NCBI GenBank assembly: GCA_035574315.1
Contig: DATLYW010000019.1
Coordinates: 38,939 to 102,938, forward strand
Direction: 5' to 3'
Length of the DNA: 64,000 bases
Source of the DNA: Candidatus Zixiibacteriota bacterium
Lineage (GTDB): Bacteria > Desulfobacterota > Binatia > UBA9968
Positions 1 to 64,000 of this stretch are shown piece after piece. Numbering within the stretch: the stretch's first letter is position 1; each line of letters begins with the position of its first letter. The notes beneath the pieces are model-generated. The model did no database searches and was not told the origin of the DNA. It saw nothing but the letters and a program-made list of their open reading frames with translations. A program made the translations under genes and the position numbers.

Positions 1-1
1 C

Positions 2-274
2 CTGGTGGACGGCCTCGACCGGGCCGGCTGGAAGATCAAGAGGCCCAAGGGAACGATGTTCGTCTGGGCGGAGATCCCCGAGCAGGCGAAGCCGATGGGC
101 TCGGTCGAGTTTTCCAAGTTTCTTCTCCAGGAGGCGAAGGTGGCGGTCTCCCCGGGGATCGGCTTCGGCCAGTACGGCGACCAGTTCGTGCGCTTCGCCC
201 TGATCGAAAACGAGCATCGCACGAAGCAGGCGGTCCGCAACATCCGGCGGGCGCTGGGAAAGCTCCTCGACTGA
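2..274 (+). CDS. Aminotransferase class I/II, C-terminal part (truncated by window edge)
   Basis: Only the last 90 residues are in the window; the frame is open to the left edge, so the real start lies outside. The tail ([10 protein letters not shown], then [27 protein letters not shown]) is typical of the small domain of PLP-dependent fold-type I aminotransferases of the AlaC / LL-diaminopimelate aminotransferase group; the Arg of FVRFALIEN is the expected carboxylate-binding residue. It is followed 67 bp later by homoserine dehydrogenase in the same direction, an order known in deltaproteobacteria, which supports a role in alanine or aspartate-family amino-acid synthesis. The PLP lysine is outside the window, so the exact substrate cannot be judged. 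Confidence 0.85.
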
Positions 275-341
275 TGCCGGGGCGCCGAGCGCTTTCGCCG
301 GCGCCGCTGCCTTTCAACATCGTCCGCGCGAGAAGACTAGC

Positions 342-1733
342 ATGAAGCCTGGGAATCAACGCCTCAAGGTCGGTCTCGGACTGCTGGGTTCCGGCGTCGT
401 CGGCGAGGCCGTCCAGGATATCGTCTGGGAGCGGGAGGGCAAGTTCGGCGAGGACCTCGAGATCGAGATCCGCAGGGTCTACACGCGGCGCCCCGAGGGA
501 AAGAAATGGCATGCCAGCCGCCCCGAGCTTTTCACCGAGAGCGCGGAAGAGGTCATCGACGATCCCCGGGTCGAGATCGTGGTCGAGGTGCTCGGACTGG
601 ACGATCCGTCGGCGCTGCCGCGCCACCGCGACGCCATCGTGCGCGCCTTGCGCAACGGCAAATCCGTGGTCACTTCGGACAAGGCGGTGCTCGCCCGTTA
701 CGGCGAGGAGATCTGGTCGGAAGCGGTGCGAGCCGGCCGCCAGGTGCGCTTCGAGGCGTGCGTGGGCGGCGGCATCCCGATCATCCGCTCGCTTACCGAA
801 AGCTTCGCCGCCGAGAGCCCGGAGGCGGTCTTCGGCATCGTCAACGGCACCTGCAACTACATTCTCTCGCAGATGGAGAAGGGGGGGAAAACCTACGACG
901 CGGCGCTCGCGGAGGCCCAGGTCAGGGGGTACGCCGAAACGAACCCGGAAGCGGACGTGACCGGCGCCGACGCCGAGGCGAAGCTGCTTCTCCTCGCGGC
1001 GGTCGCCTTCGGCGTCCGCATCGAGCCCGGCACGATCTGGCGCAACGGCATCGGGGACATCCACGCCGTCGATTTCCGCTACGCCGGCAAGACCGGCGCC
1101 AGCACGATCAAGCATTTCGCCGTGGCCAGGCGCAAGGGGAACCGGCTGCAGGCATTCGTCTCTCCCGTGCTGGTGCCGCGCGAGAACCTGCTGGCCGACA
1201 TCGACGGGCCGACCAACGCGATCTGCTTCAAGGGCGAGCGCAGCGGAAGCGGTCGGCGGGGGCGCGATTGCGACTATATTTTGGCCGGGCCGGGAGCCGG
1301 CGGAGGGCCCACAGCCGTGGCGGTTCTGGGAGACGTGTGCGAGCTCGCCCGCGGCGGCGGTCGGCGCTTTTGCGGCCTGCCGAGCCTCATGCCCCCGGGG
1401 GCGGTGACGCTGCAACCGGAGGAGGAGATCGACGGATCTTTTTATCTGCGCTTCGTGGTTCGCGACCGAGCGGGGATCGTCGGCGACATCGGGCAGGTTT
1501 TCGGAAAACTGGGAGTCAACATCTCCGAAATCTGGCAGCTGCGCCACAGCGCCGAAGAGCTCGAGGATCTCGCCCGCAGCCATCGCCTCGGCACGAGCGG
1601 CGGTCTTCTGCCTTTCGTCATGACGCTCGAACAGGCGACGTTGGGGCAGATGCGGCAGGCTCTGGACTTGCTCGCCGATCGCGACTATATCGCAGTTAAA
1701 CCGGTCTGGTTTCCGATCTGGCGGGAGACCTGA
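342..1733 (+). CDS. hom: Homoserine dehydrogenase
   Basis: 463 residues, the usual length for the ACT-containing form. It catalyses NAD(P)H-dependent reduction of aspartate semialdehyde to homoserine in the threonine/methionine pathway. Visible motifs: a Rossmann glycine loop at residues 11-21 (GLGLLGSGVVG), VTSDKAVLA at 110-118 with the catalytic lysine K114, VGGGIPII, GIVNGTCNYILSQM and the family signature YAETNPEADVTGADAEAK. A C-terminal ACT domain begins near residue 365 (FYLRFVVRDRAGIVGDIG) and suggests allosteric control by threonine. It sits between the aminotransferase and apgM on the same strand. The protein is complete and the identification is secure. Confidence 0.96.
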   Translation: MKPGNQRLKVGLGLLGSGVVGEAVQDIVWEREGKFGEDLEIEIRRVYTRRPEGKKWHASRPELFTESAEEVIDDPRVEIVVEVLGLDDPSALPRHRDAIVRALRNGKSVVTSDKAVLARYGEEIWSEAVRAGRQVRFEACVGGGIPIIRSLTESFAAESPEAVFGIVNGTCNYILSQMEKGGKTYDAALAEAQVRGYAETNPEADVTGADAEAKLLLLAAVAFGVRIEPGTIWRNGIGDIHAVDFRYAGKTGASTIKHFAVARRKGNRLQAFVSPVLVPRENLLADIDGPTNAICFKGERSGSGRRGRDCDYILAGPGAGGGPTAVAVLGDVCELARGGGRRFCGLPSLMPPGAVTLQPEEEIDGSFYLRFVVRDRAGIVGDIGQVFGKLGVNISEIWQLRHSAEELEDLARSHRLGTSGGLLPFVMTLEQATLGQMRQALDLLADRDYIAVKPVWFPIWRET

Positions 1734-1782
1734 AAGGCGGCCCGGGGGTTCGTACTCCGGGCCCCGGCAGCACAAAAGAGCC

Positions 1783-3003
1783 GTGAAGTACATCATCCTA
1801 CAGGGCGACGGCATGGCCGACTATCCGGTGGCGAGCCTCGGCGGAAAAACGCCGCTCGAGGCCGCGCGCACCCCGCGCATGGACTGGCTCGCGCGCCGGG
1901 GCGTATTCGGCATCGCCCACGTGATTCCCGAAGGTTTTCCGCCCGGAAGCGACGTGGGCAACATGAGCATCATGGGCTACGATCCGAGGCGCTACCACAC
2001 GGGGCGCTCACCGCTGGAGGCCGCGAGCATGGGAGTGGCGCTCGGCCCGCAGGACGTGGCCTTCCGCTGCAACCTCGTCACGCTTTCCGGATGCGGCAGT
2101 GACGCCGTGATGGAGGATTTCACCGCCGGTCACATCGGCAGCGACGAGGCCGCGGAGCTGATCGGTACGCTCGCCGCGAAGCTCGGAGGCGACGGGATCG
2201 AGTTCTTCCCCGGGGTGAGCTACCGCCATCTGATGGTCTGGCGCGGCGGCAAAAAGGACATGGAGACCACGCCGCCGCACGACATCACGGATCGTCCGGT
2301 CGCCGCCTATCTCCCGCGGGGCGACGGCGCCGACAGGCTGCTGGACCTCATGCGGGCATCCGAGCCGATCCTGGCTACGCACCCGGTGAACCGGGAGCGC
2401 GAGCGGCAGGGCCGCCGACCGGCGACGTCGATCTGGCTCTGGGGGCAAGGAAGGGCCCCGGCGCTGCCGCCGCTGCGGGAGCGTTTCGGGATCACCGGCG
2501 GCGTGATCTCGGCGGTGGACATCATCAACGGCCTCGGCTCTTACGCCGGCCTGGAACGGATCCGGGTCCCTGGAATCACCGGCTTCCTCGACACCAATTA
2601 TCGGGGCAAAGGGGAATATGGAGTCCGCTCCCTGGAGAAGAACGATCTGGTCTTCATCCACGTCGAGGCGATCGACGAGGCCGGCCACATGGGCGATGCC
2701 GGAAAGAAAATCCAGGCGATCGAGGATTTCGACGAAAAGGTCGTCGGCACCGTGCTGGACGGCATGGCGGGGAGAACGGACTGGCGACTGCTGTTGATGC
2801 CCGATCACCCGACGGCGATCGCGCTCAAAACGCACGTCGCCGAGCCGGTTCCCTTCGTGCTCTTCTCCGCCGCCGCCGCTCGCGACAACGGCCCGGTGCG
2901 CTACAACGAGACGGATGCGCGCAGGACCGGAATCGTGGTCACCCAAGCGTACCGCTTGATGGAAGCGTTGATCGAAGGGAGGGAACCGTGGACCGAAACC
3001 TAG
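1783..3003 (+). CDS. apgM: 2,3-bisphosphoglycerate-independent phosphoglycerate mutase, archaeal type
   Basis: 406 residues with a GTG start. The N-terminus (MKYIILQGDGMADYPV) and the motif SDVGNMSIMGYDP, containing the expected catalytic serine/metal-ligand region, identify the ApgM branch of the alkaline-phosphatase superfamily. It interconverts 2- and 3-phosphoglycerate. DEAGHMGD and LLMPDHPTA near the C-terminus are the usual metal-binding segments. It overlaps the following glpX by 16 bp, indicating translational coupling, and follows hom by 49 bp. In deltaproteobacteria apgM copies are often found beside hom, and some homologues have been proposed to be phosphoserine or homoserine phosphotransfer enzymes, so a non-glycolytic role is possible. 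Confidence 0.93.
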   Translation: MKYIILQGDGMADYPVASLGGKTPLEAARTPRMDWLARRGVFGIAHVIPEGFPPGSDVGNMSIMGYDPRRYHTGRSPLEAASMGVALGPQDVAFRCNLVTLSGCGSDAVMEDFTAGHIGSDEAAELIGTLAAKLGGDGIEFFPGVSYRHLMVWRGGKKDMETTPPHDITDRPVAAYLPRGDGADRLLDLMRASEPILATHPVNRERERQGRRPATSIWLWGQGRAPALPPLRERFGITGGVISAVDIINGLGSYAGLERIRVPGITGFLDTNYRGKGEYGVRSLEKNDLVFIHVEAIDEAGHMGDAGKKIQAIEDFDEKVVGTVLDGMAGRTDWRLLLMPDHPTAIALKTHVAEPVPFVLFSAAAARDNGPVRYNETDARRTGIVVTQAYRLMEALIEGREPWTET

Positions 3004-3938
3004 CTCTGGAAGCCGTTCGAGTCACCGAAGCGGCCGCTCTCAGCTGCGCCCGGCTCACGGGCCGAGGGGACGAGACGGCCGCGGACCAGGCCGCCGTCGA
3101 CGCCATGCGGCGCGCCTTCGACGCCCTGGCGATCGACGGCACCGTCGTGATCGGGGAGGGGGAGCGCGACGAGGCGCCGATGCTCTACATCGGCGAAAAA
3201 GTGGGCTCGGGAGGGCCGAAGGTGGATATCGCGCTCGACCCGCTGGAAGGCACCACGATCTGCGCCACCGGAGCCCCCAACGCGCTCTCCGTGATCGCGA
3301 TGGCCGACGCCGGAAACCTGCTCCATTGTCCCGACACCTACATGGAAAAGATCGCCGTGGGACCGGCGGGCAAGGGGGTGGTGGACCTGGACAAGAGCCC
3401 GACCGAGAACCTCCACGCCCTGGCCGAAGCCAAGCGCTGCCGGGTCGAGGATCTCACGGTCATCATCCTTTCGCGGCCGCGCCACGAGGCGATCATCCAG
3501 GAAGTGCGCAGAGCGGGGGCCCGCATCCGGCTGATCGGGGACGGGGACGTCTCCGCCGCCATCGCCACCACCAAGCCGGAGACCGGCATCGATATGCTGC
3601 TCGGAATCGGCGGCGCGCCGGAAGGGGTTCTGGCCGCGGCGGCGCTGCGTTGCGTGGGAGGGGACATGCAGGGCAGGCTCAAGCCGCGCAACGAGGCCGA
3701 GGTCGAGCGGGCGAAGAGCATGGGCATCCGCGACATCAACCACAAATTCTCGCTCGAGGAGCTGGCCGGAGGCGACGTGATGTTCGCCGCCACCGGCGTG
3801 ACCGACGGGGACTACCTGCGGGGCGTGCACTTCTTTCCCGGCGGAGCCACCACGCAGTCGGTCGTGATGCGCTCGAAAACGCGGACCGTGCGCGTGATCA
3901 ACGCGACGCACTATTTCGATCACAAGCCGAACTACTAG
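2988..3938 (+). CDS. glpX: Fructose-1,6-bisphosphatase class II
   Basis: 316 residues, normal for GlpX, with a GTG start inside the end of apgM (16-bp overlap). It hydrolyses fructose-1,6-bisphosphate to fructose-6-phosphate in gluconeogenesis. The metal-binding motifs are present: IGEGERDEAPM near residue 58, DPLEGT near residue 84, and the C-terminal segment FFPGGATTQSVVMRSKTRTVR with substrate-binding residues. The coupling to apgM suggests a small central-carbon operon. No frameshift or missing motif is seen. Confidence 0.95.
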   Translation: MDRNLALEAVRVTEAAALSCARLTGRGDETAADQAAVDAMRRAFDALAIDGTVVIGEGERDEAPMLYIGEKVGSGGPKVDIALDPLEGTTICATGAPNALSVIAMADAGNLLHCPDTYMEKIAVGPAGKGVVDLDKSPTENLHALAEAKRCRVEDLTVIILSRPRHEAIIQEVRRAGARIRLIGDGDVSAAIATTKPETGIDMLLGIGGAPEGVLAAAALRCVGGDMQGRLKPRNEAEVERAKSMGIRDINHKFSLEELAGGDVMFAATGVTDGDYLRGVHFFPGGATTQSVVMRSKTRTVRVINATHYFDHKPNY

Positions 3939-3960
3939 CCCGGCCGCCCGCAGCACCGAC

Positions 3961-4224
3961 GTGGCGAAGAAAAAGCCCCGAAAGAAGCACCGGCTGCGTG
4001 CCGTTTTGCTCTTCGTGCTTACCCCGTTCGTCCTCTGGGCCGCCTTCTTCTTCGGCTGGCTCTACTGGCGTGACATCCAGGCTCTCTGGAGCAACGGGCC
4101 GGCGGTGCGCTCCGGCCCGGAGGCGCGCCCGCAAGGAAACGCCCGGCGCTCGGAGAACCGGGGCCGGGAGAGCATCTCCGAGGAAGACCGTCGAAAGCTG
4201 AACGAGCTCTTGCAGAACCGCTAG
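3961..4224 (+). CDS. Small single-pass membrane protein, unknown function
   Basis: 87 residues from a GTG start 22 bp after glpX. A basic N-terminus (AKKKPRKKHRLR) precedes one clear transmembrane helix (AVLLFVLTPFVLWAAFFFGWLYW) and a hydrophilic, Arg/Glu-rich tail that ends SEEDRRKLNELLQNR. The positive-inside rule predicts a cytoplasmic N-terminus. I recognise no family. Composition and codon use match the neighbours and the spacing fits an operon with glpX. Confidence 0.6.
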   Translation: MAKKKPRKKHRLRAVLLFVLTPFVLWAAFFFGWLYWRDIQALWSNGPAVRSGPEARPQGNARRSENRGRESISEEDRRKLNELLQNR

Positions 4225-4248
4225 GCTGCGCTCCGCCTTCGCCCCCGG

Positions 4249-4593
4249 CTAGTTCGGCGGATCCGCCGCGGCGCGGCGCGCCAGCGCGGCGCACACGCGG
4301 CCGTCCTGGGCTCCGCCCGGGGCCGGGAACGCAGTCGCGCGCGAAGGATCGGGCGCGTCGGCGAGGCGCAAAAGCCGCAGGTCTTCGCGAAGAAGATCCT
4401 CGGAGTCATAGCCTCGAATCGGCGAGCTCTTGATCCTCCCAGGGGCGTCGTCCGGCGGCGGCGCCTCGCCTCTCCGCCGCTTTCGCCGGCGCTTCGCAGC
4501 GGCCTTTTCGTAGAGCACCGCGACGAAGCTGATCGGACAGGCGAGGGCGAGCATGAACAGACACCACAGGATAATGATGTCTTCGAGCAGCAT
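4249..4593 (-). CDS. Small membrane-anchored protein, unknown function
   Basis: 114 residues. The start was chosen at the ATG at 4593 because the hydrophobic segment LWCLFMLALACPISFVAVLY follows almost at once (residues 9-28), whereas the upstream extension is low-complexity and unlike coding sequence. After the helix comes a strongly basic patch (KRRRKRRRG) and then a soluble tail with acidic stretches. It runs convergently to the preceding small membrane protein, with 24 bp between the two stop codons. No family recognised; the start could be elsewhere. Confidence 0.5.
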   Translation of the reverse strand: MLLEDIIILWCLFMLALACPISFVAVLYEKAAAKRRRKRRRGEAPPPDDAPGRIKSSPIRGYDSEDLLREDLRLLRLADAPDPSRATAFPAPGGAQDGRVCAALARRAAADPPN

Positions 4594-4779
4594 GGCGGGT
4601 CTGCCATCGGTGTGGCAAGAAGCGCGCCGCCCCGGCAAAAGCCCCGGATATCGAGAAATGCAGGCAGGGCCGTGCTGGCTGACCTCGCGGCCGCGTGCTA
4701 CAAATGGTTGGCTGTTCAATTGTGATCGTCCCGCCGAAGCTCGTTGTACACCCCCCGGCGGGAATGGGGAAGGAGAGAA

Positions 4780-5706
4780 ATGGCATTCAAGATTGCCGCG
4801 GTCGACCTCGTGAGCAACACCTGCTTCCCGGCTCTCGCCGCGCAGGAGCTCGGGTTCTACCGGGCCGAAGGGCTGGATGCTCGCGTCGAGCTGGTTCCCA
4901 TGCTCGGAGCGACCCGGGCCCTGCGGGAAGGAACCGCCGATGCCATGATCGCCGGCTCGGTCCACGACCTGCTCACGGAGTTCCCCTCTTGGAGGGGAGC
5001 GAAGCTGGTGGTGGCGCTGTCGCAGGGAACGCCCTGGCTCCTGGTGGTGCGCGCGAGCCTCGCGGCCGAGCGTGGCGACCTCGGAGCGCTGAAGGGGCTT
5101 CGGCTCACCGCGGCGCAGGGACCCGATCTGGCGCTGCGCCAGCTCCTGCTCGCCGGCGGCCTCGATCCGGACCGCGACCTGGAGATCGTCGAGCTGCCCG
5201 GCGCCAGGGCACGCGACGTTTCCTTCGGCGTTTTCGCCGCCCGCGCGCTCGCGGAAGGCCGGATCGACGGCTTCTGGGCCAATGCAATGGGCAGCGAAAC
5301 CGCCGTACAGCGCGGCGTGGGCAAGATCCTGGTCGATGTCCGGCGCGGCGACGATCCCGGGGAAGTCCGTCGCTTCACCTTCGCCGGGATGGCGACGACG
5401 GAGCGGCTCATCGCCGCGGAGCCCGAAAGCGTTGCCGCCGCGGTGCGCGCGGTGGTGAGGGCGCAGCGGGCGCTGCGGGCGGAGCCGGAGCTGGCCGCCG
5501 AGATCGGCCGACGGCTCTTCCCCGAGGAAGCCGCGAGGCTCATTCCCACCGTGGTCAAGCGCGACCTCCCGTTTTACGATCCGGTCATCTACGAAGAAGC
5601 GGTCGCCGCGCTCAACCGCTTCGCTTGCGCCGCGGGACAGCTGGCCGCTCCGGTCCCCTACGAGCAGGTAGTCGCAGTCCGCTATCGCCCGCTCTGGCGG
5701 GCCTGA
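4780..5706 (+). CDS. NMT1/TauA-type substrate-binding-like protein without signal peptide
   Basis: 308 residues. The ATG at 4780 was chosen because it follows a good ribosome-binding site (GGAAGGAGAG) and the protein fold begins immediately (AFKIAAVDLVSNTCFPALAAQELGFYRAEGLDA). That is the first lobe of a periplasmic-binding-protein type 2 fold of the NMT1/THI5/SsuA group. A TTG 36 bp upstream would not add a signal peptide. Without an export signal it is predicted to be cytoplasmic, unlike the other homologues in this window. No permease or ATPase gene is adjacent. It may be an enzyme or sensor built on this fold. Confidence 0.75.
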   Translation: MAFKIAAVDLVSNTCFPALAAQELGFYRAEGLDARVELVPMLGATRALREGTADAMIAGSVHDLLTEFPSWRGAKLVVALSQGTPWLLVVRASLAAERGDLGALKGLRLTAAQGPDLALRQLLLAGGLDPDRDLEIVELPGARARDVSFGVFAARALAEGRIDGFWANAMGSETAVQRGVGKILVDVRRGDDPGEVRRFTFAGMATTERLIAAEPESVAAAVRAVVRAQRALRAEPELAAEIGRRLFPEEAARLIPTVVKRDLPFYDPVIYEEAVAALNRFACAAGQLAAPVPYEQVVAVRYRPLWRA

Positions 5707-5715
5707 ACCGCAGCC

Positions 5716-6444
5716 TCAAACCGCCGCCCGCGGCTTGCTTCTCCCGAACTCCTGCAGAACGCTTTCCACCGACTCGAAATCGGCCAGCGTTCTGAGCGAC
5801 GCGAAGGTCGGAAAGATCATCGGCAATCTCCCTCGGTTGAAAAGCTCGAGAGCGCGATCGGGAGCGACCCAGAGGCTTTCCGTGACTTCCGCGGGATCGG
5901 GCTCGACCGCCTGTCCTTCGGGAAGCGGCGCAACGTAGAAACGGGTGTCGAACCGCAGGGGAAAACGGCGCGGCGTTTCCCAGTGCGAGAAATAGACCAT
6001 CCGACCGAGATCGCAGAACAGCTCCTCTTCGCGGAGAAGCTGGTGGAACTGGACTTTCCCGGCGAGCAAGGCCGGGCGCCGCGCTGCCAGGCGCCCCAGG
6101 GTTTCGACCGCGGGCGGACCTCCGTCCGCCGCCGCGGCGAGCAGCACTCCCGCCTCCTCGTACAGCTCTCGCGCCGCGGCGATCCAGTGTCCGAGGGCGG
6201 AACGCGGCTTTAAATGCGCGCCGAGGATTTGCCGGGCTCCGGCGGCGTCCAAGCCGCGGCAGCGGTCGATCATCGCCGTGCTGCAGTCCTCCGCGCGGAC
6301 GTTGCCGCCGGGAAAAACGTACATCCCGCCGAGAAAGCCCATCTCCTCGGGCCGCCGTGTGAGAAGGACCTCGAACGCCTGCCGGCCCGCCGGGCGGAGC
6401 AGGATGATCGTCGAGGCGGGCCTGGCCGTCGTCTCGGGTCTCAT
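5716..6444 (-). CDS. Nudix hydrolase, NUDT7/8/19-like
   Basis: 242 residues. The start at 6444 forms an ATGA overlap with the stop of the upstream NRDE gene, so the two are translationally coupled. The N-terminus (ASTIILLRPAGRQAFEVLLTRRPEEMGFLGGMYVFPGGNV) and the helix AARELYEEAGVLL with the Nudix REL-EE-G core place it with the longer CoA-pyrophosphatase-like Nudix proteins rather than MutT. The reaction is hydrolysis of a nucleoside diphosphate linked to another moiety, perhaps acyl-CoA. Substrate specificity is not visible in the sequence. Confidence 0.85.
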   Translation of the reverse strand: MRPETTARPASTIILLRPAGRQAFEVLLTRRPEEMGFLGGMYVFPGGNVRAEDCSTAMIDRCRGLDAAGARQILGAHLKPRSALGHWIAAARELYEEAGVLLAAAADGGPPAVETLGRLAARRPALLAGKVQFHQLLREEELFCDLGRMVYFSHWETPRRFPLRFDTRFYVAPLPEGQAVEPDPAEVTESLWVAPDRALELFNRGRLPMIFPTFASLRTLADFESVESVLQEFGRSKPRAAV

Positions 6445-7208
6445 TCGACCCTGAGAGCCGGAGCCTCGGTGAAGCCGTTCCGGCACGGCGGCCCAGGACA
6501 ATAGAACGTGCGCAGCTCGCCCGCTCGCGCGGCGAAGAGGACGATGCTCGAAGAGACCGTCCCCGACGCCTCGCCGTGAGCGCACACGGCATCGGCGGGA
6601 GCGGCGTCTTCGGCCGGGCCGTCGTGCTCGCGCAGCGCCCGATGCAACCCGCCCACGATCTCGGGGATCGAGCGCGCGCCCTCTCTCAGGCGGGGAAGCA
6701 GCTCCTCGAACAGCGCTCGCGCGCGCTCGACCTTGCCCCGCCCGGCGGCCTCGTCCGCGCGGTTGCTGAACAGGTGCAGCCCCTCGGTCAGCTCGACCGC
6801 GCGGATGGTATCCCGGTCGTTGCACGCCGTCCAGGCCTGGTCGCGGTCGGCCCAAACGAGCACGAAGGGACGGTAATGGAAGCGCTCGTGGCCGGGGAGG
6901 GCGGCCCGCGCTTCGCCGGCGCTCCGCAGCCGCAACAGCTCCAGACAGAGAAGGCCGCGCGAGCGGGCGTCACCGTCGTCTGCGGCCGCCTGCTGCTCGC
7001 GCCGATTCAGGATTCCCGCCACCAGGCCGTGGCTGTTCGCCCCGAGCCAGGTTCCCCCGGCGCGCAAGTCGACGCCGGCAACCACCGCCGGGTACGTCCC
7101 GAGCGTCGCCGGGGGGCTCGAAGGACGATCGTAGCGTTCATCGCGGTTCGCGGCGACGATCAGGGGAAACTCGGAGGAGATCCGGTAGTAGAGCGCGAGC
7201 GTGCACAC
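6441..7208 (-). CDS. NRDE/TANGO2-family protein
   Basis: 255 residues starting MCTLALYYR and containing the name-giving NRDE motif at VAANRDERYDRP. Cys2 after the initiator Met is the conserved position thought to act as an N-terminal nucleophile in this Ntn-hydrolase-like family. WLGANSHGLVAGILNRR is also typical. The function in bacteria is poorly defined; the human homologue TANGO2 has been linked to heme and lipid metabolism. It is coupled by a 4-bp overlap to the downstream Nudix gene, suggesting a joint housekeeping or damage-control role. Confidence 0.88.
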   Translation of the reverse strand: MCTLALYYRISSEFPLIVAANRDERYDRPSSPPATLGTYPAVVAGVDLRAGGTWLGANSHGLVAGILNRREQQAAADDGDARSRGLLCLELLRLRSAGEARAALPGHERFHYRPFVLVWADRDQAWTACNDRDTIRAVELTEGLHLFSNRADEAAGRGKVERARALFEELLPRLREGARSIPEIVGGLHRALREHDGPAEDAAPADAVCAHGEASGTVSSSIVLFAARAGELRTFYCPGPPCRNGFTEAPALRVE

Positions 7209-7324
7209 GAGTCGTATTATTCATCTACCGGAACCCCGGCTGCGGCGCAACGCCGCGGCCCCCGCGCGTTGATTGCCGCTCCTCCCCGTATTATGGTACT
7301 TTGAGCGACTCGCGAGGAGACCGC

Positions 7325-8284
7325 ATGTTTCGATCGGTTGACGACGTCATTTCGCGCCTGGGAAGCCAGGGCTACATCTGCAGCAAGAACGTGGCGACCG
7401 TGGTCTACCTCGGCGCCAGCCTGCGGAAACCCATTCTCGTCGAAGGACCGGCCGGCGTCGGCAAGACCGAGCTGGGCAAGGTCATGGCGCGCGCCCTCGA
7501 CCTTGAGCTGATCCGGCTGCAGTGCTACGAGGGTCTCGACGAGGCCAAGGCGCTCTACGAGTGGGAATACGCGAAGCAGCTTCTCTACACCCAGATGCTC
7601 AAGGACAAGATCGGCGAGATCGTCGGCGAGGCGCGCACGCTGCAGCAGGCGGTCGACTGCATCGCCCGGCAGGACGGCGTGTTTTTCTCGGATCGCTTCC
7701 TGCTGCCGCGGCCGCTGCTGCGCGCGATCCGCGCCGACGACCCGGCGGTGCTCCTGATCGACGAGGTCGACAAGTCCGACGCCGAGTTCGAGGCCTTTCT
7801 CCTCGAGGTCCTGAGCGATTTTCAGATCACGGTTCCGGAGATCGGCACGATCAAGGCCCGCCACCAGCCTCTGGTCGTGCTCACGAGCAACAACACGCGG
7901 GAGATGTCGGACGCCCTCAAGCGACGCTGCCTTCATCTCTACATCGACTTCCCGGACGCCGCGCGCGAGGCGGAGATCGTCAAGCTCAAGGTGCCGGAGG
8001 CGTCGGAGCGGCTGGCGCAGGAAGTCGTCCAGCTGATCCAGCGCGTGCGCAAGCTCGACCTCAAGAAAACGCCGAGCATCAGCGAGACCCTCGACTGGGT
8101 CAAGGCGCTGACGCTGCTCAACGTCGAGCGCCTCGACCACGCGCTGGTCGCGGATACGCTTTCCGCCCTGGTCAAGCACGAAGCCGACGTCCGCAAGGCT
8201 CAGGCCGAGCTCCAGAGCTACCTCGCGGAGCGCCGGGCGGCTGCCGGAGCGGCGGCGTCCCGCGACAAGGACCACCTGCACTGA
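7325..8284 (+). CDS. MoxR-family AAA+ ATPase (CoxD-like)
   Basis: 319 residues. The ATG at 7325 was preferred over an upstream TTG because of the GAGGAGA site 5-6 nt before it. Walker A is GPAGVGKTEL (41-50), Walker B is LLIDEVD near 142, and sensor 1 is VVLTSNNTREMSDALKRRC. MoxR ATPases act as chaperones, usually with a VWA-domain partner, in maturation of metalloenzymes or complexes. The gene is followed directly (22 bp) by such a partner, so the two probably form one machine. A link to a molybdenum hydroxylase, as with CoxD/CoxE, is possible, since a CoxL homologue lies at 48.3-50.6 kb, but that is inference. Confidence 0.92.
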   Translation: MFRSVDDVISRLGSQGYICSKNVATVVYLGASLRKPILVEGPAGVGKTELGKVMARALDLELIRLQCYEGLDEAKALYEWEYAKQLLYTQMLKDKIGEIVGEARTLQQAVDCIARQDGVFFSDRFLLPRPLLRAIRADDPAVLLIDEVDKSDAEFEAFLLEVLSDFQITVPEIGTIKARHQPLVVLTSNNTREMSDALKRRCLHLYIDFPDAAREAEIVKLKVPEASERLAQEVVQLIQRVRKLDLKKTPSISETLDWVKALTLLNVERLDHALVADTLSALVKHEADVRKAQAELQSYLAERRAAAGAAASRDKDHLH

Positions 8285-8306
8285 CTCCTTCCGCTCCGAG
8301 CGCTCC

Positions 8307-9707
8307 ATGCAGGACCGTCTCCTCGAGTTCGCCGGAATCTTGCGCCGCAACGGGATTCGCGTCTCTCTGGCGGAGAACGTCGACGCGCTGAGCGCCCTGG
8401 AGCTCGTGGGCGTAGCCGACCCGGCGCTGTTTCGCGCGGCCCTGCGGGCCACCCTGGTGAAGCGCGCCGCGGATATGGAGTCCTTCGAAGAGCTTTTCGA
8501 CGCGTTTTTCTACGGGCTGGGACACATTCTGCGCGACACGGACCGGCGGCTCATGGAAGCGTTGGGGCTGAGCCCGCGCGAGCTGCAGGAGGTGCTCGAG
8601 CGGCTTCAGCGGCTCATCCAGGAGTCCGGCGCGGAGCTTTCGGAGCTGGCGCGAGCGCTTCTCACCGGCGACGGTGCCGTGCTCGAGCGCCTGCTCCGCG
8701 AGGCCGTAGGCGAAGCCGCCGCCGAATCGCCGGAGGGGTTTCGCCTGGCGCCCTTCACCCGCACAGCCGCTCTGCTGCAAACCGACCGCCTGCAGGATGA
8801 GATCGACCGGCTCAAGGCGCTGCTGCGGCGCGGCGGGGCCGGCGGCGACGGCGATCTGTTGATCCGCTATCTCGATCAGCGGCTCAAGGACCTCTACCGC
8901 ATGCTGCGCGAGGCCGTGCGGCAGGAGCAGCGCAAGCGCGGCCTCGACGCCGTCGATCGCGACCGCCGGGTCTCGTTCGCGGAGAAGAGCTTCGCGTACT
9001 ACACGGAGGAGGACATCCGGCGCATGAACGAAGCGGTCGCCCGCCTCGCCCGGCGCTTCAAAAACCGCCTCTCGGTCCGGCGCAAGCGCGCCGCCCGCGG
9101 GCGCTTCAACCTCAAGCGCACGCTGCGCCGCAGCCTGTGCTTCGGCGGGGTGCCGTTCGCCGTGGCGCTCGACCGGCGGCGGAAAACCAAGCCGCAGGTC
9201 TTCGTGCTCTGCGACGTTTCGGATTCCGTGTTGAACGCCTCCCGCTTCATGTTACAATTCGTCTATTCGGTGCAGGATCTGTACTCCAAAGTCCGCAGCT
9301 TCATCTTCGTAAGCGACATCGGCGAAGTCACGAAATTGTTCGAGGAGAACGACATCCACCGGGCGGTCGAGGCGGCCCTGCGCGGAGACGTGATCGACGT
9401 CTACTCGCACTCGAACTTCGGGCGCGCCTTCGAGCTGTTTTACCGGCGCTACTTCCCCGCGCTCGACGGGCGGACCACGGTCCTGATCATCGGCGACGGC
9501 CGCAACAACTACAACCGCCCCAACGACTGGGTTCTGCGGGAGATCCGGCGCAAGGCGAAGCAGCTCATCTGGTTGAACCCGGAGAGCCGGACGACGTGGG
9601 GCGTGGGGGACAGCGAGATGCCGCGCTATCAATCGCACTGCCACGTCGCCGAAGAATGCCGCAACCTCAACCAGCTCTCGAAGCTCGTCGACGCGATCGT
9701 TCCATGA
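8307..9707 (+). CDS. VWA domain protein, CoxE-like
   Basis: 466 residues. The C-terminal half is a von Willebrand A domain with the MIDAS motif CDVSDSV near residue 301 and a later IGDGRNNYNRPNDW segment. The N-terminal half is helical and charged (MQDRLLEFAGILRRNGIRVS), as in CoxE/YehP relatives. It is probably the metal-dependent adaptor that recruits the substrate of the preceding MoxR ATPase. Its stop overlaps the miaB start by ATGA (9704-9707), so it is translationally coupled to a tRNA-modification gene, probably an accident of compact gene order. Confidence 0.9.
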   Translation: MQDRLLEFAGILRRNGIRVSLAENVDALSALELVGVADPALFRAALRATLVKRAADMESFEELFDAFFYGLGHILRDTDRRLMEALGLSPRELQEVLERLQRLIQESGAELSELARALLTGDGAVLERLLREAVGEAAAESPEGFRLAPFTRTAALLQTDRLQDEIDRLKALLRRGGAGGDGDLLIRYLDQRLKDLYRMLREAVRQEQRKRGLDAVDRDRRVSFAEKSFAYYTEEDIRRMNEAVARLARRFKNRLSVRRKRAARGRFNLKRTLRRSLCFGGVPFAVALDRRRKTKPQVFVLCDVSDSVLNASRFMLQFVYSVQDLYSKVRSFIFVSDIGEVTKLFEENDIHRAVEAALRGDVIDVYSHSNFGRAFELFYRRYFPALDGRTTVLIIGDGRNNYNRPNDWVLREIRRKAKQLIWLNPESRTTWGVGDSEMPRYQSHCHVAEECRNLNQLSKLVDAIVP

Positions 9708-11071
9708 AGAGGCTCTACGTCCAGACCTACGGCTGCCAGATGAACCAGTACGACTCCGAGCGGATCGTGCAGGTGATGCGCCGCGCCGGCTACGCGCCCA
9801 CGGACCGCGCCGAAACCGCGGATCTGATCGTGCTCAACACCTGCAGCGTGCGCGACAAGGCCGAGCAAAAGGTCTACAGCGCGGTCGGCACCTGGCGGGA
9901 GCTCAAGGAGCAGAACCGCGATCTGATCATCGGCGTCGGGGGCTGCGTGGCGCAGCAGGAAGGCGAGCGGCTGCTCAAGCGCATGCCGCACCTCGACCTT
10001 GTCTTCGGCACGCACAACATCCACAAGCTGCCCGAGATGGTGCTCCGCGTCCGGACCGCCCGCGAGCGGCCGGTCGAGACCGCTTTCTACCGCGACCCCG
10101 ACTACATGGAGGACCCCGAGGGCCGCACGCGGGTGGATGGACCTCAGGCGTTCGTCACCGTGATGCAGGGCTGCAACAAGGTCTGCAGCTTCTGCGTGGT
10201 ACCTCACACCCGCGGGCGCGAGGTGAGCCGCCCCAGCGACCGGATCGTCGCGGAGATTCGCGCGCTCGCCGCCCAGGGCGTCAAGGAGGTCGTGCTCCTG
10301 GGGCAGAACGTCAACTCCTACGGCAAGACGTCGCCGGGGGAGCTGAGCTTTGCCGGATTGCTCGCGCGGGTCAACGAGATCGACGGCCTCGCGCGCATCC
10401 GCTTCACGACCTCGCACCCGCAGGACCTTTCGGCGGAGCTGATCGAGGCGTACGCCGAGCTCGACAAGCTCTGCGAGCACCTGCACCTGCCGGTGCAGTC
10501 GGGGAACGACGCGGTCCTCCAGCGGATGCGCCGCGGTTACAGCCGCGCCGAGTACCTCGATCGGATCGCGCGCCTGCGCGACCGCTGTCCGGAAATCGCC
10601 CTCAGCACGGACATCATCGTGGGATTTCCCGGCGAGACCGAAGCGGAGTTCGAGGACACCCTAGAATTGCTGGATGAAGTGCAGTATGATGAGATCTTCT
10701 CGTTCATGTACTCGCCGCGACCCCAGACCGTCTCGGCGAGGCTCTACGAGGACGACGTGGCGGAGGAAATCAAGAAGGAACGGCTCCTGAAGGTGCAGAA
10801 CCTGCAGCGCGAGATTTCCCTGCGGCGCAACCGCGAGCGGATCGGCGCCGTCGAGGAAGTGCTCGTCGAGGGGGAGTCCCGAAAGAAGAACGGACAGCTG
10901 ACGGGCCGGGCACGCAGCAACCGGATCGTTAACTTCGACGGGCCGGAAGAGCTGACGGGGGCCCTGGTCGCCGTCCGCATCACGGGTGCAACCGCGAATT
11001 CGTTGCTGGGGGAGATGCAGGAAACAGAGCTTGTTTCGGATTTCAAGCCAGAAAGGGACGGGGCAAGATGA
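9704..11071 (+). CDS. miaB: tRNA-2-methylthio-N6-dimethylallyladenosine synthase
   Basis: 455 residues, the family norm. The N-terminal UPF0004 domain carries three cluster cysteines (C11 in YGCQMNQ, C47 in NTCSVRD, C81 in GGCVAQQ). The radical SAM motif is C157-x3-C161-x2-C164 (GCNKVCSFCVVPHTRG), and a TRAM domain ends the protein. It methylthiolates i6A37 of tRNAs. The start is the ATG inside the ATGA overlap with the VWA gene; a longer upstream frame is antisense-like and was rejected. The stop overlaps the next gene by another ATGA at 11068-11071. Confidence 0.96.
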   Translation: MKRLYVQTYGCQMNQYDSERIVQVMRRAGYAPTDRAETADLIVLNTCSVRDKAEQKVYSAVGTWRELKEQNRDLIIGVGGCVAQQEGERLLKRMPHLDLVFGTHNIHKLPEMVLRVRTARERPVETAFYRDPDYMEDPEGRTRVDGPQAFVTVMQGCNKVCSFCVVPHTRGREVSRPSDRIVAEIRALAAQGVKEVVLLGQNVNSYGKTSPGELSFAGLLARVNEIDGLARIRFTTSHPQDLSAELIEAYAELDKLCEHLHLPVQSGNDAVLQRMRRGYSRAEYLDRIARLRDRCPEIALSTDIIVGFPGETEAEFEDTLELLDEVQYDEIFSFMYSPRPQTVSARLYEDDVAEEIKKERLLKVQNLQREISLRRNRERIGAVEEVLVEGESRKKNGQLTGRARSNRIVNFDGPEELTGALVAVRITGATANSLLGEMQETELVSDFKPERDGAR

Positions 11072-11592
11072 AACGCGAAGATTCAATCCAGATGTCGGTG
11101 GGTGGACTCACGCTCGACCCGGTCACCAAAACGCCGATCGTGATCTTGAAGGACTCCGAAAACAAACTGAATCTTCCGATCTGGATCGGTTTGCTCGAAG
11201 CGACGGCGATGGCGACCGAGATCGAAGGCATCAAGATGGCCCGCCCGATGACGCATGATCTGTTGAAGACCATCCTCGGCGAGGTCGGTTGCAAGGTCGA
11301 GTCGGTCGAGATCACCGAGCTCAAGGAAAACACCTATTACGCGCTGGTCTACCTCGCGGTCGCGGGGCGGCAGCTCGTGATCGACTCCCGCCCGAGCGAC
11401 GCCATCGCGCTGGCGCTTCGGACCAAGAGCCCGATCTATGTCGCCAAGGCCGTGCTCGAAGCCTCCAGCGTCCTGCAGCAGGGCGAGGAAGGCAAGGAAG
11501 AGACCGTCGAGAACGTCTCCAACGTCTCCAAGGAGAAGTGGGCTGAGATCCTGGAGAAGCTGAGCCCGGAGGACTTCAAGTACAAGATGTAG
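11068..11592 (+). CDS. Bifunctional nuclease family protein (DUF151/BFN)
   Basis: 174 residues. The DUF151 core spans about residues 5-135: VGGLTLDPVTKTPIVILKD, LPIWIGLLEATAMATEIEG, and the hallmark IDSRPSDAIALALRTKSPIYV. Plant and bacterial members have been reported as nucleases or regulators; the biochemical role in bacteria is uncertain. The acidic C-terminal tail is family-typical. It is translationally coupled to miaB, an arrangement recurring in deltaproteobacteria. Confidence 0.92.
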   Translation: MKREDSIQMSVGGLTLDPVTKTPIVILKDSENKLNLPIWIGLLEATAMATEIEGIKMARPMTHDLLKTILGEVGCKVESVEITELKENTYYALVYLAVAGRQLVIDSRPSDAIALALRTKSPIYVAKAVLEASSVLQQGEEGKEETVENVSNVSKEKWAEILEKLSPEDFKYKM

Positions 11593-11667
11593 CCCGGACC
11601 CGGGCCGTACCCGGATTCGCCGCTCCCGACGGCCTCGCGGAGCGTGTCCCGACTCCGATAACGCTCC

Positions 11668-12363
11668 ATGCCGACCGCAAGCAAGAGAGTCAGCCGAAAG
11701 GAGCTGCGCGAACCCGACAAATTCCTGATTGTGACCGGCAAGGCGCTGGAGTTCGTCCGGCGCCGCAAGATCCCGATTGCGCTGGCGGTCGGGCTCCTCG
11801 TTCTGGCCGCCCTCGGCGGCCTCGCGTTCAACGCCTACAAGGATAGGCAGAATGCGCTTGCTGCACCCCATTTCGAGCGGGCGCTGGAGCGCTATCATGC
11901 CGGCAACTACAAAGAAGCCCTCTCCGCGCTCGAAAAGGTCAAGGACTTTCGCTGGTCGCGTTACGCGGCCCTGGCGTACCTGTACGAGGCCAACACCTAC
12001 GTCGCCACCGGCGAGCTCGACAAAGCCCTTACGGCCGCGCAGCGTTTTCTGGCTGCCGCTCCTGCGGACTCCCTTTACCGCCAGATCGCGCTGATCACGC
12101 TCGCGGACGTCGAAAGCCTCAAGGGAATGTCACGGGAAGCCGTCGGCCACTACGCCGAAGCCGAAAAGATCCCGGGTCCACTGCGGGAGCAGGCGCTGAT
12201 CGGCAAGGCCCGGAATTATGCCCGTGCCGGCGACCCTAAAGCCGCAATCGCCGCCTACCGCCAGCTTTTGGGTGAGAACCCGCCCCCCGACATCTCCACC
12301 CGAATCGAGCTCGAGATCGCCCGCCTCGAAAGTCAGCCTGGCACGCCGCCACAAACGCCCTGA
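11668..12363 (+). CDS. YfgM-like membrane-anchored TPR protein
   Basis: 231 residues. A basic cytoplasmic N-terminus of about 34 residues precedes one transmembrane helix (IPIALAVGLLVLAALGGLAF, 35-54). A periplasmic tail with TPR-like helix pairs follows (HFERALERYHAGNYKEALS, AALAYLYEANTYVATGELDKALTAAQ). This architecture matches YfgM/DUF2133 proteins, which in E. coli associate with the PpiD/SecYEG periplasmic chaperone network. The assignment rests on architecture rather than specific residues. Confidence 0.78.
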   Translation: MPTASKRVSRKELREPDKFLIVTGKALEFVRRRKIPIALAVGLLVLAALGGLAFNAYKDRQNALAAPHFERALERYHAGNYKEALSALEKVKDFRWSRYAALAYLYEANTYVATGELDKALTAAQRFLAAAPADSLYRQIALITLADVESLKGMSREAVGHYAEAEKIPGPLREQALIGKARNYARAGDPKAAIAAYRQLLGENPPPDISTRIELEIARLESQPGTPPQTP

Positions 12364-12396
12364 GCAGAACACCGGGTTAAGCAGAACACCGAGTTA
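12363..12396. repeat. Tandem direct repeat, two 17-bp units
   Basis: The unit AGCAGAACACCGGGTTA at 12363-12379 is followed without a gap by AGCAGAACACCGAGTTA at 12380-12396, identical at 16 of 17 positions. It begins at the stop codon of the TPR gene. It lies in the convergent gap before the minus-strand flavoprotein and is followed around 12465-12500 by an unusually A+T-rich stretch. No hairpin is evident; it could be a small duplication or a binding site. Confidence 0.7.
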
Positions 12397-12563
12397 AAAC
12401 GATTGGGGATCGGGGTGCCGAAAAGGCGCCCTCCGGGCCCGGTAATTAGCGAAACAGGTAAAACGTCCGATAAGATATATTATGTAAACTTTTAGATATG
12501 CCGTCCTCGCCGCCGTCGCCTCCTCGTTCCACCCCTCCTATCCTGGAAACTATCGCCGGGTTT

Positions 12564-13718
12564 TCAGAAATAACGCCAGAGCCACCACTTCTCGAAGCCG
12601 ATCTTCGCCCAGTAGATCAGCCGCGACGGACCCCAGGTGCGGGGCTCCGTGACGCCGAAAGGCGGCCAGCCGGTCGGGTATACGGTGCGGTTTGCGGCGG
12701 CGCGACCCGCGCCGAACGCGAGCAGTCATATCGTGTGCAGCCAGAGATCGACGGGCCTCCCTTTACCCGTGATCTCGACCGCCAGGTTGTGAGCCAGGAC
12801 GTCGGCCTCCTGGTGCGCCACGCCTCCGGCTTTCGAGGCCGGCATGTCGGCACAGTCGCCGATCGCGTAGACGTTTTCCCACTTCGTGCGAAGCGTGTCG
12901 TAGTCGACCCGGATGCCGTTTTCCGTCTCGGCAAGCCCGCTGTCCAGCAGGACCTGCGCCGGCCGATGCGGCGGCACCATGACCAGCAGATCGTAAGGAA
13001 GACTGTAGCCGTAAAGGCCGTAGACGACCTTTTTCCGCGGGTCGATGGAGTGAACCACGAACTCGTAATTCTGCTTGATGCCGCGGCGCTTGCTCTCCGC
13101 GTCCATCCACACGACGGGATCGTGCGCCTCGCCGGTGGGCTCGGGCTCGCGGGTGAAATACTCGATCTGCACACGCTCCCGGATGCCGCGCTGGCGGAAA
13201 TACTCGTCGATCAGCCACTGCGTCTCGTACGGCGCCGGCGGGCAGCGGTACGGCCCGAGCGGGACGCCTACCACGATCCGCCCGCCGCGAAACGAGGCGA
13301 GGGCGTCTCGAAGCTTCAAGGCGCTCTCCATTTCCCAGGGATGGAGCGAGGCCTCCGCGAAGCCCGGCACCAGGTCGGGTCGAGTCTGCAGGCCGAGCGA
13401 GACGATAAGGTGGTCGTACCCCACTTTTTCGTTCTGGAGAACCACCTCCTGGCGCACGGGATCGATCCCTACGATTTCCGAGCGGATCAGTTTGACGTTT
13501 CTCTTCCCGAGGTGCGAGAGGCTGCGACTGATGTCCGAGGGAGTCCGCCGGCCGATCATGAGGAACAGGAAGGCGGGCATGAAGATGTGCTCGGCCCGCC
13601 GGTCGATCAGCACGACATCGTGGTCCGCGCCGAGGAGCCGCCCGAGGCGCGTGGCTGCAACCACGCCGCCGCAACCTCCGCCCAGGATGACGATTCTCTT
13701 TCGCCCGTTCAAAGCCAT
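12564..13718 (-). CDS. Sulfide:quinone oxidoreductase / flavocytochrome-c-sulfide-dehydrogenase-like flavoprotein, predicted selenoprotein (Sec331)
   Basis: Read through an in-frame TGA at 12726-12728, the gene encodes 384 residues; stopping there gives a truncated 330-residue product. Before the UGA: an FAD glycine motif (VILGGGCGGVVAATRL, from residue 10), the redox cysteine segment GPYRCPPAPYE with Cys159, and the second FAD motif VYAIGDCADMP. After the UGA, in the same frame, comes a typical SQR/FCSD tail: LLAFGAG directly after the UGA, and PSRLIYWAKIGFEKWWLW near the end, then TGA at 12564-12566. The UGA sits where this family has its C-terminal redox cysteine (the C of CIADFG-like motifs), so Sec331 and Cys159 would form the redox pair, as Cys161/Cys337 do in FCSD. 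A hairpin follows the UGA. Expected reaction: sulfide (or related thiol/selenol) oxidation to the quinone pool at the membrane. Alternatives are a pseudogene or a sequencing error. Confidence 0.8.
12698..12714 (-). promoter_or_regulatory. Candidate bacterial SECIS element of the SQR-like gene
   Basis: On the minus strand the 17 bases CGGCGCGGGTCGCGCCG form a perfect 7-bp stem with a GGT apical loop (GGUC at the apex). The loop begins 18 nt after the UGA at 12726-12728. Published bacterial SECIS rules, as I recall them, need a short stem-loop 16-37 nt after UGA with a G in the first two loop positions. The E. coli fdhF element also shows GGUC at its apex. The region is G+C-rich, so a stem alone would be weak evidence; position and loop make it credible. 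Confidence 0.65.
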
Positions 13719-13732
13719 CGAATCCGGGGGTA

Positions 13733-13930
13733 TCAGTCGTGCCGCTGACGCTCGAGCCGTTCCAGGCGCTGGCGGGAGCGGATTGCGAGCCCTTCGAGGT
13801 TTCGCAGCCGCTGCTCCCGCCACATGCGCTGCTCGTAGCGCCCGTCGCGCGTGAGCTCGCTCCCGAAACGCGAGGTCACGTGCAGGAACCACAACAACAG
13901 CCTGTCAGACAGATCCTTGACCCACTCCAT
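13733..13930 (-). CDS. Small hypothetical protein
   Basis: 65 residues starting MEWVKDLSDRLLLWFLHVTSRFG, followed by a highly charged helical tail (RYEQRMWREQRLRNLEGL, RQRLERLERQRHD) that may form a coiled coil. The first helix is amphipathic and could touch the membrane. It lies 14 bp upstream of the SQR-like gene and 54 bp downstream of the DapA homologue in the same direction, so it fits as an operon member. No family recognised; the main doubt is its small size. Confidence 0.5.
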   Translation of the reverse strand: MEWVKDLSDRLLLWFLHVTSRFGSELTRDGRYEQRMWREQRLRNLEGLAIRSRQRLERLERQRHD

Positions 13931-13984
13931 CGCCTCGACACCGCCCTGCGGCGGCGCCCCGTGAAGCCTGTTTAAGGTGAAGCT

Positions 13985-14953
13985 TTAACGGAGGAAGGTA
14001 TCTTCCTGCCGGAGCTTTTCGCTGGCTTCCAGCAATCCCTTCGGCGTCGGCCCCGCCTCGCCGATGAGGCCGACCTGCCGCAGAAACTGACCGATCTGCT
14101 CGTGGTCGCGCGGGCTCACGGGCGCATAGGGCCTTGCTGGATTCCCGATGTCCACCCCGAAATGCTTCATCGCCGACTTCATTACGGGCGGCAGGCCGTA
14201 GGCCGCCCATTTTCCCGGAAACAGCGCGTAGCAGCGCGCCCAGAACCGCGCCGTTTCCAGATCCCCCGCGCGGAAGGCACGCACGATCTGCGCCCCGATG
14301 CGCGTACCGGGCGGCGGCATCGTCGCCCCCGACCCGCCGAGCATCAACGTCACCAGAAGCGGCTGCATCGTCGTGAAATAGTGGCCGCGACCGGCGAGCT
14401 CGATTTGCTCGATCAGTCTCGAAATTTTGGTGATATCCCGCGAGCTTTCCTTGAAGTACCGGATGTTGTCGATCTCGCTGATCTTCACGAACGCATCCTG
14501 TGGAGGATCGGCGCCCGGCCCGGGATTGTGATAGCAGGTGACCGGCAGCGGGCTCGCCGAGGCGACCTGCGTATAGAACTCCATCAGCTCCGCGATCGTC
14601 GGCTGCCCTCCCCACGGGCGCAGCGGCATCAGCACCTGAACGAGATCGCCCCCCACCTTCGCCGCATACTCGGCTAGCTCGATCACTTCCCGTGGCGAGG
14701 GGCTCGAGCAGCCCAGGATGACGGGCACGCGGCCGCCGATCATCTCGGTGGCGATGCGCAGCAACTCCTTGCGCTCCTCGCGCGAGAGCATCGTGTACTC
14801 GGCGGCCTCGACCGCGGCGACCGTGATCGCGTCACAGTCCGGGATGAGGAACTCGATCTCCCGCTCGAGCGCCTTGTAATCGACGCGATCGTCCTGGCCG
14901 AACGGCGTCAGGCAGGCGCCGATGATTCCTTTGATCGGTTTGGCGAGGGCCAT
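13985..14953 (-). CDS. Dihydrodipicolinate synthase (DapA) family aldolase/lyase
   Basis: 322 residues forming the N-acetylneuraminate lyase/DHDPS TIM barrel. It starts MALAKPIKGIIGACLTPFGQDDRVD. The Schiff-base lysine is expected in IRYFKESSRD (about residue 166) and the proton-relay tyrosine in PVTCYHNPGPG (about 140). It differs from true DapA in the loops, so the substrate is probably a different 2-oxo acid. It is the third gene of an operon with the heme-oxygenase-like and cyclase genes (11-bp spacing), which argues for a dedicated catabolic pathway rather than lysine synthesis. Confidence 0.88.
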   Translation of the reverse strand: MALAKPIKGIIGACLTPFGQDDRVDYKALEREIEFLIPDCDAITVAAVEAAEYTMLSREERKELLRIATEMIGGRVPVILGCSSPSPREVIELAEYAAKVGGDLVQVLMPLRPWGGQPTIAELMEFYTQVASASPLPVTCYHNPGPGADPPQDAFVKISEIDNIRYFKESSRDITKISRLIEQIELAGRGHYFTTMQPLLVTLMLGGSGATMPPPGTRIGAQIVRAFRAGDLETARFWARCYALFPGKWAAYGLPPVMKSAMKHFGVDIGNPARPYAPVSPRDHEQIGQFLRQVGLIGEAGPTPKGLLEASEKLRQEDTFLR

Positions 14954-14964
14954 CGCGCTCTACC

Positions 14965-15624
14965 TCAATGCAGAATTTCCGCCACGATTCGGGCGTGCCC
15001 CGCGTCGCTGCCCTTGACCCTCAGAGGCAAGGCGAGGATCCGGGTCTTCTTGCCCAGAATGCTCCCCAGGTTGACCACGTTCTCCGCGATCAGGACGCCG
15101 TTTCCGAGCAGTGTCCGGTGCACCGGGAAATCGAACCCTTTGGGTCGGAGCGGCGTCGGCAGGTCGACGGTGATGCAGTCGATCCCGAGCATCTTGATCC
15201 CCTTCTTGACCATCCACTCCGCCGCGTCGACCGAAAGATACGGGTGCATGTTATACTCCGGGCTGTCGAACTTCTCGTCCCAGCCGGTGTGCAGCATCAG
15301 GATGTCGCCGCGGTTCACCGCCACCCCGGAGGCTTCCAGGTCCGCCGCCGTCACCTCCTCGCCCCCTTTCTTGTCGACGTGGATCACCGCGCCCGGACCG
15401 ACGAACGCCTCGAGCGGAAGCTCCTCGATCGACTTGCCGTCCGGCACGATGTGAATCGGCGCGTCGACGTGCGTGCCCGCGTGGCAGGGCAAGGAGAGCT
15501 CGGTCACGTTCAGCGGGTGACCTTTCTCCAGGCTGAAGAATTTCTGCACGCGAACCTCCGGCAGAACCGGGATCTTCGGCATGCCGTCGTAGATCACGCG
15601 CGACAAATCGACCATCTCCATCAC
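14965..15624 (-). CDS. Cyclase family protein (kynurenine-formamidase-like metal hydrolase)
   Basis: 219 residues (the second Met may be the true start). The hallmark motif HAGTHVDAPIHI carries the His/His/Asp metal ligands of the KynB/isatin hydrolase fold, and the segment GIDCITVDLPTPLRPKG is typical of the clade. These enzymes hydrolyse amide or lactone bonds of small acids. It lies 10 bp downstream of the heme-oxygenase-like gene and 11 bp upstream of the DapA homologue, so the three are co-transcribed. Substrate unknown. Confidence 0.9.
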   Translation of the reverse strand: MMEMVDLSRVIYDGMPKIPVLPEVRVQKFFSLEKGHPLNVTELSLPCHAGTHVDAPIHIVPDGKSIEELPLEAFVGPGAVIHVDKKGGEEVTAADLEASGVAVNRGDILMLHTGWDEKFDSPEYNMHPYLSVDAAEWMVKKGIKMLGIDCITVDLPTPLRPKGFDFPVHRTLLGNGVLIAENVVNLGSILGKKTRILALPLRVKGSDAGHARIVAEILH

Positions 15625-15634
15625 GGTTCTCCTT

Positions 15635-16375
15635 TCAGCGGCCGTTGCGCCAGCGGGCGTAAAGCGGGTCCATGTCCACGAAAGCTCGCTTGATCCCGTC
15701 GAAGGCCAGCCAGAACTGGTCGAGCGTCTTTTGCACTGCGGCGCGAACGAGGTCCTGCTGGTAATCCGTGGTCGCGTAGCGCTCGACCGCCAGCGGCCCC
15801 ACCTTCATGTGCTCCTCGTCGACCCCCATGTGCAGGGTCCAGTAGCGGATGTCTTCGGAATCACGCTTGAAACCGTAATGCCGCGTAAGCCCGTTCACGA
15901 TGCGCGCCATCCGTTCGCTGGCGGTGCCTTCGAGGCAAAAACCCTGGCTGGCGAAGAGCTCGAGCCAGCTCCGCTGGTACATCAGCAGCTCCCGCCAATC
16001 GAGAAACGCCTGGGTTTCGGGCGTCGGCTCGACCCGGTCCAGCTCCTCCTTGGTGTAACCGCACGCCTCCGCGAACCGGATGAACAGCCCCTTGTGGCTG
16101 TCCGTACCGCTGATCTCCCCCGTTCCTTCCTCGACGACGTTCTCGATCCACATGCGCTCGAGGTCGGGATCGTCCGGACAGCGGCTGAGCATCGCGGCGA
16201 TGGGCTTCGGGAATGGCTTCGGAAAGAAAAGATAGAACTGCCCGACAAATCCCTTGAGCTGCTCGCGCGTCAGCTCGCCGTTCTCGATCATTCCGATGAT
16301 CGGGTGGTCTTTGGAGTGCTTGCTGCGCACCATCCCCCGAATCTCGGCAACGAAAGCCTGTGGTGACAGCGCCAT
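15635..16375 (-). CDS. Heme-oxygenase-like (PqqC/CADD/HDO) iron-containing redox protein
   Basis: 246 all-helical residues. Candidate metal ligands are the acidic stretch ENVVEEGTGE (78-87), H94, then H182, D186 and H189 in TLHMGVDEEHM, the spacing seen in heme-oxygenase-like diiron oxidases/oxygenases (HDOs) such as CADD and UndA. PqqC proper acts without iron, so the ligand set favours an oxygen-activating diiron enzyme. It is the first gene of the operon with cyclase and DapA homologues. Its substrate is unknown; oxidative C-C or C-N cleavage is a reasonable guess. Confidence 0.82.
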   Translation of the reverse strand: MALSPQAFVAEIRGMVRSKHSKDHPIIGMIENGELTREQLKGFVGQFYLFFPKPFPKPIAAMLSRCPDDPDLERMWIENVVEEGTGEISGTDSHKGLFIRFAEACGYTKEELDRVEPTPETQAFLDWRELLMYQRSWLELFASQGFCLEGTASERMARIVNGLTRHYGFKRDSEDIRYWTLHMGVDEEHMKVGPLAVERYATTDYQQDLVRAAVQKTLDQFWLAFDGIKRAFVDMDPLYARWRNGR

Positions 16376-16700
16376 CAGAGTTCCCTCCGAGCGGACAGTC
16401 TTTTCTCCCGGCGGCCCGCGCCGCCCGTCAGCTTAACAAAGCGGCTCATTGCCAGGCAGGCATCGACCGAAATGCATCCTGGACCTTCCACCCTCGGCGC
16501 GCGCGGGCGGCTCGACGTTCGAAGCGGAGAAGCTCGATAAAAACCGGAAACCCGGAACCGGTCCGGGCAACCTTGGTACGATGTCTGCGTCCCTTACGAG
16601 CTCACTGACCTCTAGGCCCATTCCTGCTAGCTATCAACAAGAGGGAAGATTTTCAACGCCTTGCGGCGCCGAGTCCGGGTACGCGAGGGGCGCAGCGGGA
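16376..16700. other. Intergenic region without a supported gene
   Basis: 325 bp between the start of the heme-oxygenase-like operon and the end of a small minus-strand gene. Short frames here have no recognisable protein features. It should hold the promoter of the minus-strand operon just right of 16375, but I cannot pick a convincing -35/-10 pair. Confidence 0.5.
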
Positions 16701-16970
16701 TCAGTCGGAGACTTTCGGCAGGAAGCGCCTCATCACGCTCGGCACGAGAAAGATCTGGTCGTTGCTCGCGGGGATGAACGTCCTCCCGGTTCTCAAGCAC
16801 AGCGCCTTGTGGCGCTCCACGGCGGCCAGCTGAGGGGGACGCGATTTCCCCTGGTAGGCGATTTCCACGCTTTGTTTCTGCGGCGGTCCATCGTCCAGAT
16901 GGATGCGGATGCGCATCGGATGCTCGCCGCCGCATTCTTTGCACGCCACGTAGATCTCGTATTGAGGCAT
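16701..16970 (-). CDS. Small zinc-ribbon-like hypothetical protein
   Basis: 89 residues from the ATG at 16970 (an ATG three codons upstream is also possible). The N-terminus MPQYEIYVACKECGGEHPMRI has a CxxCG pair that could hold half a zinc knuckle, and a later Cys lies in HKALCLRTGRTF. The balanced composition with an orderly C-terminus (DQIFLVPSVMRRFLPKVSD) looks coding. No family recognised; isolated gene. Confidence 0.6.
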   Translation of the reverse strand: MPQYEIYVACKECGGEHPMRIRIHLDDGPPQKQSVEIAYQGKSRPPQLAAVERHKALCLRTGRTFIPASNDQIFLVPSVMRRFLPKVSD

Positions 16971-17052
16971 GGCCGTCAACTCCCGCCGGCAAAATTTTCC
17001 ACCGTCGGGTATCCCGACTTCTCGAACACCCGGCGCCCGATGCCGGGGTCCC

Positions 17053-17309
17053 TCATGTTTGCTTCGACCGCGCGATGCACTCGACGATTTTCCTCGCGGC
17101 GTCGGGGCGGCAGCGCTCGGCGACTCGCAAGACCTGCTGGCACCCTGGCCTCGTCACAAAAAACCGAACCAGCTCCCCTTCACCCCCCTCCCCTTGCCTT
17201 CCGGGACTCTGGCCCCGTTGATGAGCGTCGAATAAAGCGGGGACTCCGGAGTCACGGAGCGCAGCAGAGCGGCGTATTGCGTTCCGGATAACTCCACGAG
17301 GATTCTCAT
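17053..17309 (-). pseudogene. Small hypothetical gene, frameshifted in a G-rich run
   Basis: Two partial frames join into one plausible protein of about 85 residues. From the ATG at 17309 one frame reads MRILVELSGTQYAALLRSV and on to LINGARVPEGKG; the other, ending at 17053, reads GELVRFFVTRPGCQQVLRVA and ends CIARSKQT. The switch falls in a run of G residues (AAGGGGAGGGGGG on the minus strand); one extra G there restores one continuous frame. It is either a sequencing or assembly indel or a recent frameshift mutation. Function unknown. Confidence 0.45.
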
Positions 17310-17452
17310 CGCGGCCGTAACCTAGTGCAAGCCGCGACATAAATCAAGAAAAAAGACGGCGCGGAGAAGAGAGCGGCCGACTATCGGCCTCGCTCAGGCA
17401 TTCTGTCTGAAAAACTGAACCTTGTCGCCGACATGCCTTGCAGGCTTGTGGA

Positions 17453-17771
17453 TCAGCGCAGCCAAGCCTGCCGAGTGTAAACTTTCTCCACGAGCTCGCG
17501 GACGTTCGGGTTCAGCGACACCAACCGGGTAGCGGTCTTGCGCGCCGGCGCGAGCAGCTGCGGACCCGGAGGTTTTCCCCGCTCCCCTCGCCCCGGAGAC
17601 CTGAAAGCTCAAGAGCGACGCGATCCGCGCAGCGATCTGGTCCGCGGGATCGTTGTCGCAGAAAAGGCACAGGTGGTCGCCGGCGCGCAGGTTTTGAATC
17701 TCGCCGATCTCGGAGCCCGGTGGCTTCTCTCCGCGCACGGCGAGACCTGCCGCAGCCCTCCCGTATGTCAC
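17453..17771 (-). pseudogene. Possible second frameshifted small gene (MEDS-like start)
   Basis: A GTG at 17771 opens a frame containing IQNLRAGDHLCLFCDNDPAD, which resembles the start of MEDS (DcmR-type sensory) domains (GDHLC motif). Near 17585 coding appearance shifts to another frame that ends PNVRELVEKVYTRQAWLR and TGA at 17453-17455. The shift lies in a G-rich stretch, as in the neighbouring disrupted gene. The joined product would be about 105 residues. The MEDS resemblance rests on a short motif only. Confidence 0.35.
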
Positions 17772-17791
17772 CGCCGGCCTGCTCGAACCCC

Positions 17792-18061
17792 TCATTCTGC
17801 CCCGCTTGAAGCCGGGTAAACCGCTGCGCTGCCGGCGATCTGCCGATCGATCCACCTTCTCGCTTCTCGCAGGATATAATCGCGGGCCAGCTCAGCGGTG
17901 GTGAACCGACCGGCCGGCCCCTCGACGAGCTGTACGCGTCTTCCGGGTCGGCCAGGCGGACGTATGACTCCTGCAATGCCGCTCCAGTGCTCGGAGCAAC
18001 CTTCCTTGTTCACCGCCCAGGAGATGACGTGTCCCCGATACCACTCCTCATCCTTCGGCAT
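17792..18061 (-). CDS. Small hypothetical protein
   Basis: 89 residues from the ATG at 18061, chosen because the upstream extension is low-complexity. Sequence: MPKDEEWYRGHVISWAVNKE, then HWSGIAGVIRPPG, then FTTAELARDYILREARRWID. The aromatic N-terminal half looks like a small beta domain and the C-terminal half a helix; the whole reads like a complete small soluble protein. No family name can be assigned. Confidence 0.55.
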   Translation of the reverse strand: MPKDEEWYRGHVISWAVNKEGCSEHWSGIAGVIRPPGRPGRRVQLVEGPAGRFTTAELARDYILREARRWIDRQIAGSAAVYPASSGAE

Positions 18062-18402
18062 CAATCGATCCTTCCAGGAGCGGATTCCCGGCTCCCATAG
18101 CGCCCGGCGGAGTAAGGGGGGCTTACGTCGAATCCGCCCTGAAGCACCGGGCTGCCCGACTTTCGCAGGGGGTTTCTGAACCACGCGATTCTTCTCATCG
18201 ACGCGCCGCTGATAAGACGCAAATTTCATACCCAAAAACGCTTTGAATTTTAAATTGCTTTCTCTCTCTCCCAAGGCGTGCGGAAGTCGGCGATCCACAG
18301 ACAGTGGGTAAAATCCGACAACGACAGTGGTTCGACCTGTATGGTTTTGGCGACCAGGCTGGCTCGTTGGCCGTCGCGCGAAGTTTCCAGGACGGTTCCG
18401 GG
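18062..18402. other. Intergenic region without a supported gene
   Basis: 341 bp between two minus-strand genes. Frames present are rich in Arg/Pro/Ser and look like non-coding reading of G+C-rich DNA. A short A+T-richer patch around 18225-18260 may belong to a promoter for the small gene ending at 17792, but no clear hexamers are seen. Confidence 0.45.
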
Positions 18403-18795
18403 CTAGGGACGCAGAGAGGGAAGAATCGTGCGGTAGAATTCGCGGTCGCCGTCGAAGGTCCCGTCCAGAAGGTTGATCTCCCCGACCGTGAGCCAGCGAG
18501 CGTCACCCACCTCCGCTGCGTTGAGCGCCAACTCACCAGCGACATACTCGGCGATCCACCAGTGGAGCTTGAAGGTTCCCCGTGTCGAGACGTTTTCCCA
18601 AACCTTGCGCACGGGCCGCACGGTCAAGCCCACCTCCTCCATCGCCTCCCGGGCCACCGCATCCGCCTGGCTCTCTCCGGGTTCTACCTCGCCGCTGACC
18701 GGCGCCCAGTATCCTCCGCCCCGGATCCCCGGCGCCCTCTGGATGAGAAGCACTTTCTCCCCTTTCATTATGACGGCAACGACGGCGTCGAGCAT
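18403..18795 (-). CDS. Nudix hydrolase, MutT-like
   Basis: 130 residues, a minimal Nudix domain. The Nudix box is GEVEPGESQADAVAREAMEE followed by VGL, matching G-x5-E-x7-REUxEExGU. LLIQRAPGIRGGGYWAPVSG supplies the preceding strand. It hydrolyses a nucleoside-diphosphate derivative; the substrate is not predictable. It is monocistronic, with a tRNA-Arg gene upstream on the same strand. Confidence 0.9.
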   Translation of the reverse strand: MLDAVVAVIMKGEKVLLIQRAPGIRGGGYWAPVSGEVEPGESQADAVAREAMEEVGLTVRPVRKVWENVSTRGTFKLHWWIAEYVAGELALNAAEVGDARWLTVGEINLLDGTFDGDREFYRTILPSLRP

Positions 18796-18910
18796 GGCTT
18801 TTCCGGCGTGCCCGAGCGAGGCCGGTGTCGATTTTCGCGACCACCGCCCGACGGTGCTTTTTCGCGCATCGCAAAACCGGGAATGGCGGGTGCCCAGCTT
18901 GGAGGGGCTA

Positions 18911-18984
18911 TGCCCCCGGCGCGATTCGAACGCACGGCCCCAGGATTAGGAATCCTGTGCTCTATCCACCTGAGCTACGGGGGC
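18911..18984 (-). tRNA. tRNA-Arg (anticodon CCT)
   Basis: The minus strand folds into a standard cloverleaf: 7-bp acceptor stem GCCCCCG/CGGGGGC with discriminator A, D-arm GCTCAGGTGGATAGAGC, anticodon loop ATTCCTAAT giving CCT, and T-loop GTTCGAATC. CCA is not encoded. It reads AGG codons. Confidence 0.95.
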
Positions 18985-18998
18985 ACAGGCAAGTTGAT

Positions 18999-19027
18999 TT
19001 TTTAGCAGCGCCGACGCTCGTTTGCAA
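18999..19027 (-). promoter_or_regulatory. Probable promoter of tRNA-Arg
   Basis: On the minus strand TTGCAA (19027-19022) and TAAAAA (19004-18999) are separated by exactly 17 bp, about 14 bp upstream of the tRNA 5' end. The spacing is ideal for the housekeeping sigma factor; hexamers are inferred by eye. Confidence 0.5.
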
Positions 19028-19036
19028 CAGAACCGC

Positions 19037-19678
19037 TCAGGGAGCAGCGCCGCCTTCTCCTCCCTCGTTCTCTCCCCGTTCCCCTGACGGCGCGCCGGAG
19101 GGCCTCCACATGTACCACGTCGGCGCGCCGATCAGGACCTCTTTGCGCCGTACCGTAAAGCCGAACTTCTCGTAGAAGCCGACGTTTTCCTCGCGGTCGG
19201 TCTCCAGATAGCCCGGGAAATTGCCGTGTTCCAGGCGCTCCAGGTAGCATTTCATCAAAGCCGATCCGATGCCGCGGCCTTGTTTTTCCGGTGCGACGCC
19301 GATCGGCCCGAGATGAACGTGCGGCTCGTCCGGGTCGAGCCGGCACCAGCGGGCGAACCACTGGATGATCTTCGGCACGGAATCTCCCAGAGGCCTGAGC
19401 AGGCTCGCCGCCATCGACGGGATCTCCTCGGGAGGCGGAAGGCAATGCGGCGAGTACGTGAAGTGGACGTAACCGCAGATCCCCTCTTCGTCGCGCGCCA
19501 CAAACGCGTCCCCGCGGAACATATGGCGCAAGCCGATGCGAAAGAAGAGCCGATTCTGATCGAGCCGTCCTTCTCCGAACGCCGAACGATGAAGCGGATT
19601 GGTCACGAAAGCCTCGGCGAGAACCGAGACGCACTGCTCCAGATCGCCCGACGAATATCTTTTCACGACGATCGCCAT
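19037..19678 (-). CDS. GNAT family N-acetyltransferase
   Basis: 213 residues. The acetyl-CoA binding motif A is LGPIGVAPEKQGRGIGSALM (V-x-P-x-x-Q-G-x-G-I/L-G), followed by YLETDREENVGFYEKFGF, the usual last strands of a GNAT domain. The N-terminus VVKRYSSGDLEQCVSVLAEAF is also typical. The C-terminal tail after TWYMWRPSG is low-complexity (Gly/Glu) and probably disordered. The substrate amine is unknown. Confidence 0.9.
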   Translation of the reverse strand: MAIVVKRYSSGDLEQCVSVLAEAFVTNPLHRSAFGEGRLDQNRLFFRIGLRHMFRGDAFVARDEEGICGYVHFTYSPHCLPPPEEIPSMAASLLRPLGDSVPKIIQWFARWCRLDPDEPHVHLGPIGVAPEKQGRGIGSALMKCYLERLEHGNFPGYLETDREENVGFYEKFGFTVRRKEVLIGAPTWYMWRPSGAPSGERGENEGGEGGAAP

Positions 19679-19804
19679 CTCGCCATCCGGGCCGCGCGAA
19701 GGCCGCGTCCCGCGTACCCCTCCTGGGCCCGCGACGCACCCTGACCAGCCTTCCGGGAAATCCCGTCCTGCCGATAGCTTATCACTCCGGTTCGTCCTTG
19801 CCGC

Positions 19805-20542
19805 CTACCACGCGCCGCCACAGTCCTTTGAGGGTACCAGTGCGCGCCCGGTCGGCGCGATCCGGCCACCTTCGAGCCCGACCCGCAGCTCGACGTAGAA
19901 CTTGGCGAGCGACTTGAACGTCGCCCTGAGAAGCTCGTCGCGCCCTTCGGTCCTCCCGCGGCACACGTGGCGGTGGCAACCGATTGCAACGACGTGAACC
20001 GGCACCAGCAGCTGCATCTTCGAAAGGTCGTCGAGACCGAGAGTCTTTCGTTGCGCCTCGAGCTGCATGCCGGCCGCCCGCACGTCATGCCGACCCCCCG
20101 CATATTCGTCGTAACGCATCCTGATCAACTTTTTCCAATCGCGCACGTGGACGCTTTCCACTCCCACACTTTTCAAGTAGGCCGCGTGCGCCTCGGGAAC
20201 CGCCCCCTTGAGGGTCCCGAGAAATCCGCTGAGCTCCGCCGTGACTTCCAGGTCGGGTGTCTCCAGCAACAACACTACAAGCACGATGAACGACACCACC
20301 AGCTCGTTGAAGATCCTGTCCTGCTCTGTCGGCGCGAGCCGCTCGAGGTCCGCCGGGCCGCGGAACTCCCGACTGGAAAACAGCTCGAAGGCCGAACCGG
20401 CTGCGGCGCGAACCAGGTTCGCCGCGGCGGCCTCGGCCATCCGCTCGAAGGATTCGAATTGCCGGTTTTTCTTCACGTTCGATCGCTGCGCGATTCCGGC
20501 GCAGGCGGCCGTCGGCACTCTCGCGCTCACCCTTCCCTCCAC
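19805..20542 (-). CDS. Hypothetical protein, mainly helical
   Basis: Up to 245 residues; the start is uncertain because Met35 (ERMAEAAAANLVRAAAG) is also a good candidate. A hydrophobic segment LVVSFIVLVVLLLET around residues 80-94 may be a buried or membrane helix. Later stretches (WKKLIRMRYDEYAGGRHDVR, LSKMQLLVPVHVVAIGCHRH) look genuinely coding. The composition is similar to neighbours. No family recognised. Confidence 0.5.
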   Translation of the reverse strand: MEGRVSARVPTAACAGIAQRSNVKKNRQFESFERMAEAAAANLVRAAAGSAFELFSSREFRGPADLERLAPTEQDRIFNELVVSFIVLVVLLLETPDLEVTAELSGFLGTLKGAVPEAHAAYLKSVGVESVHVRDWKKLIRMRYDEYAGGRHDVRAAGMQLEAQRKTLGLDDLSKMQLLVPVHVVAIGCHRHVCRGRTEGRDELLRATFKSLAKFYVELRVGLEGGRIAPTGRALVPSKDCGGAW

Positions 20543-20766
20543 AACAACCGCCCAGGGAATCGGCGCCGGCGCGACGCGCCGGAGTTTTCCCTTGACGGAG
20601 CACGCGTTCCTGCCCTATTTTTACGCCCGATCGTCGACGCCATGGCAACCGAGAACGATCGCGATGGCGACATCGCAACTTCAAGGCGTTTAACCGGGTC
20701 TCGCCGTCGTCACTATCGACCCATATCACCGAAACAACCGTCCTGCCAACCCGGAAGGAGAATTCC

Positions 20767-21774
20767 ATGAGCGAACGCCGATGTTTTTCTTTCGCCTGGA
20801 GCGCGATCGTTTTCACCACCGTCCTTGCCTGTGCCGCCGCCGCCCGCGCGGCCGCGCCGTTGCAGAAGGTCGTTTTCGTTTTCGCGGGATTCAACGAGCG
20901 GAGCGGATTTCTGTTCACGGCGAAGGACATGAGGTTTTTCGACGAGCAGGGAATCGACGCTCAGATCGTGCAGGTCCGGAGCGGCCAGGTCGCCGTTTCG
21001 GCGCTGGCGGCCAACGAAGCGCAGTTCTACAGCGTCTCCGCCACAGGCGCCAGCCTGGGGGCGATGGCCGGCGGCCTCGATCTGAACTTCATCGCCGGAA
21101 TCGTCAACAAGCTGGACGGCGACGTCGTGGTCGCGCCCAGGATCGCCTCGCCGTCCGACCTCAAGGGAAAGACCCTCGGGGTGCAGAGCATCGGAGGGGG
21201 CGTCTGGACCTTCACGATGCTCGCCCTCGATCACTGGGGACTGACGCCCGACCGCGACAAAATCCAGTTCCGGGTCGTCGGCGACCAGGCGGTACTGGCG
21301 CAGGCGCTGATCACCGGGAGCATCGACGGGTGCTATCTCGGCTATACCTTCAGCAAGGTCGCTCAGCGTCAAGGCTTCCGCGTCCTGCAGGACCTGGCGA
21401 AGGTGGACATTCCCTACCAGGGCATTGGCATCGTCGCCCGCAAGAGCTACATCGAGCAGTCACCCGACACTGCGGCTCGGGCGCTCCGCGCAATCGCCAA
21501 GTCGGTCGCCTTTTTTCTCGACCCCGCGAACAAGCCGCGCGTCGTGGAGATCCTGATGAAATGGCTGCGGTTGGCGCGGGTGGACGATGCGGTGGCCGGC
21601 TATGACGCCATGCAGTCGCTCTACAGCCGACGAATCTTCCCGACCGTCGACGGCATCCGAAACACCGTGCGGATTCTCGGACGGATCGACCCGAAGTTCA
21701 GCAGGCTCAAGGCCGAGAATCTCGTCGACGAGCGAATCGTCCGCCGGCTCGAGGCAGAGGGGCTGTTCAGGTAG
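20767..21774 (+). CDS. NMT1/TauA-type ABC transporter substrate-binding protein
   Basis: 335 residues with a good site GGAGAATTCC before the ATG. A signal peptide (SAIVFTTVLACAAAARAAA) precedes a type 2 periplasmic binding fold: VVFVFAGFNERSGFLFTAKD, FFDEQGIDAQIVQVRSG, and the family segment DLKGKTLGVQSIGGGVWTF. It should bind a small organic anion in the periplasm. No permease or ATPase gene is nearby. It closely resembles the 31197-32222 protein (shared GVQSIGGG motif), suggesting a common subfamily. Confidence 0.88.
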   Translation: MSERRCFSFAWSAIVFTTVLACAAAARAAAPLQKVVFVFAGFNERSGFLFTAKDMRFFDEQGIDAQIVQVRSGQVAVSALAANEAQFYSVSATGASLGAMAGGLDLNFIAGIVNKLDGDVVVAPRIASPSDLKGKTLGVQSIGGGVWTFTMLALDHWGLTPDRDKIQFRVVGDQAVLAQALITGSIDGCYLGYTFSKVAQRQGFRVLQDLAKVDIPYQGIGIVARKSYIEQSPDTAARALRAIAKSVAFFLDPANKPRVVEILMKWLRLARVDDAVAGYDAMQSLYSRRIFPTVDGIRNTVRILGRIDPKFSRLKAENLVDERIVRRLEAEGLFR

Positions 21775-21801
21775 CAGAACCGTTCGGACGTATTCGTCCG
21801 T

Positions 21802-22266
21802 CTACGCGCTTTCCGGGTCCTTTTTCGACATCGCCGCGCGCAGCTCCTCGGTTAGCGCATCGGCCAGCTCGGGACGGCCGTGGAAGGCGGCGGGCGTATT
21901 TTGAAACGCCGCAACGCGCCAGCGGCCGTTGAACTTCGCCGCGACCATCGTCTGGATCGCATTCAGAGCCGGATTGAGATCCGACTGTCCCGGGGGCACC
22001 ATGCCCGCCACCGCGCGAACCAGCGCCACCTCCGACGAGAGGAACCGTACCCCGCGGACTTTCCCGACGTAAGCGGGAGTTGCGTGGTGCGCGAAAATCC
22101 CCCCGACCTCGGCGGCGATTCGTTCCGGGCCGTCGTGCGACGAGCCGTCGAACCCCACGATGTGCCCGTCTTCCGCGAAGAGCGCCGCCATTTCGGGGGC
22201 ATTGCGTCGGTTCCAGGTGTCCAGTAGCGCATGATAGAGCCCGATCACGTTCCTTTCTTCGCTCAC
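21802..22266 (-). CDS. SgcJ/EcaC-type NTF2-like protein
   Basis: 154 residues from a GTG at 22266, preceded by the strong site GGAGAGGAGGAGAAC. The longer upstream frame is a hydrolase remnant in another register. The cone-shaped alpha+beta NTF2 fold is indicated by VIGLYHALLDTWNRRNAPEM and LFAEDGHIVGFDGSSHDGPE, with a C-terminal strand FNGRWRVAAFQNTP. Members are small-molecule binding or steroid-isomerase-like proteins of uncertain reaction. Convergent with the preceding binding protein. Confidence 0.85.
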   Translation of the reverse strand: MSEERNVIGLYHALLDTWNRRNAPEMAALFAEDGHIVGFDGSSHDGPERIAAEVGGIFAHHATPAYVGKVRGVRFLSSEVALVRAVAGMVPPGQSDLNPALNAIQTMVAAKFNGRWRVAAFQNTPAAFHGRPELADALTEELRAAMSKKDPESA

Positions 22267-22334
22267 GTTCTCCTCCTCTCCGTGCCGGACCGGCGCCCGC
22301 GCCCAGCGCAGGGCTTCAATGCCCCCGCCTGCGC

Positions 22335-22532
22335 CCCGCAACATTCGGCGGCGAACCGGGCCAGCTCCCGATTGAAGCGCTTTGGGGCCTCCGAGAGCTG
22401 CATGTGACCTGCTCCGTCGTAAAACGACGCGCGGGATGAAAGGCTGTGGAGCCCCGGGCGGCACAGCGCAGAAGAAACGGGACGCCAGGGAATCGAGGCA
22501 AGCCAGCCGCTGGTCGGTCCGCACCGGACCAA
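22335..22532 (-). pseudogene. Remnant of an alpha/beta hydrolase C-terminus
   Basis: One frame contains ASFYDGAGHMQLSEAPKRFN and then RELARFAAE, the typical last strand, catalytic His (GAGHM) and C-terminal helix of alpha/beta hydrolases. Sequence before it is out of register and no nucleophile elbow or start is found, so only a decayed fragment remains. It lies just upstream of, and in the same direction as, the NTF2-like gene. The rest of the roughly 300-bp gap up to 22566 holds nothing I can support. Confidence 0.35.
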
Positions 22533-22566
22533 AGCTCGGTACGTCTACGTGGGCGGCGCCGAGCCT

Positions 22567-22902
22567 TCACTCCGCGATCGCATGCAGGAACTGGAAATAC
22601 GGCAAACTGAACAGCACGGTGGAATTGTTGGCTACGGTCGCCAGAGCCATGCTGCGACAAGCGAGGTTCACGTCGCCCGTAATCCGGATGCAGGCGGCGT
22701 CGGGCGAATCGACGAATCTGAGCTTGACGCCGGAGAGACGGCCGCTATCCTTGATCGCGTAGCGCCAAACGACGAGGGTCTTCCCTTTCGGCGGTGCGCC
22801 GAGCGGCGGGATGACGAAGAAGGTGACCTGGGTGTAAACGAGGAAGACGAACGCGGCCACCAGCGCAGGAAACAAGAGTCGTTTAGCCGTTTGTCCTTTC
22901 AC
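22567..22902 (-). CDS. Small membrane-anchored hypothetical protein
   Basis: 111 residues. N-terminal helix RLLFPALVAAFVFLVYTQVTFFVIPP acts as a signal anchor; the rest (TLVVWRYAIKDSGRLSGVKL, FVDSPDAACIRITGDVNLAC) is predicted extracytoplasmic with two cysteines that could form a disulphide. The composition is convincingly protein-like. No family recognised. Divergent from the lipoprotein gene at 23121. Confidence 0.65.
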   Translation of the reverse strand: MKGQTAKRLLFPALVAAFVFLVYTQVTFFVIPPLGAPPKGKTLVVWRYAIKDSGRLSGVKLRFVDSPDAACIRITGDVNLACRSMALATVANNSTVLFSLPYFQFLHAIAE

Positions 22903-23120
22903 GGTCGCTGCCCGCCTGTCAAGGCAAGCGCTATTTTAGAGCCTCTCGACGATCCTGTAAACCCGCATGAGGCCCCGGTATGCTCACGGGGAAGACCTCC
23001 TCCTTCCCCGCACCGAAAAAGGCCAAAGAACGGCGGCGGCCTTCCTGGCCCGTTATTTCCGCGTTTGGCTCTGTGCCGGACTTTTCCGATTGCACCATTC
23101 TTTGGTATGCTTGCGCTGTC

Positions 23121-23408
23121 GTGCGGTTCACATCACGGGGCTCTCCGGTCCTTTTCTCCGTCGCGGCCCTTACGCTCGCCGGTTGCACCGCCTCGGACCC
23201 GCTTTCGATCACCCTCTACCACCCGGAAACGAAGATAACCCGCCGCTGCGCCGCGCGCGCGGCCAGCCCGCGTGACGTTCCGGTATTGGCCGGCGCCGTC
23301 GAGGCCTGCGCGCGGCAGCTCGAGGCCAGGGGTTTTCAACGGCTGGACTCTCCGCTCGAAGAGGGGTCGGAAGCCCAGGGATCGGCGGCTCGCCCTACCA
23401 TCAGGTAA
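23121..23408 (+). CDS. Small lipoprotein, unknown function
   Basis: 95 residues from a GTG at 23121, chosen because it places a lipoprotein signal (SPVLFSVAALTLAGC, lipobox LAGC) directly at the N-terminus; a longer frame from 22980 would bury it. The mature part, with LYHPETKITRRCAARAAS and AVEACARQLEARGFQRLD, contains two Cys and resembles small envelope lipoproteins with a single helix. It is followed by the tRNA-Lys promoter. Confidence 0.6.
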   Translation: MRFTSRGSPVLFSVAALTLAGCTASDPLSITLYHPETKITRRCAARAASPRDVPVLAGAVEACARQLEARGFQRLDSPLEEGSEAQGSAARPTIR

Positions 23409-23442
23409 AGGCTTTTCTGAGGCGCCCGCGCTGGCCGGTTGA

Positions 23443-23471
23443 TTGACTTGTGCGGGTATTCCCGTTATGAA
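23443..23471 (+). promoter_or_regulatory. Promoter of the tRNA-Lys/tRNA-Glu pair
   Basis: TTGACT (23443-23448) and TATGAA (23466-23471) are separated by exactly 17 bp, and the -10 ends 23 bp before the tRNA-Lys 5' end. This is the clearest sigma-70 promoter in the window and probably drives both tRNAs. Confidence 0.7.
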
Positions 23472-23494
23472 AAGGAAATTCTCAGCCTGCCAGC

Positions 23495-23570
23495 GAGCCG
23501 TTAGCTCAGGCGGTAGAGCATCTGCCTTTTAAGCAGAGGGTCGCTGGTTCGAATCCAGCACGGCTCACCA
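23495..23570 (+). tRNA. tRNA-Lys (anticodon TTT)
   Basis: Acceptor stem GAGCCGT/ACGGCTC, D-arm GCTCAGGCGGTAGAGC, anticodon stem-loop CTGCCTTTTAAGCAG with TTT, T-arm CTGGTTCGAATCCAG, and encoded CCA. 76 nt, standard cloverleaf. Three bases separate it from tRNA-Glu. Confidence 0.97.
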
Positions 23571-23573
23571 GAA

Positions 23574-23651
23574 GTCCCCGTCGTCTAGCCTGGCCCAGGA
23601 CACCGGCCTTTCACGCCGGCAACACGGGTTCAAATCCCGTCGGGGACGCCA
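23574..23651 (+). tRNA. tRNA-Glu (anticodon TTC)
   Basis: Acceptor stem GTCCCCG/CGGGGAC, anticodon stem-loop CCGGCCTTTCACGCCGG with TTC, T-arm CGGGTTCAAATCCCG and encoded CCA. 78 nt. Co-transcribed with the preceding tRNA-Lys. Confidence 0.97.
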
Positions 23652-23808
23652 AGCCTTTTCGTGAAAAACGGACGCTTCCGGATCCGGCTTCGCCGCTCGA
23701 TCTCGGCGGACCCGCAGCCTTGCGGCGAAGGGACCTCCCTTCGGATGCGGCGAGGCGTGGGCCTTTTTTCGCGCTGGAGCGACCGACCGTTTTTTCAGGA
23801 GCGGAAGG

Positions 23809-24687
23809 TTATTTTCGCGACTTCGGCCCGAAGGGTTCGGGCTGAAACGGTCCGTCACGTTCTTGCAGAAAGGCTTTCAACCCGCCGGACTTTTTGACTT
23901 CCTCGAGCCGCTTGTTGAACTCCTCGCGCTTGCTCAACCGGGCCATCGCCGCCAGCTCGGCGTTCAGCATCCACGCCTTCCGAAGCCCCATCATCTCCAG
24001 ACCCTGGGTAGCGATGTGGAGATTGATCTTGACGGTTTCCGGCGGCACGAGCGCGATACGCTCGACGAGCTTGAAACAAACTTCCATGAGCTCGCTCTTG
24101 GGCACGACCTGGTTCACGAGCCCGATCCGCAGCGCCTCCTGGGCGTCGACGTGATCGCCGGTGAGCGAATAACGGAGCGCGTTCTTGAAGCCCGCGAGCG
24201 CTACCCAGATGAAATCCGTACCGGCGCCGTGCCTGACCTGCGGCTGCCCGAAGACCGCGTCATCGGCCGCGATGGTGATATGACAGGTCAGAGCCAGCCA
24301 GGACGCCGACCCCAGACACCAGCCGCTCACCGCGCCGATGATCGGCTTGGGATACTGCCAGCGGTAGAGCTGCCGCCCCAGGATGTCTCTGCGATCCGCA
24401 TCGCGGAATCTGTTGTAGACGGTGTTGAGGGAGCTGCCGACCGGGATGCCGTAGGGCCAGGCTGTCTCGGGATCTTCGCCGCTGATGTCCTCGCCGGCCG
24501 AGAAATTTCCTCCGGAACCGGCAATCACGACGGCCCTGATTTCCGGGTCCGTTTCCGCCTCGGCCAGGGCGTGGTCGAGCTCTTCCATCATCTCCTCGGT
24601 GATCGCGTTGAGCGCTCCGGGACGATTGAGGGTGATGAGCACCCCTTTCCGCTGCTTCTCGTAGAGAATGGTCTTGTAATCCGTCAT
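23809..24687 (-). CDS. Enoyl-CoA hydratase/isomerase family protein, paralogue A
   Basis: 292 residues of the crotonase fold: LITLNRPGALNAITEEMMEE, oxyanion-hole segments SGGNFSAGEDISGEDP and GAVSGWCLGSASW, then AADDAVFGQPQVRHG. In classical crotonase two glutamates act (GGGCE and PE positions); here the first is replaced (CLGSASW) and the second is Gln (GQPQV), so hydration of a simple enoyl-CoA is doubtful. Paralogue B lies directly upstream, 69 bp away. The shared C-terminus RDGPFQPEPFGP shows recent duplication. Confidence 0.9.
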   Translation of the reverse strand: MTDYKTILYEKQRKGVLITLNRPGALNAITEEMMEELDHALAEAETDPEIRAVVIAGSGGNFSAGEDISGEDPETAWPYGIPVGSSLNTVYNRFRDADRRDILGRQLYRWQYPKPIIGAVSGWCLGSASWLALTCHITIAADDAVFGQPQVRHGAGTDFIWVALAGFKNALRYSLTGDHVDAQEALRIGLVNQVVPKSELMEVCFKLVERIALVPPETVKINLHIATQGLEMMGLRKAWMLNAELAAMARLSKREEFNKRLEEVKKSGGLKAFLQERDGPFQPEPFGPKSRK

Positions 24688-24756
24688 CTCGGCTCCTCGG
24701 CTCGACGGTAAATTTCCCGCGCGAAAAACGCTGTCGACCTTCAGGGCCTACCCGCC

Positions 24757-25632
24757 TTAGGCCTTCCGCGCCCGTGGCCCGAACGGCTCGGGCTGAAAGG
24801 GTCCGTCCCGCCGCTGAAGATAGGCTTTCGTTCCCTGGGTCGCGCGAATCTCGTCCAGCGGCCGGCGAAACGCCTCGTTCAGCATCATGTGCGCGGGGAT
24901 CGAGAGCGTGGCGTCCATCCGGAGCGCGTCCCGCAGCCCCATCGCCTGCAACCCCATGGTGGCGATCTGCAGGTTGATCTTGACGGTTTCCGGCGGCACG
25001 CGGGCGATGCGCTCCACGATCGAAAAGCACTCCTCGAGCAGTCGCTCTGCGGGCACGACCTTGTTCACCAGTCCGATGCGCAGCGCCTCCTGAGCGTCGA
25101 TGTGATCGCCGACCAGACCGTATCGGAGCGCGTTCTTGAAACCCGCGAGAAGCGTCCACATGAAGCTCGTGTTCGAGCCGTGACGGACCTCGGGCTGGGC
25201 GAAAACGGCGTCCTCGGCCGCGATCGTGATGTGCGTGTAGAGCGCCAGCCAGCAGCCCCCGCCCATCGCCCAGCCGCGCACCGCCCCGATCACGGGTTTG
25301 CTCATCTCGAAGAGCCGGATCAGCTTGACGTCATCCACGCTCCAGTAGTTCATGAGATCGGCCGCGCTCATGCCCGTGGGAATCCCGTAAGGCCACTGGA
25401 TGTCGCGGCGGCGCCCGCTCGTCGGCGCCTGGTCGAAGCCGGCGCTGAAGGCGCGCCCCCCTCCTGTGATCACGATCGCGCGAACCTCGGGGTCGGCTTC
25501 GGCCTCGTCGAGCGCGCGGTGCAGCTCTCGGAGCATCGGGCGTGTAATCGCGTTGAGCGCCTCGGGGCGATTCAGCGTGATCAGAACGCCGCAGCGTTGC
25601 TTCTCGTAGAGAATTTCCCTGTAGTCCGTCAA
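24757..25632 (-). CDS. Enoyl-CoA hydratase/isomerase family protein, paralogue B
   Basis: 291 residues, clearly homologous to the downstream paralogue (same N-terminus MTDYREILYEKQR and tail RDGPFQPEPFGPRARKA). Oxyanion loops are GGGRAFSAGFDQAP and GAVRGWAMGGGCW. The second catalytic Glu is kept (FAQPEVRHG) but the first is replaced by Trp (GGGCW). CoA-ester isomerase, hydrolase or decarboxylase activities are all possible in this superfamily. It precedes paralogue A in a two-gene operon and is divergent from the binding-protein gene at 25795. Confidence 0.9.
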   Translation of the reverse strand: MTDYREILYEKQRCGVLITLNRPEALNAITRPMLRELHRALDEAEADPEVRAIVITGGGRAFSAGFDQAPTSGRRRDIQWPYGIPTGMSAADLMNYWSVDDVKLIRLFEMSKPVIGAVRGWAMGGGCWLALYTHITIAAEDAVFAQPEVRHGSNTSFMWTLLAGFKNALRYGLVGDHIDAQEALRIGLVNKVVPAERLLEECFSIVERIARVPPETVKINLQIATMGLQAMGLRDALRMDATLSIPAHMMLNEAFRRPLDEIRATQGTKAYLQRRDGPFQPEPFGPRARKA

Positions 25633-25794
25633 TACGGCTTCCTCCGGGTGAAAAGCACCGCGCCGCTTCGACCTTCGGCCGCCGCTCGCGACTTCCCGTA
25701 TGGTCCGTCCCGTATCATTCCGCCGCCCGGGCCGTCAAGAACGCTTGACCTGGTCGCACCGCATCCGATATAGCTCCAGCACGGAGGCCGGCCT

Positions 25795-26799
25795 ATGCAC
25801 GGAGCGCACGCCGCAAAGAGCCTGAGATCGGAGAGAGCTCCGATCTTGCCGCTGCTCCTCGTGCTGCTGACCGGCGGCATGGAGTGCGCCGCCGCCGAGC
25901 GGCTTCGACTCGCTCACTCCACGCTCACCGCCACAAATTCCGTGCTCTGGGTGGCACGCGACCGGGGTATTTTCTCGCGACACGGACTCGAGGTGAGCCT
26001 GATCTACGTCGCGGGCGTGCGCTCGATGCAGGCGCTGCTGGCTCAAGAAGTGGAGCTGGCGTCGGTCTCCGGGACGACCGCTATCCAGGCCAACCTCGCC
26101 GGCGCCGACAGCGTGATCATTGGAGGCATCTCCAACAGCGTGCTGATGTGGCTGGTCGCGGCGCCCGAAATCACGACGGTGGAGGGGCTGCGTGGGAAGC
26201 GGGTGGGGGTAACCCGCTTCGGGTCGCTTTCTGACTTCATGGCGCGCGCCCATCTGCGGCGGGCGGGGCTGGTCCCCGATCGTGACGTGGCGATGATCCA
26301 GACCGGTGGATACCCAGAAAGCGTCGCCGCGCTCCAGGCCAACGGGATTCAGGCGGCGATGCTGAGCCCGCCCTACCACACCCTCGCGATCAGGCGCTTC
26401 GGGTTTCGAGAGCTGGTCGACCTGAGCCGCGCCACGAAATATCAGGCCAATGCCTTGGTCACCTTGCGCCGGGTTGCGTTGTCCCGGCCCGGCGCGCTCA
26501 CCGCGTTCATGGAGGCCTACGTCGAGGCAGTTCGGATCTTCAAGCAGGACCGCGAGTTCACGATCGGCGTTCTGGCGCGAGCGCTGAGGAACAACGACCG
26601 CCAGATCCTGGAAGAAACCTACGCCTTCTATCGCGACTATTTCGCGGATATACCCTATCCCACGCTCGAAGGCATACAGCTCGTCCTCGACGAGCTCGCC
26701 CCGCGCGTGCCTAAGGCCAAGGAAGCGCGGCCGCGTGACTTCGTCGACCTGCGGTTCCTCCAGTCCGTCGACCCGGCAGGCGGCGGGAAAAAGCGCTAG
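25795..26799 (+). CDS. NMT1/TauA-type ABC transporter substrate-binding protein
   Basis: 334 residues with a signal peptide (PILPLLLVLLTGGMECAAA) and a type 2 periplasmic binding fold: LRLAHSTLTATNSVLWVARD, IFSRHGLEVSLIYVAGVRSM, GLRGKRVGVTRFGSLSDFMA. It is followed 113 bp later by an amidohydrolase on the same strand, so the ligand may be that enzyme's substrate. Permease and ATPase genes are missing here. Confidence 0.9.
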   Translation: MHGAHAAKSLRSERAPILPLLLVLLTGGMECAAAERLRLAHSTLTATNSVLWVARDRGIFSRHGLEVSLIYVAGVRSMQALLAQEVELASVSGTTAIQANLAGADSVIIGGISNSVLMWLVAAPEITTVEGLRGKRVGVTRFGSLSDFMARAHLRRAGLVPDRDVAMIQTGGYPESVAALQANGIQAAMLSPPYHTLAIRRFGFRELVDLSRATKYQANALVTLRRVALSRPGALTAFMEAYVEAVRIFKQDREFTIGVLARALRNNDRQILEETYAFYRDYFADIPYPTLEGIQLVLDELAPRVPKAKEARPRDFVDLRFLQSVDPAGGGKKR

Positions 26800-26912
26800 A
26801 ACGCGCGCCCGTTTCGAAAGGTTCAAGGACGAAAGCAGAAACCCGGAATGTTCGATGAACCGGCACGAAGAGGTGCCCGGCCAATAAGAAGGAGCGGAAG
26901 GAGTTTTCGGGC

Positions 26913-28154
26913 GTGAGCGACATCGTCTGCATAGAGGCTGACAGGTTGATCGACGGCCGCGGCGGTCCCGCCGTCGAGTCCGCGCGAATCCTGGTCGAGG
27001 GAGAACGAATCGCCGCCGCCGGGCCGGCCCATCGGGTTGCGGCGCCCGAGGGTGCACGGCGAATTTCCCTGGGCGATCGTACGGTGCTTCCGGGTCTCAT
27101 CGACGCACACGTGCATCTCAAGGGCTGGCGCAGCTCCGATCCGGACGACGTTCTGACCACGCCGCATCCCCTGGCGGCTTTGCGTGCCGCGGCCGACTGC
27201 CGAAAGCTCCTCTACGCCGGGTTCACCACGGTGCGGGACTGCGGCGGCTGTCTCGGGCCGCACCTCCGGGACGCGATCGCGGCACGGGAAATTCCTGGCC
27301 CGCGCATCCTCACCGCCTACCGCGGACTGTCGCAGACCGGCCGCGTCAAGAAGGTCACCTGGGCGCTCGACGTCACGCCCCTGCGCCAGGAGGTGGACGG
27401 CGTCGACCACTGCGTGCGCGTCGTCCGGGAACAGATCGGGCTCGGCGCCGATTTCATCAAGGTTTCCATCACCGGGCGGGTGTACGCGCCCCAGAGCGAC
27501 CCGGGACAGACCGCGTATACGCCCGAGGAGATCCAGGCGATCGTCAACGAGGCTCACCGCATGGGGCGGCGCGTAGCGGCGCATGCGCAGGCGACGCAAG
27601 GCATCAAGAACGGCGTCCTGGCGGGGGTCGATTCCATAGAGCACGGGATTTACCTTGACGAGCAGGCCTGCGAATGGATGCGCGAGCGCAACACGGCCCT
27701 GGTCCCTACTCTCTCCTACTTCTATCGCATCGCCACTCTCGGCGAGGGCCTCGGTTCGCCGGCTTATGCCGTTCGCAAGGCCAGGGAAGTCGTCGAGACC
27801 CACATGCGGTCCTTTGCGCTGGCGATGCGCATGGGCCTCACGATCGGGATGGGTACGGACTTCGAAGGCACACCGCTTTTCCCTCACGGTGAGAACGCCA
27901 TGGAATTCGAGCTGATGGTCCAGGGTGGGATGGCGGAACGGGACGCGATCGTGGCGGCCACGGCGACGAACGCCGCAATCCTGGGCATCGAGAAAAACGT
28001 CGGCACCGTGGAGGCGGGAAAGCTGGCCGACTTGATCGCGGTTCCGGGCGATCCGCTCAAGGACATTTCGGCGCTGCGGCGCGTCGAGCTCGTGATGCAA
28101 GGAGGGAAGATCGCCCGCTCGCGTATCGAAGGAGTCCCAGAGGAAGGCCTGTAG
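26913..28154 (+). CDS. Metal-dependent amidohydrolase (imidazolonepropionase-like)
   Basis: 413 residues with a GTG start. All binuclear-centre motifs are visible: HVH in LPGLIDAHVHLKGW (about 66-68), the bridging Lys in LGADFIKVSITG, His in VAAHAQATQG and in DSIEHGIYLDE, and the Asp in IGMGTDFEGTP. This is the Xaa-Pro dipeptidase/arylamidase-like group of the amidohydrolase superfamily. It hydrolyses an amide or cyclic amide in the cytoplasm. It probably works with the binding protein just upstream. Confidence 0.93.
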   Translation: MSDIVCIEADRLIDGRGGPAVESARILVEGERIAAAGPAHRVAAPEGARRISLGDRTVLPGLIDAHVHLKGWRSSDPDDVLTTPHPLAALRAAADCRKLLYAGFTTVRDCGGCLGPHLRDAIAAREIPGPRILTAYRGLSQTGRVKKVTWALDVTPLRQEVDGVDHCVRVVREQIGLGADFIKVSITGRVYAPQSDPGQTAYTPEEIQAIVNEAHRMGRRVAAHAQATQGIKNGVLAGVDSIEHGIYLDEQACEWMRERNTALVPTLSYFYRIATLGEGLGSPAYAVRKAREVVETHMRSFALAMRMGLTIGMGTDFEGTPLFPHGENAMEFELMVQGGMAERDAIVAATATNAAILGIEKNVGTVEAGKLADLIAVPGDPLKDISALRRVELVMQGGKIARSRIEGVPEEGL

Positions 28155-28201
28155 AAGCCAACGTGCCGCTCGCCGCGTGCCGGGTCAACCGGAGAACGGC
28201 G

Positions 28202-29197
28202 TCATCTGGCCTTCCGTTCCTCCGCCAGTTTCTGCAGGAAAGAGAGATCGAGCATGTCGGCGGCCTTGAGATTCATTCCCGCCAGCAGCTTGTCGTTGGC
28301 GATGACGTTTTCCACCGCTCTCACCGTGATCCACGGCAAGCCGGGCGTGAGCTGGCTGTAGGACCTGCGGGTTTCCTCGAGCTCTTCCATCGCGTTGGAG
28401 CGGAAATAATCGCCGAGCATGCGCAACACCCTGTCCTTCTGATTCTCGTCCCGATAGAAATCCATGCCGTCGGCGAGGCCGCGGAGAAAGTTCATCACCG
28501 TTTCCGGTTCCGAGCGGATGAACGGGACCGTGGTCACGACTCCAGAGATCGTATACTCGAAGTCGATCTTCGAAAAATCGACGAGAATGGGGAATCCTGC
28601 CTTGCGCGCGAGCAGCGTGAACGGCGGCTGCACGACCGTGGCCTGCACATGGCCTCCGTTCAGGGCCGCCCAACGCTCGCCGGCCCCCCCGACGCCGAGC
28701 AGGGTCACGTCCCTTTCAGAGTCCAACCCCAGGCGGCGCAGCGCCAATCGCGCGATGAAGTCGGTGCTCGCCCCGAGCTGGCTGATGCCGATCCGCTTGC
28801 CTTTCAGATCGGCCGGCGACTTGATCGATCGGTCGGCGACCAGGATGTAATCGAGCCGGTTGCCGACCGCGGCAATATAGCGCAAATCCTTCGCCCCATG
28901 CGCCCAGGCGCTAATCACCGCCAGCGCCCCCTGCATCTCGATCTTCACGTCGCCGGACACCAGCGCCTGCACGCCGGCCCTCCCTCCGCGGATGTAGATC
29001 GGCTCCACCTTGAGGCCGTATTTCTCGAAGGAGCCGGAACGCTGAGCGACCCAGAAAAAGCTCGTCGAGCCGCCGAACGGATAGGAGACGTTGAGCAGCC
29101 GCAGCTTTCTCGCCTGGGCGAAGAGAGAGGCCGGAACGAGCAGCGACAGCAAAACGATCGTGCCCCAGAACCTCGGTCCCGCCGGATGGATTCTCAT
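28202..29197 (-). CDS. NMT1/TauA-type ABC transporter substrate-binding protein
   Basis: 331 residues from the ATG at 29197, preceded by GGGGAGGGGCC. Signal peptide FWGTIVLLSLLVPASLFAQA; mature fold LRLLNVSYPFGGSTSFFWVA, DLKGKRIGISQLGASTDFIA. The ATG was chosen to keep the signal peptide at the N-terminus; the longer frame is not supported. It is convergent with the amidohydrolase at 26913-28154, and again there are no transporter membrane or ATPase components. Confidence 0.9.
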   Translation of the reverse strand: MRIHPAGPRFWGTIVLLSLLVPASLFAQARKLRLLNVSYPFGGSTSFFWVAQRSGSFEKYGLKVEPIYIRGGRAGVQALVSGDVKIEMQGALAVISAWAHGAKDLRYIAAVGNRLDYILVADRSIKSPADLKGKRIGISQLGASTDFIARLALRRLGLDSERDVTLLGVGGAGERWAALNGGHVQATVVQPPFTLLARKAGFPILVDFSKIDFEYTISGVVTTVPFIRSEPETVMNFLRGLADGMDFYRDENQKDRVLRMLGDYFRSNAMEELEETRRSYSQLTPGLPWITVRAVENVIANDKLLAGMNLKAADMLDLSFLQKLAEERKAR

Positions 29198-29295
29198 AAG
29201 GCCCCTCCCCGACTGCCGCCGGACATTTTTCGGCTCGAGACATACTCGAGCAACGTCGTCCCTGTCAACCGGATCGGGGGACGCGCGGCTCCCTC

Positions 29296-30006
29296 TCATG
29301 GGACCCAGCGCGGAACTGTAAGTCTTCGCAGCAATCGGCGGCCGAGCGGCTTCGAGTACGGGACCCGGCTCTTGCGTGCAGCGATGTAGATCGCGCGAAG
29401 CGCCAGAGTCGCCCATTTTCGGCAGACTCCGCCAGGGGAGACCTTTTTCACCTTGCGCACCGCCGTGATGTTATCGACGATCATGATGTCGCGGAAACGG
29501 CCGGAGCGAAACACTTCTTCCCACAGCACCCGCTTCACCCCGGGTTTGCGAATCGAGTCGTGCATGGCGATGATCCCGCCTTCGACCACATGGGGTTCCC
29601 AGAGCTTGAAGTCCAGGCGGACCGCGCCGTAACGGTGGTCGCCGTCGATCCACAACAGACGGATCGGACGACTCCAGTTTTCCGCTGCCCGCTCCGAAGT
29701 CGTGATCATGGGGACGACGCAGTCGCCGACGCCCCAGGCGTCAATGTTGCGGAGAAACTCGGCTTCAGTGTACTCCGAATATCCTTCTTCGGGAATCGGC
29801 AGGTGCGGATCGATCGCGTAGACCTTCGCGTTGAGACCGCCCGCCGCGCCCGAGGCGAGCGCGATCGTCGACTTGCCCTTGAAGCTGCCGATCTCGACGA
29901 TCACCCCGGCTTCGGGTTTGAACCGGCTCAGGCGATAGAGAAAGCGCACCTCCTCCTCGGTGAGCATGCCGGGAACGCGCTCTTGGATGTAATCGCAGAT
30001 AGCCAA
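29296..30006 (-). CDS. Class I SAM-dependent methyltransferase (Methyltransf_24-like)
   Basis: 236 residues. SAM-binding motif I is VIVEIGSFKGKSTIALA (about residues 35-51), motif II is VYAIDPH, and RLLWIDGDHRYGAVRLDFKL with HDSIRKPG is typical of cephalosporin-hydroxylase-like and FkbM-neighbour methyltransferases acting on sugars or small molecules. The basic C-terminus (RRLLRRLTVPRWVP) may be unstructured. Acceptor unknown. Confidence 0.88.
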   Translation of the reverse strand: MAICDYIQERVPGMLTEEEVRFLYRLSRFKPEAGVIVEIGSFKGKSTIALASGAAGGLNAKVYAIDPHLPIPEEGYSEYTEAEFLRNIDAWGVGDCVVPMITTSERAAENWSRPIRLLWIDGDHRYGAVRLDFKLWEPHVVEGGIIAMHDSIRKPGVKRVLWEEVFRSGRFRDIMIVDNITAVRKVKKVSPGGVCRKWATLALRAIYIAARKSRVPYSKPLGRRLLRRLTVPRWVP

Positions 30007-30080
30007 GGTTGCGGTACGTCAGGCGATTGGATAGCACACCCGGGCCGCCGGTGGAAGGCCGCCCCGCGGACGCGCTCGCG

Positions 30081-31160
30081 TTAGACCGCGAGCGCAAAAA
30101 GGGCCTTCGGGTTGTCGAAGGCGATCTTGTCGTACTGCGCCTGTGTGATCTCGCCGCTCTGCCTCAGGTTACGGAGCGCCTCGATCTCGGTCGACTGATC
30201 GTTGTGGCCGTAGTCGGTCCCGATCACGAGGTTGTCCTCCCCCGCGTAGCGCAGAATGTATCCAACGTCGTCGTCGGTCTGGCAGGAGACGTACTGCCGG
30301 TATTCCTTCAGCGGATTTTCCGGCAGCTCTTTCCCCGCGGCCGCCCAGCGGCGGCGAAGGTCCTTGACGACGTACGGAATCCATTGCGCGGCCGCTTCGG
30401 CCCAGTGAAAACGCAGCTGCGGGAACCGTTCGGGCAGGCCGCTCATAATCACCGAGTGGAAACCGCCGATCACAGGGACCCGGAATTTCCAGAAGCTGCC
30501 GCCGCCGTTGTACTGCGAGACCAGATCGACGTTCTGCGGATTGCCGTTGCCCACGTGCACCCCCACGGCGAGGTCGAGCCGGCTCATTTCGTCGTAGAGC
30601 GGATAGAAGTAAGGATCGGTCATCAGGCGATGGCCTTCGATCGCACGCATGAAGACCCCGCAGGCGCCGTTCGCCTTGCAGAACGCCAGCTCTTCCAGCG
30701 CCGCCCTCATATCGAGCAGCGGCAGCACGCAGATCCAGGTGAGCCGGCCTTGACCCTCACGATAGATGTCGGCGAGCCACCGGTTATACGCCCGGCAGAG
30801 CGCGATGTCGCACTCCGGCTTGTCGGTCACCTGCTCGATGAAAATCGTGGGATAGAGCACCTGCACGTCGATGCCCAGCTCGTCCATGTGCCGGAGGCGT
30901 GCGGGCACGTTCTCCATCTCGCGCGTCTCGCGCGGCGTTTCCATCACCCGTCCGGTTCGCGCCGCCACGTCGGCCAGCTCGCGCGCCGTGAGCACCACCC
31001 GAACCAACCCGCGGATCTTGCCGTCGATCAACCAGTACTCCGGCCCTCCTTCCCCGTCGGGCCGCACGATCCGCGGCCGGTATTTCCGATCGGATGCCTC
31101 CAGATAATCCCAGGTCCGCTCGGACTCGACCACGTGAGCGTCCGCGTCGATGGTCGGCAT
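30081..31160 (-). CDS. Amidohydrolase family 2 (ACMSD-like) metal enzyme
   Basis: 359 residues. N-terminal metal motif DADAHVVE (variant of HxH), FHWAEAAAQWIPY and the late Asp in VIGTDYGHNDQSTEI mark the ACMSD/gamma-resorcylate decarboxylase branch. These enzymes use one Zn for decarboxylation or hydrolysis of aromatic or cyclic acids. It lies 36 bp downstream of a binding-protein gene, suggesting co-transcription with an uptake receptor. Confidence 0.92.
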   Translation of the reverse strand: MPTIDADAHVVESERTWDYLEASDRKYRPRIVRPDGEGGPEYWLIDGKIRGLVRVVLTARELADVAARTGRVMETPRETREMENVPARLRHMDELGIDVQVLYPTIFIEQVTDKPECDIALCRAYNRWLADIYREGQGRLTWICVLPLLDMRAALEELAFCKANGACGVFMRAIEGHRLMTDPYFYPLYDEMSRLDLAVGVHVGNGNPQNVDLVSQYNGGGSFWKFRVPVIGGFHSVIMSGLPERFPQLRFHWAEAAAQWIPYVVKDLRRRWAAAGKELPENPLKEYRQYVSCQTDDDVGYILRYAGEDNLVIGTDYGHNDQSTEIEALRNLRQSGEITQAQYDKIAFDNPKALFALAV

Positions 31161-31196
31161 GGGATCCCCTCCTGTTATCTGCCGGCGGCATCTCCC

Positions 31197-32222
31197 TCAA
31201 CCGCTCTTCTCGCCGATTTTCTTCCTCATCTCCGGCAAGAAACCGTTCTCTTCCAGCTGGCGCACCAGGGAGCGATCAAGGAGCTGCTCCAGATCCGCCT
31301 GCGCCACCTTCGGGTTGACCCGGGCCATGATCCGTTGCGTCGTCTTCCACGCCTCCGCATTGAGGTCGACGTCGAGCGTGCTGACCTGCCGCAGGACGCG
31401 ATAGGAGGTTTCGGTATCTTCCGCGCTGTCGAAGCGCAGGTGCTTCTTGAGAACCCGGGAGACCTCCGCCTTGTTCCTCGGGTCGTGGATGAAGACCACC
31501 GCCTCGACCATTCCCTGGACCAGCCGCAGGGCGGTGTCGCGCGACTGTGCGACGAAGTCCCGCTGCGCGCAGAGCCCGGTGAGCTGAAGCGCTCCCTTGA
31601 GCTCGCCCGCGTTCGCCAGCGGGTGAAACCCGGCCCGTTTGGCGCGCTCGCTGAAGCTGTAGGGCAGCACCGCGGCGTCGATCTGTCCCGCGATCAATGC
31701 CTGGGTGATCGTGGCCGTATCGCCGATGATGCGGAGCTTGATCTGGTATTTCTCGGGGTCGAGGTTCAGGTGATTCAGCAGCAGCATGGTCTGGAGCCAG
31801 AACCCCCCGCCAATGCTCTGGACCCCGAACACCCTCCCGCGCAGCTCCTCCAGCGACTTGATCTCCTTTCGCGCGACCAGCTCGCGGGCGACCCTGTTGA
31901 CGGGAAACGCAAGGCAGCGAATTCCCAAGCCGCCCGACGCCGCGTTGATCGCGCTGGAGGACGCCGAATAGACGAGCTGAACGCTTCCCGAAGCCAGCGT
32001 CGCCATCAGAACCGGGCCGCTGCGCAGCTGGAGCATCGCCACGTCGAGTCCCCGCTTCTTGAACAGCCCCGCCTCGATCCCCACCCACATCGGGGCGGCG
32101 GTCTCGTTGTGGCCGGCATACGCGACGAGCAGCTGTGCAGAGGCCCGAGAGACGAGCAATCCGGGCGCCAGGACCGACAGACAGGCCAGGACGAGAAGCG
32201 GAAAAGAGGTTCGGAGATGCAT
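31197..32222 (-). CDS. NMT1/TauA-type ABC transporter substrate-binding protein
   Basis: 341 residues. Signal peptide LLVLACLSVLAPGLLVSRASA; fold QLLVAYAGHNETAAPMWVGI, LFKKRGLDVAMLQLRSG, ELRGRVFGVQSIGGGFWLQT. The GVQSIGGG motif links it to the 20767-21774 protein. It is upstream of, and probably co-transcribed with, the ACMSD-like amidohydrolase. No membrane partner is present. Confidence 0.9.
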   Translation of the reverse strand: MHLRTSFPLLVLACLSVLAPGLLVSRASAQLLVAYAGHNETAAPMWVGIEAGLFKKRGLDVAMLQLRSGPVLMATLASGSVQLVYSASSSAINAASGGLGIRCLAFPVNRVARELVARKEIKSLEELRGRVFGVQSIGGGFWLQTMLLLNHLNLDPEKYQIKLRIIGDTATITQALIAGQIDAAVLPYSFSERAKRAGFHPLANAGELKGALQLTGLCAQRDFVAQSRDTALRLVQGMVEAVVFIHDPRNKAEVSRVLKKHLRFDSAEDTETSYRVLRQVSTLDVDLNAEAWKTTQRIMARVNPKVAQADLEQLLDRSLVRQLEENGFLPEMRKKIGEKSG

Positions 32223-32376
32223 CGGCGTGGCTCCTTTTGCGGACGGAACCGCTCAGGTCGACCGCCGGGCCTCGTCGCACCCGGAGATGCGGCCGCCGCG
32301 ATTCCTCTTAACCCAGCCGCTTCCCTGTTTGCAAGCGCCGTCTCGGCGGAAACGAAACGCCCCCTGCTTTTTCCGG

Positions 32377-33444
32377 CTACTCCGTTTTCTTCCGCAGGAC
32401 CGCATGAAAGAAATCGCCAAAGCCCGCCGCGTCGACGATCCGGAAGAACGGCCTGAGCGAGCGCCGGATCGCCTTGCTGCGTTCCCACGGGATATTGCGG
32501 ATCCACGCGGGCCACGCCCGCCCTCTGCCGTCGAAATAGAGCCTGACGCTTCGCACCAGACAAAATGGGCCGGCGCGGAACTTGATCTTGACGATCTCGA
32601 ATCCGCTCGCGTCGCACAGCGCCCGCAAGGTTTCGGGACGGTAGGAGATCACGTGACGCGGGGCGTCGAGGCCGTACCAGTCTTCGCGCAGGAGCCAGAA
32701 GGTCAGGCTCCGCGTGTTCGGGGCGGTGACGTAAACCCGGCCGTCGGGCTTGAGGATGCGGTGCAGCTCGCGGAACGTGGCCACGGGATCGACGAGGTGC
32801 TCCAGCACGTGGTTGAGCCGGATCGCGTCGAAGAAGCCGCTCTGGAACCGCGCATCCTCCAGAACCCCCTGAAAGACGCTGAGCCCGAGGCGGCGCGCCT
32901 GCGCCGCTCCCGCTGCGCTCGGCTCGACGCCGTAGGTCTCCCAGCCCCATTGCCGGAGCCGATCGAGGTGGGAGCCGCCCCCGCAGCCGACATCGAGAAA
33001 CCTTCCCTCGCCCCGATACGGGATCGCTCCCTTCGCCGCAAACCCCGAAAGTAGCCGGGCAGCGAACTTTGCGACGGCGCCGGGCCGCCCGCCGTTTCGG
33101 CGCGGGTAGCCGTAATAGTTCTCGAGCACGAACCGCCGCACGCCGCCGAAGCGCTTCTTCTCCGGCGACGAGGAATGGCGGAAACGCGAATAGTCCTCGG
33201 GATAATAGTCCGCGAGCTGGAGGTTCTTCAGGTAGGGTTGAATGAACAGCGCCCGGCAGCGCGGGCAAGCAAAGATGCTGAACGTTCCCGGCCTGTGGTG
33301 AATCCGATCCCTGGCAGAAAACAGACGCCGCCCGCCCGGGGATCGGCACAGCGGACACCAGGCCGCCGCCGAGCCCACGCCCTCCGCTTCCACCGCTTTC
33401 ACCTCAGCCGGAGCTCTCGGATCCGCGGGCGCTGCTACGGGCAC
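32377..33444 (-). CDS. Class I SAM-dependent methyltransferase with N-terminal zinc-finger-like domain
   Basis: 355 residues. An N-terminal CPLC...CPRC pair (residues about 30-63) likely binds zinc, as in Methyltransf_13/CMAS-like small-molecule methyltransferases. The Rossmann part follows: FLDVGCGGGSHLDRLRQWGW (motif I), FDAIRLNHVLEHLVDPVATF and LKPDGRVYVTAPN. Such proteins often methylate sugars or lipids in envelope polysaccharide clusters. It lies 41 bp downstream of the DUF411 gene on the same strand; a functional link is unlikely but co-transcription is possible. Confidence 0.9.
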   Translation of the reverse strand: MPVAAPADPRAPAEVKAVEAEGVGSAAAWCPLCRSPGGRRLFSARDRIHHRPGTFSIFACPRCRALFIQPYLKNLQLADYYPEDYSRFRHSSSPEKKRFGGVRRFVLENYYGYPRRNGGRPGAVAKFAARLLSGFAAKGAIPYRGEGRFLDVGCGGGSHLDRLRQWGWETYGVEPSAAGAAQARRLGLSVFQGVLEDARFQSGFFDAIRLNHVLEHLVDPVATFRELHRILKPDGRVYVTAPNTRSLTFWLLREDWYGLDAPRHVISYRPETLRALCDASGFEIVKIKFRAGPFCLVRSVRLYFDGRGRAWPAWIRNIPWERSKAIRRSLRPFFRIVDAAGFGDFFHAVLRKKTE

Positions 33445-33485
33445 ACGCCGCCGCGCGGACCGGCGTGGTCAGAGAGTCCGAGCCG

Positions 33486-33974
33486 TCATTGCCGTCTGGG
33501 GTCGATGCGCGCGTAGCTCCAGAACTTTCCCGATTTCTCGAAAGCGAACACCTCATAGGGCTGAGGGTCCGGTCCCTCCATTCCCGGAGAACCTTCCGGC
33601 ATCCCGGGAACGGCGATTCCGGCAATCGGAGGCCGCTCCGAAAGCAGACGCTTGATGATGTCCGCGGGAACGTGCCCCTCGACGACATACCCCCCGATCA
33701 GCGCCGTATGGCACGAATAGAGCTTTTCCGGAACGCCGTACTTGATCTTGATGCGCTGCAGCTCTTTTCCTTCGGCCGGCTTCTTCTCCACGCTCATGCC
33801 GTTCTTTTGCAGGTGCCCGACCCACCCGCTGCAACACCCTCAGGTCGGGCTCGCGTAAACCGTGATCGCGGCGGGCCTGGAGCGTGACGACGTTTGCGCC
33901 CAGACGGCGAGCGTTCTGACAAGCGCCAGCGAGAAAACGACCGCCGATGTCACCGCGAGAATTCGTTTTTTCAT
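33486..33974 (-). CDS. DUF411 secreted metal-binding protein, predicted selenoprotein (Sec45)
   Basis: Read through the in-frame TGA at 33840-33842, the gene is 162 residues from ATG 33974 (AGGAG 8 nt upstream). A signal peptide (RILAVTSAVVFSLALVRTLAVWA) comes first, then ITVYASPT-U-GCCSGWVGHL. DUF411 proteins normally read SPTCGCC here, so the UGA replaces the first Cys. The rest is a complete DUF411 domain: YSCHTALIGGYVVEGHVPAD, IAGIAVPGMPEGSPGMEG. Ignoring the UGA leaves only a 103-residue piece from an internal Met, without export signal or CxCC motif. Family members are periplasmic and often found with copper-resistance genes. A Sec in the CxCC site would change metal or thiol chemistry. 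A hairpin follows the UGA at SECIS distance. Confidence 0.83.
33807..33834 (-). promoter_or_regulatory. Candidate bacterial SECIS element of the DUF411 gene
   Basis: On the minus strand TTGCAG (33834-33829) pairs with CTGCAA (33812-33807). After a 3-nt bulge, GTG (33825-33823) pairs with CAC (33815-33813). The apical loop is GGTCGGG, starting 17 nt after the UGA. The lower arm, bulge and GGUC in the loop recall the E. coli fdhF SECIS (GGUUGCAGGUCUGCACC). It lies in the coding sequence, as bacterial SECIS elements do. Confidence 0.7.
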
Positions 33975-34388
33975 CGTACAAGCTCCTGCGCGAAGGGCGC
34001 GGCGCTTACCTTATCAGATCGCCGCTCGGCACGAAAGGCCGCCCCATGAGTCGACGGGTACGGTCGACGAGAAATAAGAAGGCCATAGCGAACCGGGCGC
34101 CCAATCGTCGTATCCGTTTTTTCGCTGTCGCCGGCCCGCCCAACCGCCCGTTTCCCCGGTGCCGCGAGCGCCCAGACGACTCGAAAAAGCGAAAATTTGC
34201 CCTTATAATGAACCGCTGAATCTTCGACCGCGCGAAGGCCGCGCGGCGCTTCCGGAAGCTTCCCCATCGTTTGAAAGCATCCCGGGGTATCGGCCGGCGG
34301 TCCCGGAGAAGGGCTGCCTCCGCCGCTCGAGGACGAGCCGCTCCGGCAAGCCGCCGGCCAAATCGCCCGAAACGAACAGGAGTCTCGC
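33975..34388. other. Divergent intergenic region
   Basis: 414 bp between the minus-strand DUF411 gene and the plus-strand dehydrogenase. It should contain both promoters. Short frames on either strand are Arg/Pro-rich and not convincing as genes. A modestly A+T-rich patch (GCGAAAATTTGCCCTTATAATG, around 34188-34209) holds a TATAAT (34203-34208) that could be a plus-strand -10; a clear -35 is not seen. Confidence 0.45.
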
Positions 34389-35426
34389 TTGAAAGCAGTT
34401 CGCATCCACGAGCACGGCGGCGTCGACAAGCTCCGCTATGAAGAAGCTCCCCTGCCAGCCATCAACGCCCCGAACGAGGTCTTGGTGCGGCTCGCCGCCG
34501 CCGCTCTGAACCACGTCGATATCTGGACACGGATGGGGGTTACGGGAATCGAGGTTCCGATGCCGCATATCCTCGGCGCCGACGGGAGCGGGGTGGTCGC
34601 CGAGGTGGGCGACCGCGTGCGCAGCGTTAAGCCCGGAGACCGGGTCTGCCTCTACTCGTTCACCGGCTGCGGCGGCTGCGAGTTCTGTCTCACCGGGCGC
34701 GATTTCATGTGCATCCGCATCCGCAGCCTGGGCAGCCGGCTGGACGGCACCTATGCCGAGTACGTCAAGACCGTCGAAGAAAATTGCTTTTCCGTCCCAT
34801 CTTACATGTCGTTTCACCAGGCCGCGGCTTTTCCCCTGGTGTTCATTACGGTGTGGCGCATGCTCGTGACCAACGCTCGACTGCAGCCGGGCGAAACCCT
34901 GCTGGTCATCGGGATCGGCGGCGGAATCGCTAGCGCCGCGCTCCAGCTCGCAAAGAAGATCGGCGCGCGAGTTATCGTGACTTCCGGAAGCGACGCGAAG
35001 CTCGAGCGGGCGCGCAATCTGGGAGCCGATCACGTCGTGCACCACCGCCGGACCGATTTCGCCGAGGCGGCGCGCGAGCTGACCAGTGGCCGGGGCGTCG
35101 ATGTCGTTCTGGACTGCGTGGGAGGAGAGGTGTGGACGAAAAGCCTCGCCTCTCTGGCGCGCGGCGGGCGGCTGGTGACCTGCGGCGCCACCGCAGGCGC
35201 CGAGCCCTTGGACGACCTCGAGGCGATCGCCGGCAAGTATCTCAAGATCTACGGCTCGACGCTTGGCAGCCGCGAGGAGTTTCGCCGACTTCTGAGCTTT
35301 CTGGAGGTCGCTCGGATCGAACCGATCATCGACAGCGTCTTTCCGCTCTCGGAAGCGGCCGCCGCCCAGGAGCGCATGGAGCAGGCCCGGCAGTTCGGAA
35401 AGATCGTGCTCGATATCCCGCGTTGA
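34389..35426 (+). CDS. Zinc-binding medium-chain dehydrogenase/quinone oxidoreductase
   Basis: 345 residues. GroES-like N-terminus MKAVRIHEHGGVDKLRYEEA, structural-zinc cysteines in CGGCEFCLTGRDFMC, and an NAD(P) Rossmann motif LLVIGIGGGIASAALQLAKK (about 175-195). NHVDIW rather than the classical catalytic zinc Cys suggests a QOR-like reductase with structural zinc only. Reduction of an enone or quinone is plausible. Monocistronic, divergent from the DUF411 gene. Confidence 0.92.
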   Translation: MKAVRIHEHGGVDKLRYEEAPLPAINAPNEVLVRLAAAALNHVDIWTRMGVTGIEVPMPHILGADGSGVVAEVGDRVRSVKPGDRVCLYSFTGCGGCEFCLTGRDFMCIRIRSLGSRLDGTYAEYVKTVEENCFSVPSYMSFHQAAAFPLVFITVWRMLVTNARLQPGETLLVIGIGGGIASAALQLAKKIGARVIVTSGSDAKLERARNLGADHVVHHRRTDFAEAARELTSGRGVDVVLDCVGGEVWTKSLASLARGGRLVTCGATAGAEPLDDLEAIAGKYLKIYGSTLGSREEFRRLLSFLEVARIEPIIDSVFPLSEAAAAQERMEQARQFGKIVLDIPR

Positions 35427-35430
35427 TACG

Positions 35431-36405
35431 TCACGAGCTCGACAGATATCCGCGCTGCTTCAGCGCCTCGGCGCAGGCCTGCAGATGGCCCAGTTGATCG
35501 CTCGTCGCGAACCTCAGCACGAACGTTCTCGCGCCCGCTTCGCGGTAGGCTTCGATCCGATCGAGCACTTCCTCCCAGCTTCCCATGAGGCAGACCATCG
35601 CTCTGGCGACCTCTTCGTACGGGCGGTTGTAGTACCGCGAAAGAAAACTCTGACCCTGGAGAATCGCTTCCTTTCCGCCGACGGCGAGCGTGACGTAAAG
35701 GCCCGGCTCGATCCTTCCCGGGTCTCGCCCTTCGGCGGCCGCGTAACCCCGGATCTTCTCCAGGCACTCCGCATAGGTCCGTGGGTCCGTGATGTTGTTG
35801 AGCCAGCCGTCGCCCATGCGAGCCACGCGCTTCAGCCCCGGCTCGACGTTGTTCGAGGCCAGCCAGATCGGGACCCCTCCCTTCTGGACCGGCTTGGGCT
35901 CCAGCGTCACGCGTTCGAAGCGGAAAAATTCGCCCTGGTGCGTTACCGCGTTTTCCGTCCACAAACGGCGCACGATGCGCACCAGCTCCTCGCTCATCTT
36001 GATCCGCTTCGTTGCGGACAGGCCGAGGACCTCGAACTCGTGCTCCTGGGCCGGATCGTTGGGACGGCTGTAGCCGATGCCGAGGTCGACTCGGCCCCGG
36101 CTCAGCCAGTCGAGGCTGGCCACCGTGTGAGCCACCAGGACCGGGTGGCGCAAGGCGGCGATCAGCACCGCGGTGCCGAGGCGGATGCGCCGGGTCCGCG
36201 CCCCGACCGCGGCGAGCGTGGAGAGCGCGTCGAGACGCGGCTTCGCGGTCACGCTGTCGCCCACCCAAACCGAATGAAACCCCAACGCTTCCGCCTGGTC
36301 GCCCAGATCGTAGATGCTCGCCGGGTCCGGCTTCCCCGACAGGATCACCTCCCGCGTCGGAAGCAGCACGCCGAACTTCACGCCCGCGTGGCTTTCGGCG
36401 CTCAT
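35431..36405 (-). CDS. LLM class flavin-dependent oxidoreductase
   Basis: 324 residues of the luciferase-like TIM barrel: VKFGVLLPTREVILSGKPDP, FHSVWVGDSVTAKPRLD, RIRLGTAVLIAALRHPVLVA, and SRGRVDLGIGYSRPND. Cofactor FMN or F420. It would oxidise or mono-oxygenate a small organic substrate. Its ATG overlaps the stop of the upstream MaoC-like gene (ATGA, 36402-36405). It is the last gene of the long catabolic operon. Confidence 0.93.
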   Translation of the reverse strand: MSAESHAGVKFGVLLPTREVILSGKPDPASIYDLGDQAEALGFHSVWVGDSVTAKPRLDALSTLAAVGARTRRIRLGTAVLIAALRHPVLVAHTVASLDWLSRGRVDLGIGYSRPNDPAQEHEFEVLGLSATKRIKMSEELVRIVRRLWTENAVTHQGEFFRFERVTLEPKPVQKGGVPIWLASNNVEPGLKRVARMGDGWLNNITDPRTYAECLEKIRGYAAAEGRDPGRIEPGLYVTLAVGGKEAILQGQSFLSRYYNRPYEEVARAMVCLMGSWEEVLDRIEAYREAGARTFVLRFATSDQLGHLQACAEALKQRGYLSSS

Positions 36406-36872
36406 TTCGCACCCTCTTCCGCGCTCGCTCCGCCTCGAATCAGCCGGCCGACGTCGTACTCCATGACCGTCTCCCCCCGCTGGTTCTTCACCCACTGGCG
36501 GTAGCGCACGATGCCGCCGCCCCGGGCGGGAACCGGCTTGACGTCGAGAACCTCGATCTCCACGCGGATCGTGTCACCGATCTTCACCGGGGCGAAAAGA
36601 CGCATCCGGTCGAGCCCCACGAAAGCCATGCCCGTGCCATGGATGATTCCGGTTTGCACCGTCAGCCCTTCGGCCATCCCGAAGGTGAGGCTCCCGGGCG
36701 CGATGCGCTCGCCGTAGAGGCTCTCGTTGCGAATGTATTCCAGATCCAGAAACAACGGCTCGTTGAGCCCGACGAGCGTGACGAACTGCATGACGTCGTG
36801 CTCCGTGACCGTGCGGCCCTCGGTAATGAACCTGTCCTTCGGTTTGAACTGCTCGAAAGTCATCCCTTTCAT
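36402..36872 (-). CDS. MaoC-like hot-dog protein lacking the usual catalytic pair
   Basis: 156 residues in the MaoC/hydratase hot-dog fold: FEQFKPKDRFITEGRTVTEH, GERIAPGSLTFGMAEGL, VKIGDTIRVEIEVLDVKPV. Standard members have GDxNPxHxD with catalytic Asp and His; here the segment is VGLNEPLFLDLEYI, so Asp becomes Leu and His becomes Phe. It may bind an acyl-CoA without hydrating it, or use other residues. Both ends overlap neighbours by ATGA, so it is translationally embedded between CaiB and the LLM enzyme. Confidence 0.88.
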   Translation of the reverse strand: MKGMTFEQFKPKDRFITEGRTVTEHDVMQFVTLVGLNEPLFLDLEYIRNESLYGERIAPGSLTFGMAEGLTVQTGIIHGTGMAFVGLDRMRLFAPVKIGDTIRVEIEVLDVKPVPARGGGIVRYRQWVKNQRGETVMEYDVGRLIRGGASAEEGAK

Positions 36873-38059
36873 ACGACGCCCTTTGCCCTCAGTTCCGCAA
36901 CTTCCGCGGCGCTCATCCCGAGCCAGCCGGAGAGCACCTCCTGGGTGTGCTGCCCCAGCAGGGGCGGCGGCAAGCGCACGCTCGCCGGCGTACCCGAGAA
37001 CTTCACCGGAACGCCGGCCATGCGCACCTTTCCCGCGGTCGGGTGATCGATCTCCACGAGCATGCCGCGGTGCAGCACCTGGGGCGCGCTGAAAACCTGG
37101 TCGATCGTCTGGACGGCGGCCGACGGCACTTCCGCCCCGGCCAGCAACTCCAGCCAGGCGTCGGTGGTCCGGGTCAGAAAAATCTCCGACAGGATCTCGA
37201 TCAGGGCCTGCCGGTTCGCGACCCGGTCGGCGTTGCGGGCGAATCTGGGCTCGTCGGCCAGGTCGGGCCGGTCGAGGGCCCGGCAGAACCGCCGCCAGAT
37301 CGCTTCGCTCGCAACGCCGAGCACGAGATAGCCGTCCGCCGTCCGAAAGCTCTGATACGGCACGATGTTCGGATGCGCATTGCCCCACCGCGCGGGAACC
37401 TGGCCGCCGATCAGGTAATTGCTCCCGGCGTTGATCAAGGAGGCGACCTCGGCTTCGAGAAGCGAGGTCTCGATCTTCTGCCCGACTCCGATCTTCTCGC
37501 GCGCGAAGAGCGCCGCCACGACCGCCTTCCCCAGCATCAAGCCGGCGACCAGATCGATGATCGCGACGCCGACCTTGAGCGGTTCTCCGTCAGGGGCTCC
37601 TGTAATGCTCATCAGTCCGCCCCACGCCTGCACGATGAGGTCGTAGCCGGGCCAGTCGCGCATCGGCCCGTCGGCGCCGAACCCGGACAAGGAGGCGTAG
37701 ATCAGCCGCGGGTTGCGGCGCCGCAGCTCCGCTTCGCCCAATCCAAGCCGATCCATGGTTCCGGGGCGGAAGTTCTCGATGAGAACGTCGGCGCGCTCCG
37801 CCAGCCGGCGCAACAGCTCCCCTCCCTCGGCGGATTTGAGATCCAGCGTGAGGCTTTTCTTGTTGCGGTTGACGCAGAGAAAATAGGCGCTCTCGCCGCC
37901 GGCGAACGGGGGACCCCAGCCGCGCGTGTCGTCGCCCGCGCCGGGCTGCTCCACCTTGACGACCTCGGCGCCCATGTCGCCGAGAAACATCGTGCAGTAC
38001 GGGCCGGCCAGCACGCGCGAGAGGTCGAGCACACGCACACCGTCGAGCGCGCCGCTCAT
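36869..38059 (-). CDS. CaiB/BaiF family CoA transferase (class III)
   Basis: 396 residues. DLSRVLAGPYCTMFLGDMGA at the N-terminus, GWGPPFAGGESAYFLCVNRN, and the catalytic Asp169 in VGVAIIDLVAGLMLG identify a class III CoA transferase that moves CoA between acids via an Asp-anhydride. Coupled by ATGA to MaoC downstream and to the CMD-like gene upstream. In this operon it probably activates the organic acid substrate. Confidence 0.95.
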   Translation of the reverse strand: MSGALDGVRVLDLSRVLAGPYCTMFLGDMGAEVVKVEQPGAGDDTRGWGPPFAGGESAYFLCVNRNKKSLTLDLKSAEGGELLRRLAERADVLIENFRPGTMDRLGLGEAELRRRNPRLIYASLSGFGADGPMRDWPGYDLIVQAWGGLMSITGAPDGEPLKVGVAIIDLVAGLMLGKAVVAALFAREKIGVGQKIETSLLEAEVASLINAGSNYLIGGQVPARWGNAHPNIVPYQSFRTADGYLVLGVASEAIWRRFCRALDRPDLADEPRFARNADRVANRQALIEILSEIFLTRTTDAWLELLAGAEVPSAAVQTIDQVFSAPQVLHRGMLVEIDHPTAGKVRMAGVPVKFSGTPASVRLPPPLLGQHTQEVLSGWLGMSAAEVAELRAKGVV

Positions 38060-38430
38060 TTGAACTCCAGTTTCTTGGCGTCGAGGATTTCCTGGAGCGC
38101 CTCGACGCCCGCCCAGAGTCCCGGCATGCCTCCTGGAATCGCGGCGACCTCCATCGCCTCGAGGATTTCCCGCGGCGAGGCTCCGAGCGCCAGTGCCCTC
38201 TCGGCGTGCAGCCGAATCCCGCGCGGGCGCAGCAGCGCGCAGCAGATCCCGACCATGATCAGCTCCTTGGTGCGCCGCGGCAGCGCTCCTTCCCGGCCGA
38301 AGGTGCCGTCGACGTAGAGCCCTTTGAGCTTTTCGAAATAGTCCGGATCCAAGCGGGCGATGATGTCGTAGGCGGCATTTGCCGCCCCCAGCGAGGTCTT
38401 AAGAAAAGCTTCCCGGGACTGCTCGGCCAT
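38056..38430 (-). CDS. Carboxymuconolactone-decarboxylase-like (AhpD fold) protein lacking the CxxC
   Basis: 124 residues of the all-helical CMD/AhpD fold: LKGLYVDGTFGREGALPRRT, KELIMVGICCALLRPRGIRL, HAERALALGASPREILEAME. In AhpD-like proteins the segment before HxxxAL is CxxCxxH; here it is RPRGIRLH, so neither redox Cys is present and peroxidase activity is unlikely. A decarboxylase or isomerase role fits better. Translationally coupled (ATGA) to the CoA transferase. Confidence 0.9.
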   Translation of the reverse strand: MAEQSREAFLKTSLGAANAAYDIIARLDPDYFEKLKGLYVDGTFGREGALPRRTKELIMVGICCALLRPRGIRLHAERALALGASPREILEAMEVAAIPGGMPGLWAGVEALQEILDAKKLEFK

Positions 38431-38441
38431 GGGATCCTCCC

Positions 38442-40133
38442 TCAGTCTTTCCTGGTATTCTGACTCACGACCACGTCGATCAGCGCCGGCCCCGGCTGCT
38501 CCAGCGCGCGTTTGACGGCCGGTTCCACCGCGTCCGGCTCCTCGACTCGCTGACCGAAGATGCCGAAGGTTTCCGCCAGCCGCGCGAAGTTGATTTCCGG
38601 TCCGACCAGCTCGGCTCCGAGCTCGGCCGCGGCGCGGACCCTTTCCTCCGGCCCGCGGAACTGGTTCTTGACCGCCATGTACGCCCGATTGTTGAAAACC
38701 ACCACCAGAAGCGGCACGCGGTATTTGGCCAGCGTCCAGAGTCCCTGGATCCCGAACATGCAGCTGCCGTCGCCGAGGCAGGCGACGACGCGGCGCTTCG
38801 GCGCCGCCAGCTTGGCACCGATCCCTGCGCCCAGCCCCCAGCCGAGGTATCCGCCCGAAGAGTTGGAAAAATAAGAGCGGCCAGGCGAAAACTTAAAGTT
38901 CGCCGTGAGGATATCCTTGCTCGTCGGACTTTCATTGACGATCAGCGCGTCGGGCTCGACAAGCCGGTCGAGGGCGTGTGCCAGGCGCGCGGCGCTGATC
39001 GGCGCGGCGTCCCATCCCTGCCGGGCGCGCGCTCGCTGCTCCGCGCTGACCTGCTCCTTGGCCTTGCGGATCAATTCCAGGCGCTCGGCCCTGCCGGCGT
39101 CGTCCGTGGAAAAGCGCGGCAGGGCTTCCAGCAGCGATTTCAACGCGCTTTTCGCGTCCGCCACGATGCCGAGATCGACCGGGAAGATCTTGCCGATTTC
39201 CCACGGGTCTTCCTCGATGTGGATGCAGCGGGTCTGCGGCTTGATCGGAGGTTCCTCCAGATAGCGGTACTCGCGGATGAGCCGGCACCCCACGGCCAGG
39301 ATCAGATCCGGCTCCCCCCAGAGCGGCAGGCTGAAGCTCGGCTGGCGCTCGGGAATCTGGAAACTGTGCGGATGCGTCGTCGGAAACGCGAGAAACGAGT
39401 AGCGCGGCTCCATCACCACCGGAGCGCCCACCGCCTCCGCGAGCCGGACCAGCTCCTCGATCCCGCCCGCCTTGGCCACGCCGCTCCCCGCCACGATCAG
39501 CGGCCTGCGGGCGCCGCAGAGCAGCCGTGCCGCCTCGGCGAGCGCTTCCGGATCGCCCGCGAGCCGCGGCACCACGCGAAAGCGCGCGGCCGGAGGATTG
39601 GGCGTCGTGATCGTCTCGCCGAGCAGGTTGCTCGGCAACGAGAGATAAACCGGCCCTGTCGGCGGGGTGGCGGCCACTTTGAACGCCCGATTCAGCATCT
39701 CGGGAATCCGGTCCGCCCGATGGACTTCATGGCTCCACTTGGTGAACTGTCTGGTGAGCTCCACCAGGTCCCGTCCCTCCGTGTGAGAGTCGCGCCCGGC
39801 GATTCGCGTATCGACGTGCGTCGAGGTCACCACGACCGGTGACCGGTCCCGGTAGGCGTCGTAAAGGGCGCCGACCGCGTTGGCGGTCCCCGGAAGCGTG
39901 CTCACCTGCGCCAGCGATGGCTTCCCGGTCACGCGCGCGTATCCATCCGCCATCGAGACGACGCAAGTCTCGTGCAGCGCGAGGATGAAGCGCACCCGCT
40001 CCTGCTCGGCGATCGTTCCGATAAATTCCTGCCCGCTGGTGCCCGGCAACCCGAATACGTACTCGATGCCGTGGTCCACGGCGACTTCCAGATACGCTTG
40101 CGCCGCGGTTTTCCCGGCTGCGGCGTTACCCAT
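38442..40133 (-). CDS. ThDP-dependent enzyme, acetolactate synthase/benzoylformate decarboxylase-like
   Basis: 563 residues with the three ThDP domains. The activating Glu55 lies in LALHETCVVSMADGYAR; the middle domain has LCGARRPLIVAGSGVAKAGG; the cofactor motif GDGSCMFGIQGLWTLAKY is near residue 450 and closes with NN after the usual spacing. The enzyme would decarboxylate or ligate a 2-oxo acid. It is 11 bp upstream of the CMD gene. A second ThDP enzyme of a different subgroup lies 4 kb upstream in the same operon. Confidence 0.93.
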   Translation of the reverse strand: MGNAAAGKTAAQAYLEVAVDHGIEYVFGLPGTSGQEFIGTIAEQERVRFILALHETCVVSMADGYARVTGKPSLAQVSTLPGTANAVGALYDAYRDRSPVVVTSTHVDTRIAGRDSHTEGRDLVELTRQFTKWSHEVHRADRIPEMLNRAFKVAATPPTGPVYLSLPSNLLGETITTPNPPAARFRVVPRLAGDPEALAEAARLLCGARRPLIVAGSGVAKAGGIEELVRLAEAVGAPVVMEPRYSFLAFPTTHPHSFQIPERQPSFSLPLWGEPDLILAVGCRLIREYRYLEEPPIKPQTRCIHIEEDPWEIGKIFPVDLGIVADAKSALKSLLEALPRFSTDDAGRAERLELIRKAKEQVSAEQRARARQGWDAAPISAARLAHALDRLVEPDALIVNESPTSKDILTANFKFSPGRSYFSNSSGGYLGWGLGAGIGAKLAAPKRRVVACLGDGSCMFGIQGLWTLAKYRVPLLVVVFNNRAYMAVKNQFRGPEERVRAAAELGAELVGPEINFARLAETFGIFGQRVEEPDAVEPAVKRALEQPGPALIDVVVSQNTRKD

Positions 40134-40224
40134 CCCTCTTCGCTCCTTTCAATGCCAGAAATAGTTTCGTCTGGTTTCCGCTTTCCAGCTCACGCTTCCC
40201 GGTTTTTACGTGCCCTCTCCGTCC

Positions 40225-41238
40225 TCATTGGTAGAGTCGGTCGATGAAGCCGCTGGCGTCGAGCTCCTTGAGCAGCGACACGTTCACGAAACGCTCGGGC
40301 TGCGCGGTCGCGGCCTCCGGCCTCTCCTTCGCCGCCAGCTCGAGCAGCGCCTTGATTCCCTTGAGCGTCGGGTACGGCTTCCTGGGCACGATCTTGCCCG
40401 CGAAATAGTCGTACGTGGCTTCCACCGCTTCCATGTCGGAGGTACGCATGTACTGCGCGATGATCTTCATGCTTTCCTTTTTTCTCGTCTTGTAGAAATG
40501 AATGCCTTCGACGAACGCCCGCATCATCCGCAGCGCCCGGGGGCGGTTCTGGGTGATGAAACGCTGGCTGCTCGCCAGACCGGTGATCTGGAATTCGGCA
40601 CCCAGATCCGACATGTCCAGCAGCACGTTCATGCCTTCCTTCTGCGCCATGGTCGTGATCGGCGGCAACACGACGGCCGCTTCGAGCTGTCCCGCCTTCA
40701 TCGCCGCGAGCCGGGCCGCCTGTTCCCCGAGCTGCAGGATGGTAACCTCCGAGGGATCGATTCCCATGTGCCGGAGCGCATAGCGCGCCGCGATATCGGG
40801 GGCCGTCCCGAAGCGATTGACGCCGAGGCGCCGCCCCTTGAGCTGCGCTGGCGACGTGATGCTCTTGACCGTGATGATCTGGAACGCGAACGTGTTGACG
40901 ATCCCCGCGGTCATCACGAGGTCCGTCCCCGCGAGACGGCTCGCCACCACCGCCGGTCCCGCCATCGCCGCCGCCTGGACTTCTCCCGCCAGCATCGCCG
41001 CGGCCGCCGTCGGCCCGCCCGGGATGAAGACCAGGTTGACGTCGAGACCGTTCTTCCGGAACAGCCCGGCCTCCTTCGTGATCCAGATCGGGGCGAACGC
41101 GCCCGCCTGCGCGCTGTAGCCGACGTTCACCTTCTCCAGCTTCTCCTGGGCCGGGGCGGCCGCGACCCACGTCAGGACCGCGGCGAGCACCGCTCCGGAC
41201 CCATACCGCCGAATCGAAAGGTTTCTCTTCGTTCTCAT
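40225..41238 (-). CDS. NMT1/TauA-type ABC transporter substrate-binding protein (operon copy 3)
   Basis: 337 residues: signal peptide GSGAVLAAVLTWVAAAPAQ, then VNVGYSAQAGAFAPIWITKE, LFRKNGLDVNLVFIPGGPTA, QLKGRRLGVNRFGTAPDIAA. The start overlaps the stop of the upstream copy by ATGA. It is more diverged than the two tandem copies upstream. Three binding proteins in a row without permease or ATPase is unusual. Confidence 0.92.
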   Translation of the reverse strand: MRTKRNLSIRRYGSGAVLAAVLTWVAAAPAQEKLEKVNVGYSAQAGAFAPIWITKEAGLFRKNGLDVNLVFIPGGPTAAAAMLAGEVQAAAMAGPAVVASRLAGTDLVMTAGIVNTFAFQIITVKSITSPAQLKGRRLGVNRFGTAPDIAARYALRHMGIDPSEVTILQLGEQAARLAAMKAGQLEAAVVLPPITTMAQKEGMNVLLDMSDLGAEFQITGLASSQRFITQNRPRALRMMRAFVEGIHFYKTRKKESMKIIAQYMRTSDMEAVEATYDYFAGKIVPRKPYPTLKGIKALLELAAKERPEAATAQPERFVNVSLLKELDASGFIDRLYQ

Positions 41239-42230
41239 TTCACCACAGACTTCAGGAACCCCGTTTTCTCCAGCTCCTCCATGAAGCTCGTATCCATGAA
41301 CTCCTCCGCCTTGCGCCCCCTGGCCTTGGGGTTGTTCTCCGCAATCAGGCTGAGGGAGTTCTCCACCCCTTTGGCGCTGACCGTGGGGATCTTTTTGATG
41401 TAGCGCGACGTGAAGAGGTCGTAGGTGCTCGCGAGCAGCTCGCGATCGCTGATGCCGCCGTACTTTCTGAGTGCCCGGATGCCCAGCTCGCGGTCGCGCA
41501 GGAGGCGCTGCGTCCCTTCGACGTAAGCCTTCAGGAACCGGATCACGTCGGCGCGGTTGCTCTTGCCGTAGCGGCGGCTGATCACGACCGTCGTGGCCGG
41601 GATGTCGAAACCCGATTCGGCGAAATCGTACAGGGTCTTGATGTTCATCTTCTCGGCGTGGACCGACGTCGGAAACGAGATCACGCCGCCGTCCACCGAT
41701 CGCTGGGAGATCGCCGTCGCGATGTCGGGCATCCTGCCGATCTGGATCAGCTTGACGTCCTTCTGCGGCTCGAGTCCCCAGCTCTTCAGCACCGGGCGAA
41801 TCAGCAGGTCCGTGAGCGAGCCGAAGCGCGTCACGGCGAGCGTTCGTCCTTTGAGGTCCGCCGGCCTGGTGATCGACGGATGGACCATCACCTTCATCAG
41901 CTGGCCGTCGATCGAGCTGGCGATCTGAATCAGGTCGGCGCCCTCCACGGAGGCCTGCAGATAGACGACCGACGAGATGGTCGAGACGTCGAGCTGCCCG
42001 GCAACGTGAACCTGGACGAGCTGCACGCCCTGCACGTAGATCATCTCCGGATCGAAGCCGTATTTCTCGAACAGTCCCGCCTCCCGGGTCGCGAACAGCG
42101 GATAAAAGCTCGCGCTGGGCGACGGGTAGCCGACTCGGAGCCGCGTCCGCCCGCCGCTCGCGGCTCCCGCGCGGTCGAGCGGCAGGAAAAGCAGAAAGGC
42201 GATAGCCAGTATCACGCTCGTCCTTCTCAT
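41235..42230 (-). CDS. NMT1/TauA-type ABC transporter substrate-binding protein (operon copy 2)
   Basis: 331 residues: signal peptide SVILAIAFLLFLPLDRAGAA, then LRVGYPSPSASFYPLFATRE and DLKGRTLAVTRFGSLTDLLI. It is a close tandem paralogue of the 42244-43239 protein (same RVGYPSPSASF start, same VQGVQ and VEGAD segments, same length), 13 bp downstream of it. This points to duplication within the operon with possible ligand divergence. Confidence 0.92.
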   Translation of the reverse strand: MRRTSVILAIAFLLFLPLDRAGAASGGRTRLRVGYPSPSASFYPLFATREAGLFEKYGFDPEMIYVQGVQLVQVHVAGQLDVSTISSVVYLQASVEGADLIQIASSIDGQLMKVMVHPSITRPADLKGRTLAVTRFGSLTDLLIRPVLKSWGLEPQKDVKLIQIGRMPDIATAISQRSVDGGVISFPTSVHAEKMNIKTLYDFAESGFDIPATTVVISRRYGKSNRADVIRFLKAYVEGTQRLLRDRELGIRALRKYGGISDRELLASTYDLFTSRYIKKIPTVSAKGVENSLSLIAENNPKARGRKAEEFMDTSFMEELEKTGFLKSVVK

Positions 42231-42243
42231 TGGGCCACCTCCG

Positions 42244-43239
42244 CTACGGCCAGACCGACCGGATGAAGCCGCTCGCCTCGAGCTCGGCGATGAAGCTCGC
42301 GTCTATGAACTCGGCAGCTCTCCTCCCCCTCGCTTTCGGGCTCCGGTCGGCGATCATGGCCAGAGTGTTCTCGACGCTCCTGACAGAAAGAACCGGCACC
42401 TTCTTGATGTACTTGGACGCGAACAGATCGTAGGTTTTTTCCAGGATCTCGCGATCCGCGGCGCCGGTGTACTTGCGCAGCGCACGGACCGCCAGCTCCC
42501 TGTCGGTCATGAAAAGCCGCGTTCCCTCGATGTAGGCCTTCAGGAAGCGCAGCACCATCTCCCGCCGCGCCTTCGCGTAGCTTCGGCTCACGGCCACGGC
42601 GACGTTCGCGAACTCCACGTCGACGTCGGCCATGTCCAGGAGGCGCTTCATGCCGATCTTTTCCGCCTGGAACGACGTCGGGTCCGAGATCACCCCCGCG
42701 TCGATCTTCCCCGCCGACAGCGCCACCACCATGTCGCTCATCCTGCCGACCTGGACGAGGGTGACGTCGCTGTCCGGATTCATGCCCCAGCGCCTGAGCA
42801 CCAGCCGGATCGCCACGTCGGGAAGCGAGCCGAACGTCGTGATCCCGATGGTCTTTCCCTTGAGGCCGGCGGGCGCGCCGATGCCCGGCCGGGCGATCAG
42901 CTTGTAGATGAACTTGTCGATCGAGCCGGCGACGAGCACGAGATCCGCGCCCTCGACGGCAGCCCGCAACGGCAGCGGCGCCCCCGTAACGGTGAAATCG
43001 ACCTGCCCGGACACGTGTACCTGGGTGATCTGTACCCCTTGCAGGTACAAGAGCTCGGGCGCCAGCCCGTATTTCTCGAAGGCTCCTCCCTCCTTCGCGA
43101 CGAAGAGCGGCGAGAAGCTCGCGCTGGGCGAGGGGTAGCCGACTCGGACGCGCAGCGGCTCCGCACCCTCGAGACCCCCGTCCGGAGCGAAAAGCGCCAG
43201 AGACAACCACGCCGCAAGCAATTTCACCGTTTGCCGCAC
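42244..43239 (-). CDS. NMT1/TauA-type ABC transporter substrate-binding protein (operon copy 1)
   Basis: 331 residues: signal peptide LLAAWLSLALFAPDGGLEGA, then VRVGYPSPSASFSPLFVAKE and GLKGKTIGITTFGSLPDVAI. Tandem paralogue of the following gene. It starts 15 bp after the amidohydrolase stop, so it is part of the operon running from 47168 to 35431. Confidence 0.92.
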   Translation of the reverse strand: MRQTVKLLAAWLSLALFAPDGGLEGAEPLRVRVGYPSPSASFSPLFVAKEGGAFEKYGLAPELLYLQGVQITQVHVSGQVDFTVTGAPLPLRAAVEGADLVLVAGSIDKFIYKLIARPGIGAPAGLKGKTIGITTFGSLPDVAIRLVLRRWGMNPDSDVTLVQVGRMSDMVVALSAGKIDAGVISDPTSFQAEKIGMKRLLDMADVDVEFANVAVAVSRSYAKARREMVLRFLKAYIEGTRLFMTDRELAVRALRKYTGAADREILEKTYDLFASKYIKKVPVLSVRSVENTLAMIADRSPKARGRRAAEFIDASFIAELEASGFIRSVWP

Positions 43240-43254
43240 CCTGTTTCCCTCCCC

Positions 43255-44088
43255 TCAGAGCCCGAACAGCGCCGCCGCGTTGGCGAAAAGAATCTTCTCC
43301 CGCGCCGAGTCCTTCAGCTCGATCCTGTCCAGGCTCGCCAGCGCCTTTTCCAGATCGACATAGGGAAAATCCGTGCCGAACAGAACCTTGTCCTGGAGGC
43401 GCCCGCGCATGGCCTTCTGGAAAATTTCGGGGAGCTGCTCGGCGAGATAGCCCGAAGTGTCGGCGTAAACGTTTCGCTTGTGCGTGAGCACGCCGATCAG
43501 CTCCTGCTCCCAGGGCCAGCCGGGATGCGCCGCCACGATCTTCATCTTCGGAAAATCCCGCGCCAGGGTGTCGAGATGGATCGGCCGGCCGTAGTCCAGG
43601 GCGATCCCGCTCCCGCCGTCCGTGTTCGCTCCGAGGACCGTGAAGCCGACGTGAAACATGGCCGGCTTGCCGGCCGCCTGGATCGCCTCCCAGACACCGT
43701 AGAATCTGCGGTCGGAGGGATAGAAGCCCTGGTCCGGCGGATGAAACTTGAAACCTTTCACGAGCGGATGGCGCGCAAGCGCCTCGGCACGCCGCGCGAC
43801 CGCTTCGAGATCCCGCGCGCCCATGTCCAGCCCGGCCAGAACTCCGGCGAACGGTCCAGCATGGCGCGTGGCGAGGTCGATCACGTGATCGTTGTCGTTG
43901 CGCGGCTCCTGCGCGACGGTGGAAGGATGCCAGCCGATCAGCAGCGCCCTGACCTCGTGGCGAGCGAACAGCGCCGCGAATTCCTCCTCGCCCGCCGGCA
44001 CCTCGGAGAGGTTGCGCCTGAAGTAGCGGCAGGCGTGGGCATCCACGCCGCGGGTGCTCGGGTGGACGTGAACATCAATGGCCCTCAT
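43255..44088 (-). CDS. Amidohydrolase family 2 (ACMSD-like) metal enzyme
   Basis: 277 residues. HxH motif in MRAIDVHVHPS (residues 6-8), a second ligand region FHVGFTVLG, IVAAHPGWPWEQE, and the final Asp in VLFGTDFPYVD, all in family order. It probably decarboxylates or hydrolyses a small acid or lactone. First gene of the second half of the operon; 248 bp separate it from the ThDP gene upstream, with no gene in that gap. Confidence 0.93.
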   Translation of the reverse strand: MRAIDVHVHPSTRGVDAHACRYFRRNLSEVPAGEEEFAALFARHEVRALLIGWHPSTVAQEPRNDNDHVIDLATRHAGPFAGVLAGLDMGARDLEAVARRAEALARHPLVKGFKFHPPDQGFYPSDRRFYGVWEAIQAAGKPAMFHVGFTVLGANTDGGSGIALDYGRPIHLDTLARDFPKMKIVAAHPGWPWEQELIGVLTHKRNVYADTSGYLAEQLPEIFQKAMRGRLQDKVLFGTDFPYVDLEKALASLDRIELKDSAREKILFANAAALFGL

Positions 44089-44336
44089 GAAGCCTCCCGC
44101 GAGCCCGGTTCCGGGTTTTCAGGCCGAACCATCGAGCTTTCGAACGACTGGACCACCGCAAAGGTATTCGGGCAGCCATGATGCGATGACCATACCCGGA
44201 GGAGCTCTGTCGATAGTACATCAAAATGCCCGCGGGACGAAACGGAGGAGCCTCGCCGACCCGTCGGTGCAAGAAGCAAGCCCTCCTCCGCACGGTCCCT
44301 GACGAGGCGCGAAGCCCTTCCGTCATCCGCCCGCCT

Positions 44337-46124
44337 TCAGGGCCGCATCTCGCAGACCACGTCGACGAGCGCGGGTTTACCGTCTTTGACCACCTTCAAC
44401 GCGTCGCCGAGGGCGTGCGGCAGCTCACGCGGCTCGGTGATCGGCCCGCGGCTCCAGATACCGAAGGAGCGCGCCGTCGTCGCGAAATCCACGGCCGGCT
44501 CTTCGATGCGGATCCCGAGGACCTTGTTCTCCACCGGACGGCGCCGAAGCTGCGCCATCCGTTCCTGGTGCTCCTCGTCGTTGTAGTAAGAGCGGTTGCT
44601 GAACACGACGATCAGCAGCGGCAGGCTGTAGTGCGAGGCGGTCCAGAGCCCGCCGAGGGTGAACAGAAGATCGCCGTCCGGCTGGAAGTCGACGCAGATC
44701 TTGCCGCTGTTGCGGTGCGCGAGCGTCGCTCCCAGCGAAGCGGGGAGCCCGTAGCCCAGCCCGCCGCCCTTGAATTTCCCGAGAATCTGATTGAACCTGT
44801 CCGCGTCGATGTAAAAATTCTCGGCGCCGTAGCGGGTGCTGTTGGTGTAGACCCAATCCTCGCCCTTCAGGGCGTCGTTCAGCTCGGTAAACACCCGGCT
44901 GAGCGCGATCGGCTTGTCGTTCCAGCGGGCGCGCGTCCGCTCCTCGCGTGCGATTCTCTGTTCCTCGCTGATCCTGGACCACTCGGCGCGCCGGCTCTCG
45001 ATCTCGGGCCCGATCTTGGCGAGCGTCTCCCTGGCCGTCCGCAAGCGGCGCACGATTTCCGGCAGGAACACGGCGGTATCGGCCATGATCGAGAGATCCG
45101 CCTGCCGGAGCCGGTTGAACTCCTGCGACCAGGCGCGAACGAGCAGGTCATCGAGCCCCACGTTGACGACTTTTGCCTCCGCCGGCAGCAGGTTCACGGT
45201 GGCGCGTTTGCCGTGATCCTGCACCCGCCGCGCCACCGCGCCCTCCAGGTCGGGAACATCGAGCGCGAGCACGAGATCGGTTCGAGGCAGAACCCTGCGC
45301 TCCGCGCCGGTCAAGTTCAGCGGATGGCGCGTGGGAAAGTTGAAGCGCCCGTTCTGGTCCAGAACGGGAATCGCGAGGAGCTCGGCCAGATCCCGAAGCG
45401 CCCGAAATCCCGCTTCGCTCCGGCCCACCCAATCGGCGATGATCACCGGGGCCTTCGCCTCGAGCAGCCAGCGGACCGTTTTCTCGAGGCCTTCTTCCGG
45501 CGCCTGCAACGGGAGCGGCGCGGGATAGCGCTCGAGAGACGGAATCGGAACCTCGCCGTCGAGCTTTTTCTCCTGGATGTCGGCGTCGTAGCACAGGTAG
45601 ACCGGACCCATGGGATCGGTGGTGGCGAGCCGGTAGGCACGGATGAAGGACTCCGGGATCGCTTCGACGCTCGCCGGCTGATCGTCCCATTTCACGAAGT
45701 CGCGGACGAGGTTTCCCTGCACGCACGCCGTGTGGACCCAGTCGATGCGCGGCCGGCGGTGCGCCGTGTCGGTGGGGCCGGTGCCTCCGAGTACGAGCAC
45801 CGGAAGGCGATCGCACCAGGCGTTGTAAATCGCCATGCAGGAGTGCTGCAGCCCGACGACGTTGTGAACCGCCGCGGCCATCGGCTTACCCTTGGCCCGG
45901 GCATAGCCGTGGGCGACCCCGACGGCGATCTCCTCGTGCGGGCAGAGGATCATCTCGGGCATGCGGTTGCCGCCGTAATTGGCGAGCGAGTCGTGGAGGC
46001 CGCGAAAAGACGATCCGGGATTGAGCGCGACGTATTCGATCCCGAAGGCTTTGAGCATCTCGACGATGACGTCCGATCCCCACTCCGGCCTGGGCTTTTC
46101 GACGATGTGCGCCGGCTGACTCAT
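44337..46124 (-). CDS. ThDP-dependent enzyme, acetolactate synthase-like (second paralogue)
   Basis: 595 residues. Glu64/65 in LCPHEEIAVGVAHGYARAKG is the cofactor-activating position; the ThDP motif is the variant FQPDGDLLFTLGGLW, followed by the usual hydrophobic strand ending in SN. It has VALNPGSSFRGLHDSLANYG at the N-terminus and differs clearly from the 38442-40133 enzyme. The absence of an FAD-type middle motif suggests a decarboxylase. It follows a family 1 binding protein by 12 bp. Confidence 0.92.
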   Translation of the reverse strand: MSQPAHIVEKPRPEWGSDVIVEMLKAFGIEYVALNPGSSFRGLHDSLANYGGNRMPEMILCPHEEIAVGVAHGYARAKGKPMAAAVHNVVGLQHSCMAIYNAWCDRLPVLVLGGTGPTDTAHRRPRIDWVHTACVQGNLVRDFVKWDDQPASVEAIPESFIRAYRLATTDPMGPVYLCYDADIQEKKLDGEVPIPSLERYPAPLPLQAPEEGLEKTVRWLLEAKAPVIIADWVGRSEAGFRALRDLAELLAIPVLDQNGRFNFPTRHPLNLTGAERRVLPRTDLVLALDVPDLEGAVARRVQDHGKRATVNLLPAEAKVVNVGLDDLLVRAWSQEFNRLRQADLSIMADTAVFLPEIVRRLRTARETLAKIGPEIESRRAEWSRISEEQRIAREERTRARWNDKPIALSRVFTELNDALKGEDWVYTNSTRYGAENFYIDADRFNQILGKFKGGGLGYGLPASLGATLAHRNSGKICVDFQPDGDLLFTLGGLWTASHYSLPLLIVVFSNRSYYNDEEHQERMAQLRRRPVENKVLGIRIEEPAVDFATTARSFGIWSRGPITEPRELPHALGDALKVVKDGKPALVDVVCEMRP

Positions 46125-46136
46125 TCTTGTCCCCCT

Positions 46137-47168
46137 CTATTTGATCTGGAACAGCTCGCGGTATTCCGCGGCGTACTGTTTGAGATTCTCTTCCACCTCG
46201 TCGGGCACCGGCCGGACCTTGAGCCTGCTCTGGTCCGCTTTCGCCCCGGGCGTCTGCATGTCCTTGCGCGAAGGGATGCGCTGGCTCGCCAGAATGACCC
46301 GTTGACCGTCCCGCGAGAGGACGAAATCGATGAACAGCTTCGCGGCGCTCGGGTTTTTCGCCCTCGCGCTGAGCGCGATGCCGCCGATCTCCACCACGAT
46401 CGGATCGAAGGTCGCGACCCACTCGATCGGGGCTCCTTCCTTCTTCATCGTCTCGACGCGAAACGAGTAGACCCAACCGAGCGGAAACTCCCCGGCGACC
46501 ACGTGCTGCGCGATCAGCGCGTGGCCCGTACGGAACTGTGGCTCCTGGCGCGCGAGCTGCTTCATGTAGGCCACGGCGCGGTCGCGGCCCCACGCGTGAA
46601 CCAGGGTCCCGAACCAGGTGTAATCGCGGCTGTCCATGCCGATCTTGCCTTTCCATTTCGGATTCAGCAGATCGGGGTAGTCCCGCGGCGCCTCCTTTTC
46701 CGGCACCAGACGCGTGTTGTAGGCGAGGACCACATGGTTGTGATAGAGACCGTGCCAGCGGCCCGCCGGGTCCTTCAGAAAATCGAAGAAAGCCTCACGT
46801 TCGGGTGAGAAGTACGGCGTGAACAGGTTTCGCCGCACCAGCGCGTCCATTCCGAGAACCGTGACCGCGTCGAATTCCCACCGCCCGGCGAGCGTCTCGG
46901 TAACCACGCGATTGATCATCTGTGCGGTTCCCGCCCGGATGTAACGGACCTTGACGAACGGATACCTTCTCTCGAAGGCGTCGACCAGGGGTTTGGCGGT
47001 ATCGACCGACATAGCGGTGTACCACACCAGCCCGCCTTCCTTTTTCGCTCCCTCGACCAGCCTCGCCTCGTGCGCGCTCTGACCCAGCGCGCGGGCGCCC
47101 GGCGCCAGAAAAACCGCCAGCAGAACGACCTGGAAAGACCATTGGAGGAGATGCAGGCGTAACCTCAT
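46137..47168 (-). CDS. Extracellular solute-binding protein family 1 (FbpA/PotD-like)
   Basis: 343 residues. Signal peptide FQVVLLAVFLAPGARALGQ; EARLVEGAKKEGGLVWYTAM is the characteristic start of family 1/iron-type binding proteins, followed by FVKVRYIRAGTAQMINRVVT and GQRVILASQRIPSRKD. It is the first gene of the long operon and divergent from the LysR gene. The ligand may be a metal chelate or an organic acid. Confidence 0.92.
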   Translation of the reverse strand: MRLRLHLLQWSFQVVLLAVFLAPGARALGQSAHEARLVEGAKKEGGLVWYTAMSVDTAKPLVDAFERRYPFVKVRYIRAGTAQMINRVVTETLAGRWEFDAVTVLGMDALVRRNLFTPYFSPEREAFFDFLKDPAGRWHGLYHNHVVLAYNTRLVPEKEAPRDYPDLLNPKWKGKIGMDSRDYTWFGTLVHAWGRDRAVAYMKQLARQEPQFRTGHALIAQHVVAGEFPLGWVYSFRVETMKKEGAPIEWVATFDPIVVEIGGIALSARAKNPSAAKLFIDFVLSRDGQRVILASQRIPSRKDMQTPGAKADQSRLKVRPVPDEVEENLKQYAAEYRELFQIK

Positions 47169-47259
47169 GTCTCTTTCCTTTCTGCCCCGGGATTCGGGAA
47201 CCCGGCCGGAACCGCGGCCTCTTCGGAGAGGCAGCCCTTTTTTCCCCTCTATGGAGCCT

Positions 47260-47310
47260 CTTGACGTTTGTCAAGATTTAATATTTTGATGTCCTAGATT
47301 TAATTAATAC
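47260..47310. promoter_or_regulatory. Divergent control region with palindrome and phased direct repeat
   Basis: The 253-bp gap between the LysR gene and the operon is A+T-rich at 47260-47310. It holds a perfect 6-4-6 palindrome CTTGACGTTTGTCAAG (47260-47275), which supplies a TTGAC-like -35 on each strand. The word AGATTTAAT occurs at 47274-47282 and again at 47296-47304, 22 bp apart (two helical turns). This is a plausible LysR-type operator; the -10 elements are not certain. Confidence 0.55.
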
Positions 47311-47421
47311 AAAACTCGAGCCGCCGCGGGAGGTCTCGGCCATGAGCCGCCGCCGCACGCCCATCGCCTTCGCCGCCAACGGATTGCCCCTCCCGCTTCA
47401 ATGGCGACCGGGGAGCCCGCG

Positions 47422-48306
47422 ATGAATCTCGATCGCCTGAAAACCTTCTGCCTCGTCGCCCAGAACGCGAGCCTGCTCCAGGCCGCTCAGAAGCTCAAGC
47501 TCAGCCCCGCCACCGTGTCGCTGCGCCTCAAGCAGCTCGAAAGGGAGATCGGCGTGCCGCTCTTCGAGCACAAGCCGAATCGACTCGTGCTCTCGGCCAA
47601 GGGCAAGGTCCTGCTCGCCCAGGCCCAACGCATCCTGCAGCAGATCGACGACAGCGTGGCGCTGTTGCGCGACGACGACGAAGCCTGCAAGGGCAGCCTT
47701 TCCGTCCTGGTCGGAGTCGACCTGGCGCACTACCTCGCGCCGCGAGTCGCGTCGTTCGTTGAACAGAACCCCGCGGTCAACCTGAGCGTCCTGGTGAGCC
47801 CTTCCCCCGAGTCGCTTCGCCTGATCCTCGACGGCCAGGCCGACATCGCCATTGGCAGGTTCCTCAAGCTCCCGCGCTGGATAGCCGCCTTGCGCCTGTT
47901 CACGTCCACGGTCGCGGCGATTTTCCCCGCCGGCCATCCGTTCGCCGGCCGGACCCGCTTGTCGCTTCGCGACCTCGCCGCCCAGGGCCTGATTGTGCCC
48001 TCGCAGTACTCGGTGACGCGGCGCGTGGTCCATCGTGCCTTCGCGGCTCAAGGGCTCGAGATGCGCACCGTGCTGGAAGCCGGTGGTTGTTCCCTGATCC
48101 GGGAATACGCGCAACTGGGCCTCGGCGTCGGGCTGGTGCATGAGATCTGCGTTCGGGGAAAGATCGACGGGGATCTCGTCGTTCGCGATCTGGAAAGGAT
48201 GTTCGGCCGGATCGACGTGCTGTTGATCTACCGGAAGGACCGCGTCCTCACCCCCGCTCACCGCCGTTTCATCGAGGCGCTGTCGGATCGCCCCTCGTCG
48301 GCCTGA
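47422..48306 (+). CDS. LysR-family transcriptional regulator
   Basis: 294 residues. The ATG at 47422 gives the standard LysR start MNLDRLKTFCLVAQNASLLQ; an ATG 21 bp upstream adds only seven atypical residues. The winged HTH spans about 1-60 (AAQKLKLSPATVSLRLKQLE), and the effector domain is a type 2 binding fold from about residue 90. It is divergent from the operon starting at 47168 and is its most likely regulator; the effector is probably a pathway intermediate. Confidence 0.93.
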   Translation: MNLDRLKTFCLVAQNASLLQAAQKLKLSPATVSLRLKQLEREIGVPLFEHKPNRLVLSAKGKVLLAQAQRILQQIDDSVALLRDDDEACKGSLSVLVGVDLAHYLAPRVASFVEQNPAVNLSVLVSPSPESLRLILDGQADIAIGRFLKLPRWIAALRLFTSTVAAIFPAGHPFAGRTRLSLRDLAAQGLIVPSQYSVTRRVVHRAFAAQGLEMRTVLEAGGCSLIREYAQLGLGVGLVHEICVRGKIDGDLVVRDLERMFGRIDVLLIYRKDRVLTPAHRRFIEALSDRPSSA

Positions 48307-48317
48307 CCCGGGCCGGC

Positions 48318-50561
48318 TCAGCTCTCGGCGTGCAGCCCGCGGTAGACTCTTTCGGCGGTGATCGGCAGCTCGAAGATACGAACGCCGACCGCGTCGGCGA
48401 CTGCGTTCGCGATCGCCGCGGCGGTCGGAACGTTCGGATTCTCGGCGATCGCCTTGCCGCCGAACGGCGTCGGTCCGGTCGGCGTCTCGATCAGCACTGT
48501 CCTCAGCGGGGGCGTGTCGCGGATCGTCGGCAGCTTGCATTCGCCGAGGTTCGCGGTCGCGATCCTGCCGTCGCCGAGCGGATTTTCCTCCACGAGGGCG
48601 AACCCGAGCCCGGTCACGACCCCGCCGTCGATCTGCCCCTGCAGCGTCAGCCGGTTGAGCACCACCCCGGTGTCGTGGGCCGTGGTCAGCCCCAGGACCC
48701 GGACATGCCCGGTCTCGGGGTCCACCTCCACCTCGGCCACCTGAGCCGTGAAACCGGTCACCTTGGGCAGATCCTTCGGCTCGTACATCGTCAGGTGCGA
48801 AACCGGGCCGCCGTTCTCCTCGACGGCGCGCGCGATCGCCGCCTCGACGCCGACCGCCCTCCCCCCCGGGCCGACGAACTTCGCGCCGCGCTGCGTCACC
48901 TGCTCTGAAGCACAGCCCAGGAGGCGCGCCGCGATTGCAGCCAGGCGCTCCCGCACCTCGCGCGCCGCCTGGTAAACGGCATGGCCGGAGGTGTTGGTCT
49001 GCTTGCTTCCGCCGGTGCCGGGGTCGAACGGCAGGCTGTCGGTATCCTCGAAGGTCACTCGTACCCGCCCCGGCGCGAGCCCCAGCGTCTCGCACACCAT
49101 CTGCTGGATGATCGTATAGAACCCCGGACCGACGTCGGGCACCCCGGTGAGGATCGTGACGCCCCCGTCCGCCTCGAGCGTGATCGCCGCGCTCGCCTTG
49201 CCCTCCGGCGCGCCGCGCTCGTAGAGCGCGACCCCCCAGCCCCGGTTTTTGCCCCGCTTCCGCCTGGTCCAGCCCGAAGCGCGCACGGCGCGCTCGAGCG
49301 TCTCGCCGGCGAGAATATGCTGCCATCTCTCGCCCATCGGCGAGCTGTCTCCGTCCCGCAGCAGATTGCGCCGACGCAGCTCGACCGGATCGATCCCCAG
49401 CTCGCGGGCGATGATGTCCATCTGCGACTCGAAGGCGAAGACGATCTGCGGGCTTCCGGGCGTGCGCGTCTGGGTGCACGGCACGTGGTTGGTGTAGGCG
49501 CAGTAGGTTTGCACCCGGATCGCCGGCACGCGGTACATGCTCGCCAGCCGCCGCCCGCCGAGGACCGTGACCTGCGGATTGGCCTTCTGCGCGGCATAGG
49601 CGCCCCCGCTGAAATACACGCGCGCATCGATCGCCGCGAGGCTGCCGTCCGACTCGACCCCCGTCCGTAGCTCGATCACGGCGGGATGCCGATGGCCTCC
49701 GGCCAGGATCTCTTCGCTATACTCCAGCACCAGCTTGACGGGGCGGCCGGCGGCTTTCGCGAGGTGGTAACAGATCGGCACGTCGATGAGCGAAGCCTTG
49801 GCCCCGAAATCGCCTCCGACGTGCATGACGTGGACCTTGATCTTTTCCTTCGGAATGCCGAAATCCGCGGCCATCTGGTCACGCAGACCCCACGGTCCCT
49901 TGTTGGACGCCCAGACCTCGACCCGTCCATCGGCGTGAACTTGCACCACGCAGGCGTGCGGCTCGATATAGCCGTGAAACGACAGGGGCGTGCGGAAGGT
50001 GTGGGTGAAGACCCTGGCCGCCTTACGGAAGGCGGCCTCCAGGTCGCCGTTTTTCCACTGGACGTAGGATTGCAGGTTGTGCGTCGGCACCCCCTCGGGA
50101 ACCGGAGGAGCGTTCTTGTACCTTGCGCGGTCCTCGTGGATGAGCGGAGCATCGGGCGAGAGCGCCGCGAGCGGATCGCAAACCCAGGGAAGCTCCTCGT
50201 AAATCACGTCGATCAGCTCGAGCGCCTGCTCGGCGATCTCCTCGCTCTCCGCTGCTACAGCCGCCACCGGATCGCCGACGAAGCGCGTGCGGTCGCCCGC
50301 GAGAACGGGCTGGTCCTTCACGCGCGTCCCGACATAGATTCCGGCGACGTCCGCGCCGGTGAGAACCGCGCGCACGCCCGGCAGCCTTCTGGCGCGGGAG
50401 ACGTCGATCGACGCGATACGCGCGTGCGGAAACGGACTGCGCAGCACCTTGGCCCACAGCAACCCGTCGAGACGGAGATCCGCCGCATATTGCGTCTTGC
50501 CGGTGACTTTCCCTTCGCCCTCTATGCGCGGGAGCGGTTTACCGATCGTGCTGAACGGCAA
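48318..50561 (-). CDS. Xanthine dehydrogenase/CoxL-family molybdopterin-binding subunit, orphan
   Basis: 747 residues, about full length for this subunit. IGKPLPRIEGEGKVTGKTQY and KVLRSPFPHARIASIDVSRA at the N-terminus; GGDFGAKAS is the GGxFG pterin loop. The C-terminus GGKAIAENPNVPTAAAIANA with a following LPITAERV carries the catalytic Glu position (in AEN). It needs molybdenum-cytosine-dinucleotide and normally FAD and 2Fe-2S partner subunits, which are not next to it. It hydroxylates an aromatic, heterocyclic or aldehyde substrate. Confidence 0.92.
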   Translation of the reverse strand: MPFSTIGKPLPRIEGEGKVTGKTQYAADLRLDGLLWAKVLRSPFPHARIASIDVSRARRLPGVRAVLTGADVAGIYVGTRVKDQPVLAGDRTRFVGDPVAAVAAESEEIAEQALELIDVIYEELPWVCDPLAALSPDAPLIHEDRARYKNAPPVPEGVPTHNLQSYVQWKNGDLEAAFRKAARVFTHTFRTPLSFHGYIEPHACVVQVHADGRVEVWASNKGPWGLRDQMAADFGIPKEKIKVHVMHVGGDFGAKASLIDVPICYHLAKAAGRPVKLVLEYSEEILAGGHRHPAVIELRTGVESDGSLAAIDARVYFSGGAYAAQKANPQVTVLGGRRLASMYRVPAIRVQTYCAYTNHVPCTQTRTPGSPQIVFAFESQMDIIARELGIDPVELRRRNLLRDGDSSPMGERWQHILAGETLERAVRASGWTRRKRGKNRGWGVALYERGAPEGKASAAITLEADGGVTILTGVPDVGPGFYTIIQQMVCETLGLAPGRVRVTFEDTDSLPFDPGTGGSKQTNTSGHAVYQAAREVRERLAAIAARLLGCASEQVTQRGAKFVGPGGRAVGVEAAIARAVEENGGPVSHLTMYEPKDLPKVTGFTAQVAEVEVDPETGHVRVLGLTTAHDTGVVLNRLTLQGQIDGGVVTGLGFALVEENPLGDGRIATANLGECKLPTIRDTPPLRTVLIETPTGPTPFGGKAIAENPNVPTAAAIANAVADAVGVRIFELPITAERVYRGLHAES

Positions 50562-50689
50562 GTTTCACCTCCGAATCAGATTCCGAGGTCCAGGGGTCCG
50601 ACGTCCGGGGTCCGCGGTTTTCGGCTTCGACGCCGCCATCAGGGCAAGGGACCCGAGACGCGCGATTCCGGGCTCGGCAGGACGCCGGC

Positions 50690-51805
50690 CTATTTTCCGT
50701 CGAGACCGTAGAGGCGAGCGCAGTTGTCCCACAGGATCCTTCTGCGGCTTTCCGCCGTCACGCCGTCGATTTCGAGGAACTCCTCGACGGCGTGAGGGAA
50801 GTCCGAGTCGCCGTGCGGATAGTCGGTCGAGAACACGATGCGGTCGTCCCCCAGCAGCTCGATGATCATCGGCAGCTCACGCTCGTGCTCGGTCGAAATC
50901 CAGCATTGTCGTTTGAAGTACTCGCTCGGCTTCAAGGCGCCTGCGGTCGGGAATCGCCCCTTGGCCATGGCGTTGTCCAGGCGATGGAGCAGGAACGAGA
51001 GCCATCCGCAGTAGCACTCCAGAAAGGCAACCTTGAGCTTGGGATGGCGTTCCAGCACGCCGCCGCCCACCACGTCGACGAGCGCGAGCATGTTCTCCAT
51101 CGGATGAGCGCAGACGTGGCGAAGCAGGAGGTTGTCGCCGAAACGGTCGCCCGCCTGCGGCAGCTCGCCCAGGGCGGCGGCCGAGTGAAACCCGATCGGC
51201 ACGCCCAGCTCCTCCAGACATGACCAGAGGGTATCGTAGTAGCGAGAGTGCCACGGCAGGTCGCGCAACGGCTCCGGCCGGGCGAACACCCCCACGAACC
51301 CCAGGTCGCGCACCGCGCGCGTCGCTTCCTTCACGGCCTCGGTGACGTCGTGCAGCGAGATCATCGCCACCCCCTTGAGCCGCTTCGGATCGGCCTGGCA
51401 AAAATCGTGCAGCCAGTTGTTGTAGGCCCGGGCGATGGCCGCCGCGAGCCCGGGGTCGATCTCGTTGCGCATCAGGACTCCGAGGCCGATCGACGGATAG
51501 AGCGCCGCCACGTCCAGCCCCTCGCGGTCCATCGCCTCGAGCTGCGAGACGGCGTCGAATCCCCGGGCGCGCGCCCCGCCGATCTCCCGGTCGATCCTGG
51601 AAGCGTCGAAAATCCCGCCGCGATACGTGGGCGAGTAGCCCCGCAGGATCTTGCCGTCGATCATCACCATCGCCGAGCTCCGCGCCGTCGAGCTCAGGAT
51701 CCTGGGCGCTCGATCGCGCCACTGCGGCTCCATGTACTTCTCCCAGAGGTCCGCCGGCTCGCGCAGATGCATGTCGGAATCCATGATGCGGAAACCCGAT
51801 TTCAT
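50690..51805 (-). CDS. Amidohydrolase family 2 (ACMSD-like) metal enzyme
   Basis: 371 residues. N-terminal FRIMDSDMHLREPADLWEKY (DxH metal motif), FHSAAALGELPQAGDR, FLECYCGWLSFLLHRLDNAM and the last-strand Asp in IVFSTDYPHGDSDFP. Closest in layout to the 30081-31160 enzyme. Predicted zinc decarboxylase or hydrolase of an aromatic or cyclic acid. It lies 128 bp upstream of the molybdopterin subunit gene on the same strand. Confidence 0.92.
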   Translation of the reverse strand: MKSGFRIMDSDMHLREPADLWEKYMEPQWRDRAPRILSSTARSSAMVMIDGKILRGYSPTYRGGIFDASRIDREIGGARARGFDAVSQLEAMDREGLDVAALYPSIGLGVLMRNEIDPGLAAAIARAYNNWLHDFCQADPKRLKGVAMISLHDVTEAVKEATRAVRDLGFVGVFARPEPLRDLPWHSRYYDTLWSCLEELGVPIGFHSAAALGELPQAGDRFGDNLLLRHVCAHPMENMLALVDVVGGGVLERHPKLKVAFLECYCGWLSFLLHRLDNAMAKGRFPTAGALKPSEYFKRQCWISTEHERELPMIIELLGDDRIVFSTDYPHGDSDFPHAVEEFLEIDGVTAESRRRILWDNCARLYGLDGK

Positions 51806-51896
51806 CCTCGCCTTCCTTTCGGCAAGCCTCTATCTAATCCGAGCCCTCCTGCAGTGCAAGAGGCGGCGCCGAAAAGAACTTGACAGCGACGGCGGG

Positions 51897-52829
51897 TTAC
51901 ATCAGGTCGCGGATGAGCGACCGGGCGACGTCGGGCGGCACTCCGAGCGGGCGACGCGCCAGCGGCCCTCCCTCCGCGAGGACGGGCTCGAGCTCGTCGA
52001 GGCTGGGGATGTCTTCGCGCTTCCAGAAAAGCCCGATGGGGATCTCATCGCCCCAGCGGTACCCCTGCTCCATGGCCGCCGCGAAGTTCGTTGGATCGTG
52101 GCCGCGGTCCTCGAGCTTGACGGTGCGCTGCTTGAAGAAGTCGTGGGTATTGTCGTGGTTGAAGGTGACGCACGGGCTGAAGGCGTCGATCAGGGCGAAG
52201 CCGCGGTGGCGGATACCGCCCTTGATCAGCTCGACGAGGTGCTTCACCTGGCCGGTGTAGCCGCGCGCCACATAGGTCGCCCCGGCGGCGATCGCCAGCG
52301 GGATGGGGTTGATGGGGTTCTCGATGCTCCCCTCCGGCGTGCTCTTCGTCTTCATTCCCTTGACGCTCGTCGGCGAGACCTGTCCCGTGGTGAGCCCGTA
52401 GATCTGGTTGTTCATCACGATGTAGGTCAGATCGACGTTGCGCCGCATCGTGTGGAGGAAATGGTTGCCGCCGATTCCGTAGCCGTCGCCGTCCCCGCCC
52501 GTCACCACGATCTTGAGCTCGTGGTTCGCGAGCTGCGCTCCCGTCGCCACCGCCAGCGCCCGGCCGTGCAGCGTGTGCATGCCGTACGTGTTGATGAAGC
52601 CGGGGAGATTCGAGGAGCAGCCGATCCCGCTGATCACCATGACCTCGTGCGGCTGCAGCCCCAGCTCGACGATCGCCTGCTTGAGAGCGCTGAGGACCCC
52701 GAAATCGCCGCAGCCCGGACACCAGTCGGGCTCGACCCTTCCTTTGAGATCCTTGACCGTCGTCCGCGCCGCCGCACCGGCCCCCGCGGGCCGCGCCTCG
52801 CGCCGCCCTTCCGTCGGTGATACGCTCAT
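51897..52829 (-). CDS. korB: 2-oxoacid:ferredoxin oxidoreductase, beta subunit
   Basis: 310 residues. Cluster cysteines C37, C40 (WCPGCGDFG), C71 (SGIGCSSN) and C220 (FSPCVTFNHDN) bind a [4Fe-4S]; the ThDP motif is GGDGDGYGIGGNH (111-123) followed by NNQIYGLTTGQ. With the upstream alpha subunit it oxidatively decarboxylates a 2-oxoacid with CoA and reduces ferredoxin; 2-oxoglutarate or a branched-chain oxoacid is most likely. The 66-bp gap after korA is consistent with an operon. Confidence 0.94.
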   Translation of the reverse strand: MSVSPTEGRREARPAGAGAAARTTVKDLKGRVEPDWCPGCGDFGVLSALKQAIVELGLQPHEVMVISGIGCSSNLPGFINTYGMHTLHGRALAVATGAQLANHELKIVVTGGDGDGYGIGGNHFLHTMRRNVDLTYIVMNNQIYGLTTGQVSPTSVKGMKTKSTPEGSIENPINPIPLAIAAGATYVARGYTGQVKHLVELIKGGIRHRGFALIDAFSPCVTFNHDNTHDFFKQRTVKLEDRGHDPTNFAAAMEQGYRWGDEIPIGLFWKREDIPSLDELEPVLAEGGPLARRPLGVPPDVARSLIRDLM

Positions 52830-52895
52830 AACACCCCCTCGAGCTTCCGTCGGCGCCCGACCGGCGTCCTCTTGCGCCGCCCGGCCGCCGACTGC

Positions 52896-54680
52896 TCACA
52901 CCATGATCTCGTGCACCGGCACGTAGACCCGCTGCGCGCCGGACAAAATCGCCTTCACGCCGTCGACGATGTGGTGCGGCATGAAAGGCTCGCCGTCGTA
53001 CTTCCGGATGTGGCCGTCGGCCGCCAGCCCGGTCTCCGACCGGAGATAGCGCGCGAACTGGCCGCTGTAATTGTTCTCGACGATGATCGTCTTCGCCCCC
53101 TTCGTCAGGAGCCGGGTCACCGCCTCGCCGTGAAAAGGCACCAGCCACTTGACCTGCAGGTTGTTCGCCGCGATGCCGTCCGCGGCGAGCCGCTGCATCG
53201 CCTCGCGGATCACCCCCTCCGTCGAGCCCCACCCGACGAGCGTCACCTGCGCCTCCTCCGGCCCGAACAGCTTCGGCGGCTCGATCTCCGCCAGAATTCC
53301 CTGCATCTTGCGCATCCGCTTCTCGTGCATCGCCCGCCGTTTGTGCGGGTTCGTGTACTCGTCGCTGATCAGCACGCCGTCCTCGTCGTGCTCGTCCGTC
53401 GCCACCGTGTGCATGTAGCCGGGAGTTCCCGGCAGCGCGCGCGGCGACACCCCGCTTTCGGTCAGCCGGTAGCGCTTGTAGCCTCCGTCGGGCGCGAGAG
53501 CGCCGTTGAGGCCGATGACCTCCCCCCGGTCGATCGGTACGTTGAAGTCCAGCTCCGCCGGATCGACGCTCGCCCGGCCCTCCGAGAGCAGCAGGTCGGA
53601 CAGGATGATCCCCGGGCACTGGAACCTGTCCACCAGGTTGAACAGCCGCGGCACCGTCTTGAAGCAGTCGGGGATGTTGGTGGGCGCGACGATGATGCGC
53701 GGATAGTCCCCCTGTCCCGCTCCCATCACCTGCCAGAGATCGCCCTGCTCGGTTTTCGTCGGCACGCCCGTCGCCGGCCCGGCCCGCTGGACGTTGATGC
53801 ACACCACCGGGATTTCCATCATCGCCGCCGATCCGAGCGCCTCGCTCATCAGCGCGAAGCCGCCGCCCGACGTGGCGCACATCGCCCGGCAGCCGGCATG
53901 CGCCGCGCCGATCGCCATGTTGATGACGCTGATCTCGTCTTCGACCTGGCGTACCACGATCCCGAGCTGCCGCGCATGGCGCGCCATCCAGTGCAGGACG
54001 CCCGACGACGGGCTCATCGGATAGGCGCAGTAGAAGCGCACTCCCGCCGCCGCCCCGCCCATCGCCAGCGCCTGATTGCCTTCGAAAAAGGCCAGCCTCT
54101 TTCCCGTATCCGGCAGCGGCCACGGAAAAGGCTGGAATCGGCTGCCGGCGTACTCGTAGCCGGCTCGCGCCACGGCGAGGTTCTCCTCGATCACCGTCGG
54201 CCCCTTGCGCCGGAACTGCACGTTGATGATCTCCTCGAGAACCTTGAACTCCACCCCGATCAGCCGCAGCAGGGCGGAAAGCGCGATCGTGTTCTGTACC
54301 AGGTCTCCTTTCACGCCGGGCGCCAGCTCCTTGACCGAGAAGTGGCAGAGCTGCACGCCGGGCTCCGCATTGCCCGGCTTGATCTTGTCCGCGTTGTAGA
54401 GCACCGCCGAGCCGGAACGCATCAGCCGCAGGTGCCGGTCCATCGTGTCCTGGTTCAGCGCGATCAGGACGTCGATCTTGTCGCCGAAGCTCAGGACCGG
54501 CTCGTCGCTGGTCCTGAGAGTCAGGAAGATGTGACCGCCTCGGATGATCGACTGGTACGCGTTGTATGCGCTCAGGTGAAGACCGCGCCGGACGAACAGG
54601 CGGGCGAGGATGTCTCCCGGTGTCGCGATACCCTGTCCGGCGGCTCCTCCGATCCCGATCGACAGATCATATCGACTCAT
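52896..54680 (-). CDS. korA: 2-oxoacid:ferredoxin oxidoreductase, fused gamma-alpha subunit
   Basis: 594 residues. The gamma domain comes first (SIGIGGAAGQGIATPGDILA, residues about 6-25), then the alpha domain with FYCAYPMSPSSGVLH and the Glu of VEDEISVINMAIGAAHAG. The C-terminal part (VTLVGWGSTEGVIREAMQRL) belongs to domain II. The gamma-alpha fusion is standard for the two-subunit Kor/Vor type. Its leader carries a strong hairpin followed by T-rich sequence, suggesting attenuation. Confidence 0.94.
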   Translation of the reverse strand: MSRYDLSIGIGGAAGQGIATPGDILARLFVRRGLHLSAYNAYQSIIRGGHIFLTLRTSDEPVLSFGDKIDVLIALNQDTMDRHLRLMRSGSAVLYNADKIKPGNAEPGVQLCHFSVKELAPGVKGDLVQNTIALSALLRLIGVEFKVLEEIINVQFRRKGPTVIEENLAVARAGYEYAGSRFQPFPWPLPDTGKRLAFFEGNQALAMGGAAAGVRFYCAYPMSPSSGVLHWMARHARQLGIVVRQVEDEISVINMAIGAAHAGCRAMCATSGGGFALMSEALGSAAMMEIPVVCINVQRAGPATGVPTKTEQGDLWQVMGAGQGDYPRIIVAPTNIPDCFKTVPRLFNLVDRFQCPGIILSDLLLSEGRASVDPAELDFNVPIDRGEVIGLNGALAPDGGYKRYRLTESGVSPRALPGTPGYMHTVATDEHDEDGVLISDEYTNPHKRRAMHEKRMRKMQGILAEIEPPKLFGPEEAQVTLVGWGSTEGVIREAMQRLAADGIAANNLQVKWLVPFHGEAVTRLLTKGAKTIIVENNYSGQFARYLRSETGLAADGHIRKYDGEPFMPHHIVDGVKAILSGAQRVYVPVHEIMV

Positions 54681-54737
54681 GGGCGACCTCGTTTTGAACG
54701 CGTCGGGAAACTGTCAACGCCGCGGGCCCGCCGAGAC

Positions 54738-54792
54738 CCGAAAAAGCAAAAAGCCAGCTCCCTCTGCGGACTCCGCAAAAGCAACTGGCTTT
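54738..54792 (-). terminator. Intrinsic terminator or attenuator ahead of korA
   Basis: On the minus strand AAAGCCAG (54792-54785) pairs with CTGGCTTT (54757-54750), enclosing an inner hairpin TGCGG-AGT-CCGCA, and is followed by TTTTTGCTTTTT. It ends about 58 nt before the korA start, so it can stop transcription within the leader. The region upstream (54795-54960) is unusually rich in complementary segments. Confidence 0.65.
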
Positions 54793-54960
54793 CGTGCCAA
54801 CGTGCCGGCCCGTGGATTTTTATTCCCTACCCCTTCGCCGAGCCTCAGGATTGCCGGTTTACCGAGGATCTAGGGGGAGGCTCCAGCTTTCTGTCCTTGA
54901 CGTCAAAAGCCTACAGAGCCGGGCGGCAGCTGTCAAGCGAAAAACCCGGCGGTACCGGAA
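54793..54960 (-). ncRNA. Structured leader upstream of korA, possible riboswitch or small RNA
   Basis: Read on the minus strand, GAGCCTC (54883-54877) can pair with GAGGCTC (54846-54840) around a domain containing TCCTCGGTAAACCGGCAAT. It ends at the terminator-like hairpin 54738-54792. I compared it from memory with SAM, TPP, cobalamin, c-di-GMP, glycine, Moco and fluoride classes and found no convincing match. The rest of the gap up to the hydrolase start at 55059 is promoter-like only. Confidence 0.35.
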
Positions 54961-55058
54961 GGAAACGCGCCATAGCAGTTTGTTAATGCCGCGATTTGCG
55001 CTATTCTCGACCGCGGTCGGCGCGGGCCGCGCCAGCGGCCTGCGCGCTGGAGGACGCC

Positions 55059-56168
55059 ATGTTCGACTTTTTCACCCCCACTCATCCCTTCGGCGGACAG
55101 ACGCTCCGCCTCGTGGCCCAGGCGCAACAGGGCGGAGGCGACGTCTTCGAGATCGCCCGCACCGTCGCGCGGATCGAACCCGGGGACAAGGAAGGCTGGG
55201 AGCGCGAATGGCTTGCGCGCGCGCGTGCGACGGAGGCGCGGGGACGCGCCGCGCTCGCCGCCGGGCACCGGCGCACCGCCGCCGAGCATCTCTTTCGCGC
55301 CAACCAGTACTATCGCATGTCCGACGTGTTCCTCACCGCCGAACGGGAGAGCGATCGGGCGGAGCGCTTCCGCAAGGCGCAGGAATGCTTCCGCGCCGCG
55401 GCGGGCCTGCAACGCCCGCCGATCGAGGTGATCGCGGTGCGCTGCGGTTCGGAGGAGTACGACGGCTACTTCTGCCATCCTCGAGATCCGGCGCCGGGGA
55501 AGTGGCCCGCGGTGCTGTTTATCGGCGGCGCAGACTCCTATGCCGAGGAGATCTACTTCGGCGCGCGCCCGATGATCGAGCGCGGCTGGGCCGTGCTGCT
55601 GGTGGACACGCCCGGACGCGGCTCGTCGATCTATCTCAAGGGCATCAAGACCCGCCCCGACTACGAGGTTCCCGGCAAGGCCTGCATCGATTACCTCGTC
55701 TCCCGGCCCGAGGTCGACCCGGCGAGAATCGCGTTGATGGGCATCAGCATGGCGGGCTATTACGCTCCGCGCATTGCGGCGCACGACACGCGCGTCAAGG
55801 CTCTGGTGGCCTGGAGCGGCTGCTACAGCATCCTCGAGGACCTCTACGACTTCTGTGAGCATCTGCAGCCCACGGTACGCCGCCTGCTGGGCGGCGTCGG
55901 CCACGACGAGGCCCGGGAGCAGCTCAGCGCCTTCACCATGAAAGGGATCGCCCGCAACATCACCTGTCCGACGTTGATCTCCCACGGCGGCGAGGACCGC
56001 CTGATGAGCGTCGAGGGAGCGAAGCGCCTTTTCGAGGAGATCGGCGCGCGGGACAAGACCTTGAGGATCTACGGGGCCTCCGACCCTGCGGGCCGCATCC
56101 ACTGCAGCCACGACTACTGGGCGGAAAACGTCCCGTTCATGCTCGACTGGCTCGAGGAACGGCTTTGA
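55059..56168 (+). CDS. Alpha/beta hydrolase, FrsA/2,6-dihydropseudooxynicotine-hydrolase-like
   Basis: 369 residues from the ATG at 55059, preceded by GGAGG at good spacing. An N-terminal helical cap (residues 1-120) precedes the hydrolase domain. The nucleophile elbow is LMGISMAGYYAPR (G-x-S-x-G), the Asp lies in SHGGEDRLMSVEGAK, and the His in RIHCSHDYW. The long N-terminal cap matches C-C bond hydrolases of the DHPON/FrsA type. The next gene starts 59 bp later on the same strand and may be co-transcribed. Confidence 0.9.
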   Translation: MFDFFTPTHPFGGQTLRLVAQAQQGGGDVFEIARTVARIEPGDKEGWEREWLARARATEARGRAALAAGHRRTAAEHLFRANQYYRMSDVFLTAERESDRAERFRKAQECFRAAAGLQRPPIEVIAVRCGSEEYDGYFCHPRDPAPGKWPAVLFIGGADSYAEEIYFGARPMIERGWAVLLVDTPGRGSSIYLKGIKTRPDYEVPGKACIDYLVSRPEVDPARIALMGISMAGYYAPRIAAHDTRVKALVAWSGCYSILEDLYDFCEHLQPTVRRLLGGVGHDEAREQLSAFTMKGIARNITCPTLISHGGEDRLMSVEGAKRLFEEIGARDKTLRIYGASDPAGRIHCSHDYWAENVPFMLDWLEERL

Positions 56169-56227
56169 CCGGCGCCGCGGATTCGCCCGCGGCAGCCGGC
56201 CGATCGAAAACACCTGGAGGGACTCCC

Positions 56228-57733
56228 TTGAAAAGCGATCGCGTTCCGGACACCTGGGACCACGAGACCGACGTGCTCGTCGTCGGCTACGGCGCGGCCG
56301 GCGGCGTCTCCGCCGTCACCGCGCACGATGCGGGCGCGAGCGTCCTGATCCTCGAGAAGATGCCACACCCCGGCGGCATCTCGATCCTCTCCGGCGGGGG
56401 TGTCGCGTTCGCGCGCAACGCCGAGGGAGCCTTCCGCTATCTCAAGCGGACCTGCAACGGCACCACGCCCGACGACGTCCTGCGCGTCATGGCGGAAGAG
56501 ATGGTCGGGATCCTCGACTGGCTCAAGGACTGGGCGAAGGTCAGCGGCACCGAGCCGACGCAAACCGAGGTCCGGGGACACGGCACCTATCCGTTTCCCG
56601 GCACCTGCGACATCGACTCGATCAAGCTCAAGGACTTTCCCGCCTACTCCGAGTTCCCGTGGGCCAAGGGGCTCCGCGGCGGAGCCCGGCTGTTCAAGGT
56701 CGTCTACGACAACGTCAAGGCACGCAAGATCGACGTATGGCTCGCCGCGCCGGCTCGAGAGCTGATCACGGGCGCCGACGGTGAGGTCCTGGGAGTCGTT
56801 GCCGAGCGCGACGGACGGCGGCTGAAGGTCAAGGCGCGCAAGGCGGTCGTTCTCGCCTGCGGCGGCTACGAGAACGACGACGCCATGAAGCTGCAGTACT
56901 TTCAGGCCCAGCCGGTCTACCCCGTCTACCTCGGAAACACCGGCGACGGGATCAAGATGGCGCAAAAGGCCGGCGCCGCTCTGTGGCACATGTGGCACTT
57001 CCACGGCGGTTACGGCTTCAAGTTCCCCGAGCTGCCTTTCGCGATACGCCATGTCTGGGCCGGGCCGCGCAACGAGAAACGCAAGATGATCTGGATCGCG
57101 GTCGACCGCTCTGGCCGCCGCTTCATGGACGAGTACCCGCCGGCGCCGCAGGATACCGGCGCGCGGCCGCTGGAGTTCTACGATCCCGACATCCAGGACT
57201 ATCCGCGCATTCCCTGCTACCTGATCTTCGACGAGGAAGGCCGGCGCCTGGGGCCGATCGGCATCCCGATCGTCAACGACGAGCGCTACGACGCGCGCTG
57301 GAGCCAGGACAACCTCGCCGAGGTCGAAAAGGGCTGGATCAAGAAAGGCGACTCTCTCGACGAGATCGCCTCCCGGATCCACGTCAACCCCGGGGTCTTG
57401 CGCGAAACCGTCGAACGGTGGAACCGGCTCTGTCGCGACGGCGAAGACGTCGACTTTCGCCGCCCGCCCGGAACCATGATGCCGATCGCCACGCCCCCCT
57501 ACTACGTGATCGAGGCGTGGCCGATCGTCAACAACACCCAGGGCGGGCCCGAGCACGACGCCCGACAGCGCGTGCTCGACCCCATGAAGCGGCCCATCCC
57601 GCGGCTCTACGTCGCCGGCGAGATCAGCTCGATTTACGGCCACCTCTACCTCGAGGCCGGGAACATCACCGAGTGCTTCGTCGCCGGCAGGATCGCCGGC
57701 ACCAACGCCGCGCGCGAGACGCCGTGGAGCTGA
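56228..57733 (+). CDS. FAD-dependent oxidoreductase, KstD/fumarate-reductase flavoprotein type
   Basis: 501 residues from a TTG at 56228, chosen because GGAGGGA lies 6 nt upstream; a TTG overlapping the previous stop would add 21 residues with no structure. FAD motif TDVLVVGYGAAGGVSAVTAH at about residue 14; the C-terminal FAD segment is RLYVAGEISSIYGHLYLEAG, then NITECFVAGRIAG. It resembles 3-ketosteroid delta-1-dehydrogenase and urocanate/fumarate reductases. It would dehydrogenate or reduce a C=C bond next to a carbonyl. Confidence 0.92.
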   Translation: MKSDRVPDTWDHETDVLVVGYGAAGGVSAVTAHDAGASVLILEKMPHPGGISILSGGGVAFARNAEGAFRYLKRTCNGTTPDDVLRVMAEEMVGILDWLKDWAKVSGTEPTQTEVRGHGTYPFPGTCDIDSIKLKDFPAYSEFPWAKGLRGGARLFKVVYDNVKARKIDVWLAAPARELITGADGEVLGVVAERDGRRLKVKARKAVVLACGGYENDDAMKLQYFQAQPVYPVYLGNTGDGIKMAQKAGAALWHMWHFHGGYGFKFPELPFAIRHVWAGPRNEKRKMIWIAVDRSGRRFMDEYPPAPQDTGARPLEFYDPDIQDYPRIPCYLIFDEEGRRLGPIGIPIVNDERYDARWSQDNLAEVEKGWIKKGDSLDEIASRIHVNPGVLRETVERWNRLCRDGEDVDFRRPPGTMMPIATPPYYVIEAWPIVNNTQGGPEHDARQRVLDPMKRPIPRLYVAGEISSIYGHLYLEAGNITECFVAGRIAGTNAARETPWS

Positions 57734-57743
57734 GCCCGGCGGC

Positions 57744-58259
57744 TCAGCCTTCGAGCTGGACGGAATGGATCATCACGGGCTCCAGGGGAACGTCCTGATG
57801 GAATCCGCGGTTGCCGGTCTTGACCTTCTCGATCCTGTGGACCACGTCCATGCCGTCGATGACCCGGCCGAATACGGCGTAACCGTATTCTTCCGCCGAG
57901 TCGCCGCGGTGGTCGAGAAAGTCGTTGTCGCTGACGTTGATGAAGAACTGCGCCGTGGCGCTGTCGATCACCGAGGTTCGGGCCATCGCCACGCTCCCGG
58001 TCCTGTTTGAGAGCCCGTTGCCGGCTTCGTTCTTGATCGGCGGCCGCGTGGGCTTTTGCTTCATCTGGCGGTCGAAGCCTCCTCCCTGGATCATGAAGCC
58101 GGGGATCACCCGGTGAAAGATCAGCCCGTCGTAAAAGCCGTCCGCGACGTAGTCGAGGAAATTCTGCGTCGTGATCGGGGCCTTGTCCGCGTAGAGCTCG
58201 ATGCGCACCGCGCCCATGCTCGTCGACATCGTGACAATGGGATTTTTCCTCTCCGCCAT
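57744..58259 (-). CDS. Peptidyl-prolyl cis-trans isomerase, cyclophilin type
   Basis: 171 residues from the ATG at 58259 with GAGGTGA 6 nt upstream; a longer frame to 58295 has no support. [16 protein letters not shown] contains the catalytic Arg and Phe, SVAMARTS and [16 protein letters not shown] the Gln/Phe pocket. There is no signal peptide, so it is a cytoplasmic cyclophilin (PpiB-like). Convergent with the flavoprotein gene, 10 bp apart. Confidence 0.95.
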
Positions 58260-58388
58260 GTTCACCTCGCGAGGATTTTCTTCCACGCCTACCATGTTTT
58301 GCAGCGGCTTCCTACCCGGAGTGGCATTCTTTTTCCGGATGCGCTATGGATAGCGCGATTCGACCGCGCGAAGTGAGCCCCGAGATCC

Positions 58389-59312
58389 ATGGCAAGTGAC
58401 GCGAAGCTCGAAGGGATCCTGATCCCCATGCCCGTGGCCTTCCGGTCCGACGGCGCCGTGGACGACAAGGCCGTCGACGCCCTCGTCGATTTCTATCTCG
58501 CGGCCGGGGTCCAGGGATTTTTCCCGCTCGGCACGCACGGCCAGGGAATGGTCCTGGAGATCGACGAGCGCAAGACGGTCGCCGAGCGGATCGTGCGGCG
58601 CGTGGCCGGCCGCGCTCCCGTGGTCCTGCACGTGGGGACGGCGAACACGTACTCTTCGATCGAGCTGGCGAGGCACGGCGCCGGTCTGGGAGTCGCCGCC
58701 CTCGGGATCGTTCCGCCCTACTACTATCCGCACGACGACTACGAGGTGCTCGCCCACTACCGGGCCATCGCCCGCGCCGTACCCGGCGTGCCGCTTTTCA
58801 TCTACGACAACACGGAAACCACCCGCGTGCACATCACGCCGCCCAAGGTGCTCAAGATCCAGGAGGCGATCGCTCCCGCGTCCACGCTGGCCGGCATCAA
58901 GGTGTCGTTCGTGCCGTACGAGGCGGTGCTCGGATACGTCTTCGCGCTCCCGCCGTCGATCGGCGTCTTTCCCGGCGCGATCTTCTCCCTCTACAGCGGC
59001 TATTCGCTCGGCGTCCGCGGCACCATCCATCCGCCGTCGAGCCCGTTTCCCGAAATTTGCGTCGCCCTGTACCACGCGCTCAAGCGAGGCGACGCCGCCG
59101 AGGCGCGCCGCCAGCACGACCTCCTCGCGAGGATCCTCCACGTGATCGGCCGTTTCGTCCGGACGCACGGGCGCGGCGTTTTCGGCGAGGTGATGCGCCT
59201 GCGCGGGCTGCCGGTCGAGCGCTTTCCCCGCTGGGAGTGCGCGCCGTTCACCGAGGCCGAGCGCCGGTCGCTGAAGGAAAGTCTGGCCGAAGCGGGGGCT
59301 CCCCTCGCGTAG
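58389..59312 (+). CDS. Dihydrodipicolinate synthase (DapA) family aldolase/lyase
   Basis: 307 residues. It starts KLEGILIPMPVAFRSDGAVD; the Schiff-base Lys is in LAGIKVSFVPYE (about 172) and the Tyr in PLFIYDNTETTRV (about 139). It is quite distant from the 13985-14953 homologue. A 36-bp gap to the UbiD gene on the same strand suggests a functional pair: aldol cleavage or dehydration plus decarboxylation. Confidence 0.9.
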   Translation: MASDAKLEGILIPMPVAFRSDGAVDDKAVDALVDFYLAAGVQGFFPLGTHGQGMVLEIDERKTVAERIVRRVAGRAPVVLHVGTANTYSSIELARHGAGLGVAALGIVPPYYYPHDDYEVLAHYRAIARAVPGVPLFIYDNTETTRVHITPPKVLKIQEAIAPASTLAGIKVSFVPYEAVLGYVFALPPSIGVFPGAIFSLYSGYSLGVRGTIHPPSSPFPEICVALYHALKRGDAAEARRQHDLLARILHVIGRFVRTHGRGVFGEVMRLRGLPVERFPRWECAPFTEAERRSLKESLAEAGAPLA

Positions 59313-59348
59313 ACGGATCGGGGGATTTTTTCGAAAAAGGAAGGGACG

Positions 59349-60806
59349 GTGGCCTTCAACGATTTGCGGGAATTCATCGACGCCTGCCGCGCGCTCGGGC
59401 AGGTGCAGGAGATTCACGGCGCCCACTGGAACCTGGAGATCGGCGCGCTCACGGAGATCTTCGCGTTCCGGGACCCTTCGCCGCTGCTTCTTTTCGATCG
59501 TATTCCCGATCATCCCCCGGCTTTCCGCGTCGCCTCCAACCTGATCAACACGCCGGCGCGCTCCGGCCTTACCGTCGGCATGGCGGCCGACGCCGCGCCG
59601 ATCGAGCTCGTCGCGAAATGGAAGGAGCTGCTCAAAGCCGTCAAGCCGATCCCGCCGCGCTGGGTCGAGAGCGGGCCGATCCTGGAGAACGTGCGGACGG
59701 GCGACGAGATCGACATGACCCTTTTCCCCGCGCCGCACTGGCACGAGCTGGACGGCGGGCGTTACATCGGCACCGCGGATTGCGTCATCACCGCCGAGCC
59801 CGAAGAAGGCGGCTGGGTGAACGTGGGCATCTACCGCGTGCAGGTCCACGACCGAACGACGCTCGGGCTCTACGTGTCGCCGGGGCACCACGCCCGCATC
59901 ATGCGGGAAAAATACTGGGAGAAGGGCCGGCCTTGCCCCGTGGTCGTAACCTTCGGCCAGGAGCCGCTCCTCTTTCTCGTCGCCGGCCAGTCGGTTCCCT
60001 ACGGGGTCTCGGAGCTGGACTACTGCGGCGGCTTGCGCGGCTCGCCCGTGGAGGTCATCCGCGGCAGGTTCACCGGGCTCCCGATTCCCGCGACCGCCGA
60101 GATCGCCATCGAAGGGGAAGTCCCGCCGCCGTCCGAGGAGGTCCATCTCGAGGGGCCGTTCGGCGAGTGGCCCGGCTACTACGCGCACGGGGCGGCGAAC
60201 GAGCCGATCATCCGCGTTAAAGCGCTCTACTACCGGACCGACCCGATCCTTTGCGGCGCGCCTCCCATGAAGCCGCCGTTCATCACCTTCGGCGTGCCCA
60301 TCGGTGCCGCCGCGATCTGGAACTACCTCGAGAAGGCCGACGTGCCCGACGTGCGCGGCGTGTGGTGCTTCGTCGGCGGCTCCGCAGCCGCCGGAGGAGC
60401 CCCTTTCATCGTGATCTCGATCAGGCAGCGCTACCACGGCCACGCCCAGCAAGCCGCCGTGGCCGCGCTGGGCTCGCGCGCCGGAAATTACCACGGGAGG
60501 TTCGTGGTGGTCGTCGATGAAGACATCGACCCGTCGGATCTGCGCGAGGTGATCTGGGCGGTTTCGACGCGCTGCGACCCCAAAACCGCGCTCACGGTGA
60601 TCGACGGTTGCTGGAGCACGCCTCTCGATCCGGCCATGCATCCCGACCAGCGCGACGCGGGCAACTTCGTCAACAGCCGCGCGATCCTGAACGCCTGCCG
60701 GCCCTATGCCTGGAAGGACCGCTTCCCGCCGGTGAACGCTCTCAGCCCCGATCTCCGCCGCCGGGTCAGCGAAAAATGGCAATCCCTCATTTCCAGGAAA
60801 CCCTGA
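59349..60806 (+). CDS. UbiD family decarboxylase
   Basis: 485 residues with a GTG start after AAAGGAAGGG. IYRVQVHDRTTLGLYVSPGH and the signature HLEGPFGEWPGYY are family hallmarks; the Glu-Arg-Glu prenyl-FMN acid/base residues lie in these blocks. It needs prenylated FMN from a UbiX-type transferase, which is not in the window. It reversibly decarboxylates an unsaturated or aromatic acid, probably the product of the neighbouring aldolase or flavoprotein. Confidence 0.95.
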   Translation: MAFNDLREFIDACRALGQVQEIHGAHWNLEIGALTEIFAFRDPSPLLLFDRIPDHPPAFRVASNLINTPARSGLTVGMAADAAPIELVAKWKELLKAVKPIPPRWVESGPILENVRTGDEIDMTLFPAPHWHELDGGRYIGTADCVITAEPEEGGWVNVGIYRVQVHDRTTLGLYVSPGHHARIMREKYWEKGRPCPVVVTFGQEPLLFLVAGQSVPYGVSELDYCGGLRGSPVEVIRGRFTGLPIPATAEIAIEGEVPPPSEEVHLEGPFGEWPGYYAHGAANEPIIRVKALYYRTDPILCGAPPMKPPFITFGVPIGAAAIWNYLEKADVPDVRGVWCFVGGSAAAGGAPFIVISIRQRYHGHAQQAAVAALGSRAGNYHGRFVVVVDEDIDPSDLREVIWAVSTRCDPKTALTVIDGCWSTPLDPAMHPDQRDAGNFVNSRAILNACRPYAWKDRFPPVNALSPDLRRRVSEKWQSLISRKP

Positions 60807-60842
60807 GCACACCCGGCCGTTCTCGCCCCGGTTCGACCGGCT

Positions 60843-61265
60843 CTATTTGGCGTTCGCGGCGGCACGCCGGGGGCGCACCCGGCATTTGCCCGAGCCTTTC
60901 GGGCTGCGGCGCATACGCTTGAGGCAGGCCTTGGCGTCGCCCCGGCGCCCCGCGTCCTCGCGGCGCTCTCGCCAGCGGAGAATGCCCCGGCGGATGTAGT
61001 CGGGATCCAGACTCAGCGCCTCGCAGATATTGACGAAGGAAAAAGGCTCCTCGTCGTCCGGATCGAAAATCCAGTCCCTGGCCTCTTTGAACAGCCTGCT
61101 GCCCGCGCCGCTCTCCCCGCCGTATTTCCAGAAGCAGTCGATTGCATCTGAAAGGATCGCCAGCATCAGCTCCTTTTCGGGCTCGAGGGAGCGTTTCCTC
61201 TTGAAGCTGTTGAAGTACTGCTCTGACGCCACCGGATCGCCGTCGTACATCGTCCGAAATTCCAT
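60843..61265 (-). CDS. Hypothetical protein with basic C-terminal tail
   Basis: 140 residues from the ATG at 61265 (GAGAGGA upstream). The body is helical and acidic (YFNSFKRKRSLEPEKELMLA, ILSDAIDCFWKYGGESG, SFVNICEALSLDPDYIRRGI) and the tail is strongly basic (SPKGSGKCRVRPRRAAANAK), suggesting nucleic-acid contact. The NICEALSLDPDYIRRGILRW part could be a helix-turn-helix. No family name recalled; convergent with ubiD. Confidence 0.65.
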   Translation of the reverse strand: MEFRTMYDGDPVASEQYFNSFKRKRSLEPEKELMLAILSDAIDCFWKYGGESGAGSRLFKEARDWIFDPDDEEPFSFVNICEALSLDPDYIRRGILRWRERREDAGRRGDAKACLKRMRRSPKGSGKCRVRPRRAAANAK

Positions 61266-61575
61266 TGTATGGTTCCTCTCCCCGGGCTCGGGCAGCCGGA
61301 CCGCCGCTTGGTTCCCGGGATCCCGGGCTCGCCGGCAGTCGGACAACCCCGCGCTGCGGGTCCTGTTGGGCGGCGCCCCATTCGGCCCGCCGATACGTGT
61401 CGATCGAACAACCGCCCGCGGCCGCGATCGCGATCCTCCTTGGATCGCGCATTTCGAATCGGACGATCGCCGGCCCCACGGCCGGCTCCCGCGCCGAAAG
61501 CGGACGGTAGGAATCCACCTGCGGCAAGCCGCGGCCGAGCCGGGCTCGCCGGGCGGAACTCCGCCGGAGCGCTTC
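61266..61575. other. Intergenic region without a supported gene
   Basis: 310 bp between two minus-strand genes. One minus-strand frame contains MRDPRRIAIAAAGGCSIDTY, which looks mildly coding, but it runs into the downstream gene in another register and has no ribosome-binding site. The promoter of the 60843-61265 gene should be here. Confidence 0.4.
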
Positions 61576-61917
61576 CTAGATTCGCAATACTCTTTGTTGC
61601 TGGTAGAGCTCTCCCGCAGCGGAAGAGCTCGCGGATGAACGCTGGAACGTGGAGCGGGCGGGCTCCCTGAGCTGGACTTTTTTCACTTTGACGCCGAGCG
61701 CCAACTTGAAGATCGCCCGGCTCTGGAGAGCGTTGGCCGCCACCCCCTCGGGATAGCCCGGGTCGGCGAAATCGTCGACGGGATCGACGGAGAAGATGGA
61801 ACTACCGAAATGAAGCGCCGGCGACGCCCGGTACTCCAGGAGCACGGCGTACGAAGCTGCGGCTCCGGCGTGGACAATCAGGAGGCAGAGGCACGCTGCG
61901 GTCAGGCGCCCGATCAT
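61576..61917 (-). CDS. Small exported hypothetical protein
   Basis: 113 residues. A signal peptide (LTAACLCLLIVHAGAAASYA) is followed by VLLEYRASPALHFGSSIFSV and DPVDDFADPGYPEGVAANAL. The C-terminal third is Ser/Ala/Gln-rich and may be unstructured. No clear ribosome-binding site. Possibly a periplasmic protein; function unknown. Confidence 0.5.
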   Translation of the reverse strand: MIGRLTAACLCLLIVHAGAAASYAVLLEYRASPALHFGSSIFSVDPVDDFADPGYPEGVAANALQSRAIFKLALGVKVKKVQLREPARSTFQRSSASSSAAGELYQQQRVLRI

Positions 61918-61986
61918 CGCGGCCCGATCCTATCACCGGGGCGGGAGTTGTCAAGCTCGCTTTTCCGCCCGCCACATCAGCCGTCG

Positions 61987-63735
61987 CTACTCTCGTACGC
62001 CCACGTTGCCTCCGAGCGCGCGCGCGAGCAGGGCCGCCCCGACGACGAGCCCCACGATCATCACCGCCACCACCGTCGCTTTCTCGAACTCGGCCCCCGC
62101 CGCAAAATCCAGCATCAGCAGCGACAGGGTCCGCGACCGGCCTGAGCCGAGCAGCACCACCGTACTGATGTCGCGCGCCGCCGACATGAAGCCCACCAGG
62201 CCCACCGTGATCAGCGCGGGCATCATGAGCGGGAAGAGCACCCTGCGGAACGTGTCGAGCCGGCTCCCGCCGCAGACGCTCGAGGCCTCCTCGAGGTCGC
62301 TCCCCAGCTGGATCAGCACGCTTTTGATCACCTGCGTGCCGAACGGCATGCTCTTGATGACCATGGCGATCATCAGCAGGTAGATCGTGCCGTAGAGCGG
62401 CAGGAAGATCTTCGTCTGCAGGAACGTCCACAGCAGGGCGATGCCGAGGAGAATCCCGGGGATCGACCACGGCAGCCACGAAAGGAAATCGAGCAGCCAC
62501 CGCCCCCGGTGCGACGTCCGTACGATGAAGTAGGCGATTGCGGAGTAGAAAAACACGCCGACGGCCCCCGTACCGATCCCGAGCGCGATCGTATTGCCGA
62601 GCGAGCGCAGCAACACGGGATCCTCCAGCGTCGCGCGCCAGTTGTCGAGCGTCCACGGCTCGGGGATGTGGAAGAAGCCGAACAGCTTCATGAACGTGCC
62701 GGCCACCAGCAGGAACGTCGGCACGACCGTTATGACGAGCGCGAACAGCAGCACCAGCGCGAAAGCCGGATAGCGCCAGCGCCCGAGCCGGGTCGGCCGC
62801 ACGCTGAAGCCCCGCCCCGAGACCGTCACGTAGCTGCGCCTGGCGATGTAACGGCGCTGCAGCGCCACCATTCCGAGAAGGACGGCGAGAAAGACCGTGC
62901 TCAACGCCATCGCGGGCGGGAACTGGGGCGGCTCCCACGTCACCAGCTCGTGGATCTTCGTCGAATAGACCTGCAACCCGATCGGGGTTCCGAGCAGCAG
63001 CTCGATCTCGAAGGCTTCCAGCGAGCGGATGACGCCGAGGATCGTCGTCACCAGGATCGCCGGCATCATCACCGGCACCACGATTCGAAAGAACGTGCGG
63101 CCGCCTCCCGCGCCGCAAATGTGCGAGGATTCCTCGAGCGCCGCGTCGAGGTTGCGGAACGCCGGGGTCAGCAGCATGACCTTCACGCTCACGCTGCCGC
63201 CGAGGTGCGCCCAAACGATGCCCCAGAAGGAATAGATGTTGAACAGCGGCTGGCCGATCACACCGAGCGACAGCAGCGCCTGGTTGAGGACGCCGTACTT
63301 CGGATCGAGGAGCAGGATCCAGCCCATCGTCTCCGGCAGCGCGGGCAGGAAAAACGAGAGCCAGAAAAAGAATTCCAGCCCCCTTTTCATCGGCAGATCG
63401 GTCCGCGCGATGAGCCAGGCGAAGAAGGCGCCGATCGCGAGCGCGATCGCCTGGCGCGTGATCGCAAGCTTGAACGTGTTCACCATTGCGTCGAGGATCC
63501 CCGGCGTGGTGAAGGCCTTGATCCACCCCTCGGTCCCGTAGACGATCTCCTCGCCGGGTCTGGCGATCTGAAAGCTGTTGAAGATCATCAGCGCCAGCGG
63601 CGTCAGCACCAGGAAGCCGACGACAAGCAGCAACAGCAGCATCGGCAGCGACGCCACGCGCCACGGGGCGGCGAAGCGAAGCGCCGATTGCTCGAACCAC
63701 ACGGTTCGGTCGATCGAAGCCGATTTCTCGTTCAT
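61987..63735 (-). CDS. ABC transporter permease, Fbp-type (two fused permease domains)
   Basis: 582 residues from the ATG at 63735; the upstream extension is low-complexity. About twelve membrane helices in two homologous halves, each with an EAA-type loop (LEESSHICGAGGGRTFFRIV and LEEASSVCGGSRLDTFRRVL) that docks the ATPase. This is the FbpB/ThiP layout for import of iron, thiamine, putrescine-like or organic-acid ligands. It is the only permease in the window. The gene upstream on the same strand, ending at 63920, is probably its binding protein. Confidence 0.94.
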   Translation of the reverse strand: MNEKSASIDRTVWFEQSALRFAAPWRVASLPMLLLLLVVGFLVLTPLALMIFNSFQIARPGEEIVYGTEGWIKAFTTPGILDAMVNTFKLAITRQAIALAIGAFFAWLIARTDLPMKRGLEFFFWLSFFLPALPETMGWILLLDPKYGVLNQALLSLGVIGQPLFNIYSFWGIVWAHLGGSVSVKVMLLTPAFRNLDAALEESSHICGAGGGRTFFRIVVPVMMPAILVTTILGVIRSLEAFEIELLLGTPIGLQVYSTKIHELVTWEPPQFPPAMALSTVFLAVLLGMVALQRRYIARRSYVTVSGRGFSVRPTRLGRWRYPAFALVLLFALVITVVPTFLLVAGTFMKLFGFFHIPEPWTLDNWRATLEDPVLLRSLGNTIALGIGTGAVGVFFYSAIAYFIVRTSHRGRWLLDFLSWLPWSIPGILLGIALLWTFLQTKIFLPLYGTIYLLMIAMVIKSMPFGTQVIKSVLIQLGSDLEEASSVCGGSRLDTFRRVLFPLMMPALITVGLVGFMSAARDISTVVLLGSGRSRTLSLLMLDFAAGAEFEKATVVAVMIVGLVVGAALLARALGGNVGVRE

Positions 63736-63919
63736 CGCACCACCGTTCGGAATTGCTCGTTTGCCGAGGGCTCGAAGTCCATGTCCGGGGCTCGCCCCCC
63801 GAGCGCCAGCTTCCCCACCCGCCTCACCCCGAAGCCCTGGGACCACCGCCCCCCGCTTTCGGCCGCCGCGCCCGCGGCGGGTCTTCGCCCGCGGTCGCAC
63901 GGCGCCGATCGGCCGGACC

Positions 63920-64000
63920 TCAGAATCCGTATTCCTGCCATCTCCGCTTGAGCGTTTCCGCCATCCGCTCGGAGATCGCCGTGCCCACCGGCGGGTAGCG
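63920..64000 (-). CDS. C-terminus of a protein, probably the cognate solute-binding protein (truncated)
   Basis: The last 26 residues (ISERMAETLKRRWQEYGF at the end) are open to the right edge of the window. A short basic helix ending in a hydrophobic residue is common at the end of family 1 binding proteins, and the position directly upstream of the Fbp-type permease supports that. Not identifiable on its own. Confidence 0.45.
   Translation of the reverse strand, partial: RYPPVGTAISERMAETLKRRWQEYGF

Follow-up and report, generated by a model that had tools for sequence, protein, structure and literature searches.

A predicted selenocysteine-containing flavoprotein of the sulfide quinone reductase type and its linked small protein in Binatia and other bacteria

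The protein encoded on the minus strand at positions 12564–13718 of the window (the whole stretch of 64,000 nucleotides analysed here) is, with high probability, a predicted flavoprotein of the sulfide quinone reductase (SQR) type, in which selenocysteine 331 would replace the second redox cysteine and pair with Cys159 at the flavin. The observations behind this explanation are a conserved TGA, the constrained tail that follows it, a hairpin, the genes of the selenocysteine machinery, the match in fold found for the structural model, and the alignment of individual residues. The lineage represented in the window looks like a separate, widespread lineage of the known selenium SQR idea.

Conserved in-frame TGA and the tail behind it

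As read directly from the sequence and compared with orthologues, the gene runs from the ATG at 13718 to the stop TGA at 12566–12564 and encodes 384 residues, Sec331 included. The preliminary description had placed an in-frame TGA at 12726–12728 (minus strand) that divides the protein and leaves a conserved 53-codon tail behind it, and this was confirmed. Direct reading gave a tail of 53 sense codons (12567–12725, minus strand), which is made only when the TGA is read and has the terminus FEKWWLWRYF, and located Cys159 in GPYRCPPAPYE. The host genome comprises 4.26 Mb in 53 contigs. Codon 331, the predicted selenocysteine codon, was TGA in all 47 loci covering it, the window included (30 distinct sequences with identity down to ≈ 50%, spanning Binatia, Acidobacteriota, and Thermomicrobiaceae); this conservation is far beyond chance. 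The 50 loci examined consisted of 24 relatives found by a genome scan, those of a class search, and the window itself, many genomes having been fetched twice, and three of the 50 stop short of codon 331. L021 and L026 (Candidatus Binatia, the same order as the window) are identical to L077 and L081 around codon 331. Additionally, TGA was found in ten loci of two further phylum searches, one of Acidobacteriota and one of the phylum to which a Thermomicrobiaceae genome belongs, taken here to be Chloroflexota; six of these ten come from genomes outside the earlier count.

The length of the tail was constant in all 30 sequences, and the terminal stop codon varied among TAA, TAG, and TGA. Compared with the window gene, the tail had dN/dS values of 0.05–0.31 (seven of the eight pairs having a computable dS), against 0.15–0.32 for the upstream part, and in the pair with L100 the tail value exceeded the upstream one; the tail is thus under purifying selection. 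At the same time, the protein database gave 2017 matches, and of the 120 listed, 119 (among them the window's own entry) terminate one residue before the TGA. The single protein with cysteine at 331 among those listed was P0004, a metagenomic sequence with 74% identity to the window protein. The comparison of homologues proposed in the preliminary description gave TGA in every covering locus and cysteine in P0004 and in the non-selenocysteine relatives. The 119 entries cut at the TGA are thus annotated without the catalytic residue, quinone site, and predicted membrane helix, and the enzyme concerned occurs in many soil and groundwater genomes.

If the TGA were a true stop, belonging to a truncated enzyme, a pseudogene, or a sequencing error, a peptide could perhaps be re-initiated from an overlapping start codon, and an ATG or GTG does overlap the TGA in all 30 sequences. 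Codon 330 (12729–12731 in the window, minus strand) is ATA in all 26 sequences with isoleucine there, and this is what makes an ATG overlap the TGA. However, the +1 frame opened by the overlapping ATG or GTG ranges from 3 to 169 codons and is unconserved, while frame 0 extends for 53 codons in 30 of 30 sequences under purifying selection, and no covering locus has lost the TGA, which makes a true stop very improbable. The invariant ATA330 may belong to the selenocysteine context or be a relic of coupling.

Hairpin and selenocysteine machinery

A SECIS check after the TGA, as suggested in the preliminary description, revealed a bSECIS-type hairpin at 12698–12714 (minus strand), with a 6-bp stem and an NGGNC loop situated 17 nt downstream of the TGA; its RNAalifold consensus energy was −10.55 kcal/mol. 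The bSECIS rules, as given in the available part of PMC13188914, place the hairpin 16–37 nt after the UGA, and 26 of 29 sequences (including that of the window) conformed to these rules at codon 331, compared with an average of 9.4% across 349 codon positions. Only positions 325–330 match the level of codon 331, the hairpin seen from there being the identical one; L030, L031, and L105 miss the strict rules. The codons GGC336 (30 of 30) and CGC339 (28 of 28) are invariant despite four- or six-fold degeneracy, whereas codons 337 and 338 in the loop show the expected variation. The covariation test detected compensatory changes in 0 pairs of the stem, so that the case for the hairpin is carried by these frozen synonymous sites.

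The genome was found to possess all of the components named for a search in the preliminary description. SelA (TIGR00474, 596 bits), SelB (TIGR00475, 400 bits), and SelD are encoded in a cluster on contig C33, and the tRNA-Sec (77 bits; ARAGORN anticodon tca) lies ≈ 17–20 kb from selA/selB/selD. The selD gene of the same genome (L002:5836-6909, minus strand, contig C33) is itself a predicted selenoprotein gene: its frame stays open from the start codon only with readthrough of an in-frame TGA at residue 26 (KAAGUAAK).

In the class search (E ≤ 1e-30), 41 of 148 genomes gave a match, of which 26 represent this enzyme (≥ 60% identity) and 15 only distant relatives (≈ 28–35%). SelB scored above the cut-off in 22 of the 26 genomes with the enzyme gene; in G489, G511, and G520, selB fell below the cut-off and selA was present, and G519 (96% complete) had neither. 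Note that selB was above the cut-off in 119 of the 148 class genomes overall, so co-occurrence of the gene with selB is weak evidence. Beyond the class, selB was found in four of four genomes of one set (a fifth genome there, that of L020, lies within the class and was also positive) and in 14 of 14 further genomes, six with a window-type gene, one with the L123 gene, and seven with the NF049943-type family described below, where G278 was counted on the sole evidence of a TGA within a match. Among the control genomes, 2 of 14 were above the cut-off.

UGAC is a leaky stop context, and it occurs at codon 331 in all 30 sequences, which would suit readthrough by a near-cognate tRNA with insertion of something other than selenocysteine. 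Such decoding is very improbable, given that the non-selenocysteine relatives examined have cysteine at 331, that a hairpin with frozen codons follows the TGA, and that the selenocysteine machinery is encoded in the genome. The assignment of Sec331 made in the preliminary description is therefore supported by the conserved TGA, the cysteine column, the hairpin, and the machinery, and on these sequence features selenocysteine is very likely what the TGA encodes, by far the best fit.

Redox site, proposed mechanism, and associated genes

The window protein has a FAD-binding Pyr_redox_2 domain and the SQR fold, and its top fold and sequence matches were SQR or FCSD. Residue 331 had been expected to occupy the conserved redox cysteine column, and the alignment bore this out, placing it with the second SQR redox cysteine, namely human Cys379 and the cysteine of CIADFG in Aquifex. 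Cys159 (TGC codon at 13242–13244, minus strand), which is predicted to sit at the flavin as the redox partner of Sec331, aligned with the first redox cysteine, human Cys201. The features of a quinone site were also found: by alignment, the flanks Ile330/Leu332 and Phe375 (codon at 12594–12596, minus strand), the last of which corresponds to Phe385 in the quinone site of Aquifex SQR, and, in the model, a C-terminal helix at 366–383. According to the available part of PMC9666304, Phe385, the apolar flanks, and the C-terminal helix have such roles in SQR. In the model, the tail provides strands of the cap sheet and the helix 366–383, which is a predicted membrane/quinone helix.

In the mechanism that we propose, the selenium of the Sec331-Cys159 bridge would be the point of attack for sulfide or a similar sulfur nucleophile. 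Sec331 would then carry the substrate sulfur and Cys159 the electrons, which Cys159 would pass to FAD and FAD to quinone. Since selenium surpasses sulfur both as an electrophile and as a leaving group, the attack is expected at Sec331. The quinone would be bound between the apolar flanks Ile330 and Leu332 and Phe375, and the C-terminal helix would keep the enzyme membrane-held. Human SQOR forms a Cys201-S-Cys379 trisulfide, which is said to be worth ≈ 10^5 in rate relative to a disulfide; by analogy, the bridge of the window protein may be either Sec-Cys or Sec-S-Cys, the latter being a seleno-trisulfide instead of a simple selenenylsulfide.

Of all parts of this mechanism, the choice of sulfide as substrate is the least secure. 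The genes upstream of the Sec-SQR gene, all on the minus strand, encode a DHDPS/aldolase-family protein (13985–14953; PF00701, 114.7 bits; conserved in Binatia and Acidobacteriota), a cyclase (14965–15624; PF04199), and a haem-oxygenase-like/PqqC-TenA-like protein (15635–16375; PF14518, 85.2 bits), the last two being conserved neighbours in Binatia. Acidobacteriota share the aldolase and the small gene upstream. In L100 and L101 the aldolase is also present, but downstream. In Binatia, this aldolase/cyclase/haem-oxygenase-like set (13985–16375) forms an uncharacterised cluster. The neighbours are not sulfur-oxidation genes, and they weakly suggest an organic compound, and not environmental sulfide, as the source of the sulfur. 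A selenocysteine flavoprotein with the SQR fold acting on another substrate, such as an organic thiol, persulfide, or selenide supplied by the aldolase/cyclase genes, deserves some weight on these grounds, but we consider it rather unlikely in view of the SQR and FCSD matches and of the alignment of both redox positions and the quinone-site phenylalanine with SQR.

Directly upstream of the Sec-SQR gene lies a small gene for 65 residues (13733–13930, minus strand), whose product probably serves the enzyme as a dedicated subunit or as a membrane anchor. This partner was detected in each of the 52 loci of the window clade that have 150 nt or more of upstream DNA (≈ 34 after removal of duplicates by hand), and in the remaining nine the upstream DNA is cut by contig ends. 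The profile was built from 12 proteins (the window and 11 loci), so it matches those by construction; in the most distant loci, L030, L031, L105, and their duplicates, the matches were weak (16–22 bits). In seven loci (five distinct), which are all of the Acidobacteriota loci examined, partner and enzyme form one open frame. At the same time, the partner was undetected (E ≤ 0.05) in all 82 other loci, 81 of which had at least 300 nt upstream. A single-copy search of the class with the window's partner gave matches in 25 of 148 genomes, all within the 26 enzyme-bearing ones; the enzyme genome lacking a match was G510, where the enzyme gene is cut at a contig end. Longer copies (L020, L025, L100–L102, and L104) have, by eye, a hydrophobic N-terminal stretch. 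The window's copy matched nothing in Pfam or NCBIfam; it shares an SD...TSxF-like motif with L022, L024, L028, and L130. As far as our literature searches go, the link of this small protein to Sec-SQR is new, and the tightly linked protein is an unstudied candidate subunit.

A probable separate lineage and comparison with known enzymes

The preliminary description had regarded the selenocysteine form of SQR as apparently undescribed, which holds only in part. NCBIfam NF049943 is defined as type III sulfide quinone reductase, selenoprotein subtype. In its available part, the 2026 review PMC13188914 lists a selenoprotein type III sulfide quinone reductase with HxxU in Table 1, citing deep-Sep; the available text of deep-Sep (PMC12013277) contains the first prediction, under the name NAD(P)/FAD-dependent oxidoreductase of Desulfosediminicola, and reports TGA homologues in other bacteria. 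The kind is already known, since these three precede the present work. Against the NF049943 cut-off of 525, the window protein scored 254.4 bits and L030, of the same clade, 268.3. In the literature searched, to which the deep-Sep supplement and Deng et al. 2026 did not belong, no description of the window's lineage was found.

The family alignment comprised 145 rows, from 143 loci together with the window protein and P0004. In these, residue 331 was selenocysteine (TGA), cysteine, or uncovered, and residue 159 was cysteine or uncovered; L027 and its duplicate L086 read C at 331 through mis-extraction across a frameshift, the actual codon being TGA. Selenocysteine was found in three places: the window clade; L049–L052, L056, and L061, from the window's GTDB phylum, of which L049, the sole one scanned of the six, scored 665 bits against NF049943; and L123. 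The last represents a third Sec-SQR lineage (L123:1420-2667, minus strand), which comes from a single genome of the search in the Thermomicrobiaceae phylum; L123 has its TGA at the equivalent codon, followed by a hairpin, and scores 246 bits against NF049943, and its genome contains selB.

A quick tree of 113 rows with SH-aLRT support only, from which 32 duplicates, fragments, and frameshifted rows had been removed, placed the window clade and P0004 on one side of a branch with support of 99. L054, L057, and L060 are cysteine proteins nested in this tree among the NF049943-type selenocysteine proteins, a possible reversion from Sec to Cys. One ancestral Sec-SQR could have given both the window and the NF049943 clades, with most descendants reverting to cysteine. 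The codon column and the HxxU motif common to both clades are consistent with this, the cysteine homologue P0004 inside the Sec clade indicates that Sec/Cys change does occur, and the least number of such changes on the tree, five, does not distinguish gain from loss. However, the Sec clades lie far apart among cysteine proteins, their sequences after the TGA differ, and trees that force the window and NF049943-type clades together (nested cysteine rows included), or the window clade and L123, were rejected (AU p = 0.00025 and 0.0007, values valid for groups named beforehand); we therefore regard a single origin as clearly unlikely. On sequence grounds, the window's lineage is distinct from NF049943 in its sub-cut-off score, its separate position in the tree, and its own partner protein. 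We give about even chances to the fuller reading of a two-component selenium SQR, in which the Sec331-Cys159 pair (selenenylsulfide or seleno-trisulfide) would act with a dedicated small membrane subunit. In this reading, the system would be widespread among Binatia, Acidobacteriota, and Chloroflexota, and cysteine would have been replaced by selenocysteine at this catalytic residue of SQR on three or more independent occasions, the present system being one of them.

Among the known systems, the NF049943 type shares with the window protein the selenocysteine column, the HxxU motif (HTIU in the window), the SQR-type sequence, and the hairpin after the TGA; it differs in forming a separate clade with other sequences after the TGA, and in its six loci the small upstream partner was undetected, unlike in the window clade. 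The flavin subunit of FCSD differs as well: among the four upstream neighbours of the window gene there is no cytochrome and no haem c subunit gene, and the protein start, MALNGRKRIV, has no evident signal by eye. P0004 resembles the window protein in tail and length and has cysteine at 331. The SQRs of Aquifex aeolicus and Acidithiobacillus ferrooxidans have cysteine where the window has selenocysteine, and their third cysteine seems to be missing from the window protein. Human SQOR, with its trisulfide and ≈ 23–25% identity, has Cys379 where the window protein has selenocysteine; the repeated arrival of selenium at this one residue raises the question of whether selenium at the trisulfide position speeds sulfide capture, and a second one of whether the selenium form can dispense with the extra sulfur of the human enzyme. 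If the two-component reading is true, selenium could substitute for the rate gain that human SQOR obtains from its extra bridging sulfur.
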